The position numbers and the translations under genes were made by a program. Of a stretch of DNA of 57,762 bases, positions 1-57,762 are shown piece by piece (the first letter of the stretch is position 1; each line of letters starts with the position of its first letter). The stretch comes from an uncultured Bacteroidota bacterium (GTDB taxonomy: Bacteria; Bacteroidota; Bacteroidia; Flavobacteriales; Flavobacteriaceae), in assembly GCA_913041125.1 (NCBI GenBank), contig CAJWHM010000010.1:1-57762 (forward strand), read 5' to 3'. The notes under the pieces are model-generated. The model searched no databases and was not told the DNA's origin. It saw nothing but the letters and a program-made list of their open reading frames with translations.

Positions 1-2338
1 CATTAATAGATCCATTTCTGTCATTTCCAATTAATATATAATCGCTTGAATTTTGTGCACTTACACTAATTGAATATGTTTCAGAGGTATTATTATTTAA
101 TGATGTATTTGTACTGTTATTATCCAATGTACTACTTGATGTTATATTTGAATTACCGCCACCAGAATTATTACCTCCTGTATTAGTCCCTCCTGTTGTG
201 GTTCCTGTTCCTTCCCCACCAGAACCAAATGTTCCTCCTACATCTGTTACTGTGATTTGAATGTTTAAAGCTATCTCATCACAACCCCCAATACTATTTG
301 TAGTAATTGTTCCATTGTATGTTCCTGGTGTCGATAAAAACCCTGATAAGGTTACTGTGTTGCCTGTTTCATCTATGTTAATATAATTTTGGTTAGTAAA
401 CCATCTAGAGTCAACAGGGTTTGTAATGGTTAGACTCGCTGTAGATCCACCATAACTTAATTCGATTGGGTCTAACAAAGTAAACCTATCAAATGTCTGA
501 TTTAGAGATCCTGAAACTAAAGTAAGAGAAGGTGATTCTTGATTCTTATTTAATGTAATTGTTTGTGATACTTGATTACAATTTGCATTCCCATCAGAAG
601 TGAAAACAGAGAATGTATATGAATCATTTGTAAATATTGGTATCCCTGATATAATAACTGTACTACTAGTTACACTTGACTGAATACCACTAGGCATCGT
701 ACTTACATTGATGTTTACATCTTTACCTCCAAATTCAAAGGTAATATTCTCCATAGCCTCACCGTCACAAATTGTTTGATTTTGATTACCTGAGACTAAA
801 GACAAGGTTGGACAGTCACACTCTAACTCAAAACCAGTTGTAGAATCGTACGTCCATCCAGAAGGTATTTGCTGATATATTTGATCACTAACTTTAACGC
901 AACTTAAGTTTGGATTTCCTGTTAAATTAAGAGTGACTAAATTATTATTCTGTGATAAGTCTAATTGCGTAAATGAATTATTACTCAGATCTAAGGTTGT
1001 CAAGCCATCGTTTTGTGATAAGTCTAGTTCTGTCAATCCTGTATTACTTAAATCAAGTGATATGAGCTCTTTGAAATTATATAGTAATACTGAAGAAACT
1101 GTATTACCGCTCAAATTAAGATCTGTAAGATTTATAAATTCTTCTAAGCCCGAGAAATCTGATATTTGTCTATTACTTAAATCAAGATTACTTACTGTTT
1201 GTATAGTAGCATCATCAACATAACCATCAAGGGCATCATCAAAACCTGAGTCAATTAATCCTTGTTCAAAGTTTTGATCTGGAATTGATGTTTTATTGGG
1301 TTGATAATTTTGTTCTTGCGATCCAGTTACATCGAATTGGAATAAGGATGTTATGGTTAAAGTAAAGTTTATCTGACCTTGTACTATTTGAACATTTGAT
1401 ATAGAACCAATATCATTTAATGTAATGGCACTATTAGAGTCCACACTGAAAGTTCCACTGATTTGTCCAGAGGAATAGTTTAATCTAAATGTTCGATTAC
1501 GCTTAAAAAGAATACTATAAACATCATAATCAGATAATCTTTTTTGTTGGCTAGGGGCATCACTTTTCTTTTTAATCTTCCATTTACCTACTACTTCATT
1601 AAATAAATCATATTCAAAAATGGCTTTAATGAATCTTGGTTCTGTGATAGTAACATCATATGGATTGTCAGTGGTGAGTGCTCCCTCGTCTTCCCATTCA
1701 ATAAAGTCAGATCCTTCTTCTGACGTTGCAGTTAATCTTACAGTAGTATCATAAAGATAATCAGTTGATTTACCAGTATCTATAATTTGTTCTGAAACAG
1801 ATCCTTCTCCAATGGTTTGTACTCTTAATTCATAAGATAGTTTTTCAAAAGTAGCAGTCACGCTTTTAGGACTATCAATTGTTAATTCTGCAGGATTAGC
1901 ATCTCCTGTTAAGGCTCCAGACCAACCAGTAAAATAATACCCTTGAGCTGGGATAGCTTCTAGTGATACTCTTGTTCCAGAATCATAATCTGTAGATTTA
2001 CCTGTATTGATTATTGTCTCGGAAATACTACCCTCTCCTTTTACATTAGTTGTTAGTTCATATTGACGTAATCTGAAATTTGCAACTACATTTTTGTTGT
2101 CATCTATGGTGACATTAACAGAGGTGTTACTTCCACTAGCATCACCAGACCAATTAGAAAAAACATACTCAGAATTGGGCGCAGCATTAAGAGTTATTGT
2201 ACTACCGTCTTTGAAAGTTCCTTCAGAAGGAAAAACAGTTCCACTATTTGGTGGGTTAACTTTTACATCTAAAATAAATTCTTTAGTACAACTTGTTAAG
2301 CACACAAAAAGAAACAAAAATTTAAAAAAGAAATTCAT
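1..2338 (-). CDS. Surface lipoprotein with InlB-type repeats and leucine-rich repeats, 3' end cut by window edge
   Basis: The minus-strand frame is open from an ATG at 2338 to base 1 (779 codons) and runs off the window, so the protein is partial at its C-terminus. I translated this by eye. It begins with a lipoprotein signal (lipobox LTSC, Cys17). Three repeats of about 75 residues follow (about 24-90, 91-166, 167-242), each with the 'GSG/GTG ... F.GWSG ... ATF' pattern of divergent InlB B-repeats (Listeria-Bacteroides repeats). A lipocalin-like stretch follows, then short leucine-rich repeats (about 375-480) with the LDLSxNxxL pattern, Ig-like segments, and a Gly/Asn/Ser/Thr-rich linker. 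The last visible residues resemble the start of a cupredoxin-like domain seen on other marine flavobacterial lipoproteins, which is inference. It starts one base after the upstream lipoprotein stops, so the two are cotranscribed. Likely a cell-surface adhesin or binding protein. Confidence 0.85.
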   Translation of the reverse strand, partial: MNFFFKFLFLFVCLTSCTKEFILDVKVNPPNSGTVFPSEGTFKDGSTITLNAAPNSEYVFSNWSGDASGSNTSVNVTIDDNKNVVANFRLRQYELTTNVKGEGSISETIINTGKSTDYDSGTRVSLEAIPAQGYYFTGWSGALTGDANPAELTIDSPKSVTATFEKLSYELRVQTIGEGSVSEQIIDTGKSTDYLYDTTVRLTATSEEGSDFIEWEDEGALTTDNPYDVTITEPRFIKAIFEYDLFNEVVGKWKIKKKSDAPSQQKRLSDYDVYSILFKRNRTFRLNYSSGQISGTFSVDSNSAITLNDIGSISNVQIVQGQINFTLTITSLFQFDVTGSQEQNYQPNKTSIPDQNFEQGLIDSGFDDALDGYVDDATIQTVSNLDLSNRQISDFSGLEEFINLTDLNLSGNTVSSVLLYNFKELISLDLSNTGLTELDLSQNDGLTTLDLSNNSFTQLDLSQNNNLVTLNLTGNPNLSCVKVSDQIYQQIPSGWTYDSTTGFELECDCPTLSLVSGNQNQTICDGEAMENITFEFGGKDVNINVSTMPSGIQSSVTSSTVIISGIPIFTNDSYTFSVFTSDGNANCNQVSQTITLNKNQESPSLTLVSGSLNQTFDRFTLLDPIELSYGGSTASLTITNPVDSRWFTNQNYINIDETGNTVTLSGFLSTPGTYNGTITTNSIGGCDEIALNIQITVTDVGGTFGSGGEGTGTTTGGTNTGGNNSGGGNSNITSSSTLDNNSTNTSLNNNTSETYSISVSAQNSSDYILIGNDRNGSIN

Positions 2339-3451
2339 TTATAGTATTTCAATAATTAAATTCTTTATGAAAAGAGTATAAAAATATTCATTATTATTTA
2401 AGGATGTTCCGGTTTCTCTTGAGTTTTTATTATAGATCTGAAAAGACGTTGGTAGACCGTCATCCATATTTATCATTATTTTGCTTTCTCCCTCAGGTAA
2501 TTCAATTTTAGTTGTATCACTAAGTTTTAAATTTTTCATATCATTTGACCCAAAAGAAAGATCATTAAGCTCAATAGTTACTGAAGATGTTTCGATTAGA
2601 TTGTTGTATCCTATTAAAAAATCCTCTTGATTGGGTCCAATAAAACTGTACATTGGGATATTGTTATTATTATTTACTATGTTCCAATCTGATGATATTA
2701 GTGAAGGGTAAACTTCAAATTTTAATTCAAATGCATCTTTATTTGAAATGTCTATATATCCTGAATAATATTTATCATTTTCTACTCTTGAAACAGTGAA
2801 TTTTGTAAAATCATCGATCTTCAACTCAAGTTTTTTTTGACCATTTGTATATGTTGAATTGGCTAAAGGATTATTTAAAACTACTTTATAATCAAATTTT
2901 AATCTTAATCGATTGTTTTCAAATCCTGTAAAATTTGTTTTAATTGCTATTGGGTTATAATTTTCATAAACACTGTTTATGCTTGTATATGTCAAATGTG
3001 AACCTAAGGTCTCCCATATTGAATTTTTGTCATAGGTGGCCCAATTTATTTCTTTGTACTTAATATCTAAATTTTCAGTAATTGGAATTGTATCAACTAA
3101 AAGTCTAATATTACCATAATTTAAAGTGTCATATTTTAAAAGAATCATTTTAGCATCATAAGTTCCGTACTTATTGTAAATCACAGATGTTTCTGTAACA
3201 TCGCTAACATTATTTGGTATTCCTCCAGGAAACTCCCATTTAATTGAGTCATATACCGTATTGAATGTCTTAGCTTGATATCTAACTTCAACATTTAAAG
3301 TATTATTTCTGTTATTCCTGAAAACTTGTGTAGAATCAATTGTTACTTGTGATGGAGAATAAAACCGTGATATATTAATTCTATATACAGTTTCTTCTTC
3401 TACTGAGCAAGAGGAACACATTAATAATAAAAGAAAAATAATTAATCTCAA
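2339..3451 (-). CDS. Lipoprotein with PKD-like domain
   Basis: This 370-residue protein has a short signal peptide and lipobox (CSSC, Cys15) followed by acidic residues, as expected for a surface-exposed Bacteroidota lipoprotein. Residues about 65-120 look like a PKD/Ig-like fold ('WEFPGGIPN...Y..YGTYDAKM'). The remainder is beta-rich with no catalytic motif that I recognise. Its TAA abuts the ATG of the InlB-repeat lipoprotein with no gap, so the two genes form an operon read leftwards and probably act together at the cell surface. A 119-bp divergent intergenic region separates it from the DsrE-like gene and should hold both promoters. The substrate or partner is unknown. Confidence 0.75.
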   Translation of the reverse strand: MRLIIFLLLLMCSSCSVEEETVYRINISRFYSPSQVTIDSTQVFRNNRNNTLNVEVRYQAKTFNTVYDSIKWEFPGGIPNNVSDVTETSVIYNKYGTYDAKMILLKYDTLNYGNIRLLVDTIPITENLDIKYKEINWATYDKNSIWETLGSHLTYTSINSVYENYNPIAIKTNFTGFENNRLRLKFDYKVVLNNPLANSTYTNGQKKLELKIDDFTKFTVSRVENDKYYSGYIDISNKDAFELKFEVYPSLISSDWNIVNNNNNIPMYSFIGPNQEDFLIGYNNLIETSSVTIELNDLSFGSNDMKNLKLSDTTKIELPEGESKIMINMDDGLPTSFQIYNKNSRETGTSLNNNEYFYTLFIKNLIIEIL

Positions 3452-3570
3452 AAACTAAACTTCAATTTCAACCTAATATAAAAAATGTTATTGAAAAGTA
3501 TTTATGGAACAAATTTAAGCAAACTTAGTTCTTCGTATATTGGAATATATTAACCATAAAATATATCATT

Positions 3571-4095
3571 ATGAAAAAGTTGTTTTTATTATTATACATT
3601 CTCTTTATTCCTAAATCTAAGGCTCAAGAATGGGTGACACCTATTATTGACGGATATGGAAAAATAAAATACTCAAAAAATATTGCAGTACAACCTGATA
3701 ATAATTTGGAATATAAAATAGTTTATAAAATAACTACAAGTGAGACTAGAGAGGGAATAAACAAAGGGTTAAACGGTATCGCCCATGCAATTAACATGTT
3801 AGGTTGTGTAAATATTCAAAATGATAAAGTCAAAATTGCAGCTACAATTCAAGGGCAAGCTACAACCATAATTTTAAATGATAATGCTTATCGAAAAAAA
3901 TTCGGAAAAGATAATCCTAATACAGAAGTAATTAGACTATTATCTGATTATGGTGTTGATTTATATGTTTGCTCTCAAGCTACTGCTTATAAAAAAATTA
4001 ATAAATCTGATATAAATAAAAATATTACTGAAGCACTATCTGGTTCAAGTGTTCTTTTGAATTATCAATTAAATGGTTACGCGTTAATGCAATAG
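3571..4095 (+). CDS. Exported DsrE-family-like protein
   Basis: This 174-residue protein has an N-terminal signal peptide (about residues 1-18, ending near KAQ). The mature part resembles the periplasmic DsrE-type proteins of Bacteroidota: an N-terminal 'YGKIKY' segment, a central alpha/beta domain, the conserved 'LLSDYGVDLYVCSQ' segment, and a C-terminal 'ALSGSSVLLNYQLNGYALMQ'. The single Cys in 'VCSQ' sits where DsrE/DsrF proteins carry their active or structural Cys. Family membership is inferred from these motifs, and the sulfur-related role is not proven. It is monocistronic: divergent from the PKD lipoprotein and followed by two terminator-like hairpins. Confidence 0.7.
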   Translation: MKKLFLLLYILFIPKSKAQEWVTPIIDGYGKIKYSKNIAVQPDNNLEYKIVYKITTSETREGINKGLNGIAHAINMLGCVNIQNDKVKIAATIQGQATTIILNDNAYRKKFGKDNPNTEVIRLLSDYGVDLYVCSQATAYKKINKSDINKNITEALSGSSVLLNYQLNGYALMQ

Positions 4096-4131
4096 TTTAA
4101 ACTGATGAGTTATTTGAATTATCGATAATAA

Positions 4132-4158
4132 AATAAGTGACTTTTGTCACATTATTTT
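4132..4158 (+). terminator. AT-rich hairpin with T-run after the DsrE-like gene
   Basis: The core stem GTGAC/GTCAC is extended by AATAA/TTATT with a bulged A. The loop is TTTT and a T-rich tail follows. It begins about 36 bases after the DsrE-like stop codon and is probably its first intrinsic terminator. Confidence 0.45.
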
Positions 4159-4200
4159 TAAATTAAATATTTCTTAAAAAGAGTTTATGGTTAATCTTTA

Positions 4201-4227
4201 GGGTGCTATCGTGGCACCCTTTTTTTG
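4201..4227 (+). terminator. Rho-independent terminator
   Basis: GGGTGC at 4201-4206 pairs with GCACCC at 4214-4219 around a 7-base loop, followed at once by eight T residues (4220-4227). This GC-rich stem in an AT-rich background is a clear intrinsic terminator for rightward transcription of the DsrE-like gene. Confidence 0.8.
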
Positions 4228-4419
4228 TGATCTATAAAAACAACTAATTAGTCGAAACATGTTCCATTAAAATTACTATCAATAAGATTTTTTTCACACT
4301 TAAATCACTTGTTTCCATAACTAAGTAATTATGGACTATAGTAATTATATTATAAACATTTTATAAAAATTTAGTAGAATACAAATATTTTGTTTAACTT
4401 TAATAAAAAATTCCTCAAC

Positions 4420-4539
4420 GTGAAATTCAAAAGAAAAGAATATGTATACTTTGATGTTCGCGAACAAAGAGTCAAGCTAAACAGATACTCTTGGGTAGAA
4501 ACCATCAAATGGTATATGATTAAGATATTTGGTTTATGA
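4420..4539 (+). CDS. Possible 39-residue protein, GTG start
   Basis: An open frame from GTG at 4420 to TGA at 4537-4539 encodes a basic and aromatic-rich peptide (starts MKFKRKEYVYFDVREQ, ends IKWYMIKIFGL). The composition is protein-like and unlike random AT-rich sequence, but there is no SD, no recognised homologue and only a GTG start. It could be a small protein or the remnant of a larger gene. Apart from this ORF, bases 4228-4646 hold only the 16-bp palindrome at 4562. Confidence 0.3.
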   Translation: MKFKRKEYVYFDVREQRVKLNRYSWVETIKWYMIKIFGL

Positions 4540-4561
4540 AAGGTGGTTTCTATTCTTTATA

Positions 4562-4577
4562 TTAAACAATTGTTTAA
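4562..4577. repeat. 16-bp perfect palindrome
   Basis: TTAAACAATTGTTTAA is self-complementary and flanked by further AT-rich near-symmetry. It lies between two small ORFs, so it may be an operator or simply chance in AT-rich DNA. Confidence 0.3.
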
Positions 4578-4646
4578 TTAATATAGATTAGAGGAATAAT
4601 AAAATTCTTTTACCATTTTTTAATAATTCATTTGATAATTTAAAAA

Positions 4647-4853
4647 ATGGGTCCAGAAATTTTCATAGCTTTTTTTGCGTTTCTAGGGATGGTTTTTTGG
4701 CTTATTTTAAGATTTATCTGGCGTTTATTAATATTTTTTTTTAATATTTTTTTTATACCAATTTCATTACTAAATAATTATATAAGAGTCAAATTTTGGG
4801 GACTACCTAAGAAAAAGATTCAAACTAATATTTTTAAAAAATCATTATTCTAA
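4647..4853 (+). CDS. Small hydrophobic membrane protein, unknown
   Basis: This is a 68-residue ORF with ATG start. Residues about 5-45 are almost entirely Phe/Ile/Leu/Trp and would form one or two membrane helices, and the tail is basic (KKKIQTNIFKK). The Trp-containing hydrophobic pattern (FLGMVFWLILRFIWRLL) looks like a real helix, but T-rich DNA gives Phe/Leu-rich frames by chance, so I am cautious. I do not recognise a family. The TTG-free ATG start and the stop 66 bases before the dehydrogenase gene are compatible with a small independent gene. Confidence 0.35.
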   Translation: MGPEIFIAFFAFLGMVFWLILRFIWRLLIFFFNIFFIPISLLNNYIRVKFWGLPKKKIQTNIFKKSLF

Positions 4854-4919
4854 AATTTTTTGATTCAAATTTTGATAAGAAATTTTAATCTTCAATTTTT
4901 CGTTTTATAACTTTAGTGA

Positions 4920-5933
4920 ATGAAAATAATTGGACTTGGTATAGCTGGTCTTGGTAGAATTGGAAAAATACATTTTAAAAATGTAGACACCTTTTGCGAA
5001 AATGCTAAAGTAGTAGCGTTGTCAAATTTAAGTGTTAGTAACATAGATTGGATTAACAGTAATAAAAAGACCATAAACATTTATAAAAGGTTTGATCAAA
5101 TGGTTAACGATAAAGATGTTGATGCAGTAATTATTTCATCACCGACTCCATTCCATTCAGAACAAATTAAAATAGCCTTAGATGCTGGTAAGGCAATTTT
5201 TTGTGAAAAACCAATTGATCTTTCTTTAGAAAAAGTTATACAAGTTAATGAGCTTGTAAATAAATCACGAATACCATTTATGGTTGGATATAATAGGCGT
5301 TATGATCCAAACATTTTAAAAATTAAAAAAGATTTAGAATCTGGTGTTATCGGTACAATGCAAATTTTAAAAATTACTAGTCGAGATCCTTTTCCTCCGG
5401 ATATAGATTACATGAAAAAATCAGGAGGTCTATTTTTAGATATGTCTATTCATGATTTCGATATGGCCTGTTATTTAAGTCAACAGAACGTAAAAAAAGT
5501 TTACTCTACTGGCAGTGTTTTTGGAAATAAAGAAATTAAAGAAATAGGCGATATAGATACAGCAGTTACAACAATTACATTTGAAAATGGATCTATAGCA
5601 ACAATAGATAATAGTAGAAAAGCTAATTATGGATATGACCAAAGGGTAGAGGTTTTTGGATCATTAGGAATGAGTATTAGTCAAAATCAATTATCAAATA
5701 ATAATATTATTGCTAACAATAAGGGTATTCATTATTCTAAACCTTTAGGCTTTTTTTTGGAGAGATATTCGCAATCGTATATATCTATAATGAACGAGTT
5801 TATAAATTGTCTAATTAAAAAAAAAGAAATTTCATGTGGAATTAAAGCTGGACTTGATTCTTTGAAAATTGCTTTAGCCGCAAAAAAGTCTTTGAATGAA
5901 AATAGGGTTGTAGATTTTGATGAAATCAAATAA
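4920..5933 (+). CDS. Gfo/Idh/MocA-family NAD(P) dehydrogenase (inositol 2-dehydrogenase-like)
   Basis: This 337-residue cytosolic enzyme has the Rossmann motif GLGRIGKIH (residues about 10-18), the catalytic EKP motif (96-98, in CEKPID) and 'GYNRRYDPN' (123-131). It also has the 'GGLFLDMSIHDFDMA' segment (169-183), whose Asp and His line the active site in the family. Members oxidise a sugar or inositol hydroxyl with NAD(P)+. The YNRRYDPN and DMSIHDFD segments are typical of the myo-inositol 2-dehydrogenase branch, but no other iol gene is present, so the substrate is uncertain. The length is normal. It appears monocistronic, 60 bases before the next gene. Confidence 0.85.
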   Translation: MKIIGLGIAGLGRIGKIHFKNVDTFCENAKVVALSNLSVSNIDWINSNKKTINIYKRFDQMVNDKDVDAVIISSPTPFHSEQIKIALDAGKAIFCEKPIDLSLEKVIQVNELVNKSRIPFMVGYNRRYDPNILKIKKDLESGVIGTMQILKITSRDPFPPDIDYMKKSGGLFLDMSIHDFDMACYLSQQNVKKVYSTGSVFGNKEIKEIGDIDTAVTTITFENGSIATIDNSRKANYGYDQRVEVFGSLGMSISQNQLSNNNIIANNKGIHYSKPLGFFLERYSQSYISIMNEFINCLIKKKEISCGIKAGLDSLKIALAAKKSLNENRVVDFDEIK

Positions 5934-5965
5934 CACAAATTATAATTATACATCATCATATTTGG

Positions 5966-5973
5966 TATATTTG
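5966..5973 (+). promoter_or_regulatory. Bacteroidota -7 box TATATTTG
   Basis: TATATTTG matches the Bacteroidota sigma-ABfr consensus TAnnTTTG and lies 20 bases before the TTG start of the next gene. No clear -33 TTTG is seen at the right distance. Confidence 0.4.
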
Positions 5974-5993
5974 ACTATTAAAAATTAAATATT

Positions 5994-6473
5994 TTGAAAA
6001 AAATATTTGTCTTATTTCACTTGTTTTTTCTGAATAAGATTTATTCTCAATGGGAATACATATCAAATAAATCTGAAAATAAAATAGAGGCGGTTGGCAA
6101 AGTTGTTTTCAATGAAAAGTTTAAGGATTCTATAATTTTCAAGTTATCAAAATCTAGGGATCTAGAGTTAAGTTTTTCAATTGAGGGAGATTTTTTTCAA
6201 GAAGATGAAACTTACTATGTTATACTAGATATTTCAGAAAGAAAATTTAAAGCTTCAAAAGCCAAAGTTGAAACTGGGAAATATATAATATGTGAAATTA
6301 AAGATATGGTAAACAGTGAAAGATTTGAACTTGAAGATTTTTTAAAAATATTTAAAATGGGTGAATCTCTTGTTTTGACAGTTAGAAATAATCTCAAAGT
6401 AATACAAGGGGTTAATCAACTAATTGGTAGTACAACAGCAATAAATAGAGTCATTACCAACAAAGTCCTATAG
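5994..6473 (+). CDS. Secreted protein, paralogue of the 6742-7476 gene
   Basis: This 159-residue protein starts at TTG, the first start giving a complete signal peptide (cleavage near IYSQ, residue 19). The mature part begins 'WEY' and ends with the 'QLIGSTTAINRVI' signature. That layout, a beta-rich domain closing in '(F/L)xLxGSxxAI', recurs in small exported proteins, and the neighbouring minus-strand gene has the same features ('SQWQY ... YTLKGSSNAINKI'). I infer that the two are paralogues. No catalytic residues are recognisable. A TAnnTTTG box lies just upstream. Confidence 0.65.
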   Translation: MKKIFVLFHLFFLNKIYSQWEYISNKSENKIEAVGKVVFNEKFKDSIIFKLSKSRDLELSFSIEGDFFQEDETYYVILDISERKFKASKAKVETGKYIICEIKDMVNSERFELEDFLKIFKMGESLVLTVRNNLKVIQGVNQLIGSTTAINRVITNKVL

Positions 6474-6482
6474 ACTTATTTA

Positions 6483-6680
6483 TTAATCAAATTGATATCT
6501 GTCTCCTTTTCTATCTAAATATTGTTTTTGATCTGTAAAATAAGTTTTCCCATTACTTTTATCGAATATCACGCCTTTCTCAATGTATTGATATTTTTCA
6601 TTTTGACCAGATTTAATTATAGCAAACCCTATAATCAAAGAGCCAATTAAAATAGAAGCAGGAATTATATAATCTTTCAT
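6483..6680 (-). CDS. Small N-terminally anchored membrane protein, unknown
   Basis: This 65-residue ORF has an ATG start. Residues about 4-23 form one hydrophobic helix (IIPASILIGSLIIGFAII). A polar tail with a regular charge pattern follows ('KYQYIEKGVIFDKSNGKTYFTD...YLDRKGDRYQFD'), which looks coding. It ends 9 bases from the stop of the convergent secreted protein. The tail would lie in the periplasm if the helix is a signal anchor. I do not recognise the family. Confidence 0.5.
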   Translation of the reverse strand: MKDYIIPASILIGSLIIGFAIIKSGQNEKYQYIEKGVIFDKSNGKTYFTDQKQYLDRKGDRYQFD

Positions 6681-6741
6681 TACTTTGATATTAATTATAG
6701 AATCAAGTAAAGTTACGTTTAGTTATATTATTTGAAAAACA

Positions 6742-7476
6742 TCAATAACGAAATTTAATCTTGTCAACAGGTTTGAACAATCTAAAATCTCCATAAAGTT
6801 CCCGAAAACCCTTTCCTTTTAACTTAACACGAATTTTAATAGCATATTTATTTTGCCCAGCATTTTTCCAATATACTTCTGTAATTTCAAGTGGATTAAT
6901 GTCTTTTAAACTTTTTTCTGAAAATTCGTCTTTTTCAAGTCTTGGGATTGAGGAAACAATAAAATTTATTTTATTTTTTTTAGCTTCTAAAATTCTAATA
7001 GTTCTTTCCAAATATGGAATTAAGTTAATTTTATTTATTGCATTTGAAGATCCTTTTAATGTATAATCATAAACAATATTCAGTTTACATTCGTCAATTA
7101 ATTTGGTGTAAAGGAAGTTTTTAGCTTTTATGAGCTTTGTAAAAGCTTTTAGTTCTTCTAAACCATCAACTCTATTAAACAAAATTTTTAAGGAGTTGCT
7201 ATTAATCTTTTCAACCTCGAAATTTATTTTACCATTGTAATTATCGAATCTGAAATCAATTGATTCAACAGGACAAATGTCTAAATCTAATTTTTCGAGT
7301 GTAAAGATTATTTTACCATCGGATGTTTTTTTAATTGAAAAAACTGAGTTGGAATTTGTGTCATCAACAAATATTTTTTCTACTGAAGCCCCTTCTTTTT
7401 CATATTGCCACTGAGAAAAAACGGAGAAAATAATTGTAAAGTAAAATATTACAGTGAGCCTAATATTATATTTCAT
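6742..7476 (-). CDS. Secreted protein, larger paralogue of the 5994-6473 gene
   Basis: This 244-residue protein has a signal peptide (about 1-21, ending FSQ). The first part of the mature chain aligns in layout with its neighbour: 'WQY' at the mature start and 'YDYTLKGSSNAINKI' at about residues 137-151. A C-terminal extension of about 90 residues (KKNKINFIVSSIPRLEKDEF..., ...KIRVKLKGKGFRELYGDFRLF) is absent from the shorter paralogue. The role is unknown and it is probably periplasmic. It reads leftward, towards the convergent paralogue. Confidence 0.65.
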   Translation of the reverse strand: MKYNIRLTVIFYFTIIFSVFSQWQYEKEGASVEKIFVDDTNSNSVFSIKKTSDGKIIFTLEKLDLDICPVESIDFRFDNYNGKINFEVEKINSNSLKILFNRVDGLEELKAFTKLIKAKNFLYTKLIDECKLNIVYDYTLKGSSNAINKINLIPYLERTIRILEAKKNKINFIVSSIPRLEKDEFSEKSLKDINPLEITEVYWKNAGQNKYAIKIRVKLKGKGFRELYGDFRLFKPVDKIKFRY

Positions 7477-7517
7477 TTTTAAAATTTGTTTTGATAATTA
7501 ATTTTTGGTTTAATTAT

Positions 7518-7610
7518 TTAAATCAACTGATCATAAATAAGTACTGACGCATAACAACACCAAGATAATACCATTATTATCAAAAACAATTTATATAAAT
7601 TTATTCTCAT
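7518..7610 (-). CDS. Candidate 30-residue membrane protein
   Basis: An ATG-TAA frame of 31 codons lies in the 241-base gap between the GH16 gene and the secreted protein, on the same strand as both. The peptide starts MRINLYKLFLIIMVLSWCCY and ends SVLIYDQLI: a basic N-terminus, one hydrophobic helix with a Trp-Cys-Cys, and a short polar end. This is the layout of a real single-pass microprotein. No family is recognised. The rest of the gap (7611-7717) shows nothing clear. Confidence 0.4.
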   Translation of the reverse strand: MRINLYKLFLIIMVLSWCCYASVLIYDQLI

Positions 7611-7717
7611 TGTTAGAATATTGATTATAAATTTATGTTTAATATGCTGTCCTTACAAAATTTTGATTACTGCAAATTTACTTCAATTAAAAATTATTTA
7701 ATAAATAAAACCTAATC

Positions 7718-9244
7718 CTATTTGTAAAATCTTACGTAATCGATCTCCATTATGTCTTGATCAAAATCGCCTGGGATATTTCCACCTAATGTTCCGCCCA
7801 TAGCTATGTTTAATAAAAGATAATGAGGATTATCAAAAGGCACTTCTGAGGTATTTTCTAATTCAGCAACTAGTAAGTTGTCTACATAGACTTTGATTGA
7901 CGCAGAGTTCCATAATAAAGAATACAAATGGAAATCAGAGTTAACGTCTGATATGTTTAATGATGCAATATCTTTAGTTAATCCATATGATGCAGCTTGT
8001 CCACCACTATCTGCCCAATGAAATGTTCCGTATAGAATTTGTTTGTTGGAACCGTTCTGTTCCATTATATCAATCTCACCACACTCAGGCCAGCCAACAT
8101 TTCCAAGAGAAGTTCCGTAATAATTCCCAATTTCACCAACATTAGTTCCCATTGTCCAAATAGCTGGCCATGTACCTTTTGAACTTGGGAGTTTTGCACG
8201 GACATCTATACGACCGTATTTAATATTAAATTTTGAATTTAATCGTGCAGATGTAAAAGATTTATTAATTCCCTCATATTCAAAAATCTCTCTTTTTGCA
8301 ACTATTTTCAAAGTTCCGTCACTTACAAAGGAATTGTCAAGTCTTGTTGTATAATGTTGTTCTTCATTATTTTGCCAGCCTGAATTAGTGAGGGGGATAT
8401 ATTGTAAATGCCATTTTTCTTCTAATGGTCTACCATTATAATTGAATTCGTCGTTCCAAACTAATTGATAATCCTCATAGATAGTTACTTCTTCACTTTG
8501 ATCAATATTAGAAAGGTCAACTAAAGTATTAGATCTAGAAGAAAACTTTATGTTATCAAAGTAGTAATTAACTTCAACAGAATTTGAAATGTTGTATCCA
8601 AGTATAATTGTTATAGTATTATAAATACCATTTTTTCCATCTAACTCTGGAATATTAAAAATTAAAGTTTCCCAACCTGTGCCAATTGTTTCAGCGAATA
8701 GGTCCCCTGTTGTTTTCTTGCCAGGTGTATCATTTGGTAATTCATCCTCTAATTTTATAAGTACAGTATGTCCTGGTCCTGGAGAATAAAATTGTATTGA
8801 AATAGCCTCCTTTCCTTCAGGGAATACTATTTTTTCTTCTAATTCAAAATAAAATCCTGCCCAAGATTGAATTCCAGAGGGTTCTGTAACTTTAATGACT
8901 TTTGAAGATTGATTTTCATTATCAGTTTCTGGATTATCAGCATATTCTAATGATAAATTTATTGTTCCAATACCTCCAAATCTTCCCCAATTTCCAGTCA
9001 TTCTGTTACTTGGTTGTCTATCTTCTTCAGAAAAAGTAATTGTTGTTTCTTCAAAGGTAATTGAGCTTTGGTTAAGATTAGGACTTACTAATTCTGAGTT
9101 GTTAGACGAAGAACTATTAGAAGTAATCGTTGGGTTTATAGATTGATTGGTATTTATTTCGGGACTATTATCAGAACTTTCCTTATCGCACCCAACAGAT
9201 ATTATAAGAAATATAGAAAAAATATTATAAGAAAGGAACTTCAT
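7718..9244 (-). CDS. GH16 family beta-glucanase lipoprotein (laminarinase type)
   Basis: This 508-residue lipoprotein has lipobox SVGC (Cys19) followed by a Ser/Asn-rich linker. Residues about 60-235 form a beta-sandwich resembling a carbohydrate-binding module ('GIQSWAGFYFEL...YYFDNIKF'). Residues about 258-508 form the GH16 catalytic domain ('LVWNDEFNYNG...W') with the retaining active-site motif EIDIME (nucleophile Glu390, acid/base Glu395). It also has 'TWPAIWTMG' and 'VDYVRFYK'-like closing segments. GH16 enzymes of this type cut beta-1,3- or mixed-linked glucans such as laminarin. The lipid anchor implies display on the outer membrane. It fits with the GH3 enzyme 2 kb away, although no SusCD pair is visible. 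Confidence 0.9.
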   Translation of the reverse strand: MKFLSYNIFSIFLIISVGCDKESSDNSPEINTNQSINPTITSNSSSSNNSELVSPNLNQSSITFEETTITFSEEDRQPSNRMTGNWGRFGGIGTINLSLEYADNPETDNENQSSKVIKVTEPSGIQSWAGFYFELEEKIVFPEGKEAISIQFYSPGPGHTVLIKLEDELPNDTPGKKTTGDLFAETIGTGWETLIFNIPELDGKNGIYNTITIILGYNISNSVEVNYYFDNIKFSSRSNTLVDLSNIDQSEEVTIYEDYQLVWNDEFNYNGRPLEEKWHLQYIPLTNSGWQNNEEQHYTTRLDNSFVSDGTLKIVAKREIFEYEGINKSFTSARLNSKFNIKYGRIDVRAKLPSSKGTWPAIWTMGTNVGEIGNYYGTSLGNVGWPECGEIDIMEQNGSNKQILYGTFHWADSGGQAASYGLTKDIASLNISDVNSDFHLYSLLWNSASIKVYVDNLLVAELENTSEVPFDNPHYLLLNIAMGGTLGGNIPGDFDQDIMEIDYVRFYK

Positions 9245-9309
9245 TTAGATCAAATATTAAATTAGAAAAGGCAATCTAATTTTTTTTAATATAACCCATT
9301 GCTATTTTA

Positions 9310-10086
9310 TTAAATTTTTTTGAAGGATGATCTAAATTTATAGTTGAGGCCTATATTCCAGTCAAATGCTTTGGCATTTAAGTTCGAATTAATCGCTTTA
9401 TTTATTGTTGAAGAAAAAAAGACAGGTATTTTGAGGTGATGTAACGAAAAAGTATTTGCTAAATATAATCCGTCATTATTATCAATTTTTAAAAAATAAA
9501 ATTCAGGATTTAAATTTATATTAATCGACTTACTTATATTTATTCTATTAGCAAAGAGTCTAAAAGAAATAAAGTTGCCACTTTTTGTTTGATCAATTTT
9601 TTCAAGCCCTCTTCCATTTAAATAGTAAACACCAAAATTAATTTTGTTTGAAATATTGTAACTCATAAATGTATTCCAAATAAAATATCTTTGAGGGGTC
9701 AGGACATTAATATTTTTTGATTTTCTTGTGTACTCGAGATTATTAAAAGCATAAGCCGGGAAAAAACTACCTAATCTTACATTGAATTTTTTATTTTGAA
9801 TAAGTCTATAGCTCCATCCGAATAAAAATGACCAAGGCCTCATTCCATCGAGGTCAAATCGTAATTGAGAATCAAAACTCAAACGTTTACCTCCTATGGA
9901 TAGATTGGCAGTAGTAGCTGGTTTCCCAAGAGAAAATAAAGGTATAAATGAAAATCCGTTATTTGTCAAATTGATATTACCTGTAAAAAATAAAGTTTTA
10001 GAACTGTCTTTATCTTGTGCATTTACAGATAAAACAGTAGTTATCAAAATAAAAAGAGTTTTTTTAATAGTTGTAAATAATTTCAT
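9310..10086 (-). CDS. Outer-membrane beta-barrel protein candidate
   Basis: This 258-residue protein has a signal peptide (about 1-23, ending NAQ). The mature chain is made of alternating aromatic and hydrophobic strands with Asn/Gly/Lys turns ('LFFTGNINLTNNGFSFIPLFSLG', 'FGVYYLNGRGLEKI') and ends in a strand of the form 'WNIGLNYKFRSSFKKI'. This layout matches small outer-membrane barrels of Bacteroidota. It lies upstream of the GH16 gene on the same strand with a 65-base gap and may be cotranscribed with it. The specific function is unknown. Confidence 0.65.
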   Translation of the reverse strand: MKLFTTIKKTLFILITTVLSVNAQDKDSSKTLFFTGNINLTNNGFSFIPLFSLGKPATTANLSIGGKRLSFDSQLRFDLDGMRPWSFLFGWSYRLIQNKKFNVRLGSFFPAYAFNNLEYTRKSKNINVLTPQRYFIWNTFMSYNISNKINFGVYYLNGRGLEKIDQTKSGNFISFRLFANRINISKSININLNPEFYFLKIDNNDGLYLANTFSLHHLKIPVFFSSTINKAINSNLNAKAFDWNIGLNYKFRSSFKKI

Positions 10087-10184
10087 TTATAAAAATAAAT
10101 TACAAGTTAAACGAATTTATTTCCTTGATAAAACAAATGTTTTCTGTTTGAGAAAAGATTTAATACTTTTAAAAAAATATTTGT

Positions 10185-10274
10185 GTGGAGTGGTATGTAA
10201 AAAATAGATGGTGGATTTGGACTATCACTGGAATTTATTTAGCCTACAGAATTTTAACAGGATTATATTATTAA
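10185..10274 (+). CDS. Candidate 29-residue membrane protein, GTG start
   Basis: A frame from GTG at 10185 to TAA at 10272-10274 encodes a Trp-rich single-helix peptide that starts MEWYVKNRWWIWTITGIY and ends AYRILTGLYY. A basic head followed by a Trp/Tyr-bordered helix of about 18 residues is typical of genuine small membrane proteins and unlikely from random AT-rich DNA. It lies between the barrel protein and the Crp regulator, on the opposite strand to both. No homologue is recognised. The remaining bases 10087-10184 show only weak promoter-like TTTG/TACTTTTA elements. Confidence 0.45.
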   Translation: MEWYVKNRWWIWTITGIYLAYRILTGLYY

Positions 10275-10278
10275 TAAT

Positions 10279-10860
10279 TTATTTACCTATCTCAACCTCA
10301 ATTTTTTTTAGTGTCCGCGAAATAACTTCCCTTGAAGTTCCAAGATCGTTAGCAATTTGTTTATGAGTTTTGCTTAAATTTATTTCTCCAGAATTACTGG
10401 AATGCTTTTTCAAATATGCTTTTAAACGAGCATCAATTTTTTTAAAACTTAACTCTTCAATAGTATTTAATAAATCATCATATCGATTTACAAAGAGGTC
10501 AATTATTAAGTTATTCCATTCGGGAAATTTAACTTGCCACTCACGTACTTTTTCATTTGAAATAAATACTAATTCTGAATCACTTTCAGTAGTGGCTGAG
10601 ACTTTACTAATTTTATCTTTAAAACTCGCAATCATTGACATTAAACATGTCTCTCCTTTATCAACATAGTAGAGTAAAACCTCTTTTCCAGTCTCATCAT
10701 TTTCTATAAACACACGTATACTTCCATTTAAAACAAAAGGGATTTGGGCCATAAGATCACCATTTGTAATTAAAGGGGTGTTTTTAGCAAATTTTTGTTT
10801 TTGAGAGTTTTCATTAATTTCTTTAATAAGTGCTTCAGGCAAACCTATACTTTCGAACAT
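10279..10860 (-). CDS. Crp/Fnr-family transcriptional regulator
   Basis: This 193-residue regulator has an N-terminal cyclic-nucleotide-binding-type beta-barrel (about 20-115: 'NTPLITNGDLMAQIPFVLNGSIRVFIENDETGKEVLLYYV', 'GETCLMSM'). The C-terminal winged helix-turn-helix is at about 140-193 ('THKQIANDLGTSREVISRTLKKIE'). The 'GETCLMSM' phrase in place of a canonical cAMP phosphate-binding cassette is common in Bacteroidota Crp/Fnr members, whose ligands are mostly unknown, so cAMP binding should not be assumed. It is divergent from the GH3 gene over 106 bases that include a small inverted repeat, so it may control that gene or itself. Confidence 0.88.
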   Translation of the reverse strand: MFESIGLPEALIKEINENSQKQKFAKNTPLITNGDLMAQIPFVLNGSIRVFIENDETGKEVLLYYVDKGETCLMSMIASFKDKISKVSATTESDSELVFISNEKVREWQVKFPEWNNLIIDLFVNRYDDLLNTIEELSFKKIDARLKAYLKKHSSNSGEINLSKTHKQIANDLGTSREVISRTLKKIEVEIGK

Positions 10861-10884
10861 AAAAGAAGATTTTTTTTATTAATT

Positions 10885-10900
10885 GAATTATATTTAATTC
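10885..10900. promoter_or_regulatory. Small inverted repeat in the crp/GH3 divergent region
   Basis: GAATTA-tatt-TAATTC is a 6-bp perfect inverted repeat with a 4-base centre, 25 bases upstream of the Crp/Fnr start codon. Dimeric Crp/Fnr proteins bind dyads of about this size, so it may be an autoregulatory site. The very AT-rich context weakens the case. Confidence 0.25.
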
Positions 10901-10966
10901 TAATCAAATGATAAATAATAAATAATTTGTTTTTTACAATTTACTAAAATAAACCACTCTTGTGAC

Positions 10967-12913
10967 ATGAAAAAAATATTAAAATTTATACTTATATTTT
11001 TACTCATTTTATCTTCTTCTATAATAATTGTATACCTTTTTTATACTGTTAAATGGAAAATTAATACATATAATAACAAATCTCTACTAGGAGAAAAAGT
11101 TCCTAAAATAGAATTTGAAGGAAAAACTTACAGAGATTTAAACAAAAATGGGAAACTTGATGTTTACGAAAATTTTTCATTTAGCATTGAAGAAAGAGTT
11201 GAAGACTTGATCAGTCAAATGACTATAGAAGAAAAGGCAGGGTCAATGTTTATTACTATGATTGGTGTTAATAATGACGGAACATTAATGGAAAGTCCAA
11301 GCTTTAGCGATCCTTTTTCATTTTTAATGAATAGTTCTTCAGAAATGATTGCGAAAAAAAGTATGAATCATTTTAACATTCGAGCATCACACGAAAAAGA
11401 AAAAATGCTAGAATGGCACAATAAAGTTCAAGATATGGGATCAAGAACAAGATTGGGGATTCCAATTACAATTGCAACAGATCCTCGTCATGGGACCTCA
11501 AAAGATTTTGGAGCTACTATATATACACCATATTTTTCATCATGGCCTTCAGCTCTTGGTATGGGTGCCATAAATGATTCAATTTTGACAAAAGAATTTG
11601 GAAAAATTGTAAGAGAAGAATACAAATCTTTAGGCATAAGATTAGCTTTGGGACCGATGGCTGATACTAGTACAGAACCACGTTGGGCAAGAGTTAATGG
11701 AACTTTTGGTGAAAATGCAGAATTAAACGCAAGATTAATCGCAGCATATATAACTGGCCTTCAGGGAGATAGATTAGATAAATCATCTGTAGCTGCAATG
11801 GTAAAACATTTTCCAGGTTCAGGCCCAGTTGACGGAGGTAAAGACAGTCATTTTCCTCCAGGATTACAATCTTACAAAGGGAATAATTTTGATTATCACC
11901 TTATTCCTTTTAAGGCTGCTTTTGATGTTGGAACTGCCTCTGTAATGCCATTATATAGCGTGCCAAAGGGGATTACAAGTGAAGATGTTGCTGCAGGCTA
12001 TAATAGAGATATTATTACAGGTCTTATAAGAAATAAATATAATTTTGATGGTATTATATGTACTGATTGGGGATTAATTAGTGATTTTAAATTATTAGGT
12101 ATGATGTTTAAACCTGCATCAGCTCATGGAGTAGAAAATTTGAGTACAGATCAGAGATTAATTAAAATTATTGAAGCAGGTGTAGATATGATTGGTGGTG
12201 AGAATTTAACAGAAGAATTAGCTAATTTGATTAAGGGAGGTAAAATAAAAGAATCAAGAATAAATTTGTCTCTTAAAAGAATTTTTAAACAAAAATTTAA
12301 ACTAGGCCTTTTTGATAATCCATATTTGGAAGAAAATTCATTACTGTCCTTAGATAATAAAAAAAATATAGAAATGGGAAAGCTGGCACAGCGTAAATCT
12401 CTTGTATTATTAAAAAATACTGGGATACTACCTTTAGATCCTAATTCGAAAATTTATATATATGGTTTTGATGATAATCTAACAAAAAAAATAAATAAAG
12501 TTTCACTAGAAGAAGCTGAAGTGATAGTTGCCAAAGTAAAAACTCCGAGTTGGGGTGAAAAAAACGGTGAGTCGATTATGGAAAAACTTTTTAGTGGAGG
12601 ACGACTAGACTTTCAGAAAAAAGAATTAGATAATTTATTACCAATTTTTGAATCAAAGCCCACAATATTAGTTGCTAATTTAAGAAGACCATCAGTTTTA
12701 ACGGAATTTGAAAAAGTATCTAAAGCACTAATAGCGGACTTTGACGTTTCTAATAATGTCATTTTTGAATTAATTTTTGGAGAGTTTAATCCGACAGGGA
12801 AACTTCCTATTCAATTGCCCTCCTCAATGAAAAGTGTTGAAAATCAAATTGAAGACCTCCCCTTTGATCTTGATAAACCACTATTTAATTATGGTCATGG
12901 ATTATCCTTTTAA
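10967..12913 (+). CDS. Glycoside hydrolase family 3 enzyme (beta-glucosidase type)
   Basis: This 648-residue protein has an N-terminal signal anchor (about 5-27) and a short 'YRDLNKNGKLDVYEN' Ca-binding-like segment (55-69) common at the start of exported GH3 proteins. The GH3 TIM-barrel follows, with 'ERVEDLISQMTIEEKAGSMF' (76-95), 'KHFPGSGPVDGGKDSHFPPG' (280-299) and 'GIICTDWG' (362-369, nucleophile Asp367). Next is the alpha/beta sandwich domain ('LAQRKSLVLLKNTGILPL', about 473-492). It ends with the typical 'NPTGKLPIQLP...FNYGHGLSF'. It hydrolyses terminal beta-glucosyl (or related) residues, plausibly finishing the oligosaccharides made by the GH16 enzyme. It is followed 31 bases later by an FAD oxidoreductase. 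Confidence 0.9.
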   Translation: MKKILKFILIFLLILSSSIIIVYLFYTVKWKINTYNNKSLLGEKVPKIEFEGKTYRDLNKNGKLDVYENFSFSIEERVEDLISQMTIEEKAGSMFITMIGVNNDGTLMESPSFSDPFSFLMNSSSEMIAKKSMNHFNIRASHEKEKMLEWHNKVQDMGSRTRLGIPITIATDPRHGTSKDFGATIYTPYFSSWPSALGMGAINDSILTKEFGKIVREEYKSLGIRLALGPMADTSTEPRWARVNGTFGENAELNARLIAAYITGLQGDRLDKSSVAAMVKHFPGSGPVDGGKDSHFPPGLQSYKGNNFDYHLIPFKAAFDVGTASVMPLYSVPKGITSEDVAAGYNRDIITGLIRNKYNFDGIICTDWGLISDFKLLGMMFKPASAHGVENLSTDQRLIKIIEAGVDMIGGENLTEELANLIKGGKIKESRINLSLKRIFKQKFKLGLFDNPYLEENSLLSLDNKKNIEMGKLAQRKSLVLLKNTGILPLDPNSKIYIYGFDDNLTKKINKVSLEEAEVIVAKVKTPSWGEKNGESIMEKLFSGGRLDFQKKELDNLLPIFESKPTILVANLRRPSVLTEFEKVSKALIADFDVSNNVIFELIFGEFNPTGKLPIQLPSSMKSVENQIEDLPFDLDKPLFNYGHGLSF

Positions 12914-12944
12914 TATTAAAGCTACTCTTTAAATCATAACCTAA

Positions 12945-14072
12945 ATGATAAGTTTTTGGGAAAAAAAGGAGTTATTGTCTTATGACTTAGTTGTCTTAGG
13001 AGGTGGAATTACCGGAATGTTTTGCGCTTTATCATACAGAGAAAGTTTCCCTAAAGCAAGAATTGCAATTTTAGAAAGAGGTTTATTTTCATCTGGCGCA
13101 AGTACCAAAAATGCTGGTTTTGCATGTTTTGGATCTCTTACAGAACTTATTGAGGATATTGAACAAATGAATGAAAGTGAAGTTTACAAAATCATCCAAA
13201 TGAGATTAGAAGGACTTTCTTTATTAAGGAAAACTCTTGGCGACAAGAATTTAGACATACAATTCAATGGTGGCTATGAACTCTTTTTTGATAAGAATTC
13301 AGAGGTAATAGACAAAATAGATTATGTAAATTCTTTCTTGAAACCAATTTTTTCTAAGCAGGTTTTTAAGTTTAATAATTCAAAAATAAATGAGTTTGGA
13401 TTTGATTCTAATAAAGTAAAGTTTATAATTGAAAATAAACTAGAGGGTCAAATAAATACTGGTAAAATGATGCGCAGTTTGAGGGGAAAAGTTAATATGG
13501 AAAATATTGATTTTTTCTCCAATACAACTTTGGAAAAATTTGAAATTCAAAATGATCAAAAGCTACTTACCCTAAATTTAAAAAAAGAAGAATTTAAACT
13601 TAGTTGTAAAAAATTGGCAATATGTAATAATGCTTTTGTGAATCAAATTTTACCCAATTCAAATATTATTCCTGGAAGAGGTTTAATTATTATCTCAAAG
13701 CCAATGAAAAATCTTAAGATAAAAGGTTCTTTTCATTACGAAAAAGGATACTACTATTTTAGAAATATTGATAATAGAATTTTACTTGGAGGAGGGAGAA
13801 ATATGGATATGGATGTTGAGAAAACAACCCAATTTGGAATAAATCCAAAAATCAAAAATAAATTGCTAAATGATATTAATCAATTTATTTTACCAAAAGA
13901 AAAATTTAATATTGAAATGGAATGGTCGGGGATTATGGCATTTGGAAAAAATAAAATTCCAATTGTTAGAAGAGAAAATCAGTATACTGCCATAGGAGTT
14001 AAACTGGGAGGAATGGGAATTGCGATTGGAAGTTTAATAGGAAAGAAAGTATCAGATTTATTAATTGAATAA
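12945..14072 (+). CDS. FAD-dependent oxidoreductase (DAO family)
   Basis: This 375-residue flavoprotein has the dinucleotide-binding motif 'LVVLGGGITG' (about 15-24), 'ILERGLFSSGASTKNAGFACFGS' (FAD-contacting segment) and the C-terminal 'YTAIGVKLGGMGIAIG' that closes the FAD site. This is the D-amino-acid/glycine oxidase superfamily, whose members oxidise amines or 2-hydroxy acids. The specific substrate cannot be read from the sequence. There is no signal peptide, so it is cytosolic. It lies 31 bases after the GH3 gene and 46 bases before a small membrane protein, all in the same direction. Confidence 0.82.
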   Translation: MISFWEKKELLSYDLVVLGGGITGMFCALSYRESFPKARIAILERGLFSSGASTKNAGFACFGSLTELIEDIEQMNESEVYKIIQMRLEGLSLLRKTLGDKNLDIQFNGGYELFFDKNSEVIDKIDYVNSFLKPIFSKQVFKFNNSKINEFGFDSNKVKFIIENKLEGQINTGKMMRSLRGKVNMENIDFFSNTTLEKFEIQNDQKLLTLNLKKEEFKLSCKKLAICNNAFVNQILPNSNIIPGRGLIIISKPMKNLKIKGSFHYEKGYYYFRNIDNRILLGGGRNMDMDVEKTTQFGINPKIKNKLLNDINQFILPKEKFNIEMEWSGIMAFGKNKIPIVRRENQYTAIGVKLGGMGIAIGSLIGKKVSDLLIE

Positions 14073-14118
14073 ATCATTAATCAAAGTTTTACTAATTTCA
14101 AGTTTATATATTTATTAA

Positions 14119-14412
14119 ATGAAAAAATTAAAATATTATTTTACATTTTCATATTTAAAACCATCATATTTTTGGCCAATAAGGATTTTAATGATTCTAT
14201 ATTTTTTAATTATTTATGCTGGACTTGTTTATGATTTATTAAACCCTAAGATTGAATATTATTCAGATACAAACGAATATTTAAACATTCTCTTCTCAGA
14301 TTCATCTTTTTATTATTTGTATGTCCTACCCTTATTTGTGATTTATTTTCTTTCTGTGTTTTTAGAGTTTGTTTTGACTCTCGATAAAAACAAAAACATA
14401 AGAAAAAAATAA
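14119..14412 (+). CDS. Small membrane protein with two predicted helices
   Basis: This 97-residue protein has hydrophobic segments at about 20-40 ('FWPIRILMILYFLIIYAGLVY') and 67-90 ('LYVLPLFVIYFLSVFLEFVL') joined by an acidic loop ('YYSDTNEYLNILFSDSSF') and ended by a basic tail. The topology is coherent and codon use is like its neighbours, so it is probably real. It has no recognised domain. It is the last gene of a GH3-FAD oxidoreductase-membrane protein run. Its stop codon overlaps the A-tract of the minus-strand terminator. Confidence 0.6.
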   Translation: MKKLKYYFTFSYLKPSYFWPIRILMILYFLIIYAGLVYDLLNPKIEYYSDTNEYLNILFSDSSFYYLYVLPLFVIYFLSVFLEFVLTLDKNKNIRKK

Positions 14413-14437
14413 AAAAACCGCTTCATTAAAGAAGCGG
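14411..14437 (-). terminator. Intrinsic terminator acting on the minus strand
   Basis: CCGCTTC (14418-14424) and GAAGCGG (14431-14437) form a 7-bp GC-rich stem with a 6-base loop. The homopolymer is an A7 at 14411-14417, so the T-run follows the stem only on the minus strand. It therefore ends a leftward transcript, yet no ordinary minus-strand gene lies to its right before 14781. Confidence 0.75.
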
Positions 14438-14540
14438 CTAAACAAATGAATAAATTAACAAAGAATAAATACCAAGCTTTTGACGAAAAAAGCGTTTACG
14501 TATTTAAAAAAATGCAACATAAAACCAGTTCCATTTTTTA
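14411..14540 (-). ncRNA. Candidate small RNA of about 130 nt
   Basis: A perfect Bacteroidota -7 box (TATCTTTG, 14546-14553) and a strong terminator (14411-14437), both on the minus strand, bracket about 130 bases with no ordinary gene. Inside is a second hairpin GCTTTT/AAAAGC. A 12-codon frame at 14496-14534 (MELVLCCIFLNT) would start within a few bases of the predicted transcription start. The region may encode a regulatory RNA, a near-leaderless micropeptide, or both. The rest of the gap (14554-14780) holds only the dyad at 14742. No match to tmRNA, SRP RNA or 6S RNA is apparent by eye. Confidence 0.45.
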
Positions 14541-14545
14541 TATTA

Positions 14546-14553
14546 CAAAGATA
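14546..14553 (-). promoter_or_regulatory. Bacteroidota -7 box TATCTTTG (minus strand)
   Basis: This is an exact match to TAnnTTTG, read leftwards, about 110 bases upstream of the minus-strand terminator stem. The -33 TTTG is not at the usual distance (the nearest TTTG is only four bases upstream). Confidence 0.45.
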
Positions 14554-14741
14554 TAAGCAAATCAATGAAAATAATATTAAGAAAATGTGAAAAATTGACT
14601 TTTTGTTGAATATTCAATAATTTATACTGTAAAATAAAAATTGAATAGAAATATTTATGATATTTTAAGATATTAGTTAAAAATCATTAGAATAAAATTT
14701 GATTTAATCAAAATTTACTTTCTTATATCATCAAGTATTAA

Positions 14742-14762
14742 TTAATGTTAATTTAACATTAA
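14742..14762. promoter_or_regulatory. 21-bp perfect dyad upstream of the sulfatase
   Basis: TTAATGTTAA and TTAACATTAA are exact inverted repeats around one central T, ending 18 bases before the sulfatase ATG. The position suits a repressor operator or a binding site overlapping the transcription start. Confidence 0.4.
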
Positions 14763-14780
14763 CAACATATACAAAGATCA

Positions 14781-16199
14781 ATGCTTAAAATCTTTTTTAA
14801 AATTACTTTATATAGTCTACTATTTTTTACGTTCATTACCTGTAATAAAGAAATCCCTCCTAACGTAATTTTTATACTTACAGATGATCAGGGGTATGGT
14901 GATCTTGGAATTTATGGGGCATCAGATATAATTACTCCCAATATTGATAGTATCGCAAAAAAAGGGGCATATTTTACCTCTTATTATTCCACACAACCAG
15001 TTTGCTCTGCCTCACGTGCATCTATACTTACAGGTTGTTATCCAGATAGATTAGGAGTTTTTAATGCATACAGTCCAGGCTCAAAAGTGGGACTTAATCC
15101 AGATGAGACTACTATAGCAGAGTTACTTAAGGCAAATGGTTATAATACAGCTATTTTTGGTAAGTGGCATCTAGGAGATGCTCCAAGATTTCAACCACGT
15201 AAGCAGGGTTTTGATGAATATTTTGGAATCCTTTATTCAAACGATATGTGGCCAAAGCATCCTCAACAAGGAACTGTATTTAATTTTCCTGAAATTAAAT
15301 TATATGAAAATGAAACACCATTAAGAGCTCTTGAAGATCAAACTTTTTTAACAGGTGCCTTAACTGATAAAGCAATTGATTTTATAAAAAAAAATAAAAA
15401 TGATCCCTTTTTTATTTATTTACCTCACCCCCAGCCACATGTACCTCTATTTGCATCAAAAAATTTTAAAGACACTCAAAAAAGAGGTCTATATGGAGAC
15501 GTAATTAATGAAATAGATAATTCTGTAGGGCAAATTTTAAATACTTTAAAGGACGAAGGACTTGAGGAGAATACAATCATTATCTATACGTCAGACAATG
15601 GACCTTGGCTTTCATACGGAGGTCACTCAGGGTCATCTGGAATTTTTAGAGAGGGTAAAGGAACAAATTGGGAGGGAGGACATCGTGTACCTGGGATTGT
15701 TTATTACCCTAGAAAAATTGCTCCAAATACACGCATTGATGCACCAGCAATGGGGATAGATTGGTTACCCACAATTGCCTCTTTTACAGGTAGTAAATTA
15801 CCAAAGAAAAAAATTGATGGAGCTTCCTTAGTACCACTTTTAACAGGAGAAACCAATATTTCTCCGCATAAAAACTTCTTCTTTTATTATAGAACAAACG
15901 AATTACATGCTGTAAGGCACAAAAATTGGAAACTTTATTTACCTCACACTTACCGAACTTTAAATGGTAGAAAAGGAAGAAATGATGGATATCCAGTTCC
16001 TTACGATATGAATGAGATCAAAATTCCAAAACTCTTTAACTTAGAAGTTGATCCAAGCGAAACAAATGATATTGCAATTGACAACCAACAAATTGTTAAT
16101 CATATTTTAATGATTGCAGACTCGGTTCGATATGTTTTAGGTGACAATTTAAAAGGGATTAAAGGAAGGGAAGTTAGAAAAGTTGGAAGAATAGATTAA
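14781..16199 (+). CDS. Family S1 sulfatase lipoprotein
   Basis: This 472-residue enzyme has a lipobox (FITC, Cys21). The sulfatase signature CSASRASILTG has its catalytic Cys at residue 75, the residue converted to formylglycine by an anaerobic or FGE-type maturase (not in this window). Metal-site residues are visible as 'ILTDDQGYGDLG' (Asp35, Asp36), 'FGKWHLGD', and 'IIIYTSDNGPW'. Such enzymes remove sulfate from sulfated polysaccharides, and the exact linkage cannot be read. The length and C-terminal substrate-binding part ('HKNWKLYLPH...LFNLEVDPSE') are normal for arylsulfatase-type S1 members. It is preceded by a 21-bp dyad and ends one base before the convergent 6-phosphogluconate dehydrogenase stop. 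Confidence 0.9.
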   Translation: MLKIFFKITLYSLLFFTFITCNKEIPPNVIFILTDDQGYGDLGIYGASDIITPNIDSIAKKGAYFTSYYSTQPVCSASRASILTGCYPDRLGVFNAYSPGSKVGLNPDETTIAELLKANGYNTAIFGKWHLGDAPRFQPRKQGFDEYFGILYSNDMWPKHPQQGTVFNFPEIKLYENETPLRALEDQTFLTGALTDKAIDFIKKNKNDPFFIYLPHPQPHVPLFASKNFKDTQKRGLYGDVINEIDNSVGQILNTLKDEGLEENTIIIYTSDNGPWLSYGGHSGSSGIFREGKGTNWEGGHRVPGIVYYPRKIAPNTRIDAPAMGIDWLPTIASFTGSKLPKKKIDGASLVPLLTGETNISPHKNFFFYYRTNELHAVRHKNWKLYLPHTYRTLNGRKGRNDGYPVPYDMNEIKIPKLFNLEVDPSETNDIAIDNQQIVNHILMIADSVRYVLGDNLKGIKGREVRKVGRID

Positions 16200-17612
16200 T
16201 TATCTATTCCACGGTCCGTGGTTCAAAGAGTTTTCTTTTTGATCAATAAAAACAAAACCATGAGCACCAAAAAAGTCTCTTTGCGCTTGGATCAAATTAG
16301 CATTACTAAATGGTTGAGTCATAGCTAAAAAATAATTCCAAGATGCCGAAATACATGGAATTGGAATTAAATTACCTCCTGAATAATTAATAACTGAGTT
16401 CCAGTCTTTTTGAGATTTATTCATAGAATTCTGGAATGTTTCCATCTTCATAATTGAAGACGAATTGCAAAAAGACGTTCCTAATGTTTCCATTAATTTT
16501 GATTTTAATATGCTTCCTTCAGACCAGATCTGTGCAACAGTCGCTAATTCAGTTTTCCAATTATATTCTTTACATGCAGTATTTATCATATCAAATCCCT
16601 GGTGATGGTTAATCCAGCGACACAGATCATACACTTTTTTTAATTGTTTTAAAGAAATCGAAGATTTTTTTTTGGTGAAATTTGATGTTTTGGAAAATTC
16701 AATTCTTTTTGATTTCATTGAAGAGGTGTATCTAGCGTGAAGTGCAGCAGTCATTAAACTATTTGGTGACCCTATCACTGCACCACTTATTGCCGCCCAA
16801 GCTCCCGTTCCTTTATTTGAAGCTTTATCTAAAATTTTGCTAACAAAATTAGAACCCTCTGAGTCATAATATGAAAGAATTGTAGATGTAATTCTTAGAA
16901 GATAGCCATCACTATAACTATTTTGCCATGACTCTAATACATTTTGAATAAGCTTAAAATCTAATTTAAAATAAGTCATTAATATTTCAAAAACTTCAGC
17001 TAAAAGTTGCATCTCAGCATATTCTATTCCGTTATGAACCATTTTAATATAATGACCTGCTCCACCTGAACCTAAAAAACTACAACATGGATTTCCTTTG
17101 GAATCTTTAGCAGCAATATTATTCAAGTCTTTTTTTACAGTTTCATAGGCCTTCCTATCTCCACCAATCATAAGAGAAGGTCCCTCAAGTGCACCTTTTT
17201 GTCCACCAGAGATTCCCATTCCTATAAATTGAATTTCATTCTCTTTTAAAAATGAAGCTCTTCTTTCAGTATCTTTAAATTCGGAGTTGCCTCCGTCTAT
17301 TATAATGTCTCCTTTTTGTAGTAAAATTTTTAAATTTTGTAAAATTTCATCTATCGCTTCTCCAGCGGGTAACATTAATATTAATTTGCGAGGTTTTCTA
17401 ATTGAGTTGACGAAATCTTCCAATGATTCAAAGGCTAGATCCTCTTCAAAAAAGCTATATTTTCGAGCAAGTTTTAAGGCTACTTTTTCTTCTTTACCTT
17501 TTATATAACGATTATATAGGGATAATTTATATCCATGAGCTGCAAAATTTCTACTTAAACTAGCACCCATAACACCCATCCCAACAATCCCCCAAGACCC
17601 TTTTTTATTCAT
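16200..17612 (-). CDS. gnd: 6-phosphogluconate dehydrogenase (decarboxylating)
   Basis: This 470-residue enzyme of the oxidative pentose phosphate pathway converts 6-phosphogluconate to ribulose 5-phosphate plus CO2 with NADP+. Visible features are the Rossmann motif 'GIVGMGVMGASLSRN' (8-22), 'IIDGGNSEFKDTERR' (104-118), 'GMGISGGQKGALEGPSLM' (131-148) and the catalytic segment 'GHYIKMVHNGIEYAEMQL' (Lys190, His193-Asn194, Glu197). The helical C-domain ends 'QAQRDFFGAHGFVFID...HGPW', where most members read 'GAHTYERID...HT.W'. This is a local divergence near the partner-subunit substrate site. The gene overlaps the upstream gluconokinase by 8 bases, so the two are translationally coupled. Confidence 0.92.
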   Translation of the reverse strand: MNKKGSWGIVGMGVMGASLSRNFAAHGYKLSLYNRYIKGKEEKVALKLARKYSFFEEDLAFESLEDFVNSIRKPRKLILMLPAGEAIDEILQNLKILLQKGDIIIDGGNSEFKDTERRASFLKENEIQFIGMGISGGQKGALEGPSLMIGGDRKAYETVKKDLNNIAAKDSKGNPCCSFLGSGGAGHYIKMVHNGIEYAEMQLLAEVFEILMTYFKLDFKLIQNVLESWQNSYSDGYLLRITSTILSYYDSEGSNFVSKILDKASNKGTGAWAAISGAVIGSPNSLMTAALHARYTSSMKSKRIEFSKTSNFTKKKSSISLKQLKKVYDLCRWINHHQGFDMINTACKEYNWKTELATVAQIWSEGSILKSKLMETLGTSFCNSSSIMKMETFQNSMNKSQKDWNSVINYSGGNLIPIPCISASWNYFLAMTQPFSNANLIQAQRDFFGAHGFVFIDQKENSLNHGPWNR

Positions 17613-18102
17613 AAATCCTTTTTAAAATCTCTTCTATTTTTTCTTTTATTGTCAAAGAATCTTTTATGTAGACAGCATATTTAGGCTCTTCTAAAGTATT
17701 AACTTGACTTTTTAGTAAAGATAATGGCATAAAATGATGACGTCTATTTATTCTCCTTTCTAACACTTTAATACTGCACTTTAAATAAATCCAAATTAAA
17801 TTACTAGCAGGAACATTTTTTGACAGTATTTTGCGATAGGACTCTTTAAGAGCGGAACAAGCTAATACAGCTCCATTAGACTTAAATTTAAAAAGTATTT
17901 TAGATAAATCCTTTAACCATGGAATACGGTCTTTATCATTGAGAGGAATTCCATTTCTCATTTTGTTAATACTCGATTTTGTGTGAAATTCATCTCCTTC
18001 TATAAATTGATATCCTAATTTTTTGGAAAGTGCTTTTGCGATTGTACTTTTTCCACTTCCACTGACACCCATAACGATAATAATATTTTCATTTTCTACC
18101 AT
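17605..18102 (-). CDS. gntK: Gluconokinase
   Basis: This 165-residue kinase has the P-loop GVSGSGKST (12-20), 'GYQFIEGDEFH' and 'LACSALKESYR', which are diagnostic for the GntK/IdnK type. It phosphorylates D-gluconate to 6-phosphogluconate, the substrate of the enzyme encoded directly downstream, so the two overlapping genes form a gluconate-to-pentose-phosphate route. It also overlaps the upstream Gfo/Idh gene by 7 bases. The length is normal. It is cytosolic. Confidence 0.92.
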   Translation of the reverse strand: MVENENIIIVMGVSGSGKSTIAKALSKKLGYQFIEGDEFHTKSSINKMRNGIPLNDKDRIPWLKDLSKILFKFKSNGAVLACSALKESYRKILSKNVPASNLIWIYLKCSIKVLERRINRRHHFMPLSLLKSQVNTLEEPKYAVYIKDSLTIKEKIEEILKRIYE

Positions 18103-19211
18103 TTTTTAGAGGTTTGAGACTTGGAAGCAACTTTTGCTAAACTCAAAATTTTTGAAACAATTAAATTATTCTCAACACTATATAATGAAAACGGCTCAAT
18201 AGTTTTGTTCTCAAAAACCACCTCATATAAAAGTCTGAACGGGTCTTTTAAATGCCGAGAAATTTTATTTGGGATGTGTTTTTTTGGCCCTTTTACTTCA
18301 TTTTCTAATATAATCATTGTATTTGCATTTTGACAATCTACATAACCATTAGATCCATAAATTTGCATATCTTTTCTATTATGAGACCAGTTCCATGAAG
18401 CTTGAATTACTACTTGCTTATTAGGATATTCTAAAATGATTGTAGTATCATCATCTACATTTGGATAACGATCAGGTTTAGTTTGTTTAGCAATACAACT
18501 TACACTAGTAGGAGTCTGACCTTTAAGCATCCAAGTTGCAATATTAGCGCCATAACATCCGAAGTCAGTTAATGCTCCTGCACCATTTAATACAGGATCA
18601 GTGAGCCATTCAAGAAATTCTGGTGTACAACCAATTTCTTGAGGACCTGGATGGCCAGTATTAAACACCATTTTTGTTATAGATCCAAATCTGCCACTAT
18701 CAAATAATTTTTTTGCTTCGTAAGTACTTTCATACCAAGAAGTTTCATAATTAATCAGTAAAGGGACTTTATATTTTTTTACTAAATCAGCCATTTCTTG
18801 TGCATCATCAATAGAAGTAGCCATTGGCTTCTCAACCATAATTGGAATTCCTTTAGGAGCAAAATAACGCACTACATTTAAATGTTCTTTAGTCGGATTA
18901 AAAGCTGAAACTGCGTCAAGTGAAGTATTTTTATAAAGTTCTTTATAACTTTTAAAAAAAATAGAATCGGGGAGGGAGTATTTTTTTTTATAGTTTAAAA
19001 TAGCATTTTCATTTGTTTCAACAATCCCCACAATTTTAACATCTTCTTTCTGACGATTTAGAATCCAGTTAACATGATCATGGACAAGACCAATAACTCC
19101 TAATTTTAGTACTTTATTTTTTGGTTTTTCTTTCCCAACTAATGATAAGGGTGTGGTAAATATCAATACTAGCATTAGGTAATTTTTAATTGTTGAAATT
19201 CTAAATGTCAT
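18096..19211 (-). CDS. Exported Gfo/Idh/MocA-family oxidoreductase
   Basis: This 371-residue protein has a signal peptide (about 1-26, ending SLVGKE) and the Rossmann motif 'LKLGVIGLVHDHVNWI' (about 35-50). It also has the 'VEKPMATSIDDAQEMADL' EKP motif, 'NGAGALTDFGCYGANIATWM' and the usual beta-sheet C-domain ('QASWNWSHNRKDMQIYGSNGYVD'). NAD(P)-dependent family members with a signal peptide are common in Bacteroidota and probably use a tightly bound cofactor in the periplasm. It is first in the operon with gluconokinase and 6-phosphogluconate dehydrogenase, which suggests that it makes or recycles a sugar acid. This is inference. Confidence 0.82.
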   Translation of the reverse strand: MTFRISTIKNYLMLVLIFTTPLSLVGKEKPKNKVLKLGVIGLVHDHVNWILNRQKEDVKIVGIVETNENAILNYKKKYSLPDSIFFKSYKELYKNTSLDAVSAFNPTKEHLNVVRYFAPKGIPIMVEKPMATSIDDAQEMADLVKKYKVPLLINYETSWYESTYEAKKLFDSGRFGSITKMVFNTGHPGPQEIGCTPEFLEWLTDPVLNGAGALTDFGCYGANIATWMLKGQTPTSVSCIAKQTKPDRYPNVDDDTTIILEYPNKQVVIQASWNWSHNRKDMQIYGSNGYVDCQNANTMIILENEVKGPKKHIPNKISRHLKDPFRLLYEVVFENKTIEPFSLYSVENNLIVSKILSLAKVASKSQTSKKW

Positions 19212-19262
19212 AATTTTAGTACATTGAGTAAAGAAAAATAATTATTTATATCAAATAAACCT

Positions 19263-20045
19263 ATGAAACAAAACATTATCAAAATTATTATTTTTGTATT
19301 TAGCTTCAGTTTTCTAAGTGCACAACAATCATCAAAAAAAATTTTAGCCGTTTTTGCCCATCCTGATGATGAACAATCAATTGCACCATTATTAGTAAAA
19401 TCTGTAGAAGAAGGCATAGAGGTTACATTAGTAATTGCGACTGATGGTAGACTAGGGGTAAATGAATATACTGATTATGAAGCAGGAGATGGGTTAGCAG
19501 CAATTAGAAAAGAAGAAATGTTGTGTGCTGCGCAAAAATTAGGAGTGAAGTTAATTCATCTGAATTATCATGATCAACTTAAAGCAGCAGAAGGATTCGA
19601 TGGGCACATACCGCATGTACAAAGTTTGATTTTTGATATAAAGAAAATCATTATTAAAGAACAACCAGATGCAATTATTACTTGGGGACCAGACGGTAAA
19701 ACTACGCATATGGATCACAGACTTGTAGGGGCCTCTGTTACTCAAGTTTATCTTTCTCAAAATTGGGGCAAGCCAATTGATCTTTATTATTTTGGCCAAC
19801 CAAGTGAACTTTTGAGGTCAGAAAAAGATAAGACTCTAAAAGGACAACTTATTAATTTTCTAACTGTTCAAATTCCATTTACTTCTAAACACTATGACAC
19901 TGCTTATAAAGCATTATTATGCCACCGAAGCCAATATCCAAAAAGAGTTGTTGAAGAAATTAAGGAGGAACGTAAAAAGTATGGTAACACACTCTATTTA
20001 AGACAATTTTCTACTCCAAAGACAATTAAAAAGACTTTATTCTAA
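19263..20045 (+). CDS. PIG-L/LmbE-family deacetylase, exported
   Basis: This 260-residue protein has a signal peptide (about 1-20, ending LSAQ) and the family's zinc motif 'AHPDDE' (32-37: His33, Asp35, Asp36) plus 'HMDHR' (His149, His152). Family members remove acetyl groups from N-acetylglucosamine-type sugars or related conjugates using zinc. The length is usual. It diverges from the exported Gfo/Idh gene (51-base gap) and its last 9 bases overlap the stop region of the convergent cytochrome gene. The substrate is unknown, but the neighbourhood suggests glycan breakdown. Confidence 0.87.
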   Translation: MKQNIIKIIIFVFSFSFLSAQQSSKKILAVFAHPDDEQSIAPLLVKSVEEGIEVTLVIATDGRLGVNEYTDYEAGDGLAAIRKEEMLCAAQKLGVKLIHLNYHDQLKAAEGFDGHIPHVQSLIFDIKKIIIKEQPDAIITWGPDGKTTHMDHRLVGASVTQVYLSQNWGKPIDLYYFGQPSELLRSEKDKTLKGQLINFLTVQIPFTSKHYDTAYKALLCHRSQYPKRVVEEIKEERKKYGNTLYLRQFSTPKTIKKTLF

Positions 20046-21401
20046 ATTACCAATAATCTCAATTGAATTAAATTGATCTTTTTGATTTTTAATTTGATCT
20101 GAGGTAATATTAGTATTCCATATAAACACTTTTTTTAAACTATTCATTGATTTAATTAGATCAAAAAGATTTTTATCAACTTGTGTACTATGCAAGTTTA
20201 AAATTTCTAAATGTTCGAGATATAAAAGAGGTGTTATCGCCTCAGTATCTATAAAATTTTTTTGAAGAGATAAGCGAGTTAAATTTTCCATTTTGGATAA
20301 TCTTTTAACATGATTCTTTTTCAGTTGGCTTTCGCTCAAATTTAACCACGTAATGTATGGTGCATATCGTTCTAAAACTTCTAGATCAGTGTCATTAATT
20401 TTAGAACCATTATATCGGATATCTAGGAGAGAATTATTAATAGAAAGATTTCTACAGCTAAAATTATGTTTCTCTAATTCAATAAATACTTCAGAATTTA
20501 ATTTATCTAAAACGACTTTTTCATACCATGGTTTAGCTTTTGTATCTAAACTGTAGTTTTTAAAAAGTAAAGATTGAATGTTTGGATCAATTTTCATTTT
20601 ACTAATAGGAATATTAGTAGGTGCTCCTTCTTTTATCCACCATTCTAATAATTGGATTTCTTCATAATTTAATGGAACTCCTGTGGGGGGCATAAATTCT
20701 TGATCATATTGTGAAAGAATGACTCTATTAAAAGCTAAACTTTTTCCTGGATCTTTTGGAACTATTGCAGCACCACTTTTTCCTCCTTCAAGAAGATTTA
20801 AAGAAGTAGTCATATTTAAACCTCCTCTTTTTATAATTTCATTATGGCATGCTACACATTTATTATTAAATAGCGGTTGGATAATATCATTAAATACATA
20901 GACAGAGTCTAAAGAAGCTTTTTTGAAAGATATAGGTTTTGTTTTTGTAATAAGTTTTGTTCTAACAACTTCAGGTGAAAACCTAAAAAGATAATCTTTC
21001 CCATGGGTTAAAGAACCTCCTAAGTGTCCAACTATAAATATAAAGAGTATAATGAAACTGTTATTAATTTTTTTGAGTAGGATAGAAATATTAAAAAGAT
21101 TTAAGTGAAATAACCATCCTAAAAAACTTAAACAAACTAATGCAATCCCAGTCCATTTATGTAATGATAGATCATTTTCAATATAATGTCCGTTTTCTGC
21201 TAACAGCAGCCCCATTATTGCAGAAAAAAAAGAACTAATAAATGCTAAAAACCAAATTAATCGTAAAATCTTAGTATAAGTTAAATTTTTATCTTTTTGT
21301 TTAATAGAGATTAATACCGCTAAAATCAAAAAACCTATTGGTAGATGCACTAATATTGGATGAAATCGACCGAAAAAAGTTGAAATTTCTAAAAAAAACA
21401 T
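20037..21401 (-). CDS. DUF2231 membrane cytochrome c with leucine-rich-repeat tail
   Basis: This 454-residue protein has an N-terminal DUF2231-type four-helix membrane domain (about 10-130: 'FHPILVHLPIGFLILAVLI', 'HKWTGIAL'). A Planctomycete-type cytochrome c segment carries one heme site CVACH (Cys182, Cys185, His186) and the distal ligand region 'EFMPPTG' (Met237). Residues about 310-454 are leucine-rich repeats ('ITWLNLSESQLKKNHVKRLSKMENLTRLSLQ'). This anchors an electron carrier in the inner membrane with its heme and repeat domain in the periplasm. It is the last gene of a tight four-gene operon, with only 4 bases between it and the propeller gene. Confidence 0.82.
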   Translation of the reverse strand: MFFLEISTFFGRFHPILVHLPIGFLILAVLISIKQKDKNLTYTKILRLIWFLAFISSFFSAIMGLLLAENGHYIENDLSLHKWTGIALVCLSFLGWLFHLNLFNISILLKKINNSFIILFIFIVGHLGGSLTHGKDYLFRFSPEVVRTKLITKTKPISFKKASLDSVYVFNDIIQPLFNNKCVACHNEIIKRGGLNMTTSLNLLEGGKSGAAIVPKDPGKSLAFNRVILSQYDQEFMPPTGVPLNYEEIQLLEWWIKEGAPTNIPISKMKIDPNIQSLLFKNYSLDTKAKPWYEKVVLDKLNSEVFIELEKHNFSCRNLSINNSLLDIRYNGSKINDTDLEVLERYAPYITWLNLSESQLKKNHVKRLSKMENLTRLSLQKNFIDTEAITPLLYLEHLEILNLHSTQVDKNLFDLIKSMNSLKKVFIWNTNITSDQIKNQKDQFNSIEIIGNLE

Positions 21402-21405
21402 AAGT

Positions 21406-22452
21406 TTATACTCGAGTGAGTTTTAAAGGATAAGTTTTACCAGAATTCCATTGAGGGACATATAAATTTTCGTCATTATCAATACATACGTCGTGTGGAT
21501 TCATAAAAGTTTGTTTGTCATAGGTAGGGGCTATTAATTTATCTTCTTGATAGAGGGGTGAACTACCTCCAGGAAGGGAGACAACTTTATTTTGCTTATT
21601 CAATACAGCCAACATCCCATCATATTTACCCCAATCTTTGGTAACAATGACAGCGAAATATAACATCCCATTTTTAAGAACTGGCCGACAAATATAACAT
21701 GAAGGTAAATCTATGGTTTCAATATATTCCCCATCTAAAGTGAATCTTTTAAAACAATTAGCCGTTCGAGAAGTGATCAAAAGGGTTTCTTTTTTGTCTC
21801 GGTTATCTATTGTTATTCCGTGACAGCAATCAAAATTTATTTCTTTATTTCCTTTTCCACCAAAATGATGTATATAATTTCCTTTTGAATCATATTGTAT
21901 GATAAAATCTAACCCATAGCCATCTGCTATATATATATCTCCGTTTGGAGCAATAGCTGTTTCTGTTGGTTTAAATTGATTTTTTTTAACATATGAATCT
22001 ATTTCTTTAGGAGTATCAATTTCTAAAACTTTCTTTCCATCTAAAGTGGTTTTACATACTTTATGAGTTTCTGGATCAGTTATATATAAAAATTCTTCAC
22101 CTCCTTCGTCATTAATTGTCAAACCATGGGCGCCTGGATTTTCTGTCCCCCAAGACCCAAGTATTTTTCCACTTCTATCATAAATAAGAATATTATTTTT
22201 TGGATGGGTTGTTGTCATAAAAATCCGATTTTTTTTGTCAAAAACCATTTCATGACAATCATTTACCGGGAACTTCAACGGATCCTGAATACCCCATTTT
22301 TTGTCTACTTTGTATTTGTAATTCCCATGCCCAACAATAGAATTTCTATCATCTTTTTTATTGCTTATTGGGAAAATATTTTCGAAAGGATTTATTATTA
22401 ATCCCGAAGCTAATGATGTTTTTTTTATAAACTGACGCCTACTTTTTTTCAT
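21406..22452 (-). CDS. Exported NHL-type beta-propeller protein
   Basis: This 348-residue protein has a twin-arginine signal (KSRRQFIKKTSLASG, Arg5-Arg6), so it is exported folded. The mature chain has repeated propeller blades ('MVFDKKNRIFMTTTHPKNNILIYDRSGKILGSWG', 'TAIAPNGDIYIADGYG.DFIIQYDSKGNYIHHFGGKG') and ends with 'NPHDVCIDNDENLYVPQWNSGKTYPLKL'. The His-containing blade starts (NDCHEM, CCHGITID, NPHDV) resemble the copper/zinc-binding propeller of peptidyl-alpha-hydroxyglycine alpha-amidating lyase, so an enzyme role is possible. It lies 2 bases from DUF1501 and 4 bases from the cytochrome gene, so it is part of the operon. Confidence 0.8.
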   Translation of the reverse strand: MKKSRRQFIKKTSLASGLIINPFENIFPISNKKDDRNSIVGHGNYKYKVDKKWGIQDPLKFPVNDCHEMVFDKKNRIFMTTTHPKNNILIYDRSGKILGSWGTENPGAHGLTINDEGGEEFLYITDPETHKVCKTTLDGKKVLEIDTPKEIDSYVKKNQFKPTETAIAPNGDIYIADGYGLDFIIQYDSKGNYIHHFGGKGNKEINFDCCHGITIDNRDKKETLLITSRTANCFKRFTLDGEYIETIDLPSCYICRPVLKNGMLYFAVIVTKDWGKYDGMLAVLNKQNKVVSLPGGSSPLYQEDKLIAPTYDKQTFMNPHDVCIDNDENLYVPQWNSGKTYPLKLTRV

Positions 22453-22454
22453 AG

Positions 22455-23912
22455 TTAACTTAATATATCTTTTACTATAGAGCCGTGAACATCGGTTAGC
22501 CTGTATCTTCTACCCTGAAATTTAAAAGTAAATTTTTCATGATCGATACCCATTAAATGCATTAATGTAGCCTGAAAATCATGAACATGAACTGGATTCT
22601 CAATAATATTATATCCAAACTCATCAGTTTGACCATAAGATAATCCCTTTTTAATTCCAGCTCCAGCCATAAATATTGTAAAACACCTTGGGTGGTGATC
22701 TCTAGCATAGTTTGTCTCTGTGAGTTGACCTTGTGAATAATTTGTTCTTCCAAACTCTCCTCCCCAAATTACTAGTGTATCTTCAAGTAATCCTCTTTGT
22801 TTGAGATCTTTTATTAGTCCTGCTGTTGGTTGATCTGTTTCTTTACATTGAATTTTAATATTCTTTGGCAAGTCACCGTGATGATCCCATCCTTGGTGAT
22901 ATAATTGAACAAAACGTACATCTTTTTCAATCAACCTTCTTGCAAGTAAACAATTAGCAGCAAAGGTTCCAGGTTTTTTTGCATCTTTTCCATACAATTT
23001 AAAAATCGATTCAGGTTCTTTGGATATATCCATAACTTCTGGAACAGAAGTTTGCATTCTAAATGCCATCTCATATTGACTAATTCTTGATAGAATTTCT
23101 GGATCACCTATATCAGAATATTTATTTTTTTGAATTTTAGAAAGAAAATCTAATTGCTCTTCTCTCAACTTTTTAGTCACCCCTGGGGGATTGTCTAAAT
23201 ATAAAACAGGATTTTTTCCTGATCTAAATTGTACTCCTTGGTATTGAGAGGGTAAGAAACCATTTCCCCATGATCTAGAATAAAGAGGTTGTCCGTACTT
23301 GTCTTTTGTTATTAATACAACAAAACCAGGAAGATTTTTATTGTCACTTCCTAATCCATAACTCAACCAGGAACCAATAGAAGGTCTCCCTGGAAGTTGA
23401 GATCCTGTTTGAATAAATGTTACTGCAGGATCATGATTTATCGCTTCTGTATGCATAGATTTAATAAAGCAGAGCTCATCAGAAATTTTGCTTGTATAAG
23501 GCATTAAATCGCTTAACCAAGCACCACTTTGACCATGTTGTTTAAATTTAAAATGGCTTCCAGCTAAAGGGAACGAGTTCTGACCTGCAGTCATACCTGT
23601 TAGTCTTTGTCCACCAGAAACACTCTCTGGAAGTTCTTCTCCATTCATTTTACTTAGCAAAGGTTTATGGTCAAACAAGTCTAATTGTGAAGGAGCTCCG
23701 CTCTGGAAAAGATAAATTACCCGCTTAACTTTTGGAACGAAGTGTGGCAAATTAACTTCTGAATTAATAGAAGAACGAATTGCATTTGAAGCAAATAAAT
23801 TTTCTGAATTTAAAAAACTTGCTAAACTTATTCCGCCAAGACCTAAAGAGGTTTTGGTTAGAAAATCTCTCCTTGAATAATTACTATTATCGTGATCGTG
23901 ATTACAATTCAT
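22455..23912 (-). CDS. DUF1501 protein with Tat signal
   Basis: This 485-residue protein has a twin-arginine signal (YSRRDFLTKTSLGLGGISLASF, Arg14-Arg15). It carries the alkaline-phosphatase-like fold of DUF1501: 'KRVIYLFQSGAPSQLDLFDHKP', 'GSWLSYGLGS', 'RFVQLYHQGWDHH', 'LVIWGGEFGRTNYSQG', 'GRDHHPRCFT'-type metal residues and 'HDFQATLMHLMGIDHEKFTF'. DUF1501 is related to sulfatases and phosphatases and in many genomes sits next to a DUF1549/DUF1553 protein, as here (3-base gap). The biochemical function is not established. Its export through Tat suggests a metal-loaded periplasmic enzyme. Confidence 0.87.
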   Translation of the reverse strand: MNCNHDHDNSNYSRRDFLTKTSLGLGGISLASFLNSENLFASNAIRSSINSEVNLPHFVPKVKRVIYLFQSGAPSQLDLFDHKPLLSKMNGEELPESVSGGQRLTGMTAGQNSFPLAGSHFKFKQHGQSGAWLSDLMPYTSKISDELCFIKSMHTEAINHDPAVTFIQTGSQLPGRPSIGSWLSYGLGSDNKNLPGFVVLITKDKYGQPLYSRSWGNGFLPSQYQGVQFRSGKNPVLYLDNPPGVTKKLREEQLDFLSKIQKNKYSDIGDPEILSRISQYEMAFRMQTSVPEVMDISKEPESIFKLYGKDAKKPGTFAANCLLARRLIEKDVRFVQLYHQGWDHHGDLPKNIKIQCKETDQPTAGLIKDLKQRGLLEDTLVIWGGEFGRTNYSQGQLTETNYARDHHPRCFTIFMAGAGIKKGLSYGQTDEFGYNIIENPVHVHDFQATLMHLMGIDHEKFTFKFQGRRYRLTDVHGSIVKDILS

Positions 23913-23915
23913 GGA

Positions 23916-26900
23916 TTAATATTTATAGTATGATTCATTTAAATTTAAAAGTGTATTAGCCACAATTGTCATTGCAGCAATTTTATCCACATTTTTTTGA
24001 CCTTTCGTCATTTTAGAATTTCCTACGGTTAAGATTTTGTATGCCTCATATTTATTTTTTCTGTAGTAATCAAGTTGATTTTGGTATAAATCCTTTAACA
24101 AGGAAACTTCAGATTCTTTTGGAAATCTTGATGTCGCAAGGCGAAAACCATATTTGATTTGTTGTTCTAAATTATTTTTTGCTTCGGAAAAAATTCTTTG
24201 AGCAAATACTCTAGATGCTTCAAAAAATTGGGTATCATTTAATAAAATTAATGACTGTAAAGGGGATGAGGTTTTCTCTCTTTTTATTGTACATATTTCT
24301 CTAGATGTTGCATCAAAAGTAATTAGGGAAGGAGGCGGTGATCCCCTTTTGATAAAAGTGTACATTCCTCTTCTGTATAAATTTTCTCCCTCTGATTGTT
24401 GATATTCCAGTAAACGTAGTGAAAAAGTATTTTTTTCTTTCCAAAGACCTTTCGGCTGATAAGGTTTAACACTTGGACCACCTAATTTATTTGATAATAA
24501 ACCACTCACTGCTAATGCGTTATTTCTTATCATTTCAGCAGGCAGCCTATAACTACTTCCCCTTGCTAAAAAAATATTATTTGGATCAATCGTATTCTTT
24601 TTATGACCAAAGACTGACTTTTGCATGTAAGCTCTTGAGCTAACAATTTTTTTTATCAATGTTCTAACATTCCAATTATTTTCTTCAAAATATATTGCTA
24701 GCCAATCTAAAAGCTCTGGATGAGAGGGAAGAGAACCTTGAACACCAAAATCAGTAGGTGTGTTTACTAAACCGTTACCAAAAAGGAGTTGCCAATAACG
24801 ATTTACAGCAACTCTTGAGGTTAATGGATGATTTTCTTGAAAAAGCCACTGGGCCAAACCGAGTCTATTTTTTGGGTAATTTTTATCCATCTTAGGAAGT
24901 ACATCAGGTGTATTTGGGGATACAGACTCAGAAGGTTCATTATAATTACCACGATTGTATAGATATGTTTTTCGAGGTTCACTCATTTCCTCCATTACCA
25001 TAATTTCTATGACAGGCTCAATTTCTTTTCGCCATGCAATTAGGTTTTTTTCTAATTCTTTATTTAATGAGATATACTTAGGATGGTTTTTTATCCAGTG
25101 ATCTTTTATTAATTCTTTTTCATATTTGATCTTATCATCAAAATATTGGTTAAAAATTATTTTTAATTCTAAAGCTGAAAGGGATTTGTTATAAATTTTA
25201 AGTTCATCCATTTTACCCATAAATAGACCATTATCTCCAGTAGAAAATTCATATGTTTTACCAACAAGAATTGGTCTTTCCTCAAGTTTTAATCCACTTG
25301 TAGAAACAGGTTTAATAGATTTGGATAAATTATTTATTATAATTTCAAAATCAAAAGGCACCCCATTGTTGAATAGTTTAATTCCTTCAGCCTTACCCAT
25401 ACCATTATATGTAAATGCAAGATGCGCCCATTGATTAATTTTGATTGGTTTTTTTGATCTAACATGAATCATATTGCTTGGAGCGATGTTAATAAGTCTT
25501 ATATTAAGGTAGTTTTTATCATCTAGATAAAAATCCCAGCCACGCCACCAGTTATTTTTACTACCAGTTGTTCCAAGTAAAATTTGACGTTTATTATTTT
25601 TTTTCTGATTTGTTTGAGCCCAAAGGGCTATAGAAAAAGAGTCTGTCCATTCAAAATTTGGTATTTCTTTAGAAATTGATATACGGTCGTAATCACTCCT
25701 AAATTCAAAAGCATTTTTTTTAATACCATCAACTATTTTTGGAGCTTTATTTGATTTAACGTTTAGGTTTCTATCTGCTACAAAATAATCTGCTCTATTT
25801 ATTGAATTATTTGAGATTAAAAATGCAGATTTTTTATTTGATTTTGCAGGGTTAACTTCATCAAACTTATAGTATCCAATTAGAGAATTGTTTATCTCTC
25901 TGTTAGTAGGGAGTTTTCCAATATAATTATACACATCATCAAGTTCCTGTTTAGTTAAATCAATTTTGTATTTTGTTTTTTCAATAATTGATTTTAATAG
26001 TTCTAATTTTTTCTCCTGATCACTTGTTGGAAGATATAGGAGAGGACCATAATCTCCGTCATCTCCAGTCATTCCTAATTCTCTAATATTATTAAAAAAT
26101 CCACTTAGTTGATAGTAATCCTTTTGTGAGATTGGATCAAACTTGTGATCATGACATTTAGCACAAGCTACAGTTAAACCTAAAAAAGCAGTGCTGAATG
26201 TTTCCGAACGGTCAAAAACATAGTGTAATCTCCATTCCTCATCGATAACTCCTCCTTCTGCAGTCATGGGAGAGTTTCGGTTAAATGCTGTTGCTAATTT
26301 TTGTTCTCTAGTTGCATTAGGCAAAAGGTCACCAGCAAGTTGCCAAGTAACAAATTGATCGTAAGGCATATTTCTTTGAAATGCCTTAATAACCCAATCT
26401 CTCCAGGGCCACATGTTACGAGAACCATCTGCATGGAGACCGTGAGAGTCAGCGTAGCGAGAAAGATCTAACCAATCTAGAGTCAGACGTTCAGCAAATG
26501 CTTGAGAGTTCATCATACGGTCTACAAGGCGATCATAATTTCCTGAAATAGTATCACTAATAAATTCGTCGATCTGATCAATTGAAGGAGGAAGCCCCAT
26601 AAGATCAAAAGATAGTTTTCTAATTAACGATTCTTTTGATGAAATTGGTTCAAAATCAAGACCCTTCTCAAGTAATTTATCATATAAAAATTGATCAATT
26701 TCATTTTCAAAAAGGGAAGATGATTTTTTTGAGGCTTGTCTTTTCTGAGGAGATATAAAAGCCCAATGTTCTTTCCATATAGCTCCTTGGTCTATCCATT
26801 TCAATATAAGAGCTTTTTCTCTATTGGATAAGCTTAGGTTAGACTCTGGAGGGGGCATCTGTTTATTGGGATCATTATTAATTATTCGATGAGCACTTTC

Positions 26901-27203
26901 ACTATTATATATATCACCTTTAGAGAAAGCATGATTACCACTTTCAAGTTTTGAAAAAGCAATTTCTTCTATGTCTAAACGTAAACCAGCTTTACGAGTC
27001 TTAGAATCAGGTCCGTGGCAAGAGTAACACCTATCTGAAAGAATTGGTTTTACATGATAATTGAAATCAATTTTATCAGGAAGGTTTTCCATTTCTAAAA
27101 CTATTTCTTGTGGTATGTTTAGAGCACAACCAGAGATAAAAATGAAAAGGACTATTAATAAAATAGATTTTATTTTACCAACTTTTTCAAAAACAAATTC
27201 CAT
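23916..27203 (-). CDS. Planctomycete-type cytochrome c protein with DUF1549, LamG and DUF1553 domains
   Basis: This 1095-residue lipoprotein has lipobox ISGC (Cys26) and a first heme site CYSCH (Cys59, Cys62, His63) in a PSCyt1 domain ('[14 protein letters not shown]'). DUF1549/PSCyt2 spans about 165-375 and holds a second heme site CAKCH (Cys347, Cys350, His351). A LamG-type jelly-roll (about 480-690, 'FSIALWAQ...[10 protein letters not shown]...[10 protein letters not shown]') is inserted before the DUF1553 domain (about 790-1060: '[25 protein letters not shown]', '[19 protein letters not shown]'). Such proteins are abundant in Planctomycetes and scattered through marine Bacteroidota; their substrate is unknown. 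The LamG domain suggests carbohydrate or surface binding. It is the first gene of the tight run leading to the DUF2231 cytochrome. Confidence 0.9.
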   Translation of the reverse strand: [1095 protein letters not shown]

Positions 27204-27264
27204 CCTAATGATTAAGTTTTCTTAATGAATTCTTAAGATAAAAAAATTAATTTAATAGATATTG

Positions 27265-28194
27265 CTAAAGCCCAAATACTTGCCCTATTTGAGCTATTCT
27301 AAACCCTTTACTTAAAACCCATTTTGATTCTTTACTTTTTGGATCCAATAAGGGATTTGTGTGATTCATATGTATGAAATAAACTTTATTTTTAACAGAT
27401 TCTTTTTGATCACTTAAAAATTTAATTGTTTCTTCGACAAGAGGATGAGGAATTTCTGATATGGGTCTATAGTTTACTTCTTTTGCATTAAAAAAAGTTC
27501 CATCAATAAAAGCCATATCTACAGTTTCTAAAAGATCAATTAAATTCTGATCCCAAAGCAACCATTTATCAATATCAGGAATAAACAATACGGTTTTACT
27601 TGGGCCCTCTATTTTATATCCAACAGTTTCTGAAAATTCGTCTCTATGTGGAACTAATAATGGTGTCACTTTTATTTTTCCCAAAACAGAAACTTTGATA
27701 TTTTTATCTAAATTAACGAGTCTAATATTTCCTAATTTTACAAGTTGACTCCATGGTCCATTTTCTTTTAAGAAAAAACTCATTTTTGGCATAGCATAAA
27801 CAGGTATCCCTTTTGCTCCAAGTGCTTCTTTACCCAAATGGATCAGTCCTGAATAATGTCCAATATGAGCATGCGTTAGAAAAATTCCTTTTGGAGGTGA
27901 ATACATTGAATTCCATTGATAAATAATATCAGGAGTAGCTTCAAATAGAATACTTTCATTTTTTATTGGATTAAATATTTCTATAGAAGTAACTTTTCTA
28001 AAGTTTTTTTCTTTTTCTGATAAATTTAAGCAACAATCTTTTTTACAGCCTAAGTGAGGCGACCCCCCGTCTTGAATAGTCCCTAGAACATGAAGATATA
28101 TATCGGATTCTTTTTCTTGTGCAATGAGACTAAAACTAAACAAAAAAAGAATTAAGCATTTAAATAGGAAATCATTGAAATTATAATTGTTCAT
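27265..28194 (-). CDS. PqqB-like metallo-beta-lactamase-fold hydrolase, exported
   Basis: This 309-residue protein has an N-terminal signal peptide (about 1-25) and the opening 'YLHVLGTIQDGGSPHLGCKKDCC' (the PqqB-type start with a Cys cluster, Cys50/54/55). The metal motif 'THAHIGHYSGL' (His108, His110, His113) carries Gly in place of the usual Asp, as in PqqB. It ends 'PHPLVEETIKFL...KVYFIHMNHTNPLLD'. True PqqB acts in the cytosol on PQQ synthesis, but no other pqq gene is here and this copy is exported, so PQQ synthesis is doubtful. It overlaps the upstream gene by 4 bases (ATGA) and lies 61 bases before the cytochrome operon. Confidence 0.8.
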   Translation of the reverse strand: MNNYNFNDFLFKCLILFLFSFSLIAQEKESDIYLHVLGTIQDGGSPHLGCKKDCCLNLSEKEKNFRKVTSIEIFNPIKNESILFEATPDIIYQWNSMYSPPKGIFLTHAHIGHYSGLIHLGKEALGAKGIPVYAMPKMSFFLKENGPWSQLVKLGNIRLVNLDKNIKVSVLGKIKVTPLLVPHRDEFSETVGYKIEGPSKTVLFIPDIDKWLLWDQNLIDLLETVDMAFIDGTFFNAKEVNYRPISEIPHPLVEETIKFLSDQKESVKNKVYFIHMNHTNPLLDPKSKESKWVLSKGFRIAQIGQVFGL

Positions 28195-28682
28195 CTTATT
28201 GCATTAAGAGTAATTATTTCAACAACACCTGCCCTTCCTAATTGACCCCATTTATTTGTTTCCGCAAGAGATTCGTATACTTTAACTTCTCTAATATTTT
28301 GCAATGCAATATTATTTGGAGGAAAATTAAATTGTTGACCATCAACTATCCAAAGTGGATAAGATTGAGAATTTTTCATTGATTCAGATTGTCTAATTAT
28401 CACTAATCCACGTTGTGTATCAATTCTAGCAGAGCCAAGATGTTCTCTTATTGCCATTACTAAATTTGGTGCATTTTCGTTAATCCCCCATGAATTTAAC
28501 CCTCTTTTCTGATACCGTGTTTTTTGTCTCTCAAAGGCCTTTTCTTTTCTTAAGGCCCGTATTTCTTTTTTTGATAATTCTTTTGCTTCAATCTCGTTTT
28601 GAGCAGCTACCTCGAAGCTTATAAATATTAAAACAATTATTATACAAAATAATAATTGGCTTCTTTCTAAAAACAATTTCAT
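28191..28682 (-). CDS. Orphan TonB-plug-like exported protein
   Basis: I start it at the ATG at 28682 rather than 18 bases further out, because this gives a clean signal peptide (MKLFLERSQ...VAAQ). It has about 163 residues. After a charged segment, the C-terminal half reads like a TonB-dependent receptor plug: 'YPLWIVDGQQFN...IALQNIREVKVYES...WGQLGRAGVVEIIT' matches the 'PLYVVDG...I..IEVLKD...YG.RGANGVIIITT' pattern. No barrel follows, so it is a stand-alone plug-like domain in the periplasm. It is coupled to the PqqB-like gene by a 4-base overlap. Confidence 0.7.
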   Translation of the reverse strand: MKLFLERSQLLFCIIIVLIFISFEVAAQNEIEAKELSKKEIRALRKEKAFERQKTRYQKRGLNSWGINENAPNLVMAIREHLGSARIDTQRGLVIIRQSESMKNSQSYPLWIVDGQQFNFPPNNIALQNIREVKVYESLAETNKWGQLGRAGVVEIITLNAIR

Positions 28683-28770
28683 CTCAAAATAATAATGCAA
28701 CTAAAACAAAGATAAAACTTATAGATTTTTAAAACTTATTTAATTAAATTTATGACCTTAACTTCTTTAA

Positions 28771-29253
28771 ATGAAAACCAAAATTTTTAAAAAACCACTT
28801 AGCCTAATTTTTGTAATAATAATTTTAATAGGATGTAATTCTGAAGAAGAATTACCACCAGACAAATTGATAGGGGAGTGGGAAGTTTATTCAATTACTG
28901 ATGAAGAAGGAGAAACTATAGTATGGGATGATCTTACTAATTCACTTATTGAATTAATACCTGAGTATGCATGTATGGAATTCACTGCTACTGCTACAGA
29001 GCAAATTGTAAGTACTAGATATGTATTTGTTGATGTTAATAGCAGAGGATGTTTAAGCCCAGCAATAAGTGTATATACGTGGCAGGTTAGTCCCGAAACT
29101 GGTTTTTATGAATTCACTCAAGGAACAAATGTCATCAATTATCTTGTGAGTTTTTCAAATAATGACAATCGGATGACTTGGAATGATCAAACTAGTGGTG
29201 CAATTACTGTATGGAACAGAATAGTTACAACAACTACTGAAACAACAGAATAA
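28771..29253 (+). CDS. Lipoprotein, lipocalin-like
   Basis: This 160-residue lipoprotein has lipobox LIGC (Cys22) followed by NSEEE. The mature chain starts 'LIGEWEVYSITDEEGETIVWDDL' and is beta-rich ('NRMTWNDQTSGAITVWNRIV'), the layout of the short lipocalin-like lipoproteins common in Flavobacteria. The ligand is unknown. It is followed 14 bases later by another small lipoprotein in the same direction and diverges from the plug-like gene over 88 bases. Confidence 0.65.
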   Translation: MKTKIFKKPLSLIFVIIILIGCNSEEELPPDKLIGEWEVYSITDEEGETIVWDDLTNSLIELIPEYACMEFTATATEQIVSTRYVFVDVNSRGCLSPAISVYTWQVSPETGFYEFTQGTNVINYLVSFSNNDNRMTWNDQTSGAITVWNRIVTTTTETTE

Positions 29254-29267
29254 ATAAAATCTTAAAA

Positions 29268-29654
29268 ATGAAAAAAATACTAATAGCGTTTATTACTATA
29301 ACCCTAGTTTCATGTGCAGTTCAGAAGAAAGCTGTAAAAGATCCATATGTTGGTGTTTACGATATTACTATTTTCGACGCTCCTCAAGCAGGTGATGTAC
29401 CTCTAAGATTGACAATAAATAAAGAAAATTCATCTTATTCATCTTCTTTTGAAAATAAAGCCGGATCACAATTAGCTGAAATGGGAATAGAATGGGAAGT
29501 TGATTCTACTTCTGTTGAAGATGGAATGGTTAGGATAGAAGGTTATGTATCAACTTATGAGGTTTATTTCGAACTTAACATTGATGGTGACGACATTTCT
29601 GGATCTCTTGCTGGAATGTTTGATGTTGAAGGGGTTCGTGTTGATAAACCGTAG
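29268..29654 (+). CDS. Small lipoprotein, unknown
   Basis: This 128-residue lipoprotein has lipobox VSC (Cys16). The mature part reads 'DPYVGVYDITIFDAPQAGDVPLRLTINKENSSYSSSFENKAG' and ends 'DDISGSLAGMFDVEGVRVDKP'. This resembles small beta-barrel proteins found as accessory domains on Bacteroidota amidohydrolases and lipoproteins. The closeness (14 bases) to the preceding lipoprotein suggests cotranscription. The specific function is unknown. Confidence 0.65.
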   Translation: MKKILIAFITITLVSCAVQKKAVKDPYVGVYDITIFDAPQAGDVPLRLTINKENSSYSSSFENKAGSQLAEMGIEWEVDSTSVEDGMVRIEGYVSTYEVYFELNIDGDDISGSLAGMFDVEGVRVDKP

Positions 29655-29749
29655 AATAAATAGTTTATTTTAAGATTTATATTATAAGTCTTACGAGCCA
29701 GAATTTAAATTTACTTTAATATATTAAACCATTTTTAAAAAGAAAATTA

Positions 29750-29854
29750 TTAGTTTTTCCTCTTATTAGATAATCCTCTAATGGCATTGTACAACATCCA
29801 AATTACTATTGCTATAGCTCCGTAAATAACCATATTTCTTAAAAAGTAACCCAT
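29750..29854 (-). CDS. Small membrane protein B (34 residues)
   Basis: An ATG-TAA frame of 35 codons encodes a peptide that starts MGYFLRNMVIYGAIAIVIWM and ends LSNKRKN: one clear helix with a basic cytosolic tail. It begins one base after the stop of small protein A (TAATATG), a typical translational-coupling junction. Two adjacent coherent single-helix proteins on the same strand are unlikely by chance. No family is recognised. Confidence 0.55.
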   Translation of the reverse strand: MGYFLRNMVIYGAIAIVIWMLYNAIRGLSNKRKN

Positions 29855-29855
29855 A

Positions 29856-29945
29856 TTAATTTACATGCCTTTCTTTAAGTTCGATAACCAAACCAATTAA
29901 TAAGCAGATAGCTAAACTACCGAGAACAGTTCCACCTACACCCAT
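29856..29945 (-). CDS. Small membrane protein A (29 residues)
   Basis: An ATG-TAA frame of 30 codons encodes a peptide that starts MGVGGTVLGSLAICLLIGLV and ends IELKERHVN: a Gly-rich helix and a short charged tail. The size and layout recall the small accessory subunits of membrane complexes (CydX or CcoQ type), but no such complex is encoded nearby. The A-rich stretch just upstream of its ATG suits a flavobacterial start. The rest of the 29655-30067 gap is AT-rich with nothing else clear. Confidence 0.55.
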   Translation of the reverse strand: MGVGGTVLGSLAICLLIGLVIELKERHVN

Positions 29946-30067
29946 GTTTTTATTTTAAATATAATAATAATTTAGATTTTTGATTGAAATATTAATACCA
30001 TAGAATCTAAAAAGATTTCATTATTTTTATTTGAATTGAATAATAAATAGTTTTAAATTTTTACAAA

Positions 30068-31462
30068 ATGAACAAATTTAATAGAAGAAGTTTTATAAAA
30101 AAATCTGGTCTCTCTGCAGCCTCATTATACGCAGCTTCAAATTTAGCATGTTCTGAAGAATTTGAAAAATCACAATCTGGTGGCAAGTATATGGGTGATT
30201 TTGCTGCACCTAAACTGGAAACTATTCGAATAGCAGTAATAGGTGTTGGGGCACGAGGTTCTGGACATGTAAAACAATTAGCTTCTATTGAAGGGACAGA
30301 AATAGTTGCAATATCTGATCTTTATGAGGATTTGGTTGATCGTTCAGTGAAAGCTTGTAAAAGTCAAAGTAATGTCAGACATCAAAATATTTCAAGGTAC
30401 TTTGGTGATAAAAATAAATGGAAAAAAATGTTGACTGATGTTAAACCAGATGCTGTATTTATTGCAACCAATTGGAATAATCATGCAAAAATGGCTATTG
30501 AGTCTATGAATCAAGGCGCTCATGCTTTTGTTGAGGTTCCTATTGCAGTAACCATTGAAGAAATGTGGGAAATTGTAAACTCTTCCGAAAAGACTCAAAA
30601 GCATTGTATGATGATGGAAAATGTTAATTATGGAAGAGAGGAGCTTTTCTATTTAAATTTATGCCGTAAGGGAGTTATTGGAGATTTACTTCATGCTGAG
30701 GCAGCATACATTCATGAGCTTAGGTTTCAAATGGAAGAGCAAGAGCGGGGAACTGGATCATGGCGGACTCACCATTATGCCAATAGGAATGGTAATTTAT
30801 ATCCCACTCACGGACTAGGGCCAGTGGCTCAATATATGAATTTAGGAAGAGGTGAAGATCAATTTAGTTCAATCGTTTCTTTCTCTTCTCCAGCAAAAGG
30901 GAGAAAGTTATATGCAGAAAAAAATTATTCAAAAGAACACAAGTGGAATGCCTTGAATTACAATGGAGGAGATATTAATACTTCAATTATAAAGACAAAT
31001 TTGGGTAGAACTATTATGGTTCAGTGGGATGAAACAAGCCCAAGACCCTACTCTAGGTTGAATCTTATCCAAGGAACAAAAGGAACTTTAGCAGGGTACC
31101 CAACTCGAGTTGCATTAGAAGGAGGCGTTCATGGAGAAACCAAAGATCATCACAGTTGGTCAGAAGGGGAAGGGTTAAAGTCACTCTATGATAAATATGA
31201 ACATCCAATGTATAAAAGATTAGGAGCTTTAGCAAAAAAAATGGGGGGTCATGGAGGGATGGACTTTATGATGCTTTATCGAATTGTTGAATGTTTAAGA
31301 AAAGGAGAAGCTTTAGATCAAAACGTTTATGAAGGCTGTTTGTGGAGTGCTGTTTCTCCTTTAAGTGAAGCCTCAGTTTCTCAAGGGGGGATGCCTCAAA
31401 AATTTCCAGATTTTACGAGAGGAGCATGGAGTCAAACAGAACCCTTAACAATTATATCATAA
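30068..31462 (+). CDS. GH109-like Gfo/Idh/MocA protein with Tat-lipoprotein signal
   Basis: This 464-residue protein has a twin-arginine motif (FNRRSFIKKSG, Arg6-Arg7) followed by a lipobox-like NLAC (Cys28), so it is probably a Tat-exported lipoprotein. It has the Rossmann motif 'VIGVGARGSGH' (57-67) and 'VEVPIAV' in place of EKP. 'NYGREELFYLNLCRKGVIGDLLHAE', 'NLYPTHGLGPVAQYMN' and 'GGHGGMDFMMLYR' are typical of GH109, NAD-dependent alpha-N-acetylgalactosaminidases that cut by transient oxidation at C3. GH109 membership is well supported by these motifs, but specificity varies. It leads a run with a GHMP kinase and nucleotidyltransferase 12 bases downstream. Confidence 0.85.
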   Translation: MNKFNRRSFIKKSGLSAASLYAASNLACSEEFEKSQSGGKYMGDFAAPKLETIRIAVIGVGARGSGHVKQLASIEGTEIVAISDLYEDLVDRSVKACKSQSNVRHQNISRYFGDKNKWKKMLTDVKPDAVFIATNWNNHAKMAIESMNQGAHAFVEVPIAVTIEEMWEIVNSSEKTQKHCMMMENVNYGREELFYLNLCRKGVIGDLLHAEAAYIHELRFQMEEQERGTGSWRTHHYANRNGNLYPTHGLGPVAQYMNLGRGEDQFSSIVSFSSPAKGRKLYAEKNYSKEHKWNALNYNGGDINTSIIKTNLGRTIMVQWDETSPRPYSRLNLIQGTKGTLAGYPTRVALEGGVHGETKDHHSWSEGEGLKSLYDKYEHPMYKRLGALAKKMGGHGGMDFMMLYRIVECLRKGEALDQNVYEGCLWSAVSPLSEASVSQGGMPQKFPDFTRGAWSQTEPLTIIS

Positions 31463-31474
31463 ATCTATAAAAGA

Positions 31475-32530
31475 GTGATAAAAGTAGAAGCTCCAGCAAG
31501 GATTTGTTTTTTTGGAGACCATCAGGACTATTTAAATTTGCCAGTAATTGCAGGTACAATTAATAGGTTTATACATATTGAAGGGAAAAAAATAAACGAT
31601 AATAAATATATTTTACAACTAGTTGATATTGATGAATATAGAACTATAAATCTAAATGAAAAATATAATATAGATGATGGCGATTACTTTCTTTCAGCGC
31701 TCGAAGTACTTAAAAAAGAAGGGTATATATTTAATGAAGGATACAATATAAAAATATTTGGGAACATACCTATTAATGCTGGTATATCAAGTTCTTCAGC
31801 CTTGGTAGTAGCATGGATACGCTTTTTAATAGCAACTCAAAAACAAAACATTAGGGTAACTGATGAACAAATTGGAAAATGGGCTTATGAAGCCGAATCC
31901 ACTTTTTTTAACCAACCTGGTGGAATTATGGATCAATATACAATTTCTCAAAAGGGATTATTGTATATAGATACACTTTCAACTTTGACAGAAAGATTAA
32001 ATGCCAATATTGGAGGTTTAGTAATTGCTGAATCTGGAATCACAAAAAAAACTTTAACTGTTTTAGAAAACGCTAGAAAATATGGTGAAGCTTCAATTGC
32101 TGCTGTAAAAGAAAAAGTTTCTGACTTTGATATCCATAAAGCAGATGAAAACGATTATAAAGAGTTTTTAGGATATGTTCCTGAGATATATCGAGATCAT
32201 TGGTATGCTACAATTTTCAATCATCTTTTAACGCAAAAGGCAAGAAAAATGTTAAAAGAAGGGCCGATAGATATTTATCAAATTGGAAGTTGGATGAATG
32301 CTCATCAGAAAATTTTACAAGAAAGAATCCAAAATACCCCCGAAATAATGCAACTACAAATGAAAGCTGCTTTAAATGCTGGTGCAATAGGTGCGAAAAT
32401 AATCGGATCTGGTGGTGGTGGCTGTATGGTAGCTATGGTAAATGATGACAGTAAAGAAAAAGTAATTAGAGCTTTTAAAAAAAATGGTGCAATGTCAGCA
32501 TATGAAATCTCTTTAATTTCTCCTGTATGA
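31475..32530 (+). CDS. GHMP-family sugar kinase, GTG start
   Basis: This 351-residue kinase starts at GTG, directly after the GH109-like gene. GHMP motif 1 is 'APARICFFGDHQDYLNLPVI' (6-25, galactokinase-like GDHxDY). Motif 2 is the ATP loop 'IPINAGISSSSALVVA' (about 98-113). Motif 3 is 'IIGSGGGGCMVAMV' (about 309-322). Substrates of the family include galactose, fucose, GalNAc and heptose phosphates. It overlaps the following nucleotidyltransferase by 4 bases (ATGA), so a two-step sugar to sugar-1-phosphate to NDP-sugar route is likely. The upstream GH109-like gene hints at an amino sugar, which is inference. Confidence 0.85.
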   Translation: MIKVEAPARICFFGDHQDYLNLPVIAGTINRFIHIEGKKINDNKYILQLVDIDEYRTINLNEKYNIDDGDYFLSALEVLKKEGYIFNEGYNIKIFGNIPINAGISSSSALVVAWIRFLIATQKQNIRVTDEQIGKWAYEAESTFFNQPGGIMDQYTISQKGLLYIDTLSTLTERLNANIGGLVIAESGITKKTLTVLENARKYGEASIAAVKEKVSDFDIHKADENDYKEFLGYVPEIYRDHWYATIFNHLLTQKARKMLKEGPIDIYQIGSWMNAHQKILQERIQNTPEIMQLQMKAALNAGAIGAKIIGSGGGGCMVAMVNDDSKEKVIRAFKKNGAMSAYEISLISPV

Positions 32531-33369
32531 AAAGTCTTTTGATTATGGCGGGGGGTAATTCCTCAAGGATGAAAAAGTCAATAGAGAAAAGTAACTTATC
32601 AAAAAAAGAAAGAGAATTTGCACGAAAAGTTCACAAGAGTTTGATTCCAATTGGCAAAGAAAAAAAACCACTCCTTTATTATTTGATATCAAATGCTGTA
32701 AATGCTGGTATTTCAGATGTTTATTTAATTACAGGGCCTGAAAATAAAGCATTTCAAAAGCTAGTAGGCAAATCAATAAAAAATAATTATTACGCAGGAG
32801 CTAAAGTGCATTTTGCCATACAGTTTTTAAAGGATGGCCATGAAAAACCCTTAGGCACTGCTGATGCTGTTGAGCAAACTTTAGATCAATATCCAGAACT
32901 AATTGAAACTACTTTTATAGTATGTAATGGAGATAATTTATACTCTACAGGGGCTTTTAAACAGTTAACTGAAAAGAGAGAAGATCCACACGCTTTAATT
33001 AGCTATGCCAGGTCAGCACTTAAATTCAAAAATAATCGTATTCAAAAATTTGCTATAATGGATATAAATGATTCGGGTTATTTATCCCAAATTATTGAAA
33101 AACCAAATCCTAAAATTATTGACAATTACAGAGATTCTTTTGGAGAGATAAGGGTCAGTATGAATATATTTAGTTTTTATGGCAAATCGATTTATCCTTA
33201 TTTAAAAAAATGTCCTATACATTCACAAAGAAAAGAAAAAGAACTGCCAGAAGCTCTCAAGTTTTTTAATGAAAGTAATCCTAATCAAATTAAATGTTTT
33301 GCGAGAGAAGAACATATTCTTGATCTGACTTCAGCTGAAGATTTAAATAGTTTTACTGAGGCTTTATAA
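32527..33369 (+). CDS. Sugar-phosphate nucleotidyltransferase
   Basis: This 280-residue protein of the NTP-transferase superfamily opens with 'LLIMAGGNSSRMKKS' (about 4-18; a variant of GGxGTRL with Ser-Ser before Arg). It carries 'PLLYYLISNAVNAGISDVYLITGP', the 'VCNGDNLYS' metal-site segment, and 'ALISYARSALKF...IIEKPNPK'. It should couple a sugar 1-phosphate to an NTP. The 4-base overlap with the GHMP kinase gene makes the kinase product its likely substrate. The nucleotide and sugar cannot be told from the sequence. The 9-base gap to the following serine hydrolase suggests the same transcript. Confidence 0.83.
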   Translation: MKSLLIMAGGNSSRMKKSIEKSNLSKKEREFARKVHKSLIPIGKEKKPLLYYLISNAVNAGISDVYLITGPENKAFQKLVGKSIKNNYYAGAKVHFAIQFLKDGHEKPLGTADAVEQTLDQYPELIETTFIVCNGDNLYSTGAFKQLTEKREDPHALISYARSALKFKNNRIQKFAIMDINDSGYLSQIIEKPNPKIIDNYRDSFGEIRVSMNIFSFYGKSIYPYLKKCPIHSQRKEKELPEALKFFNESNPNQIKCFAREEHILDLTSAEDLNSFTEAL

Positions 33370-33378
33370 GGAACTTTC

Positions 33379-34563
33379 ATGTCAAAAATTTATCTGTTAT
33401 TTATCATATTTTTCCTCTTTATAAAGTGTGACTCAAACCCGGGAATTATTGAAAGTATTTTAAATAAAGATATTTCTGAAATCAGAAAGGTAATGATAAA
33501 TAAAAAAAAACATGAAATTCAAATACTTTTAAGTCAAGTAAAAAGAGATAAGTCTGGAAATATTTCATTTATTGAAGATTCTTATCAGCTTGATGAAAAC
33601 AAATATTTTTATCCAGCTAGTACGGCAAAACTTCCAATTGCAATTCTTGCTCTCCAAAAAATTAAATCTTTAAGAGATCAAGGGATTCCAATTAATGCTG
33701 ACACACCTTTTTTAATAAAAAACAAAAATGGAGAAACTATTATTGACAAAGATTCTACGAATATAAATGGTGATGTCACAATAAATCACCTAATAAAAAA
33801 GATTTTTTTAGTAAGTGATAATGACGCTTATAATTATCTTTTTGACTTCTTAGGGCGAGACTACATTAATAATGAATTGATAAAAAGAGGACTTAAAAAA
33901 ACACAAATCCATCATAAATTTCTTCTTGGAGCAGATAATGTTAATACATGGGAATATAAATTCATTGATGAAAATCAAAACAAAATATTTCATCAATCCT
34001 CAATGTCTTCAAAATATACTTTAGAACCACATAAATTAAATGGTGTTCTTAAGGGGAAAGGTTATATAAGCTCAGGGGAATTGATTAATGAGCCAATGAA
34101 ATTTGATAAAAAAAATAGAATTTCAATACGCGATCTCCAAGGGATTCTCAAACGGATTATTTTTCCTGAAGAATTTAATAAGAAAGAACGTTTTGAATTG
34201 GAGGATACAGATTACAAATTTTTAAGGTATTGGATGAGTAGAACTACTTTAGAGAGTAATTATCCTAATTATAAAGATCAAGAATATTGGGACAGTTATT
34301 GTAAGTTTTTTATTTATGGAGACAAAAAAGGAGCAATGACACCTGAAATAAGAATATACAATAAAGTTGGTTTTGCTTATGGGACATTGACTGATGTAGC
34401 TTACATTAAAGATAATAATACTGGTCTTGATTTTTTTTTAACAGCTACTGTTTTAGTTAATGAAAATCAAATATTTAACGATAATAATTATGAATTTGAG
34501 GAGCTTGGAATTCCTTTTCTAGCGTCTTTAGGGAGGGAGATTTTAATAGAACTTAATAAATAA
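33379..34563 (+). CDS. Class A beta-lactamase-like serine hydrolase, exported
   Basis: This 394-residue protein has an N-terminal signal (about 1-16) and a possible lipid Cys17 (the lipobox is imperfect, FIKC). The penicillin-binding fold shows the SxxK motif 'PASTAKLP' (Ser81, Lys84) and SDN ('LVSDNDAYNYL', 146-148). The third KTG-type motif is less clear; 'KVGFAYGTLTDVAYI' near the C-terminus may serve. It could be a peptidoglycan-modifying or ester-cleaving enzyme rather than a true beta-lactamase, since the 394-residue length exceeds class A enzymes (about 290). It is the last gene of the GH109-kinase-nucleotidyltransferase run and its stop abuts the convergent oxygenase stop. Confidence 0.75.
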   Translation: MSKIYLLFIIFFLFIKCDSNPGIIESILNKDISEIRKVMINKKKHEIQILLSQVKRDKSGNISFIEDSYQLDENKYFYPASTAKLPIAILALQKIKSLRDQGIPINADTPFLIKNKNGETIIDKDSTNINGDVTINHLIKKIFLVSDNDAYNYLFDFLGRDYINNELIKRGLKKTQIHHKFLLGADNVNTWEYKFIDENQNKIFHQSSMSSKYTLEPHKLNGVLKGKGYISSGELINEPMKFDKKNRISIRDLQGILKRIIFPEEFNKKERFELEDTDYKFLRYWMSRTTLESNYPNYKDQEYWDSYCKFFIYGDKKGAMTPEIRIYNKVGFAYGTLTDVAYIKDNNTGLDFFLTATVLVNENQIFNDNNYEFEELGIPFLASLGREILIELNK

Positions 34564-35514
34564 TTATTTTTTTATCAAGCCTAAATCAATTAAGCGTTTA
34601 TTTAAAAATTCGCCTGCTGTAATGTCTTCGTATTTTTTTGGATTACTTGAACTAATATTTTGAGAAAGACAATTTAGTGGCATTTCAGGAATTGGATGCA
34701 TAAAAAAAGGGAAAGAATAGCGAGAATTACACCAAAATTCTTTTGGGGGATTAATAACCCTATGTATTGTTGAAGGAAGAAAATTATTAGTTAATCTTGA
34801 AAGCATATCGCCTATATTAATCATAACTTCATCGGGTTCTGCAATTGCATTAATCCATTTTTTTTGTCTATTAAGAACTTGCAATCCGTTACCTTGTGCA
34901 CCAATTAATAGTGTAATTAAATTTATATCTCCATGTGGAGCTGCACGTTCTGATCGATTTGGAGGCTTTGATATAGGGGGATAGTGAATCGCTCTTAGAA
35001 TTGAATTTCCTCCTTCAATAAAATGGTCAAAATAATTTTCTTCTAAACTCAGATATAGTGCTAAAGCTTTAAGAACATATTTTGCAGTTTTTTCTAGTTT
35101 AAGAAACACCAAGGCACCAATTTTATTAAAATTGTCAAGTTCTTTAACAATTAAATTTTCAGGATAAACGTTTTTTAGATTTGTTTTAAAATTAAGATCT
35201 TGCCCAAAATGCCAGAATTCTTTTAAATCTCCTACTGATCTCCCTGCAGCATGTTCTTTCCCAAAACGAGTATAACCTCTTTGGCCTCCACCATTTTTCA
35301 CTTCATATGATTTTTTGGTTTCTTCTGGAAGATCAAAAAATAATTTCATTTCATCATATAATGATTTTTGAAGTGATTCTTCCAAAAAGTGTCCCTTTAA
35401 AGCAAGAAATCCAATTTTACGAAAAGCAGTTCCAATATGTTCAACGAAATAAGATTTTTGTTTTGGATCATTTGAAAGAAAGTCTTTTAAATCTGCTTGA
35501 GGGATTTTATTCAT
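34564..35514 (-). CDS. 2-oxoglutarate/Fe(II)-dependent oxygenase, isopenicillin N synthase-like
   Basis: This 316-residue protein is counted from the ATG at 35514 (MNKIPQADLKDFL). A longer frame from 35535 exists, but that ATG lies inside the terminator hairpin and adds 'DPLFFI', unlike the family. The conserved N-domain is present ('FRKIGFLALKGHF...'). The iron triad is His194-x-Asp196 ('APHGDINLITLL') and His251 ('STIHRVINP'), and the 2-oxoglutarate-binding Arg265-x-Ser267 is in 'NSRYSFPFFM'. The substrate is unknown; the family includes amino-acid and plant-hormone-like oxidases. Its start codon lies three bases after the T-run of an intrinsic terminator, so expression should need read-through or anti-termination. 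Confidence 0.85.
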   Translation of the reverse strand: MNKIPQADLKDFLSNDPKQKSYFVEHIGTAFRKIGFLALKGHFLEESLQKSLYDEMKLFFDLPEETKKSYEVKNGGGQRGYTRFGKEHAAGRSVGDLKEFWHFGQDLNFKTNLKNVYPENLIVKELDNFNKIGALVFLKLEKTAKYVLKALALYLSLEENYFDHFIEGGNSILRAIHYPPISKPPNRSERAAPHGDINLITLLIGAQGNGLQVLNRQKKWINAIAEPDEVMINIGDMLSRLTNNFLPSTIHRVINPPKEFWCNSRYSFPFFMHPIPEMPLNCLSQNISSSNPKKYEDITAGEFLNKRLIDLGLIKK

Positions 35515-35517
35515 AAT

Positions 35518-35546
35518 AAAAAAAAGCGGATCCATCGATCCGCTTT
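35518..35546 (-). terminator. Intrinsic terminator or attenuator before the 2OG oxygenase
   Basis: On the minus strand GCGGATC and GATCCGC form a 7-bp stem (35526-35532 with 35537-35543), extended by AAA/TTT, around a GATG loop. Eight T residues follow (35518-35525). The T-run ends three bases before the oxygenase ATG, the geometry of a transcription attenuator. Confidence 0.85.
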
Positions 35547-35555
35547 ATTAATAGA

Positions 35556-35608
35556 TAAGGAAAGCTACAGCGGACCAAGAGTGGGCACCTGCTGTCTCGA
35601 ATTCCTTA
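35556..35608 (-). ncRNA. Two-stem leader RNA element
   Basis: Read leftwards, TAAGGAA (35602-35608) pairs perfectly with TTCCTTA (35556-35562), and inside it ACAGC (35591-35595) pairs with GCTGT (35567-35571). The 19-base apical loop contains AGGTGCCCACTCTTGGTCC. The fold overlaps the second half of the 20-codon ORF and lies just upstream of the terminator, so translation of the ORF would melt it. No known riboswitch class is recognised by eye; Rfam comparison (for example Flavo-1 and other Bacteroidota motifs) is needed to rule one out. Confidence 0.5.
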
Positions 35609-35627
35609 AATGATTACAATAAGACAT
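35565..35627 (-). CDS. Candidate 20-residue leader peptide
   Basis: ATG at 35627 to TAG at 35565-35567 encodes MSYCNHLRNSRQQVPTLGPL. It is preceded at good spacing by an extended SD-like sequence, which is exceptional here. No run of one amino acid suggests classical amino-acid attenuation, but the RQQVP...GP context could stall ribosomes (inference). A second frame starts 16 bases upstream at the ATG whose A is base 35643 and spans the SD itself (MKGGVYVLL). It may control read-through of the downstream terminator. Confidence 0.55.
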   Translation of the reverse strand: MSYCNHLRNSRQQVPTLGPL

Positions 35628-35630
35628 AGA

Positions 35631-35641
35631 CACCTCCTTTC
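35631..35641 (-). promoter_or_regulatory. Extended Shine-Dalgarno-like sequence, 11 nt
   Basis: GAAAGGAGGTG on the minus strand is a perfect complement to the CACCUCCUUUC commonly found at the 3' end of bacterial 16S rRNA, with TCT before the ATG of the 20-codon ORF. Flavobacterial genes generally lack SD sequences because the anti-SD is sequestered, and I see no comparable start site among the other genes in this window. Confidence 0.7.
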
Positions 35642-35718
35642 ATATTTAGTTAAACATTACTGTTGTCACAGCACAAACTATTCACTTCAAATTTAATTAA
35701 CACTTGAATTATAACAAA

Positions 35719-36987
35719 TTATTTTACAATTTTTTTAAGCGTTAATCCTTGAACTAAAATTGTAAATAAAACAACCCCATAAGTAAGAATTAAGATAAGG
35801 TCTTTTCCAGATCCGATTGAGTCTGGTAAATTTAAAGCTAGAGCAATGCTTAATCCTCCACGAAGTCCTCCCCAAGTTATAATTAAAGCTGTATTTTTTT
35901 CAAAAGATTTTTTTATAGATAAGATTTTAATAGGAACAAAAACGCCTATACCTCTTGATATTACAACTACAATAATCATAATTAAAATGATTAAGAGATA
36001 TGAAAAATCAAAGTTTTGTAGAATTGGAATTACCTCTAATCCAATTAAAATAAATAAAATAGCATTTAAGGTTTCGTCCAACAAATGCCAAAATTTATAA
36101 ACATAATCTCCCATTACTCTTTGAACTCCCTCTGCTTGGTCATCACCATCAATGTTTTGATTCAGGAAAAGACCCATTACAACTACACCTAAAACAGCAG
36201 AGAAGTGAAATATATGAGAAATTACTGGAACAAGTAAAACCATTGAAAGAGTTATTAAAACCTCTAGTTCTACATGTTCATTTTCAATATATTTTACAAG
36301 TTTTAATCCTAAAAATCCCATTATTGCTCCTAATACAATCCCTCCAATTACTTCAGTCGCAAATAAAGACCCAACACTTGCCAAAGTGACATTTTCAATT
36401 CCCTCTAACTTCATACTTAATAGAGTAAGAAAAACCACTACTCCAATTCCGTCATTAAATAAAGATTCTCCAGCAATGCGTGTTTCAGTAATAGAAGAAA
36501 GATTCATTTTTTTAACCATAGCTAAGACAGCTATTGGATCAGTAGGAGCTATGAGAGCTCCAAAAAGAAGGCAATCTACATAACTTAAACCTAACTCTGA
36601 AAGACCAAGAAAACTTTGTTCTGTCAACCAAAAAAGTCCAGTTCCAACTGCAAAAGTAGAAAAGACTACTCCAAAACTTGCAAGTAGTAAGATGGTTAAC
36701 TTATCTTTTAAAAGTTCATGAACATTAACACTTATAGCTCCAGCAAAAAGTAAAAAGGGAAGCATTACATCAATAAGTAAAACACTAAAATCAAATTGTT
36801 CTGTTAGTGATGTTGCGAAGGTTAAAAGTTCTGGAGATATTACACCTGCTATTAGAATAACAGCTGATAAAGCAATTGCTAAAACCATTAATCCTATGGT
36901 TTGAGGAAGCTTAAGAATTCTTAGGTTAATAATAGAAAAAATCGATGCTAGTAATAGCAAGAAAGTTGCGAGTTCAAGAAAATTCAT
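35719..36987 (-). CDS. Sodium:proton antiporter (CPA1/NhaP type)
   Basis: This 422-residue integral membrane protein has about 12 helices. Characteristic elements are 'DVMLPFLLFAGAISVNVHEL', 'ALIAPTDPIAVLAMVKK' (the TDP-containing ion-site helix), 'IAGESLFNDGIGVVVFLTLLS' (the ND-containing helix) and 'WGGLRGGLSIALALNLP'. These place it in CPA1. It exchanges Na+ (or K+) for H+ across the inner membrane, expected in a marine bacterium. No C-terminal cytosolic regulatory domain is present, so it is a short form. Its stop lies about 90 bases upstream of the leader RNA region. Confidence 0.9.
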   Translation of the reverse strand: MNFLELATFLLLLASIFSIINLRILKLPQTIGLMVLAIALSAVILIAGVISPELLTFATSLTEQFDFSVLLIDVMLPFLLFAGAISVNVHELLKDKLTILLLASFGVVFSTFAVGTGLFWLTEQSFLGLSELGLSYVDCLLFGALIAPTDPIAVLAMVKKMNLSSITETRIAGESLFNDGIGVVVFLTLLSMKLEGIENVTLASVGSLFATEVIGGIVLGAIMGFLGLKLVKYIENEHVELEVLITLSMVLLVPVISHIFHFSAVLGVVVMGLFLNQNIDGDDQAEGVQRVMGDYVYKFWHLLDETLNAILFILIGLEVIPILQNFDFSYLLIILIMIIVVVISRGIGVFVPIKILSIKKSFEKNTALIITWGGLRGGLSIALALNLPDSIGSGKDLILILTYGVVLFTILVQGLTLKKIVK

Positions 36988-37017
36988 TTTGGTTTAATTT
37001 TCTTAAAAATAAGAAAA

Positions 37018-37605
37018 TTAGCGTTTTAAATAAAGTTTAGTAATATATTTTCCAATCATATCAAACTCTAGATTTACGGTTTGACCGACTTCAATTATTT
37101 TAAAATTAGTGTTTTCATAAGTATAAGGGATTATTGCAACAGAGAACTCATTTTCTTTCGAGTTAACAACCGTAAGACTTACACCATTAACTGTAATTGA
37201 ACCTTTTTCGATGGTAATATTATTTGAATTTTTATTGTATTTGAAAGTATAATTCCAACTTCCATCAAGAGTATTGATAGAAATACATTTTGCCGTTTGG
37301 TCCACATGACCTTGAACAATATGGCCATCTAAACGATCACCAAATTTCATTGCTCTTTCAATATTAACTAAATCACCAACTTTTAATTGTCCAAGATTTG
37401 TTTTGTCAAGTGTTTCTTTAATAGCAGTAACAGTATAAAACTTTTCGTCACATGAAACTACTGTTAAACAAACACCATTGTGAGCAATACTTTGATCAAC
37501 CTTTAAATCACTAGAAATTGAAGACTCTAAAGTGAGATGAATATTATGTTCTTCTTTTTCAATATTATAAACTTTAGCAAATGCTTCAATAATTCCAGTA
37601 AACAT
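37018..37605 (-). CDS. ribE: Riboflavin synthase, alpha subunit
   Basis: I choose the ATG at 37605 because it gives the invariant N-terminus 'MFTGIIE'; the frame extends 51 bases further but adds nothing family-like. The protein has 195 residues with two lumazine-binding repeats, each with 'NGVCLTVV' / 'NGVSLTVV' (dimethyl-ribityllumazine contacts) and 'MKFGDRLDGHIVQGHVD'. It converts two ribityllumazines into riboflavin. No FMN riboswitch is visible in the 51-base divergent gap to pdxA. Confidence 0.95.
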   Translation of the reverse strand: MFTGIIEAFAKVYNIEKEEHNIHLTLESSISSDLKVDQSIAHNGVCLTVVSCDEKFYTVTAIKETLDKTNLGQLKVGDLVNIERAMKFGDRLDGHIVQGHVDQTAKCISINTLDGSWNYTFKYNKNSNNITIEKGSITVNGVSLTVVNSKENEFSVAIIPYTYENTNFKIIEVGQTVNLEFDMIGKYITKLYLKR

Positions 37606-37656
37606 GGCTTTATATTTAATTAAATTTGTTTCAAAATTAAGATAAATAAATCTCAC

Positions 37657-38664
37657 GTGATTGAAGATTCAAAAATTAGAGTAGGAATATCTTTAGGAGA
37701 TCCAAATGGGATTGGATTCGAAATCATATTAAAAACCTTCGAAGACAAAAAAATTTTTGATTTAGTAGTACCAATTGTATTTGCTAATGTTGAAAATTTT
37801 ATTGAGCAAAGACAAAGTCTTGGTTTCAAAACAAACATTTTTAGTTTAAATAACATAAACAATCCTGAAGAAGGTAAACTCAACATTATAAAAACTTGGG
37901 ATAAGCCCTTTCCAGTTATTTATGGTAAAGTTCAAAAAGAAGCAGGAACAGCTTCTATAAGTTCATTAAAAGCAGGTACACAAGCTTTAAAAGATAAATT
38001 AATTGATGTTTTAGTAACAGCACCTATTAATAAAAAAAGTATTCAATCAAATTCATTTAAATTTCCAGGTCATACTGATTATCTTAATAAAGAACTAGAA
38101 GGTGAAAGTTTAATGTTTATGATTTCTGATTCATTGAAAATTGCTTTGGCAACTGATCATATTCCGTTAAGTCAAATTATAGAGTATTTAAACAAAGATC
38201 TAATTGAGAGAAAGTTAAATCTTTTAATAAAAAGTTTAGAATATGATTTTGGAATAAAAAATCCAAGAATTGCTGTATTAGGAATAAATCCTCATGCAGG
38301 AGATAATGGTGTTATTGGCAATGAAGACGATATTTTAATTTATCCAATAATTAAAAAACTTTCAAACAAGGGAGAATTAGTTTTTGGACCATTTGCAGCA
38401 GATGGTTTTTTTGGAAGCAGGAAACACCTTGAATATGATGCAATTCTAGCTATGTATCACGACCAGGGATTAATTCCTTTTAAAACTTTAACTTTTGGAA
38501 GTGGAGTAAACTTTACTGCAGGACTAAATGAAGTTAGAACATCTCCAGATCACGGAACTGCTTTTGATATTGCAGGTGAGGGTAAGGCAGACTTCAAATC
38601 ATTTTTACAGGCTATTCTCTATGCAAGATCAATTTTCTTAAATCGAAGAGAAAACTTAGCATAG
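37657..38664 (+). CDS. pdxA: 4-hydroxythreonine-4-phosphate dehydrogenase
   Basis: This 335-residue enzyme has a GTG start (VIEDSKIRVGISLGDPNGIGFEI); the 'GISLGDPNGIG' opening is the PdxA N-terminal signature. 'TAPINKKSIQ...FPGHTDYL' carries the metal-binding His, 'INPHAGDNGVIGNED' and 'GPFAADGFFG...YDAILAMYHDQGLIPFK' complete the active site, and 'RTSPDHGTAFDIAG' follows. It catalyses a step of the DXP-dependent pyridoxal phosphate pathway. It diverges from ribE across 51 bases. In many Flavobacteria it leads the DUF177-rpmF-fabH-accBC block, which here lies 10 kb away. Confidence 0.95.
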   Translation: MIEDSKIRVGISLGDPNGIGFEIILKTFEDKKIFDLVVPIVFANVENFIEQRQSLGFKTNIFSLNNINNPEEGKLNIIKTWDKPFPVIYGKVQKEAGTASISSLKAGTQALKDKLIDVLVTAPINKKSIQSNSFKFPGHTDYLNKELEGESLMFMISDSLKIALATDHIPLSQIIEYLNKDLIERKLNLLIKSLEYDFGIKNPRIAVLGINPHAGDNGVIGNEDDILIYPIIKKLSNKGELVFGPFAADGFFGSRKHLEYDAILAMYHDQGLIPFKTLTFGSGVNFTAGLNEVRTSPDHGTAFDIAGEGKADFKSFLQAILYARSIFLNRRENLA

Positions 38665-38684
38665 ACTTTGAGAAGCTATTTACC

Positions 38685-38710
38685 AGAAGAAAAAAACAAC
38701 TTCTTTTTAA
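38685..38710 (+). terminator. Weak terminator-like hairpin between pdxA and BASS genes
   Basis: AGAAG (38685-38689) and CTTCT (38700-38704) with a 10-base A-rich loop are followed by TTTT. Convergent genes end on either side. The stem is short, so this is only a candidate. Confidence 0.3.
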
Positions 38711-39615
38711 TTTTTATTTTTAAAAAGACTAACAAAAAAACTTCCTAAAAGAGAATGGATTAAACTGGATAAAGCTGAGGGGATTGCTACTAAAGGACTG
38801 GAAAAATTTTCTCTTGCTAACACAACCCCAAGTCCAGAGTTTTGCATTCCAACTTCTATTGAAATAGTCTTTGCTACTTTCCAATTTTTAAAAGTAAACC
38901 AGCTAATTGTAAAACCAATCACAAAGCCAAAAATGTGAAGAAAAATTAATGCAACTAATAATCTAAAACCTGATTCAATTATAATTTCTTTTCCTTGCCC
39001 AACAATACTTCCTACAATAAAACAAATAAGAAGAACAGCAAATGGAGGAGCAAAAGGGATAATTTTTGAAACTACTTTAGGTAAATAACGATTCAATAGA
39101 ATTCCTAATGCGACAGGAATCAAAATTACTTTCAGGGTACTATAAAATAAACCTTCAGCAGGTATTTCAAGATAACTTCCAGATAATTTAAAGGTCAAAA
39201 GGGGAGTAATAATTACAGCTAAAAAAGTTGAACATGCAGTCATGCTAACAGATAAAGCAACTTCAGCTTTTGCTAAATATGCAATTACATTTGAAGCCGT
39301 ACCTCCAGGACAAGAAGAAACTAATATTATTCCGACTGAGAAAAGTGGTGATAATTCAAAAATCTTTGCTAGACTGTAACCCAAAAAAGGCATTATAACG
39401 AATTGAAGACATAAACCAATAATTACCCATTTTGGTCTTTTTAACACATTTAGAAAATCTGAGGTATTAAGTGTTAATCCCATACCTAACATTATACCTC
39501 CTAACCCTAGTGTTATCCAATTCCCGTTGAACCAAGTTATTATTGGTGGATATGTTAATCCGATTATAGAAAAAAATGATACAATCCAAGGGAATGCAAT
39601 TGTTAAACGATGCAT
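38707..39615 (-). CDS. BASS-family (bile acid:sodium symporter type) transporter
   Basis: This 302-residue membrane protein has about 9-10 helices. It contains 'LGLGGIMLGMGLTLNTSDFLNVLKRP', 'SSCPGGTASNVIAYLAKAEVALSVSMTACST' (the crossed-helix ion and substrate region) and 'SIEVGMQNSGLGVVLARENF'. These are strong markers of the SBF/BASS family. Bacterial members use Na+ to take up organic anions such as pantoate, pyruvate or bile-acid-like compounds; the substrate here is unknown. It diverges from the SulP-linked cluster over 144 bases. Confidence 0.9.
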   Translation of the reverse strand: MHRLTIAFPWIVSFFSIIGLTYPPIITWFNGNWITLGLGGIMLGMGLTLNTSDFLNVLKRPKWVIIGLCLQFVIMPFLGYSLAKIFELSPLFSVGIILVSSCPGGTASNVIAYLAKAEVALSVSMTACSTFLAVIITPLLTFKLSGSYLEIPAEGLFYSTLKVILIPVALGILLNRYLPKVVSKIIPFAPPFAVLLICFIVGSIVGQGKEIIIESGFRLLVALIFLHIFGFVIGFTISWFTFKNWKVAKTISIEVGMQNSGLGVVLARENFSSPLVAIPSALSSLIHSLLGSFFVSLFKNKN

Positions 39616-39730
39616 TTTTAAGAGTAAAAACTAATTTTATTACATTACAAAAATATAAAGACTATCAATTGAATAGATTTTAAAGGTTTAAAAAACGGTT
39701 TATTAGTTTAATTATTTTTTCGATTACTAT

Positions 39731-39738
39731 TATATTTG
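39731..39738 (+). promoter_or_regulatory. Bacteroidota -7 box TATATTTG upstream of the SulP cluster
   Basis: This is an exact TAnnTTTG match, 21 bases before the TTG start of the small exported protein, giving a leader of only about 15 nt. A -33 TTTG is not clear. Confidence 0.45.
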
Positions 39739-39759
39739 CTTTTTATAAATTGAATTGTT

Positions 39760-40083
39760 TTGAAATTATATCGTTTTCTTTCAACCCTTTTATTTAAAAC
39801 CACCTTTGTAATTTTAATTATTGGTGCCCTAACCTTGTCTTCTACTTTAGAGTCGATGTCATTATTAACAAAAAATTCTTTTGAAATCGAAAATATAGAC
39901 TGGCAAGAAGATTCTTCTGAGGAAAAAGAAAATGAAAAAAAAGAAGATAATAAAATACAAAACTTTCCAAAAGCTAATTACTCTAGAATAACTTTTAAGA
40001 GTAATCAAAAAAATCTCTTTTATTTTAGACAGATTTCAAATATATATATAGATATACAGGTCCCTCCTCCTGAAATCATTTAG
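39760..40083 (+). CDS. Small exported or anchored protein preceding SulP, TTG start
   Basis: This 107-residue ORF starts at TTG. A hydrophobic N-terminal segment (about 10-30) acts as signal or anchor. A highly charged Glu/Lys segment follows ('QEDSSEEKENEKKEDNK'), then a short tail ending 'YIDIQVPPPEII'. The 'PPPE' ending recurs in small proteins at the head of Bacteroidota transporter operons, in my recollection. No catalytic motif is seen. A good -7 box and the 86-base gap to the SulP gene suggest it is the first gene of that transcript. Confidence 0.5.
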   Translation: MKLYRFLSTLLFKTTFVILIIGALTLSSTLESMSLLTKNSFEIENIDWQEDSSEEKENEKKEDNKIQNFPKANYSRITFKSNQKNLFYFRQISNIYIDIQVPPPEII

Positions 40084-40169
40084 AATATTAATCTAATTCT
40101 AAAAAATATTTAACAAATTTTAATCTATAAAACTCAAATAGAAACTCTCTATTTGATACTCTAATTAAT

Positions 40170-41696
40170 ATGAAAAATTCAAATTTATTATCAAACTTAA
40201 AAAGTGACATTCCAGCGAGTATAGTAGTCTTTTTTGTTGCACTACCACTTTGTTTGGGAATTGCACTTGCTAGTGGTGCTCCATTATTTTCAGGTTTAAT
40301 TGCTGGAATAATAGGAGGAATAATTGTGGGTATTATCAGTGGTTCCCAAATAGGAGTTAGTGGTCCTGCTGCGGGACTTGCGGCTATCGTTTTCACTGCG
40401 ATCGGAGATCTGGGTGGCTTTCAAAACTTTCTTCTAGCTGTTGTATTAGGTGGACTTATTCAATTTGTCTTCGGCATACTTAGAGCAGGAGTTATAGGAT
40501 ATTATTTTCCTTCCTCAGTTATAAGGGGAATGTTAACAGGCATAGGTATCATAATCATTTTAAAACAAATAAGACATTTTTTTGGCTATCAAAGTCCTGG
40601 AGAAGAATTTCCTGGAATTTTAGAGGCCTTAAATTATATAAATCCTGGAGCAACATTAATTGCTATTGTAAGTATGGGGATATTACTGCTTTGGTCAAAT
40701 ATTTTGAGCAAAAAAGGGAAGATTTTTCAATTAATCCAAGGGCCATTAGTTGCCGTTATAATTGGGATTATTTATGTTGTTTTCACAAAAGGGAACAATT
40801 ATTGGGCGATCCAGTCAGAACTTTTGGTATCAGTTCCGGTTCCTGAAGATATGAATTCGTTTTTTGGTCAATTTACCTTTCCAAACTTTCAAGGCATCAC
40901 AAGAGTTGAAATTTGGATAACAGCTTTTACAATAGCTCTTGTTGCAAGTCTAGAGACACTTTTATGTGTCGAGGCAACGGACAAATTAGATCCAGATAAA
41001 CGAATAACACCTACAAACAGAGAGCTAATTGCTCAAGGGACGGGAAATTTTATTTCTGGTTTAATAGGAGGTTTACCGGTAACTCAAGTTATTGTGAGAA
41101 GTTCCGCAAATATTCAATCTGGGGGTAAAACAAAAATGTCTGCTATTATTCATGGATTCTTTTTGTTAATATCCATTCTTCTCATACCTGCTTTACTTAA
41201 TCAAATTCCATTATCTGTACTAGCAGCTATACTTTTTATAGTGGGATATAAACTTGCAAAACCAAGCTTATTTGTTACAATGTATAAATTAGGCTGGAAA
41301 CAACTACTCCCATTTTTGATAACTATTATCGGGATCGTTTTCACGGATCTTTTAATAGGTATAGGTTTAGGATTAATTTTAGGAATAGTAATTATATTAA
41401 TTAATAGTTTCCAAAATTCACATTCAATTTCAACAGAGGGAAAAAATAAAACTATAATCACATTAGCAGAAGAGGTTACTTTTTTTAATAAGGCATCAAT
41501 ATTAAAGGAATTAGATAAATTACCAGAAGCGACATCCCTTGAAATTGACTTAAGAGGCTCAAAATTTATAGATAATGATATAATTGAAATTTTCGAAGAT
41601 TTTTTAGCAAAGCAAAAAAATAAGAATTTTGAATTTAAAATTATATCCAGCAAAGGGGAATACAAAAATCCAAAAAATCTTGCCGAATTATTTTAG
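40170..41696 (+). CDS. SulP-family anion transporter with STAS domain
   Basis: This 508-residue protein has about 11 helices starting 'DIPASIVVFFVALPLCLGIALASGAP', with 'GSQIGVSGPAAGLAAIVFTAI' and 'VASLETLLCVEATDKLDPDKR', which are SulP hallmarks. A C-terminal STAS domain follows (about 425-508: 'SLEIDLRGSKFIDNDIIEIFEDFL'). In marine bacteria proteins of this subgroup ('...NRELIAQGTGNFISGLIGGLPVTQVIVRSSANIQ') are mostly bicarbonate or sulfate transporters; I favour bicarbonate but cannot prove it. The downstream small cytosolic protein is probably on the same transcript. Confidence 0.88.
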   Translation: MKNSNLLSNLKSDIPASIVVFFVALPLCLGIALASGAPLFSGLIAGIIGGIIVGIISGSQIGVSGPAAGLAAIVFTAIGDLGGFQNFLLAVVLGGLIQFVFGILRAGVIGYYFPSSVIRGMLTGIGIIIILKQIRHFFGYQSPGEEFPGILEALNYINPGATLIAIVSMGILLLWSNILSKKGKIFQLIQGPLVAVIIGIIYVVFTKGNNYWAIQSELLVSVPVPEDMNSFFGQFTFPNFQGITRVEIWITAFTIALVASLETLLCVEATDKLDPDKRITPTNRELIAQGTGNFISGLIGGLPVTQVIVRSSANIQSGGKTKMSAIIHGFFLLISILLIPALLNQIPLSVLAAILFIVGYKLAKPSLFVTMYKLGWKQLLPFLITIIGIVFTDLLIGIGLGLILGIVIILINSFQNSHSISTEGKNKTIITLAEEVTFFNKASILKELDKLPEATSLEIDLRGSKFIDNDIIEIFEDFLAKQKNKNFEFKIISSKGEYKNPKNLAELF

Positions 41697-41770
41697 TTAA
41701 AAAAAAAAATGAAATTATATTTAACTATTATCTGTGCAATGAAAAGAACTATTAACTTAAATTATATAAA

Positions 41771-42232
41771 ATGATTACAAAAGAACAGGTTTTAGAAGCT
41801 CAAAAATTATGGGGCGACGGTGTTGTAAAAATTGGATCCTTAAAACAAAGTAGAACTGAATGTGAAGAATATGCGAGCAATTTTCTTGACAATCGTTATG
41901 CTTTTGATCAAGGCAATGTTTTATTCAAGCCGACAAAATGTGAGATAGAACAATTTAGACCAACTAAAATAGAAGCATTATCTTACTTTATAGCTGGAGA
42001 AGAAAGAGCTTGTAATGAGGATAAAGGATTTGCTATTCAACCTTGGACTAAAGTTAGATTTGAAAATGCTGGTTTTATTCTAGAAGATAATAGAGCAATA
42101 GCAATGGGGAATTATTTTTTTACAGATTTAAATGGAAATGAAGCTAAAGTTGAGTATACATTTGGATATAAATTAATTGAGGGTGTATTAAAAATTGATT
42201 TACATCACTCTTCATTTCCATTTTCAAACTAA
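41771..42232 (+). CDS. Conserved cytosolic protein downstream of SulP, function unknown
   Basis: This 153-residue protein lacks a signal peptide and starts 'MITKEQVLEAQKLWGDGVVKIG'. It has the conserved features 'VLFKPTKCEIEQFRPTKIEALSYFIAG' and 'EDKGFAIQPWTKVRFENAGFI', and a C-terminal 'GYKLIEGVLKIDLHHSSFPF'. The last part is close to NTF2/SnoaL-like folds, so I infer a cone-shaped small domain. Homologues are sometimes labelled phosphoribosyl-AMP cyclohydrolase, which I consider a mislabel since the metal residues of HisI are absent. Its place beside SulP suggests a link with inorganic carbon or anion handling. A strong terminator follows. Confidence 0.65.
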   Translation: MITKEQVLEAQKLWGDGVVKIGSLKQSRTECEEYASNFLDNRYAFDQGNVLFKPTKCEIEQFRPTKIEALSYFIAGEERACNEDKGFAIQPWTKVRFENAGFILEDNRAIAMGNYFFTDLNGNEAKVEYTFGYKLIEGVLKIDLHHSSFPFSN

Positions 42233-42273
42233 TAAAAAAAGGATTCATATAAATTTTAATGAATTTGATATTG

Positions 42274-42311
42274 TCCCTCCTTAAATTTCTTTTTTGGAGG
42301 GATAATTTTTT
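42274..42311 (+). terminator. Rho-independent terminator
   Basis: TCCCTCC (42274-42280) pairs with GGAGGGA (42296-42302), extended by ATT/AAT, with a 15-base loop and a T-rich run after the stem. It ends the SulP transcript. Confidence 0.7.
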
Positions 42312-42336
42312 AAATTGAATACTTAATTCAATATCT

Positions 42337-44484
42337 ATGAATAAACATAATTTTATCTTAATCTACATTTCATTTATTATACTAACTTCCTGCAATAAAG
42401 AAACAAAAGAACTGAATTATCCCAAAACCAAAAAAATTCCAATAAAGGAAAATTATTTTGGGACAGAGGTAGTAGACAACTATCGTTGGTTAGAAGATGA
42501 TAATTCAGAAGAAACAAAAAAATGGGTGACTAATCAAAATGAGATTACCTTTTCTTATTTGGATAAAATTCCTATAAGAGGTCAGTTAAAAAACAGATTA
42601 GAACAATTATGGAATTATGAAAAAGAAACCTCTCCCTTTAAGGAAGGAGATTATATTTATTATTATAAAAATAATGGTCTTCAAAATCAGTATGTATTAT
42701 ATAGAAAGAAAAAAGATACTGACGAAGAGTTATTTTTAGATCCTAATACCTTTGCTAAAGACGGAACAACTTCTTTATCAGGATTAAGTTTTTCTGAAAA
42801 TGGTAATTTCCTTGCTTACTCAATAAGTGAAGGAGGGAGTGATTGGAGAAAAGTAATAGTTTTAAATGCTATTAATAAAAAAATAATTGAAGACACTCTT
42901 GTTGATATAAAATTTAGTGGTATTCAGTGGAAGTCAGAAGAAGGGTTTTACTATTCTAGTTATGATAAACCTGTTGGAAGTGAATTGAGTGAAATTACTG
43001 ATCAACATAAATTATATTATCATAAGTTAGGAACTTCTCAGTCTGATGATAAATTAGTTTATGGAGGGACACCTGAAGAAAAACATCGTTATGTTGGGGC
43101 AAGGGTCACAGAAGATGGGAAATATCTTTTTATTACAGCCTCTAGAACAACATCTGGTAATATTAGTTTTTTGAAAGATATTAGCGTTTCAAACAGTTCA
43201 ATAGTCAATGTAGATTCTGATTATACAACAGATAGTTATCTTTTGGGATCTAAAGAAGATAAACTTTTTATAGTTACTAATAGTAATGCTCCAAATCAAA
43301 AGGTAGTTTCTGTAAACGCAAAATACCCAAATGAGAAAAATTGGAAAGATTTTATTTCAGAGACTGAAAATGTTCTATATCCAAGTACTGGAGGAGGGTA
43401 TTTCTTTGCTCGTTATATAGTTGATGTTATTACAAAAGTAATACAATACGATCCTGATGGAAATAAATTGGGAGAGATTGAACTTCCAGGACCAGGAACT
43501 GCATATGGATTTAATGGGAAAAAAGACGATCATATATTATACTATACATTTACAAATTATCATTCTCCAGGAGTTATATATTCATATAATACAAGAACTA
43601 AAACTTCTAAACAATATTGGAAACCAAAAATTGACTTTGATCCAGATGACTTTGTTTCAGAACAAATTTTTTATACCTCAGATGATGGAATCAAAATTCC
43701 TATGATTATAACTCACAAAAAGGGAGTGAAATATAATGGTAAAAATCCAACAATTCTTTATGGATATGGAGGTTTTAATATTAGCATTACACCTTCCTTT
43801 AGTATAGCAAATGCGATATGGATGGAACAAGGGGGTGTTTATGCAGTCCCAAATTTAAGAGGAGGTGGCGAATACGGGAAAACATGGCACAAAGCAGGAA
43901 CTAAACTTCAAAAACAAAACGTCTTTGATGATTTCATTGCTGCTGCAGAATATTTAATTGAAAATAATATATCAAGCCCAGAATTTCTTGCTATAAGGGG
44001 AGGCTCTAATGGAGGACTATTGGTAGGAGCAACAATGACCCAACGTCCTGAACTATTCAAGGTTGCGCTACCTGCAGTTGGGGTATTAGATATGTTAAGA
44101 TATCATAAGTTTACAGCAGGTGCAGGTTGGGCTTATGATTATGGAACCTCTGAAGATTCAAAAGAAATGTTTGAATATCTAAAAAACTATTCCCCTTTCC
44201 ATAATGTAAAAGAAGGGACTTCTTATCCAGCAACATTAATTACTACTGGAGATCATGATGATCGAGTAGTTCCAGCACATTCCTTTAAGTTTGCTTCCGA
44301 ATTACAGGACAAACAATCTGGGAATAATCCAATTTTAATTCGTGTAGAAACTAAAGCTGGACATGGAGCTGGTACTCCAGTTTCAAAAAGAATTGAACAA
44401 CTCTCAGATATTTATGGATTTACTCTTTTTAATATGGGGTTTAAAATTCTTCCTGAGGAGGTATATAGTAAAATAAAGGGATAA
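42337..44484 (+). CDS. Prolyl oligopeptidase family serine peptidase (S9A), lipoprotein
   Basis: This 715-residue protein has lipobox TSC (Cys19), followed by a seven-blade propeller region (about 75-420). The C-terminal alpha/beta-hydrolase carries the catalytic Ser557 in 'RGGSNGGLLVG', the Asp in 'GDHDDRVVPAHSF' (around 641-642) and His676 in 'KAGHGAGTP'. The N-terminal 'ENYFGTEVVDNYRWLED' and 'FSYLDKIP' segments are typical of true prolyl oligopeptidases, which cut short peptides after proline. As a lipoprotein it acts in the envelope rather than the cytosol. It is followed 6 bases later by a GNAT acetyltransferase. Confidence 0.92.
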   Translation: MNKHNFILIYISFIILTSCNKETKELNYPKTKKIPIKENYFGTEVVDNYRWLEDDNSEETKKWVTNQNEITFSYLDKIPIRGQLKNRLEQLWNYEKETSPFKEGDYIYYYKNNGLQNQYVLYRKKKDTDEELFLDPNTFAKDGTTSLSGLSFSENGNFLAYSISEGGSDWRKVIVLNAINKKIIEDTLVDIKFSGIQWKSEEGFYYSSYDKPVGSELSEITDQHKLYYHKLGTSQSDDKLVYGGTPEEKHRYVGARVTEDGKYLFITASRTTSGNISFLKDISVSNSSIVNVDSDYTTDSYLLGSKEDKLFIVTNSNAPNQKVVSVNAKYPNEKNWKDFISETENVLYPSTGGGYFFARYIVDVITKVIQYDPDGNKLGEIELPGPGTAYGFNGKKDDHILYYTFTNYHSPGVIYSYNTRTKTSKQYWKPKIDFDPDDFVSEQIFYTSDDGIKIPMIITHKKGVKYNGKNPTILYGYGGFNISITPSFSIANAIWMEQGGVYAVPNLRGGGEYGKTWHKAGTKLQKQNVFDDFIAAAEYLIENNISSPEFLAIRGGSNGGLLVGATMTQRPELFKVALPAVGVLDMLRYHKFTAGAGWAYDYGTSEDSKEMFEYLKNYSPFHNVKEGTSYPATLITTGDHDDRVVPAHSFKFASELQDKQSGNNPILIRVETKAGHGAGTPVSKRIEQLSDIYGFTLFNMGFKILPEEVYSKIKG

Positions 44485-44490
44485 CAAAAA

Positions 44491-44970
44491 ATGATTCGTG
44501 AGGCTAAAGCATCAGATGCTAGATCAATCGCTTCAATTTACAATCAATATATTTTAAATTCTACCGTTACTTTTGAAGAAAAGGAAGTTGATTCTAAAAC
44601 TATTGTTGATCGTATAGGAACTAACAACAAATATAAATGGTGGGTTTTTGAAAAGGATGAAATTTTAATGGGGTATGCTTATTCAACAAAATGGAAAACT
44701 AGATCTGCTTATAGATTTACTGTAGAAAGCAGTGTATATGTTGCTCGGAAATATCAACATAAAGGAATTGGTAAAGCCCTATATATTCACCTAATAAAAT
44801 CACTAAAAGACGATGGTTATAGAAGAATATTAGCTGGAATTTCTCTACCAAATAACAAAAGCGTTATTTTTCACGAAAAGTTGGGGTTTAAAAAGGTAGG
44901 ACAACTTGAAAAAGTTGGATTCAAGTTTAAAAAATGGATTGATGTAGGTTATTGGGAATTGGAAATTTAG
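44491..44970 (+). CDS. GNAT-family N-acetyltransferase (phosphinothricin acetyltransferase-like)
   Basis: This 159-residue enzyme begins 'MIREAKASDARSIASIYNQYILNSTVTFEE', the usual N-terminus of Pat/Bar-type GNATs, and carries the acetyl-CoA loop 'ARKYQHKGIGKALYIHLI' and 'GISLPNNKSVIFHEKLGFKKVGQLEKVGFKF'. Such enzymes acetylate small amines, such as methionine sulfone or phosphinothricin-like compounds. The substrate here is unknown. It is cytosolic and probably cotranscribed with the peptidase (6-base gap). It ends 4 bases from the convergent accC stop. Confidence 0.88.
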   Translation: MIREAKASDARSIASIYNQYILNSTVTFEEKEVDSKTIVDRIGTNNKYKWWVFEKDEILMGYAYSTKWKTRSAYRFTVESSVYVARKYQHKGIGKALYIHLIKSLKDDGYRRILAGISLPNNKSVIFHEKLGFKKVGQLEKVGFKFKKWIDVGYWELEI

Positions 44971-44974
44971 TTTT

Positions 44975-46315
44975 TTATTTATCAATATTAAACTCCTCCA
45001 TAAACTTAGTTGTATAATTACCGGAAACATAATTATGATCACTCATGAGTTTCAAATGGAAAGGTATTGTAGTTTTAACACCCTCAATAATAAACTCCTC
45101 AAGTGCACGCTTCATTTTATGTATTGCGCCTTCTCTTGTTTGAGCTGTAGTAATCAGTTTAGCTATCATAGAGTCATAATGTGGGGGAATAATGTAGCCA
45201 CTGTATACATGAGTATCCAATCTTACACCATGACCTCCAGGGAAATGCATTGTTGTAATTATACCTGGGCTAGGTCTAAAATCATTGAAAGGATCCTCAG
45301 CATTTATTCTGCATTCTATTGAGTGAAGTTTTGGTAAATAATTTTTACCAGAAATTTTTTCTCCAGCAGCAACTTTGATTTGTTCACAAATCAAGTCAAA
45401 ATCAATTACTTGTTCTGTGATAGGGTGTTCAACTTGAATTCTAGTGTTCATTTCCATGAAATAGAAATTTTTATGTTTATCCACTAAAAATTCAATTGTC
45501 CCTGCCCCTTCATATTTAATGTATTCTGTAGCTTTTACAGCTGCCTCACCCATTTTAACTCTTAATTCTTTAGTCATAAATGGTGAAGGAGTTTCTTCCG
45601 TGAGTTTTTGATGACGTCTCTGAATAGAACAGTCACGCTCTGAAAGGTGGCATGCTTTTCCTGTTGAGTCACCAACTACTTGGATTTCAATATGTCTGGG
45701 CTCTTCTATCAATTTTTCTAAGTACATACCATCATTACCGAATGCGGCAGCTGCCTCTTGACGTGCACTATTCCAAGCTTTTTCAAGGTCTTCAGATTTC
45801 CATACTGCACGCATACCTTTTCCTCCTCCACCTGCAGTTGCTTTTAACATAATTGGGTAACCTATTTCAATAGCTAACTTCTCTGCATCCTGATAACTAT
45901 CAATAATACCTTCAGAACCTGGAATTGTTGGGACTCCAGCAGCTTGCATAGTTGATTTTGCTGAAGCTTTATCCCCCATCTTGTTTATCATAGAAGGGGA
46001 TGCACCAATAAATTTTATTTTATGTTCCTCACAGATCTCAGAAAACTTTGCATTTTCAGACAAAAAACCATAGCCTGGATGAATTGCATCTGCATTTGTT
46101 ATCTCTGCAGCAGCAATAATATTTGACATTTTTAAGTAGGACTCGTTACTAGGTGCAGGACCAATACAAACAGCTTCATCTGCAAAACGAACATGAAGGC
46201 TGTCAGTATCAGCTTTTGAATATACAGCAACTGTTTTTATACCCATTTCTTTACAGGTGCGAATAATGCGCATTGCTATTTCTCCTCGATTAGCAATCAA
46301 TATTTTATTAAACAT
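44975..46315 (-). CDS. accC: Acetyl-CoA carboxylase biotin carboxylase subunit
   Basis: This 446-residue ATP-grasp enzyme has N-domain '[25 protein letters not shown]', ATP loop '[14 protein letters not shown]', '[13 protein letters not shown]', '[22 protein letters not shown]', the catalytic '[17 protein letters not shown]' and '[17 protein letters not shown]'. It carboxylates the biotin carried by AccB, 10 bases upstream, in the first step of fatty acid synthesis. The length is normal. It is the last gene of the fabH-accB-accC run. Confidence 0.96.
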
Positions 46316-46324
46316 ATAAAAATG

Positions 46325-46810
46325 TTATGAAGGTTTAATTACAAATAAAGGTTGATCAAATTCAACTGGGGAAGCATCATCAACTAAAATTTTAACGATA
46401 GTTCCACTCACTTCAGATTCGATTTCATTGAATAGTTTCATAGCTTCAATAACACAAAGAACGTCTCCTTCTTTAATAGTATCCCCAACCTGAACAAAAG
46501 GGGGTTTATCTGGTGCTGATTTTCTATAAAAAGTACCTATGATTGGAGACTTTATATTTACTAAATTTTCTTCATCAGGAGCTACTTTCTCTTCAACTTT
46601 AGGGTTTTCAATAACTGAGGGAGCTGAAGATGTAACGATAGCTGGAGAAGGTACTGTTTGAACTTGATGAACTAGTGAGTTTGTATCAATTTGTACAGGA
46701 TCTGAGCCCGTTTTGATTGTAATCTTTACATCTTCCATTTCCAGTTTAACTTCTTTTGCGCCTGACTTGGCGACAAATTTTATAAGATGTTGAATTTCCT
46801 TTATATCCAT
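46325..46810 (-). CDS. accB: Acetyl-CoA carboxylase biotin carboxyl carrier protein
   Basis: This 161-residue protein has an N-terminal helix ('MDIKEIQHLIKFVAKSGAKEVKLEMEDVKITIK'), a Pro/Val-rich linker (about 50-80) and the biotinyl domain (about 85-161). The domain has the modified lysine in 'EAMKLFNEIESE' (Lys125) and the thumb 'SPIIGTFYRKSAPDKPPFVQVGD' typical of BCCP. It carries carboxybiotin between AccC and the carboxyltransferase AccAD, which is not in this window. It is 18 bases after fabH. Confidence 0.95.
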   Translation of the reverse strand: MDIKEIQHLIKFVAKSGAKEVKLEMEDVKITIKTGSDPVQIDTNSLVHQVQTVPSPAIVTSSAPSVIENPKVEEKVAPDEENLVNIKSPIIGTFYRKSAPDKPPFVQVGDTIKEGDVLCVIEAMKLFNEIESEVSGTIVKILVDDASPVEFDQPLFVIKPS

Positions 46811-46828
46811 AATTAATTGATTTGTTTT

Positions 46829-47833
46829 TTAATAAGACCAAGTAAGATGAGCAGCACCCCAAGTAAATCCACCACCAAATGCAGCAAATACTAACTTATC
46901 TCCTTTTTTAATTTTTGATTCATAATCTTTTAATAGTAAAGGCAATGTTGCTGCAGTTGTATTTCCGTAACATTCAATATTCATAAGAACCTTATTTGGG
47001 CTTAAATTAAGTCTCTTCATTGTTGCATCTATTATTCTTTTATTTGCTTGATGAGGAACAAGATAATCTAAACTTTCTTCATTTAGTTTATTACGTTTCA
47101 TTATTTGTTCTGCAACATTTGACATCTCAGAGACAGCATATTTAAAAACTGCTTTACCATCTTGATAAATGTTATGCCAACCTTTATTTAGTGTTTCTTC
47201 TGATGTAGGGTACAACGATCCTCCTGCTTTTATTCCTAAAGACATTCTGTCTGTTCCGTTACTTCTAAAGTATTCATCTTCCCATCCCAAACCTTCATAA
47301 TTTGGTTCGAATAAGACAGCCCCACCACCATCTCCAAAAATGATACATGTAGTTCTGTCTGAGTAATCGACGATTGATGACATTTTATCTGCACCAATAA
47401 GTAAAATTTTCTTATATCTTCTGGATTTTATGTATGCTGCAGCAACACTCATTCCATAAAGAAAACCAGAGCAAGCTGCATTTAAATCGTAAGCAAATGC
47501 ATTTACGGCTCCTATTGAAGAAGCTACATATGCAGCTGTTGCAGCTACATGAATATCGGGAGTAACAGTAGCTAGAATTACCAAGTCTATAGTTGATGTA
47601 TCAATATTATTTTTAAAAATAAGATCGTTAGCAGCTTTTATAGCTAAGTATGAAGTTGCTTTATGAGGATCATCAAGAATTCTCCTTTCCTTTATACCTG
47701 TTCTAGTTTTTATCCACTCATCAGTGGTATCAACCATTTCCTCTAATTTTTTATTAGAAAGGATTGTTTTTGGGGTATAACCTCCAACAGCTGTAATGGC
47801 AGCTTTGAGAATTTTTCTTTCCTCTATGTCCAT
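46829..47833 (-). CDS. fabH: Beta-ketoacyl-ACP synthase III
   Basis: This 334-residue enzyme has catalytic Cys121 in 'DLNAACSGFLYG', His in 'YLVPHQANKRIID' and Asn in 'ECYGNTTAATLPLLL'. It also has 'TDEWIKTRTGIKERRI' and the glycine-rich C-terminus 'LVFAAFGGGFTWGAAHLTW'. It condenses acetyl-CoA (or a branched acyl-CoA, common in Bacteroidota) with malonyl-ACP to start fatty acid synthesis. The 121-base gap upstream, before rpmF, contains a weak terminator-like hairpin, so fabH may also have its own promoter. Confidence 0.95.
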   Translation of the reverse strand: MDIEERKILKAAITAVGGYTPKTILSNKKLEEMVDTTDEWIKTRTGIKERRILDDPHKATSYLAIKAANDLIFKNNIDTSTIDLVILATVTPDIHVAATAAYVASSIGAVNAFAYDLNAACSGFLYGMSVAAAYIKSRRYKKILLIGADKMSSIVDYSDRTTCIIFGDGGGAVLFEPNYEGLGWEDEYFRSNGTDRMSLGIKAGGSLYPTSEETLNKGWHNIYQDGKAVFKYAVSEMSNVAEQIMKRNKLNEESLDYLVPHQANKRIIDATMKRLNLSPNKVLMNIECYGNTTAATLPLLLKDYESKIKKGDKLVFAAFGGGFTWGAAHLTWSY

Positions 47834-47902
47834 TTAATTCAATGCGTTTTCAGCTAAATTATTAGTGAATATAGTAGTTTTTTGATGCAAACGAAATAAA
47901 AA

Positions 47903-47920
47903 AATTAGAAAAAGCTAATT
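47903..47920 (-). terminator. Weak hairpin with T-run between rpmF and fabH
   Basis: Read leftwards, AATTAG and CTAATT form a 6-bp stem with a 6-base loop followed by TTTTT. It may partly end the DUF177-rpmF transcript. The stem is AT-only apart from one G-C pair, so confidence is low. Confidence 0.35.
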
Positions 47921-47954
47921 AAATTATTTTGATTATCAATATTTAGATTGTTGA

Positions 47955-48152
47955 CTAGGCTTCTGCTGTTTGATCAGAGTCTATAAGAACTTTTCCTCTG
48001 TAATAAAGTTTTCCTTCATGCCAGTGAGCGCGGTGATATAGATGTGATTCTCCTGTTTTTGAACAAGTTGCAATTTGCTGATCTGATGCCTTATAATGAG
48101 TTCTTCTTTTATCTCTCCTTGTTTTTGATATTTTTCTTTTAGGATGAGCCAT
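47955..48152 (-). CDS. rpmF: 50S ribosomal protein bL32
   Basis: This 65-residue protein starts '[22 protein letters not shown]', the bL32 N-terminus, and continues '[28 protein letters not shown]'. Only one cysteine is present, as in the C-minus forms that lack a zinc ribbon. It follows the DUF177 gene by 17 bases, the near-universal yceD-rpmF pairing. Confidence 0.96.
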
Positions 48153-48169
48153 TTTTTTAATTTTTTATT

Positions 48170-48688
48170 TTACAAGAGGTCTTTTAATTTATTCCATCTA
48201 GGATCTATTGATCCATCAGAATTATTTTTTTTTGGTTCTAACGTTTTGAGTTTTTCAAGAATATCGCTTTTTAGAGTTCCGTTTTTAATTCCTGGATGTA
48301 TTTTTTTCAATGGGAGTGACAACACAATAGTTTCATAAATGTGTTGGGCGACATTAATTTGATAACTACCTTCTGGAATTACTAATATATCGTCGGATTC
48401 ATAATCAGAAGAGCCGAACTTGACAATGAGATTATTTTCATTTTTAATTTCATGTTCGAACAGTTCAGTAGAAACATCACAAGGGATAGTAACTTTTCCA
48501 TCAACTTTGAAATTAATTTCTAAAAAAGTTGATTTTTTGTTTAAAACCAAATCGCATTTAAGCGAAGGGTTAATGAATTCTGTAAACTCAAAATGTTCAA
48601 AGAACTTTTTATCAATTGAAAGGTTAAAATTGTGTTTTCCCTCCTTTAACCCAACGAATGGAATATTAAAATTGTTTAAAATATCCAT
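48170..48688 (-). CDS. DUF177/YceD-family protein
   Basis: I start it at the ATG at 48688 (MDILNNFNIPFVGLKEGKHNF), which matches flavobacterial homologues; the frame extends 9 bases further to a TTG. The protein has 172 residues, with 'CDLVLNKKSTFLEINFKVDGKVTIPCDVSTELFEHEI' (the DUF177 core) and a C-terminus 'KNNSDGSIDPRWNKLKDLL' that is conserved in the family. YceD homologues are linked to 23S rRNA maturation or ribosome assembly, which fits its pairing with rpmF. Confidence 0.9.
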   Translation of the reverse strand: MDILNNFNIPFVGLKEGKHNFNLSIDKKFFEHFEFTEFINPSLKCDLVLNKKSTFLEINFKVDGKVTIPCDVSTELFEHEIKNENNLIVKFGSSDYESDDILVIPEGSYQINVAQHIYETIVLSLPLKKIHPGIKNGTLKSDILEKLKTLEPKKNNSDGSIDPRWNKLKDLL

Positions 48689-48773
48689 TTTTAACAACTG
48701 AAGTGCAAATCTATAAAATTTTTAGATATTGATTATTAAAAAATCTTGTAAATGAATTGTAATAATCTGGTTT

Positions 48774-49772
48774 TTATTTTTGTTTAACTAGATTATTTTT
48801 TATCAAATACTCTGCAATTTGAATAGTATTAGTTGCAGCACCTTTTCTTAAGTTATCAGATACTATCCAAAGATTTACCCCGTTAGGTATAGAATTATCC
48901 CTTCTAAGACGGCCAACATAAACTGTATCTTTTCCTTCAGCGTTGATAGGCATAGGATATTTATTTTTTTTTGGATCATCCAAAATTTCTAAGCCAGGAG
49001 TCTGAGATAAAATTTTTTGAATTTGATTTATTTCAAAATGGTTTTCAAATTCAACATTAACAGATTCACTATGTCCACCCACAACGGGTATTCGTACTGC
49101 AGTAGCAGTTATAGCAATTTTATTATCTCCCAAAATTTTATGAGTTTCATGAACTAATTTCATTTCTTCTCTGGTGTAATTATTTTCTAAAAAAATATCG
49201 CAATGCGGTAATGCATTTTTATGAATTTGATGGGGATATGCATTTTCGCCCGATGTTCCACTCATTTCATTTTTGAGTTGCTTCACAGCTTTAACACCTG
49301 TTCCAGTTATTGATTGATATGTTGAAATAACTAATCTTTTTATTTTAAATTTTCTGTGAATTGGAGCTAGCGCCATAACCATTTGAATTGTTGAACAATT
49401 TGGATTAGCAATGATTTTATCCTCAGAGGATAAAAGATTAGCGTTAATTTCAGGAACAATTAATTTGATATCTTTCTCCATTCTCCATGCTGAGGAGTTA
49501 TCAATTACTGTGGTCCCTAAAGATGCAAATTTTGGAGCCCATTCAAGAGAAGTAGAACCTCCAGCAGAAAATAAAGCAATATCAGGTTTGGCATTGAGAG
49601 CTTCATTTAAACCAATAACTTTTATTTTTTTATTTTGATAAATTAATTCAGTTCCCACAGATCGTTCTGAAGCCACTAATAATAATTTGTTTATTGGTAG
49701 ATTTCGTTCTTCTAAAACTTTTAGCATAACATTACCTACCATTCCTGTTGCACCAACAACTGCTATTTTCAT
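48774..49772 (-). CDS. asd: Aspartate-semialdehyde dehydrogenase
   Basis: This 332-residue enzyme opens 'MKIAVVGATGMVGNVMLKVLEE', the NADP-binding motif GATGMVG (8-14), and carries catalytic Cys126 in 'ANPNCSTIQM'. It also has 'STYQSITGTGVKAVKQL' and 'RIPVVGGHSESVNVEFE' (with the active-site His). It reduces aspartyl phosphate to aspartate semialdehyde for lysine, threonine, methionine and diaminopimelate. A promoter-like element (TTTTTTGACA ... TAACTTTTG) lies 45-75 bases upstream on the minus strand. Confidence 0.95.
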   Translation of the reverse strand: MKIAVVGATGMVGNVMLKVLEERNLPINKLLLVASERSVGTELIYQNKKIKVIGLNEALNAKPDIALFSAGGSTSLEWAPKFASLGTTVIDNSSAWRMEKDIKLIVPEINANLLSSEDKIIANPNCSTIQMVMALAPIHRKFKIKRLVISTYQSITGTGVKAVKQLKNEMSGTSGENAYPHQIHKNALPHCDIFLENNYTREEMKLVHETHKILGDNKIAITATAVRIPVVGGHSESVNVEFENHFEINQIQKILSQTPGLEILDDPKKNKYPMPINAEGKDTVYVGRLRRDNSIPNGVNLWIVSDNLRKGAATNTIQIAEYLIKNNLVKQK

Positions 49773-49875
49773 GGTTATGAAATTTTATTTAAAATTAGGG
49801 CTAAAAGGGTAAATCCAAAAGTTATAGTAGGTTTATGTCAAAAAACCACTTTTTGTTAATTTTATAACAAAATTT

Positions 49876-50964
49876 TTATTTATGAATTACTCTTTTTACT
49901 CTTTTCCCCAGAGAAGTTAAAAGTTCATAACTTATAGTATCTCCCATTTTAGCAAACCTTGAAGCATTATTTTGTTTACCAAAGATTGACACAATGTCTC
50001 CTTCTTTGCATTCAATATCCGTTATATCAATCATTAACATATCCATACAAATATTTCCAACGATAGGCACTAATTTCCCTTTAATTGAAACATATCCACT
50101 TTGTTTACCAAAATGACGTCCAATACCATCTGCATGCCCAATAGGTAAAGTTGCAATAGAAGAATCTTTAGTTGCAATCCATCCATTGTCATATCCAACA
50201 TTAGACCCTTTTTTTATTCGATGTATTTGGCATATTGTCGATGTTAATTCAGCAATAGGCTTTAATTTTTCATCCCATTCAAGTTTATTAGCGTATCCAT
50301 GAAGAGCAATTCCACAGCGTACAGCATTAAATTGGTATTCAGGATAATTAAATACACCAGAGCTATTTAAAAGATGAAATTTAGTTTTTTTTACAAAATG
50401 ATTCTGATGATATTCTTTTATTTTTAAAAATAAATTGATTTGCTTAATACTAAGTGGATTTTTCTTTGATGATTCTGATGAAGCTAAATGAGAATAAACA
50501 CTTTTAAGATGTATTGAATCATCTTGAACTTCTTTATGAATCCATTTGACTTTTTCAGGTTTAAATCCTATACGATTTAAACCAGTATTATATTTTATAT
50601 GAACAGGATATTTAATTTTTTTTTGAAGATTTATTATTTTTTTAAACTTAATCAAAGTCTTTATACTATAAAGACTTGGTTCTAAATTATATTTTATAAT
50701 TTTTTCAAAGTTTTCTTCCTGAGGATAAAAAACAAGAATAGGTATTTTTACTCCTTGTTTTCTTAGGTAAACTCCTTCATCTACATAAGCAACAGCAATT
50801 TGGTTTACACCTAGAGATTCAAGGTGATTACTAATCCTTACTATCTCACTACCATAAGCACTTGCTTTTAAAACCGCTATCAACTCTGTATCATTATTAA
50901 TATGACTCCTTAAAACTTTATAATTGTGTTCTAGATTGTTCAAAAAAATATTTAATTGATTCAA
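49876..50964 (-). CDS. alr: Alanine racemase
   Basis: This 362-residue PLP enzyme has the cofactor lysine in 'IAVLKASAYGSE' (Lys33; the usual Asn of KANAYG is Ser). It also has 'YNTGLNRIGF', 'VRCGIALHGYA', 'GYDNGWIATKDSSIATLPIGHADG' (second catalytic Tyr region) and 'GNICMDMLMIDIT'. It makes D-alanine for peptidoglycan. It overlaps thymidine kinase by 4 bases, a conserved flavobacterial pairing. The length is normal for the stand-alone form (some Bacteroidota have a MurF-Alr fusion, not the case here). Confidence 0.93.
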   Translation of the reverse strand: MNQLNIFLNNLEHNYKVLRSHINNDTELIAVLKASAYGSEIVRISNHLESLGVNQIAVAYVDEGVYLRKQGVKIPILVFYPQEENFEKIIKYNLEPSLYSIKTLIKFKKIINLQKKIKYPVHIKYNTGLNRIGFKPEKVKWIHKEVQDDSIHLKSVYSHLASSESSKKNPLSIKQINLFLKIKEYHQNHFVKKTKFHLLNSSGVFNYPEYQFNAVRCGIALHGYANKLEWDEKLKPIAELTSTICQIHRIKKGSNVGYDNGWIATKDSSIATLPIGHADGIGRHFGKQSGYVSIKGKLVPIVGNICMDMLMIDITDIECKEGDIVSIFGKQNNASRFAKMGDTISYELLTSLGKRVKRVIHK

Positions 50965-51563
50965 ATGTTAGCTTTCTTTTTATCTCTAAGATTAAGTTCT
51001 TTTTGAAATTCAACTCTAGAAAGGGGTTCATAACTTTCTTTTTCTCCTATATGAATAAGTGAATTATTCTTAGAAGTTCTAAAACTATGATTGGCTAAAT
51101 TTCCAGAACGAGCACAAACTGCGTGAACCTTAGTTACATATTCAGCAGTAGCCATTAATGCTGGCATCGGGCCAAAAGGATTCCCTTGATAATCCATATC
51201 AAGCCCAGCTAAAATAACACGAAAACCTTTATTTGCTAAATCGTTACAAACTTTTACTATGCCGAGATCAAAGAATTGAGCTTCATCTATGCCAACTACA
51301 TTATATCCTTCAGATAAACTTAAAATTTCTGATGCCTCTGAAATGATAGATGAAGATAAATGTTTTTGATTATGAGAAATGATATATTCTTTATCATATC
51401 GTTTATCAATTGAAGGCTTAAAAACCTTAATTTTTTGTTTTGCAATTTTTGCACGATTTAATCTTCTGATTAATTCTTCAGTTTTTCCAGAAAACATTGA
51501 ACCACATATAACTTCTATCCAGCCAAATTCTCCATTTAAGTTAACAGTATTTTCTAAAAACAT
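50961..51563 (-). CDS. tdk: Thymidine kinase
   Basis: This 200-residue enzyme has the P-loop 'CGSMFSGKTEELIRRL', 'VVGIDEAQFFD' (catalytic Glu) and the lasso-domain region 'VTKVHAVCARSGNLANHSFR'. It phosphorylates deoxythymidine for salvage. The start 'MFLENTVNLNGEFGWIEVICGSMFSGKT' is the usual flavobacterial form. It diverges from the coiled-coil gene over 90 bases and is coupled to alr by a 4-base overlap. Confidence 0.94.
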   Translation of the reverse strand: MFLENTVNLNGEFGWIEVICGSMFSGKTEELIRRLNRAKIAKQKIKVFKPSIDKRYDKEYIISHNQKHLSSSIISEASEILSLSEGYNVVGIDEAQFFDLGIVKVCNDLANKGFRVILAGLDMDYQGNPFGPMPALMATAEYVTKVHAVCARSGNLANHSFRTSKNNSLIHIGEKESYEPLSRVEFQKELNLRDKKKANI

Positions 51564-51653
51564 TTTGTATTTTTCAAATTAAAGTGAATAGATAAAGAAA
51601 TATTCATATGAAACAAAGTTATTAAATTCAATTGTGTTGATGCTTCTAAATTT

Positions 51654-52331
51654 ATGAAAGAAAAAATAAAGACAGCCTTAATTAAATGGGCAAGCAAAGT
51701 AATTGAAAATCAGGGTCAATGGGATGAAAAAGATACTTACGAAGCAATACAAAAGCTATATGAAATTTCATTAGTTCAAAAAATACTTTTAGAGGAGGAA
51801 GAAAAAGATAAACACTTGTGGGAATACCAACAAGCGCAGATAAATGATGTTATAGAATCATTGACTGAAAAATCTTCAAAAGTGAAGTCTAAAGATGAAA
51901 ATTTGGAAGTAGCTCCTATGATGGATACGATAAAAAATATGGTAACTGAAATGCCTGAGCCAGAAACGTATGAAAAATTATTCGAAAAAATTGAGGAAAC
52001 CCCAACATTTATTCCAAAACAAAAAGAAGTTTCGAATAAAAATAAAGAGTTTCAAGTAAGTTTAGATCAAGAAAGAGAAAACGTAAACGATCAATTTGCA
52101 AAATCATTAAGCATTGACCTTAATGATCGGTTAGCCTTTATAAAACAGCTTTTTAATGACGATAAAATAAATTATGAAAGGGTAATTTCGCAAATTATAA
52201 CATTTGAATCCTGGTCTGAGGTTTCAAAATTTCTTAATACTCAAGTAAAAATAGAATATAACAATTGGGAGGGTAAAGAGGAGGTGGTTGAACGCTTTTT
52301 GTATATCTTAAGGAATAATTTTAAGGATTAA
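51654..52331 (+). CDS. Conserved flavobacterial protein upstream of rsmI, function unknown
   Basis: This 225-residue soluble protein is rich in Glu/Lys. The N-terminal half is helical ('IKTALIKWASKVIENQGQWDEKDTYEAIQKLYEIS', 'EEEEKDKHLWEYQQAQINDVIESL') with a possible coiled coil. A Pro-rich linker follows, then a C-terminal conserved domain 'LSIDLNDRLAFIKQLFNDDKINYERVISQIITFESWSEVSKFL'. The same gene sits beside tdk and rsmI in other Flavobacteria, to my knowledge, but no role is established. It is followed by rsmI 29 bases later. Confidence 0.75.
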   Translation: MKEKIKTALIKWASKVIENQGQWDEKDTYEAIQKLYEISLVQKILLEEEEKDKHLWEYQQAQINDVIESLTEKSSKVKSKDENLEVAPMMDTIKNMVTEMPEPETYEKLFEKIEETPTFIPKQKEVSNKNKEFQVSLDQERENVNDQFAKSLSIDLNDRLAFIKQLFNDDKINYERVISQIITFESWSEVSKFLNTQVKIEYNNWEGKEEVVERFLYILRNNFKD

Positions 52332-52360
52332 ATTTTACTAATTAATCTAAATCAAAACGT

Positions 52361-53029
52361 GTGCTTTATATAATACCAACGCCAATTGGTAATTTAGAAG
52401 ATATTACCCTAAGATCATTAAGAATTCTAAAAGAGTCAGATTTGATTTTGGCAGAGGATACCCGAGTGAGTGGTAAACTCCTTAAACATTATAATATAAA
52501 AACCCCGATGGAAAGTTTTCATATGTATAATGAACATATCAAATTGAAAAAATACTTGGAATACCTGAAAAAAGACAAAATAATTTCTGTTGTTTCCGAT
52601 GCTGGGACACCTGGAATTTCTGATCCTGGGTATTTATTAGTACGAAGCGCATTAGAAAATGAAATTAAAGTAAGTTGTTTACCTGGACCAACTGCGCTTA
52701 TACCAGCTTTAGTTCAAAGCGGCATACCTTGTGACAGATTTATTTTTGAAGGATTTTTACCGTCCAAAAAGGGAAGATTAGGTAGGTTAAAGAAAATGGC
52801 CTTTGAATCTAAGACAATTGTTTTTTATGAGTCCCCACATAAACTATTAAAATTAATTTACAAAATGGAACCTATTTTTGGGGGTAATAGAAGAATTGCA
52901 ATTGTTAGAGAAATATCAAAAATATATGAGAGTACATTTACAGGCAGACTCGAAGAAGCAAAATTATATTTTGAAGAAAAAACTCCAAAAGGAGAATTTG
53001 TAATTATAGTTGAAGGTATAAACAACTAA
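52361..53029 (+). CDS. rsmI: 16S rRNA 2'-O-ribose C1402 methyltransferase
   Basis: This 222-residue SAM-dependent enzyme has a GTG start (LYIIPTPIGNLEDITLRSLRIL). It has the RsmI hallmarks 'ILAEDTRVSGKLLKHYNI', 'VSDAGTPGISDPGYLLVRSA', 'LPGPTALIPALVQSGIPCDRFIFEGFLPSKKG' and 'FYESPHKL'. It methylates C1402 in the ribosomal P site. The length is shorter than in Proteobacteria (about 280), as in other Bacteroidota. RecJ starts 2 bases after its stop. Confidence 0.95.
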   Translation: MLYIIPTPIGNLEDITLRSLRILKESDLILAEDTRVSGKLLKHYNIKTPMESFHMYNEHIKLKKYLEYLKKDKIISVVSDAGTPGISDPGYLLVRSALENEIKVSCLPGPTALIPALVQSGIPCDRFIFEGFLPSKKGRLGRLKKMAFESKTIVFYESPHKLLKLIYKMEPIFGGNRRIAIVREISKIYESTFTGRLEEAKLYFEEKTPKGEFVIIVEGINN

Positions 53030-53031
53030 TT

Positions 53032-54723
53032 ATGCAATGGTATAAAAGAAAAAATTTTAATTCTGAAAAAATTGCAAGACTTTCCAAAACACTAAATATA
53101 CCAGATGTGATAAGTTCTCTTCTTTTACAAAGAGGAATAGTGGACTTTGAGAGTGCAAAACATTTTTTTAGACCCGATTGGTCTCAATTGCATAATCCCT
53201 TTCTTATGAAGGATATGAATAAGGCTGTGGATCGCATTCAATTAGCAATAAATACAAATGAAAAGGTTATGATTTTTGGAGATTATGATGTTGATGGAAC
53301 GACCTCAGTAGCACTTTTAACGGACTACTTAAAGAATAAAATTTTTTATATAAAACCATATGTTCCAGATCGTTATTCTGAAGGTTATGGAATATCAAAA
53401 AAGGGTATAGAGATTGCCAAAGAAGAGGGAATTAGTTTAATTATAGCGTTAGATTGTGGTATAAAAGCTTTTCAGGAAATAAATTATGCAAAAGAATTAG
53501 GTATTGACTTCATAGTGTGTGACCATCATTTCCCTGAAAAATCAATTCCTAATGCAGTAGCTGTTCTAGACCCGAAAAGGGATGATTGTGAATATCCATT
53601 TAAGGAGCTATGTGGATGTGGCATAGGATTTAAATTAATACAAGCAATACAAATAAAACTCAAACTTCCAAAAAATGAATTAATAATCTATTCAGATTTA
53701 GTAGCTACTGCAATTGCAGCTGATATTGTTCCAATTGTTGGCGAAAATAGAGTACTTACATTTATTGGTCTTAAACAAATACAATTTAATCCAAGATTGG
53801 GATTTAAAATTTTGACAAATCAATTAAGAAAACCTTTAAAAGTTACAGACTTAGTTTTTGTGTTAGCACCAAGAATTAATGCAGCTGGAAGAATGGATAA
53901 AGGGTTGAATGCCGTAAAGTTGATGTTAAGTATTGAGAAACAGGAAGCAATTTCTATTGCACGAAAAATAGAATTTTATAATAAAGAAAGAAGATATACT
54001 GAAGAATTAATTACAAAAGAAGCTTTTCAACAAATAAAATTAGAAGGAGCTGTTGATAATTGCAGCAGCATAGTTTACAGTCCTTCATGGCATAAAGGGG
54101 TTATCGGTATTGTTGCATCTAGATTGATTGAAAAATATTATCGCCCTTCGATTGTTTTGACAAAATCAGGAGATATATTAACTGGATCTGCACGTTCAGT
54201 TTCAGGATTTGATATTTATAAAGCTTTGGAAGCATGTAAGGAAAATTTAATACAGTTTGGGGGTCATAAATATGCAGCTGGTTTGACTTTAAAGATGGAG
54301 CAATTAAGTAAATTTAAATTAAGTTTTGAAAAATATGCTAAAGAAAACATTTCTCCTGAGTATAAAATGCGCTCAATGGAATATGACATGGATATAAAAT
54401 TCAATGATATATCTCCAAAATTATTCAGAATAATAAATCAAATGGCACCTTTCGGACCAAAAAATATGAGACCTGTATTTGCAACTCACAATTGTAAAGA
54501 GATGGGTATGACTAGAACAGTCGGTAATGATAAAACCCACCTCCAATTAGATATTTCTGATTCAACAGGAGTTCGTTTCTCAGGAATTGGATATGGATTA
54601 GGTTACTTGTTAAAAGAAATTAAACAAGTAAATTCATTTTCAGTTCTTTATACAATTGAAGAAAATGAATTTAGAGGGAACAAAAATCTCCAACTTAAAA
54701 TTAAAGACATAAGAGCTATTTAA
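53032..54723 (+). CDS. recJ: Single-stranded-DNA-specific exonuclease RecJ
   Basis: This 563-residue protein has the DHH-domain motifs 'IFGDYDVDGTTSVALL' (metal-binding Asp residues), 'ALDCGIKA' and 'VCDHHFPE' (DHH), then 'LAPRINAAGRMDKG'. The DHHA1 motif is 'QFGGHKYAAGLTLK' near residue 410, and a C-terminal OB-type segment follows. It degrades single-stranded DNA 5' to 3' in recombination and repair. It sits 2 bases after rsmI, so the coiled-coil gene, rsmI and recJ form an operon. Confidence 0.95.
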   Translation: MQWYKRKNFNSEKIARLSKTLNIPDVISSLLLQRGIVDFESAKHFFRPDWSQLHNPFLMKDMNKAVDRIQLAINTNEKVMIFGDYDVDGTTSVALLTDYLKNKIFYIKPYVPDRYSEGYGISKKGIEIAKEEGISLIIALDCGIKAFQEINYAKELGIDFIVCDHHFPEKSIPNAVAVLDPKRDDCEYPFKELCGCGIGFKLIQAIQIKLKLPKNELIIYSDLVATAIAADIVPIVGENRVLTFIGLKQIQFNPRLGFKILTNQLRKPLKVTDLVFVLAPRINAAGRMDKGLNAVKLMLSIEKQEAISIARKIEFYNKERRYTEELITKEAFQQIKLEGAVDNCSSIVYSPSWHKGVIGIVASRLIEKYYRPSIVLTKSGDILTGSARSVSGFDIYKALEACKENLIQFGGHKYAAGLTLKMEQLSKFKLSFEKYAKENISPEYKMRSMEYDMDIKFNDISPKLFRIINQMAPFGPKNMRPVFATHNCKEMGMTRTVGNDKTHLQLDISDSTGVRFSGIGYGLGYLLKEIKQVNSFSVLYTIEENEFRGNKNLQLKIKDIRAI

Positions 54724-54745
54724 AATGTTAATTAGTTTAATAATT

Positions 54746-56395
54746 TTAAAACGAACTCCTTATTAAACTTAGGAATTTTGATGTTGAGGGATCATGGGAA
54801 TATTTTGGTTTACCTTCAATGTCTTTAAGAATTTTACCAGCTAGCTGTTTTCCTAACTCGACTCCCCACTGGTCATAACTATAAATATTCCAAATCACAC
54901 CTTGCACAAAAATTTTGTGCTCATATAAAGCAATTAATTTTCCTAAAGAAGAAGGAGTTAATTTATCAATTAAAATAGTATTTGAGGGTTTATTCCCTTC
55001 AAAAATTTTGAATGGAGTAATTTTTTCTTGTTCATTAATGTCCATTCCAATTGAATCAAGTTCCTCTTTTACTTCCAATTTATTTTTACCTTTCATCAAG
55101 GCCTCAGTTTGAGCTATAAAGTTTGATAATAATTTAAATTGATGTTTTTTATTTCCTTTCAATGATTTTTTAAAACCAATAAAGTCTGAAGGAATAAGTT
55201 TCGTCCCCTGGTGAATAAGTTGAAAAAAAGCGTGTTGTGCGTTTGTTCCAGATGCACCCCAAATTATTGTTCCAGTTTGATAGTTTATAGGTTTACCATC
55301 TCGTCCCACACTTTTTCCATTACTTTCCATAATTCCTTGTTGCAAGTATGCAGGAAAATTTTTTAAGTATTGAGTATAAGGGATTATTACTTCACTCTCA
55401 GCATTCCAAAAATTATTATACCATACACTAATTAAAGCAAGAACAACAGGTAAATTTTTTTCAAAAGATGTATACCTAAAATGTAAATCCATTTTACCAG
55501 CACCTGACAATAGGTTATTATAATGATCAGGGCCAACTGCTAAACAAATACTAATACCAACTGCACTCCAAAGTGAAAAACGTCCTCCCACCCAATCTTC
55601 CATTGGGAAAGTATTTTCAATTGAAATTCCAAAATCAGTAGTCATTTCTAAATTTGTTGAAACAGCTATAAAATGATTTGAAATTGCTTTTTCAGAAGCC
55701 TGTTTTAAAAACCATGAGCGAACACTCTTTGCGTTACTAAGGGTCTCTTGTGTAGTGAATGTTTTAGAAACGATAACAAAAAGAGTTGTTTCAGGGTTCA
55801 GTTCTTCAAGGATTTCCTCATGATGGTCACCCTCTACATTTGATATGAAACTTACATCTAAATGATTTTTATAATGAGCAAGCGCTTCAACAACCATGGC
55901 TGGGCCAAGATCTGAACCTCCTATGCCAATGTTTACAACATGAGTAATAGATTTTCCACTATATCCCTTCCACTGACCAGAAATCACTTTTTTACAAAAG
56001 GAAAACATTTTTTCTTGAGTAGCTTTAACTTTTGGGATTACATCTATTTCATCTACGAAAATAGGTGTTGTATCTAGAGTTCTCAATGCTGTGTGTAAGA
56101 CCGCTCTATTTTCCGTAGCATTGATTTTAGCTCCTTTAAATTGTGACTCAATTGCAGTTTTAAGATCTGCATTATCAGCAAGTTTTAAAAGTAGATTAAA
56201 ACCTTTTTTATCTATTCTGTTTTTTGAAAAATCAACAACAAAATCATCCCACTCCAGCCAAGTATAGTCCATTCTTTCAGGTTCATTTTTAAAATGATCC
56301 AAAATACTTTTATCCTTAATTTTTTTTTGGTGATCAACTAGATCCTTCCAGGTTTTAAGTTCATCAAATGATTTATTATTTAGAATCTTTTGCAT
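54746..56395 (-). CDS. pgi: Glucose-6-phosphate isomerase
   Basis: This 549-residue enzyme has signature 1 'EDWVGGRFSLWSAVGI' and further PGI segments 'NIGIGGSDLGPAMV', 'ESNGKSVGRDGKPINYQTGTIIWGASGTNAQHAFFQLIHQGTKLIP' and the C-terminal 'YDQWGVELGKQLAGKIL'. It interconverts glucose and fructose 6-phosphate. The length matches the long eukaryote/Proteobacteria-like form. It is followed to the left by the convergent recJ gene and is 7 bases downstream of the M23 peptidase gene. Confidence 0.96.
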   Translation of the reverse strand: MQKILNNKSFDELKTWKDLVDHQKKIKDKSILDHFKNEPERMDYTWLEWDDFVVDFSKNRIDKKGFNLLLKLADNADLKTAIESQFKGAKINATENRAVLHTALRTLDTTPIFVDEIDVIPKVKATQEKMFSFCKKVISGQWKGYSGKSITHVVNIGIGGSDLGPAMVVEALAHYKNHLDVSFISNVEGDHHEEILEELNPETTLFVIVSKTFTTQETLSNAKSVRSWFLKQASEKAISNHFIAVSTNLEMTTDFGISIENTFPMEDWVGGRFSLWSAVGISICLAVGPDHYNNLLSGAGKMDLHFRYTSFEKNLPVVLALISVWYNNFWNAESEVIIPYTQYLKNFPAYLQQGIMESNGKSVGRDGKPINYQTGTIIWGASGTNAQHAFFQLIHQGTKLIPSDFIGFKKSLKGNKKHQFKLLSNFIAQTEALMKGKNKLEVKEELDSIGMDINEQEKITPFKIFEGNKPSNTILIDKLTPSSLGKLIALYEHKIFVQGVIWNIYSYDQWGVELGKQLAGKILKDIEGKPKYSHDPSTSKFLSLIRSSF

Positions 56396-56402
56396 ATTTA
56401 AA

Positions 56403-57653
56403 TTAATTAATTTCAGCTACTTCATTTAGCAGTTTATCATAAAAGTCAATACAATCTAATTTTATTTTGTATGGAGTCATATATTCTGTAAAACTTTCTT
56501 TTAATTTTTTGGATATAGGTTTTGCATCTGGAAGTTTTTGTTTAAAAGGATCTACTTGTTTCCCATTTTTCCAAAAACGATAACATACATGCGGTCCTGA
56601 GGTGTTACCAGTCATTCCAACCCATCCAATTACATCACCTTGCTTGACGTATTGACCAACACGCACCTTTCTTTTTTTCATGTGTAAATATTGGGTTGAA
56701 TAAATACTGTTATGTTTGATTGTTACAAAGTTACCATTACCTTTTGTATAACTTGCTTTTGAAATTGTTCCGTTCGCAGTTGCTAAAATAGGAGTCCCAA
56801 CAGAAGCTGCAAAATCTGTTCCTTTATGAGGACGAATCCGATTTCCATAATATGAAATCCTTCTACGTAGATTATACCGAGAAGAAATCCGATTGAACTT
56901 TAATGGACCTTGTAAAAAAGCCCGTCTTAAGCTTTTTGCGTTTTCATCAAAGTAATCAATTATTCCTTTTTCAGGATTACTAAGATATTCAAAAGCATAA
57001 AGTGATTTTCCTTTGTGCTCGAAAAATGCAGCTTTAATTCGATCAATTCCTATTGTAATTGAATCATCTACAAATTTTTCTGTGTAAATAACTTTAAATC
57101 TATCTCCTTTTTGTAATCGAAAAAAATCAACTGTCCAAGCATAAATATCAGACAAATAGTAAGTAAGCTCATCATTAATTCCACTATTTTGCATTGTTTC
57201 ATACAGTGAACTAGTTATTACACCAGAAGCTTCCATTTCAATGAAACGCACTGGTTTTTCAATTAATTCACCATAGAGACTGTCTCTTAAATGGATCTTA
57301 GTGAATGATTCAGGGGCAGGATGATAAACAAAATATTCGGGTTTATTAAAAGAGTCTTTTGAATAAAATAAACTATAACTTTTACCAATATTAAGTTTAT
57401 GAATATTTAATTTCCCTTTAATGGCTTGAAGAATTTCGTAAACTTCTGGGTAATCGATGCCATTGTCTTCTAAAATTTTTCCAAATGAATCACCTCTCTT
57501 TATTTTTTTTGTTTTCACAGAGAATTTATTCAAATCGATTCCATAAAAAAGATTTGGTTCAATTTTCTTAATTATTTCAGGAGTTTTATTTTTTATAGTA
57601 TTTCCACATCCTATAATAAAAATTATACAAAAAAGAGTAATACAACGATTCAT
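56403..57653 (-). CDS. M23-family peptidoglycan endopeptidase, lipoprotein
   Basis: This 416-residue lipoprotein has lipobox IIGC (Cys16). Residues about 43-120 include a LysM/OpgG-like 'IKRGDSFGKILEDNGIDYPEVYEIL' segment. The C-terminal LytM domain carries zinc ligands His276 and Asp280 ('RPHKGTDFAASVGTPILA') and His324 ('QYLH'). The usual HxH motif reads His355-Val-Cys357 ('SGPHVCYRFWKNG'), so the third ligand position is Cys in place of His. I recall this variant in flavobacterial members, so it need not mean loss of activity. It hydrolyses peptidoglycan cross-links in the envelope. Confidence 0.9.
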   Translation of the reverse strand: MNRCITLFCIIFIIGCGNTIKNKTPEIIKKIEPNLFYGIDLNKFSVKTKKIKRGDSFGKILEDNGIDYPEVYEILQAIKGKLNIHKLNIGKSYSLFYSKDSFNKPEYFVYHPAPESFTKIHLRDSLYGELIEKPVRFIEMEASGVITSSLYETMQNSGINDELTYYLSDIYAWTVDFFRLQKGDRFKVIYTEKFVDDSITIGIDRIKAAFFEHKGKSLYAFEYLSNPEKGIIDYFDENAKSLRRAFLQGPLKFNRISSRYNLRRRISYYGNRIRPHKGTDFAASVGTPILATANGTISKASYTKGNGNFVTIKHNSIYSTQYLHMKKRKVRVGQYVKQGDVIGWVGMTGNTSGPHVCYRFWKNGKQVDPFKQKLPDAKPISKKLKESFTEYMTPYKIKLDCIDFYDKLLNEVAEIN

Positions 57654-57704
57654 TAATTACTGTTTTTACAAATTTCAAAACATATTTATTTTTAATTGGC
57701 ACCT

Positions 57705-57730
57705 AAAAAAAAAAATATATTTTTTTTTTT
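57705..57730. repeat. 26-bp A/T palindrome near the window end
   Basis: A11-TATA-T11 is a perfect palindrome, followed by further T and A runs up to the window end. It lies just upstream of the M23 gene and may be part of its promoter region or a low-complexity assembly end. Confidence 0.4.
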
Positions 57731-57762
57731 AACTTTTTTAAAATTTTTTTAAAGGGGTTTTT

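Follow-up and report, generated by a model that had tools for sequence, protein, structure and literature searches.

The window analysed here is a stretch of 57,762 nucleotides from an uncultured member of the Flavobacteriaceae, and the element under study occupies its minus strand between a gene for a Na+/H+ exchanger and one for a 2OG-Fe(II) oxygenase. An initial annotation had described at this place an 11-nt complement of the anti-Shine-Dalgarno (anti-SD) sequence, a tiny ORF, a two-stem RNA fold and a terminator fused to the start of the oxygenase gene. All of these parts are present on the minus strand at the positions given: the complement is GAAAGGAGGTG (35641-35631), and the 16S end of a relative confirms its complementarity; the ORF has 20 codons (MSYCNHLRNSRQQVPTLGPL*, 35627-35565); helices of 7 bp and 5 bp lie across the ORF in the single-sequence fold; and a 10-bp terminator stem is followed by eight T residues, which stop three bases short of the oxygenase ATG. 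To these we add a promoter (35718-35688), a 5' hairpin (35672-35659), a mimic of the 16S tail (35561-35552) and occurrences of the element without an oxygenase. The order of the parts is thus promoter, 5' hairpin, extended SD, ORF, 16S-tail mimic and terminator. As judged from its sequence, the element forms an independent RNA gene, roughly 170 nt long, that carries a promoter and a terminator of its own; it is presumably transcribed. Folded as a single sequence, the window's copy reaches -38.2 kcal/mol (z -2.57), moderately better than shuffled sequences, 2 of 200 of which folded equally well. The features of the locus are as follows.

35719..36987, minus strand: upstream neighbour, Na+/H+ exchanger (nhaP-like; PF00999, E 1.2e-54), outside the element
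35688..35718, minus strand: promoter of Bacteroidota type, TTTG (35718-35715), 19 nt, TAAATTTG (35695-35688)
35659..35672, minus strand: 5' hairpin GCUGU-GACA-ACAGU, its GACA loop shared by 82 of the 83 distinct rows
35629..35641, minus strand: extended SD GAAAGGAGGUGUC, with 12 nt of complementarity to the 16S tail
35565..35627, minus strand: 20-codon ORF MSYCNHLRNSRQQVPTLGPL, stop included; 81 of the 83 rows have 19-21 codons
35602..35608, minus strand: ORF segment UAAGGAA, with which the mimic can pair instead in fold B, 96.4% of cells paired
35593..35597, minus strand: ORF segment AGACA, pairing in fold A with UGUCU at the start codon, with pair changes
35584..35589, minus strand: ORF segment GGUGCC, partner of the SD's GGUGUC (fold A), 97.2% of cells paired
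35552..35561, minus strand: 16S-tail mimic UCCUUAUCUA (16S: UCCUUUCUA), 3 nt past the ORF stop
35518..35546, minus strand: intrinsic terminator, 10-bp stem AAAGCGGATC/GATCCGCTTT (35546-35523), loop GAUG, T-run 35525-35518
34564..35514, minus strand: downstream neighbour, 2OG-Fe(II) oxygenase (ATG 35514; PF14226, PF03171), optional and outside the element

Ribosomes of Bacteroidota hide their anti-SD, and those of ocean flavobacteria normally ignore SD signals. The 16S 3' end of a genome of the same genus (G001; a 16S gene was found in two of the seven genomes searched, one of them partial) reads GGAACACCUCCUUUCUAGAG, so the complementarity of the element's SD is real; it spans GAAAGGAGGUGU (12 nt) in the window and UAGAAAGGAGGUGU (14 nt) in many relatives. 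The predicted duplex between SD and tail amounts to -21.9 kcal/mol in the window and to -21.2 on average (range -22.0 to -14.7); the corresponding values are -17.7 for the rpsU of the window's own genome and -19.9 and -21.0 for two other rpsU genes. A search for GAAAGGAGGT followed by ATG within 3-13 nt returned only rpsU and the element's ORF from the window's genome (79% complete), rpsU being the sole other strong-SD message found there. This rpsU lies elsewhere in the genome (G000:C2), and the sequence of the element's ORF differs from that of bS21. The same pattern applied across the genus gave 30 fetched loci, made up of 16 elements, 10 rpsU genes and 4 chance occurrences. Two loci of genus g180 (L168 and L169) carry GAGAGGAGGTG in place of GAAAGGAGGTG, and in a decaying copy in genus g153 (L172) the SD (AAAGGAAGTG), mimic and terminator have been damaged jointly, with a 21-codon ORF remaining.

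Excerpts of PMC9976891 describe SD control in Flavobacteriales as limited to rpsU, based on 200 genomes, and report that strong SDs, that of rpsU among them, are favoured by F. johnsoniae ribosomes devoid of bS21, which initiate faster on rpsU. Since that 200-genome analysis, as the excerpts present it, used protein-coding genes, it could have missed a 20-codon ORF that is not annotated. For the element described here, a link to free 16S tails, that is, to bS21-poor ribosomes, would be the natural inference.

Conservation was read from an alignment (A2) of 90 sequences in 83 distinct rows, which was fitted to the model and whose related rows are not independent; the conservation of the 5' hairpin and SD in it is partly built in, and the mimic, its ORF partners and the terminator lie outside the search pattern. 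The ORF measures 19-21 codons in all but two of these rows, the exceptions being L180 (25 codons) and L192, which has AGG in place of the usual start codon, and its AUG stands 13-14 nt from the first G of the SD in 81 of the 83. Insertions and deletions within the ORF come in threes, while lengths outside it vary freely: the helix-3 partner ends 44 or 47 nt from the AUG in 80 rows out of 83 (40 once, 45 twice), the distance from stop codon to mimic is 3-8 nt in 79 of 83, and that from mimic to terminator is 4-12 nt. UAA serves as the stop codon in 61 rows, UAG in 16 and UGA in 6. The reading frame thus appears to be under selection, and the 20-codon ORF is probably translated. Its peptide drifts, with a mean identity of about 0.27 between 11 representatives, which makes the peptide stalling considered in the initial annotation unlikely. 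Synonymous changes are enriched (0.372 versus 0.224 under uniform change, the pairs compared not being independent), so some selection on the peptide is possible. Given the drifting peptide and the changing gene downstream, it is the act of translation that seems to be selected.

The annotation had also proposed to look for homologous leaders, and SD, ORF and folds are indeed kept in relatives, both within the genus and in 8 further genera of the Flavobacteriaceae, well beyond anything chance would give. Of the 36 other genomes in the genus, 32 gave a strong match to a 221-base BLASTN query (E 1.9e-17 or better); no match of that strength came from 23 genomes in other families of the order, where the best reached 2.6e-5 over 63 query bases (G038). 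A covariance model, R1, was run on 38 genomes of the genus and located the element in 34 of them, the window included; most of these positives are R1's own training set, whose 32 sequences match by construction. In the wider family, R1 together with a broader model, R2, placed true elements in 17 of 397 genomes, from nine genera counting the window's. Weak family matches were set aside, among them that of G489, which consists of a terminator only. Because most of the family is without the element, autoregulation of bS21 does not need it.

An exact-pattern scan of an 84,980-species collection found 83 stretches, and the 80 listed bear titles of bins or single cells of Flavobacteriaceae, Flavobacteriales or Bacteroidetes; these 80 loci were selected through the exact 5' hairpin (P1) and SD pattern. 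A sample of 395 genomes of the order held nothing convincing besides the window: 21 further genomes matched weakly, the 22 stretches have neither AAGGAGG nor AAAGGAG within 320 nt, and most of those shown are terminators. Among 395 genomes of the class, only the window and G819 matched, the latter with a terminator and no SD in the stretch shown. Viral contigs yielded no match to the exact pattern. Rfam, including the Flavo-1 model that the annotation had singled out, gave no match in the window at the gathering cut-off; at E values up to 10 there were 14 matches, each scoring under its cut-off and none with a name that points to Flavobacteria. Nothing recognised as this element was found in open-licence PMC papers.

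The gene that follows the element varies. Our 94 loci reduce to 87 distinct ones, about a third of them from the window's own genus, and 84 of these have downstream DNA. The oxygenase follows in 43 of the 84, counting L168 and L169, which show the oxygenase as well (41+2=43; other same-strand genes 10-2=8). A different gene on the same strand follows in 23, with promoter and terminator kept: 15 are glycosyltransferase-like by an N-terminal motif and 8 are other genes. In the remaining 18 the downstream gene is convergent, on the opposite strand, and promoter and terminator are both kept; in seven loci (L194, L210, L222, L224, L232, L242 and L243) both neighbours lie on the opposite strand. The usual upstream gene is the nhaP-like exchanger, which tblastn detects a short way ahead of the element at many of the 94 loci. 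The motif TAnnTTTG, which we take to be a promoter by the Bacteroidota consensus, keeps a constant distance to the hairpin in 32 of the 33 loci of the genus, the exception (L024) lying at a contig end; in the wider set it is in place in 65 of 84 loci, partial in 9 and missing in 10, as against 26 of 1434 control windows. Bins DQCR01 and CAJWGK01 each have two contigs with an element (L227 and L230; L239 and L255), in one case clearly of different types, which could reflect two copies or mixed bins.

Since the element is kept next to convergent or different downstream genes, serving as a cis-leader is not supported as its conserved role. Directly behind the element in L165, L167, L192 and L213 lies a homologue (51-57% identity) of a beta-lactamase-fold gene that in the window (33379-34563) is separated from the element by the oxygenase gene (34564-35514); the oxygenase therefore comes and goes while the element stays. 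The beta-lactamase-fold gene is convergent in the window, and at one site the oxygenase is present in some loci and absent from others. Control of read-through into the oxygenase, the role assigned in the initial annotation, is likewise not supported as a conserved function, 41 of 84 loci being arranged otherwise, and survives as probable leak-through in the window's genus. There the oxygenase ATG lies 0-18 nt past the T-run in all 32 loci measured, so that no promoter fits between terminator and gene and the oxygenase is probably reached by read-through; its expression in this genus probably depends on leak-through past the terminator. In one genome (G029:C131, L069) a second oxygenase, 59% identical, immediately follows an apparent alanine dehydrogenase-like gene and has no element; it is either a diverged copy or contamination.

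The strand just past the stop codon reads UCCUUAUCU in 65 of 83 rows, which is nearly the 16S tail UCCUUUCU, and in 3 distinct rows it is the exact CUCCUUUCU; overall the mimic is a strand of the type UCCUU(A)UCUA, a copy of the 16S tail able to pair with the SD. RNAalifold pairs it with the SD. In fold A, this helix is joined by two others, between GGUGUC and an ORF segment (GGUACC type) and between the start-codon region and AGACA; in fold B2, the mimic pairs instead with the ORF codons UAAGGA. Among the 32 sequences found by BLAST, pairs of fold A are formed in 99.3% of cells and those of fold B in 93.1%. Over the 83 rows, fold A as a whole is paired in 97.0% of cells versus 40-54% when slid, and its internal helices in 99.1% (mimic-SD), 97.2% and 93.5%; B2 is paired in 96.4% in the wide set, where 4 rows have A-U instead of G-C at one pair. 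In the start-codon helix, a C-G pair becomes U-A in 10 rows and U-G in 6 and is unpaired in 5, and one pair is open in 14 rows, which as judged by eye is partly due to a register shift. There is hardly any variation in the SD-mimic helix, and covariation is therefore of little help there. Forcing fold A puts it 5.8 +/- 3.2 kcal/mol above the free ensemble, compared with 1.5 +/- 2.8 for B2; the SD-mimic core alone costs 1.8 +/- 1.8 kcal/mol, and fold A is energetically better in 8 of 83 rows. Energy models thus favour fold B, in which the SD is open, and count against a fully closed state. We take A and B to be two competing folds of one strand and do not regard the pairing as proof of a closed state.

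Most double changes sit in the 5' hairpin (P1) and the terminator. Changes in the stem of the hairpin keep its pairing, most rows having come from a pattern that contains this hairpin; the terminator stem is paired in 99.4% of cells, with double changes at 7 of its 10 pairs, and its loop is GAUG in 82 of 83 rows. In a lineage with MED-G20 among its titles (L194, L222, L224, L242, L243 and similar loci), the mimic matches the 16S tail exactly or almost so, the peptide is another one (MSIEKNSKEL...), and TATATTCA replaces TAnnTTTG.

From the anatomy, conservation, reading frame, stand-alone contexts and two strong-SD sites, all read directly from the DNA, we propose how the element may work. The extended SD would drive translation of the ORF, and hence mainly by 30S subunits with an exposed 16S tail, those poor in bS21. 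Where such ribosomes are scarce, the mimic and two ORF segments would hold the SD and start codon; where they are common, the real 16S tail would out-compete the mimic and the ORF would be translated, a ribosome at the stop codon covering the mimic and keeping the SD open. The most likely output would be competition with rpsU for bS21-poor ribosomes, which would set the gain of bS21 autoregulation. The preference for bS21-poor ribosomes, the switching and the output are what we infer in this scheme. Taken whole, our best reading is a stand-alone RNA that is translated mainly by exposed-tail ribosomes, is closed by its mimic and competes with rpsU for these ribosomes, and we hold it tentatively, giving it somewhat less than an even chance.

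The main rival, which we consider unlikely though well worth keeping in view, is a trans-acting small RNA, in which translation, or the lack of it, would expose or hide regions such as the GACA hairpin or the GAUG loop for other RNAs or a protein and the SD switch would set its state or stability. Both loops are constant on changing stems, and among perfect 4-nt loops in the fetched DNA GATG occurs in 12 of 12 distinct element terminators and in none of 14 other distinct terminators, three of which read CATC and are perhaps elements on the other strand; however, GATG loops also occur in unrelated terminators picked up by the covariance model. An action of the mimic in trans on rpsU was considered and rejected, the pairing being an ordinary -8.3 kcal/mol, when 16 of 1904 sites in the window reach -12 or lower. 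We regard as improbable the attenuator put forward in the initial annotation, by which translation of the leader governs transcriptional read-through into the oxygenase. The close and regular spacing of the oxygenase ATG behind the T-run in the window's genus speaks for it, as does co-occurrence, since the four genomes of the genus without the element (G002, G011, G020 and G021, 56-82% complete) are also without the oxygenase. Against this stand the convergent or different genes downstream in nearly half of the distinct loci, and G024 (58% complete), which retains the element with no oxygenase match and has a same-strand 819-codon ORF following on the contig. The oxygenase also occurs in 8 of 23 genomes from other families of the order (52-63% identity), and no such leader was seen, by eye, directly upstream of those eight genes. 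A candidate antiterminator, GGUCCGCU against the 5' arm of the terminator, fits the window and by inspection is lost in relatives with another stem; no conserved antiterminator was seen by inspection of the relatives.

Two further explanations turn on what the reading frame is for. That the element is the gene of a functional micro-protein which happens to have a strong SD would agree with the conserved length and frame, and with peptide positions 3, 7, 12 and 15, conserved at 89-95% among the 56 rows of 20 codons; yet identity between lineages averages about 0.27, several of the conserved residues fall in paired RNA segments and the mimic is left unexplained, so we judge this quite improbable. 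Least probable of all, in our estimate, is an untranslated structured RNA that retains an SD-like strand for folding alone. Fold A does pair the SD strand, but the strand's match to the 16S tail is better than that to its internal partner, and the near-constant distance from SD to AUG and the indels in multiples of three speak against such an RNA.

Returning to our best reading, the element would be a regulatory RNA with a maskable SD, and it has no Rfam match above cut-off. It provides a second extended-SD site beside rpsU, found in nine genera of Flavobacteriaceae and 17 of the 397 genomes sampled, and it makes the purpose of bS21-poor ribosomes directly testable. It is possible, though we would not call it probable, that the element represents a new RNA class, one reading the ribosome itself, a self-closing decoy message opened only by ribosomes with an exposed 16S tail, and that with rpsU it forms the first two-member SD regulon of Flavobacteriales, tuning the supply of bS21 in small-genome ocean bacteria.

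Leader-peptide attenuators and SD-sequestering leaders of the erm type combine a short ORF, competing folds and a maskable SD, all of which the element has as well. It differs from them in that the masked SD belongs to the short ORF itself, in that the downstream gene is not constant and the peptide not conserved, and in that inspection showed no conserved antiterminator. Dual-function small RNAs of the SgrS type are stand-alone, with their own promoter and terminator and a small ORF. The element shares this organisation with them and differs in its drifting peptide, in an SD of a type that the genome otherwise hardly contains and in its 16S-tail mimic. It resembles flavobacterial rpsU, the autoregulated gene for bS21, as described in excerpts of PMC9976891, in an extended SD that fits most of the 16S tail and in an expected preference for ribosomes lacking bS21. 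Unlike rpsU, it encodes no ribosomal protein, its peptide drifts, and it is a stand-alone RNA with a 16S-tail mimic, a 5' hairpin and a terminator. Because it does not encode bS21, the element is not a member of the rpsU system, though its first step would work alike.
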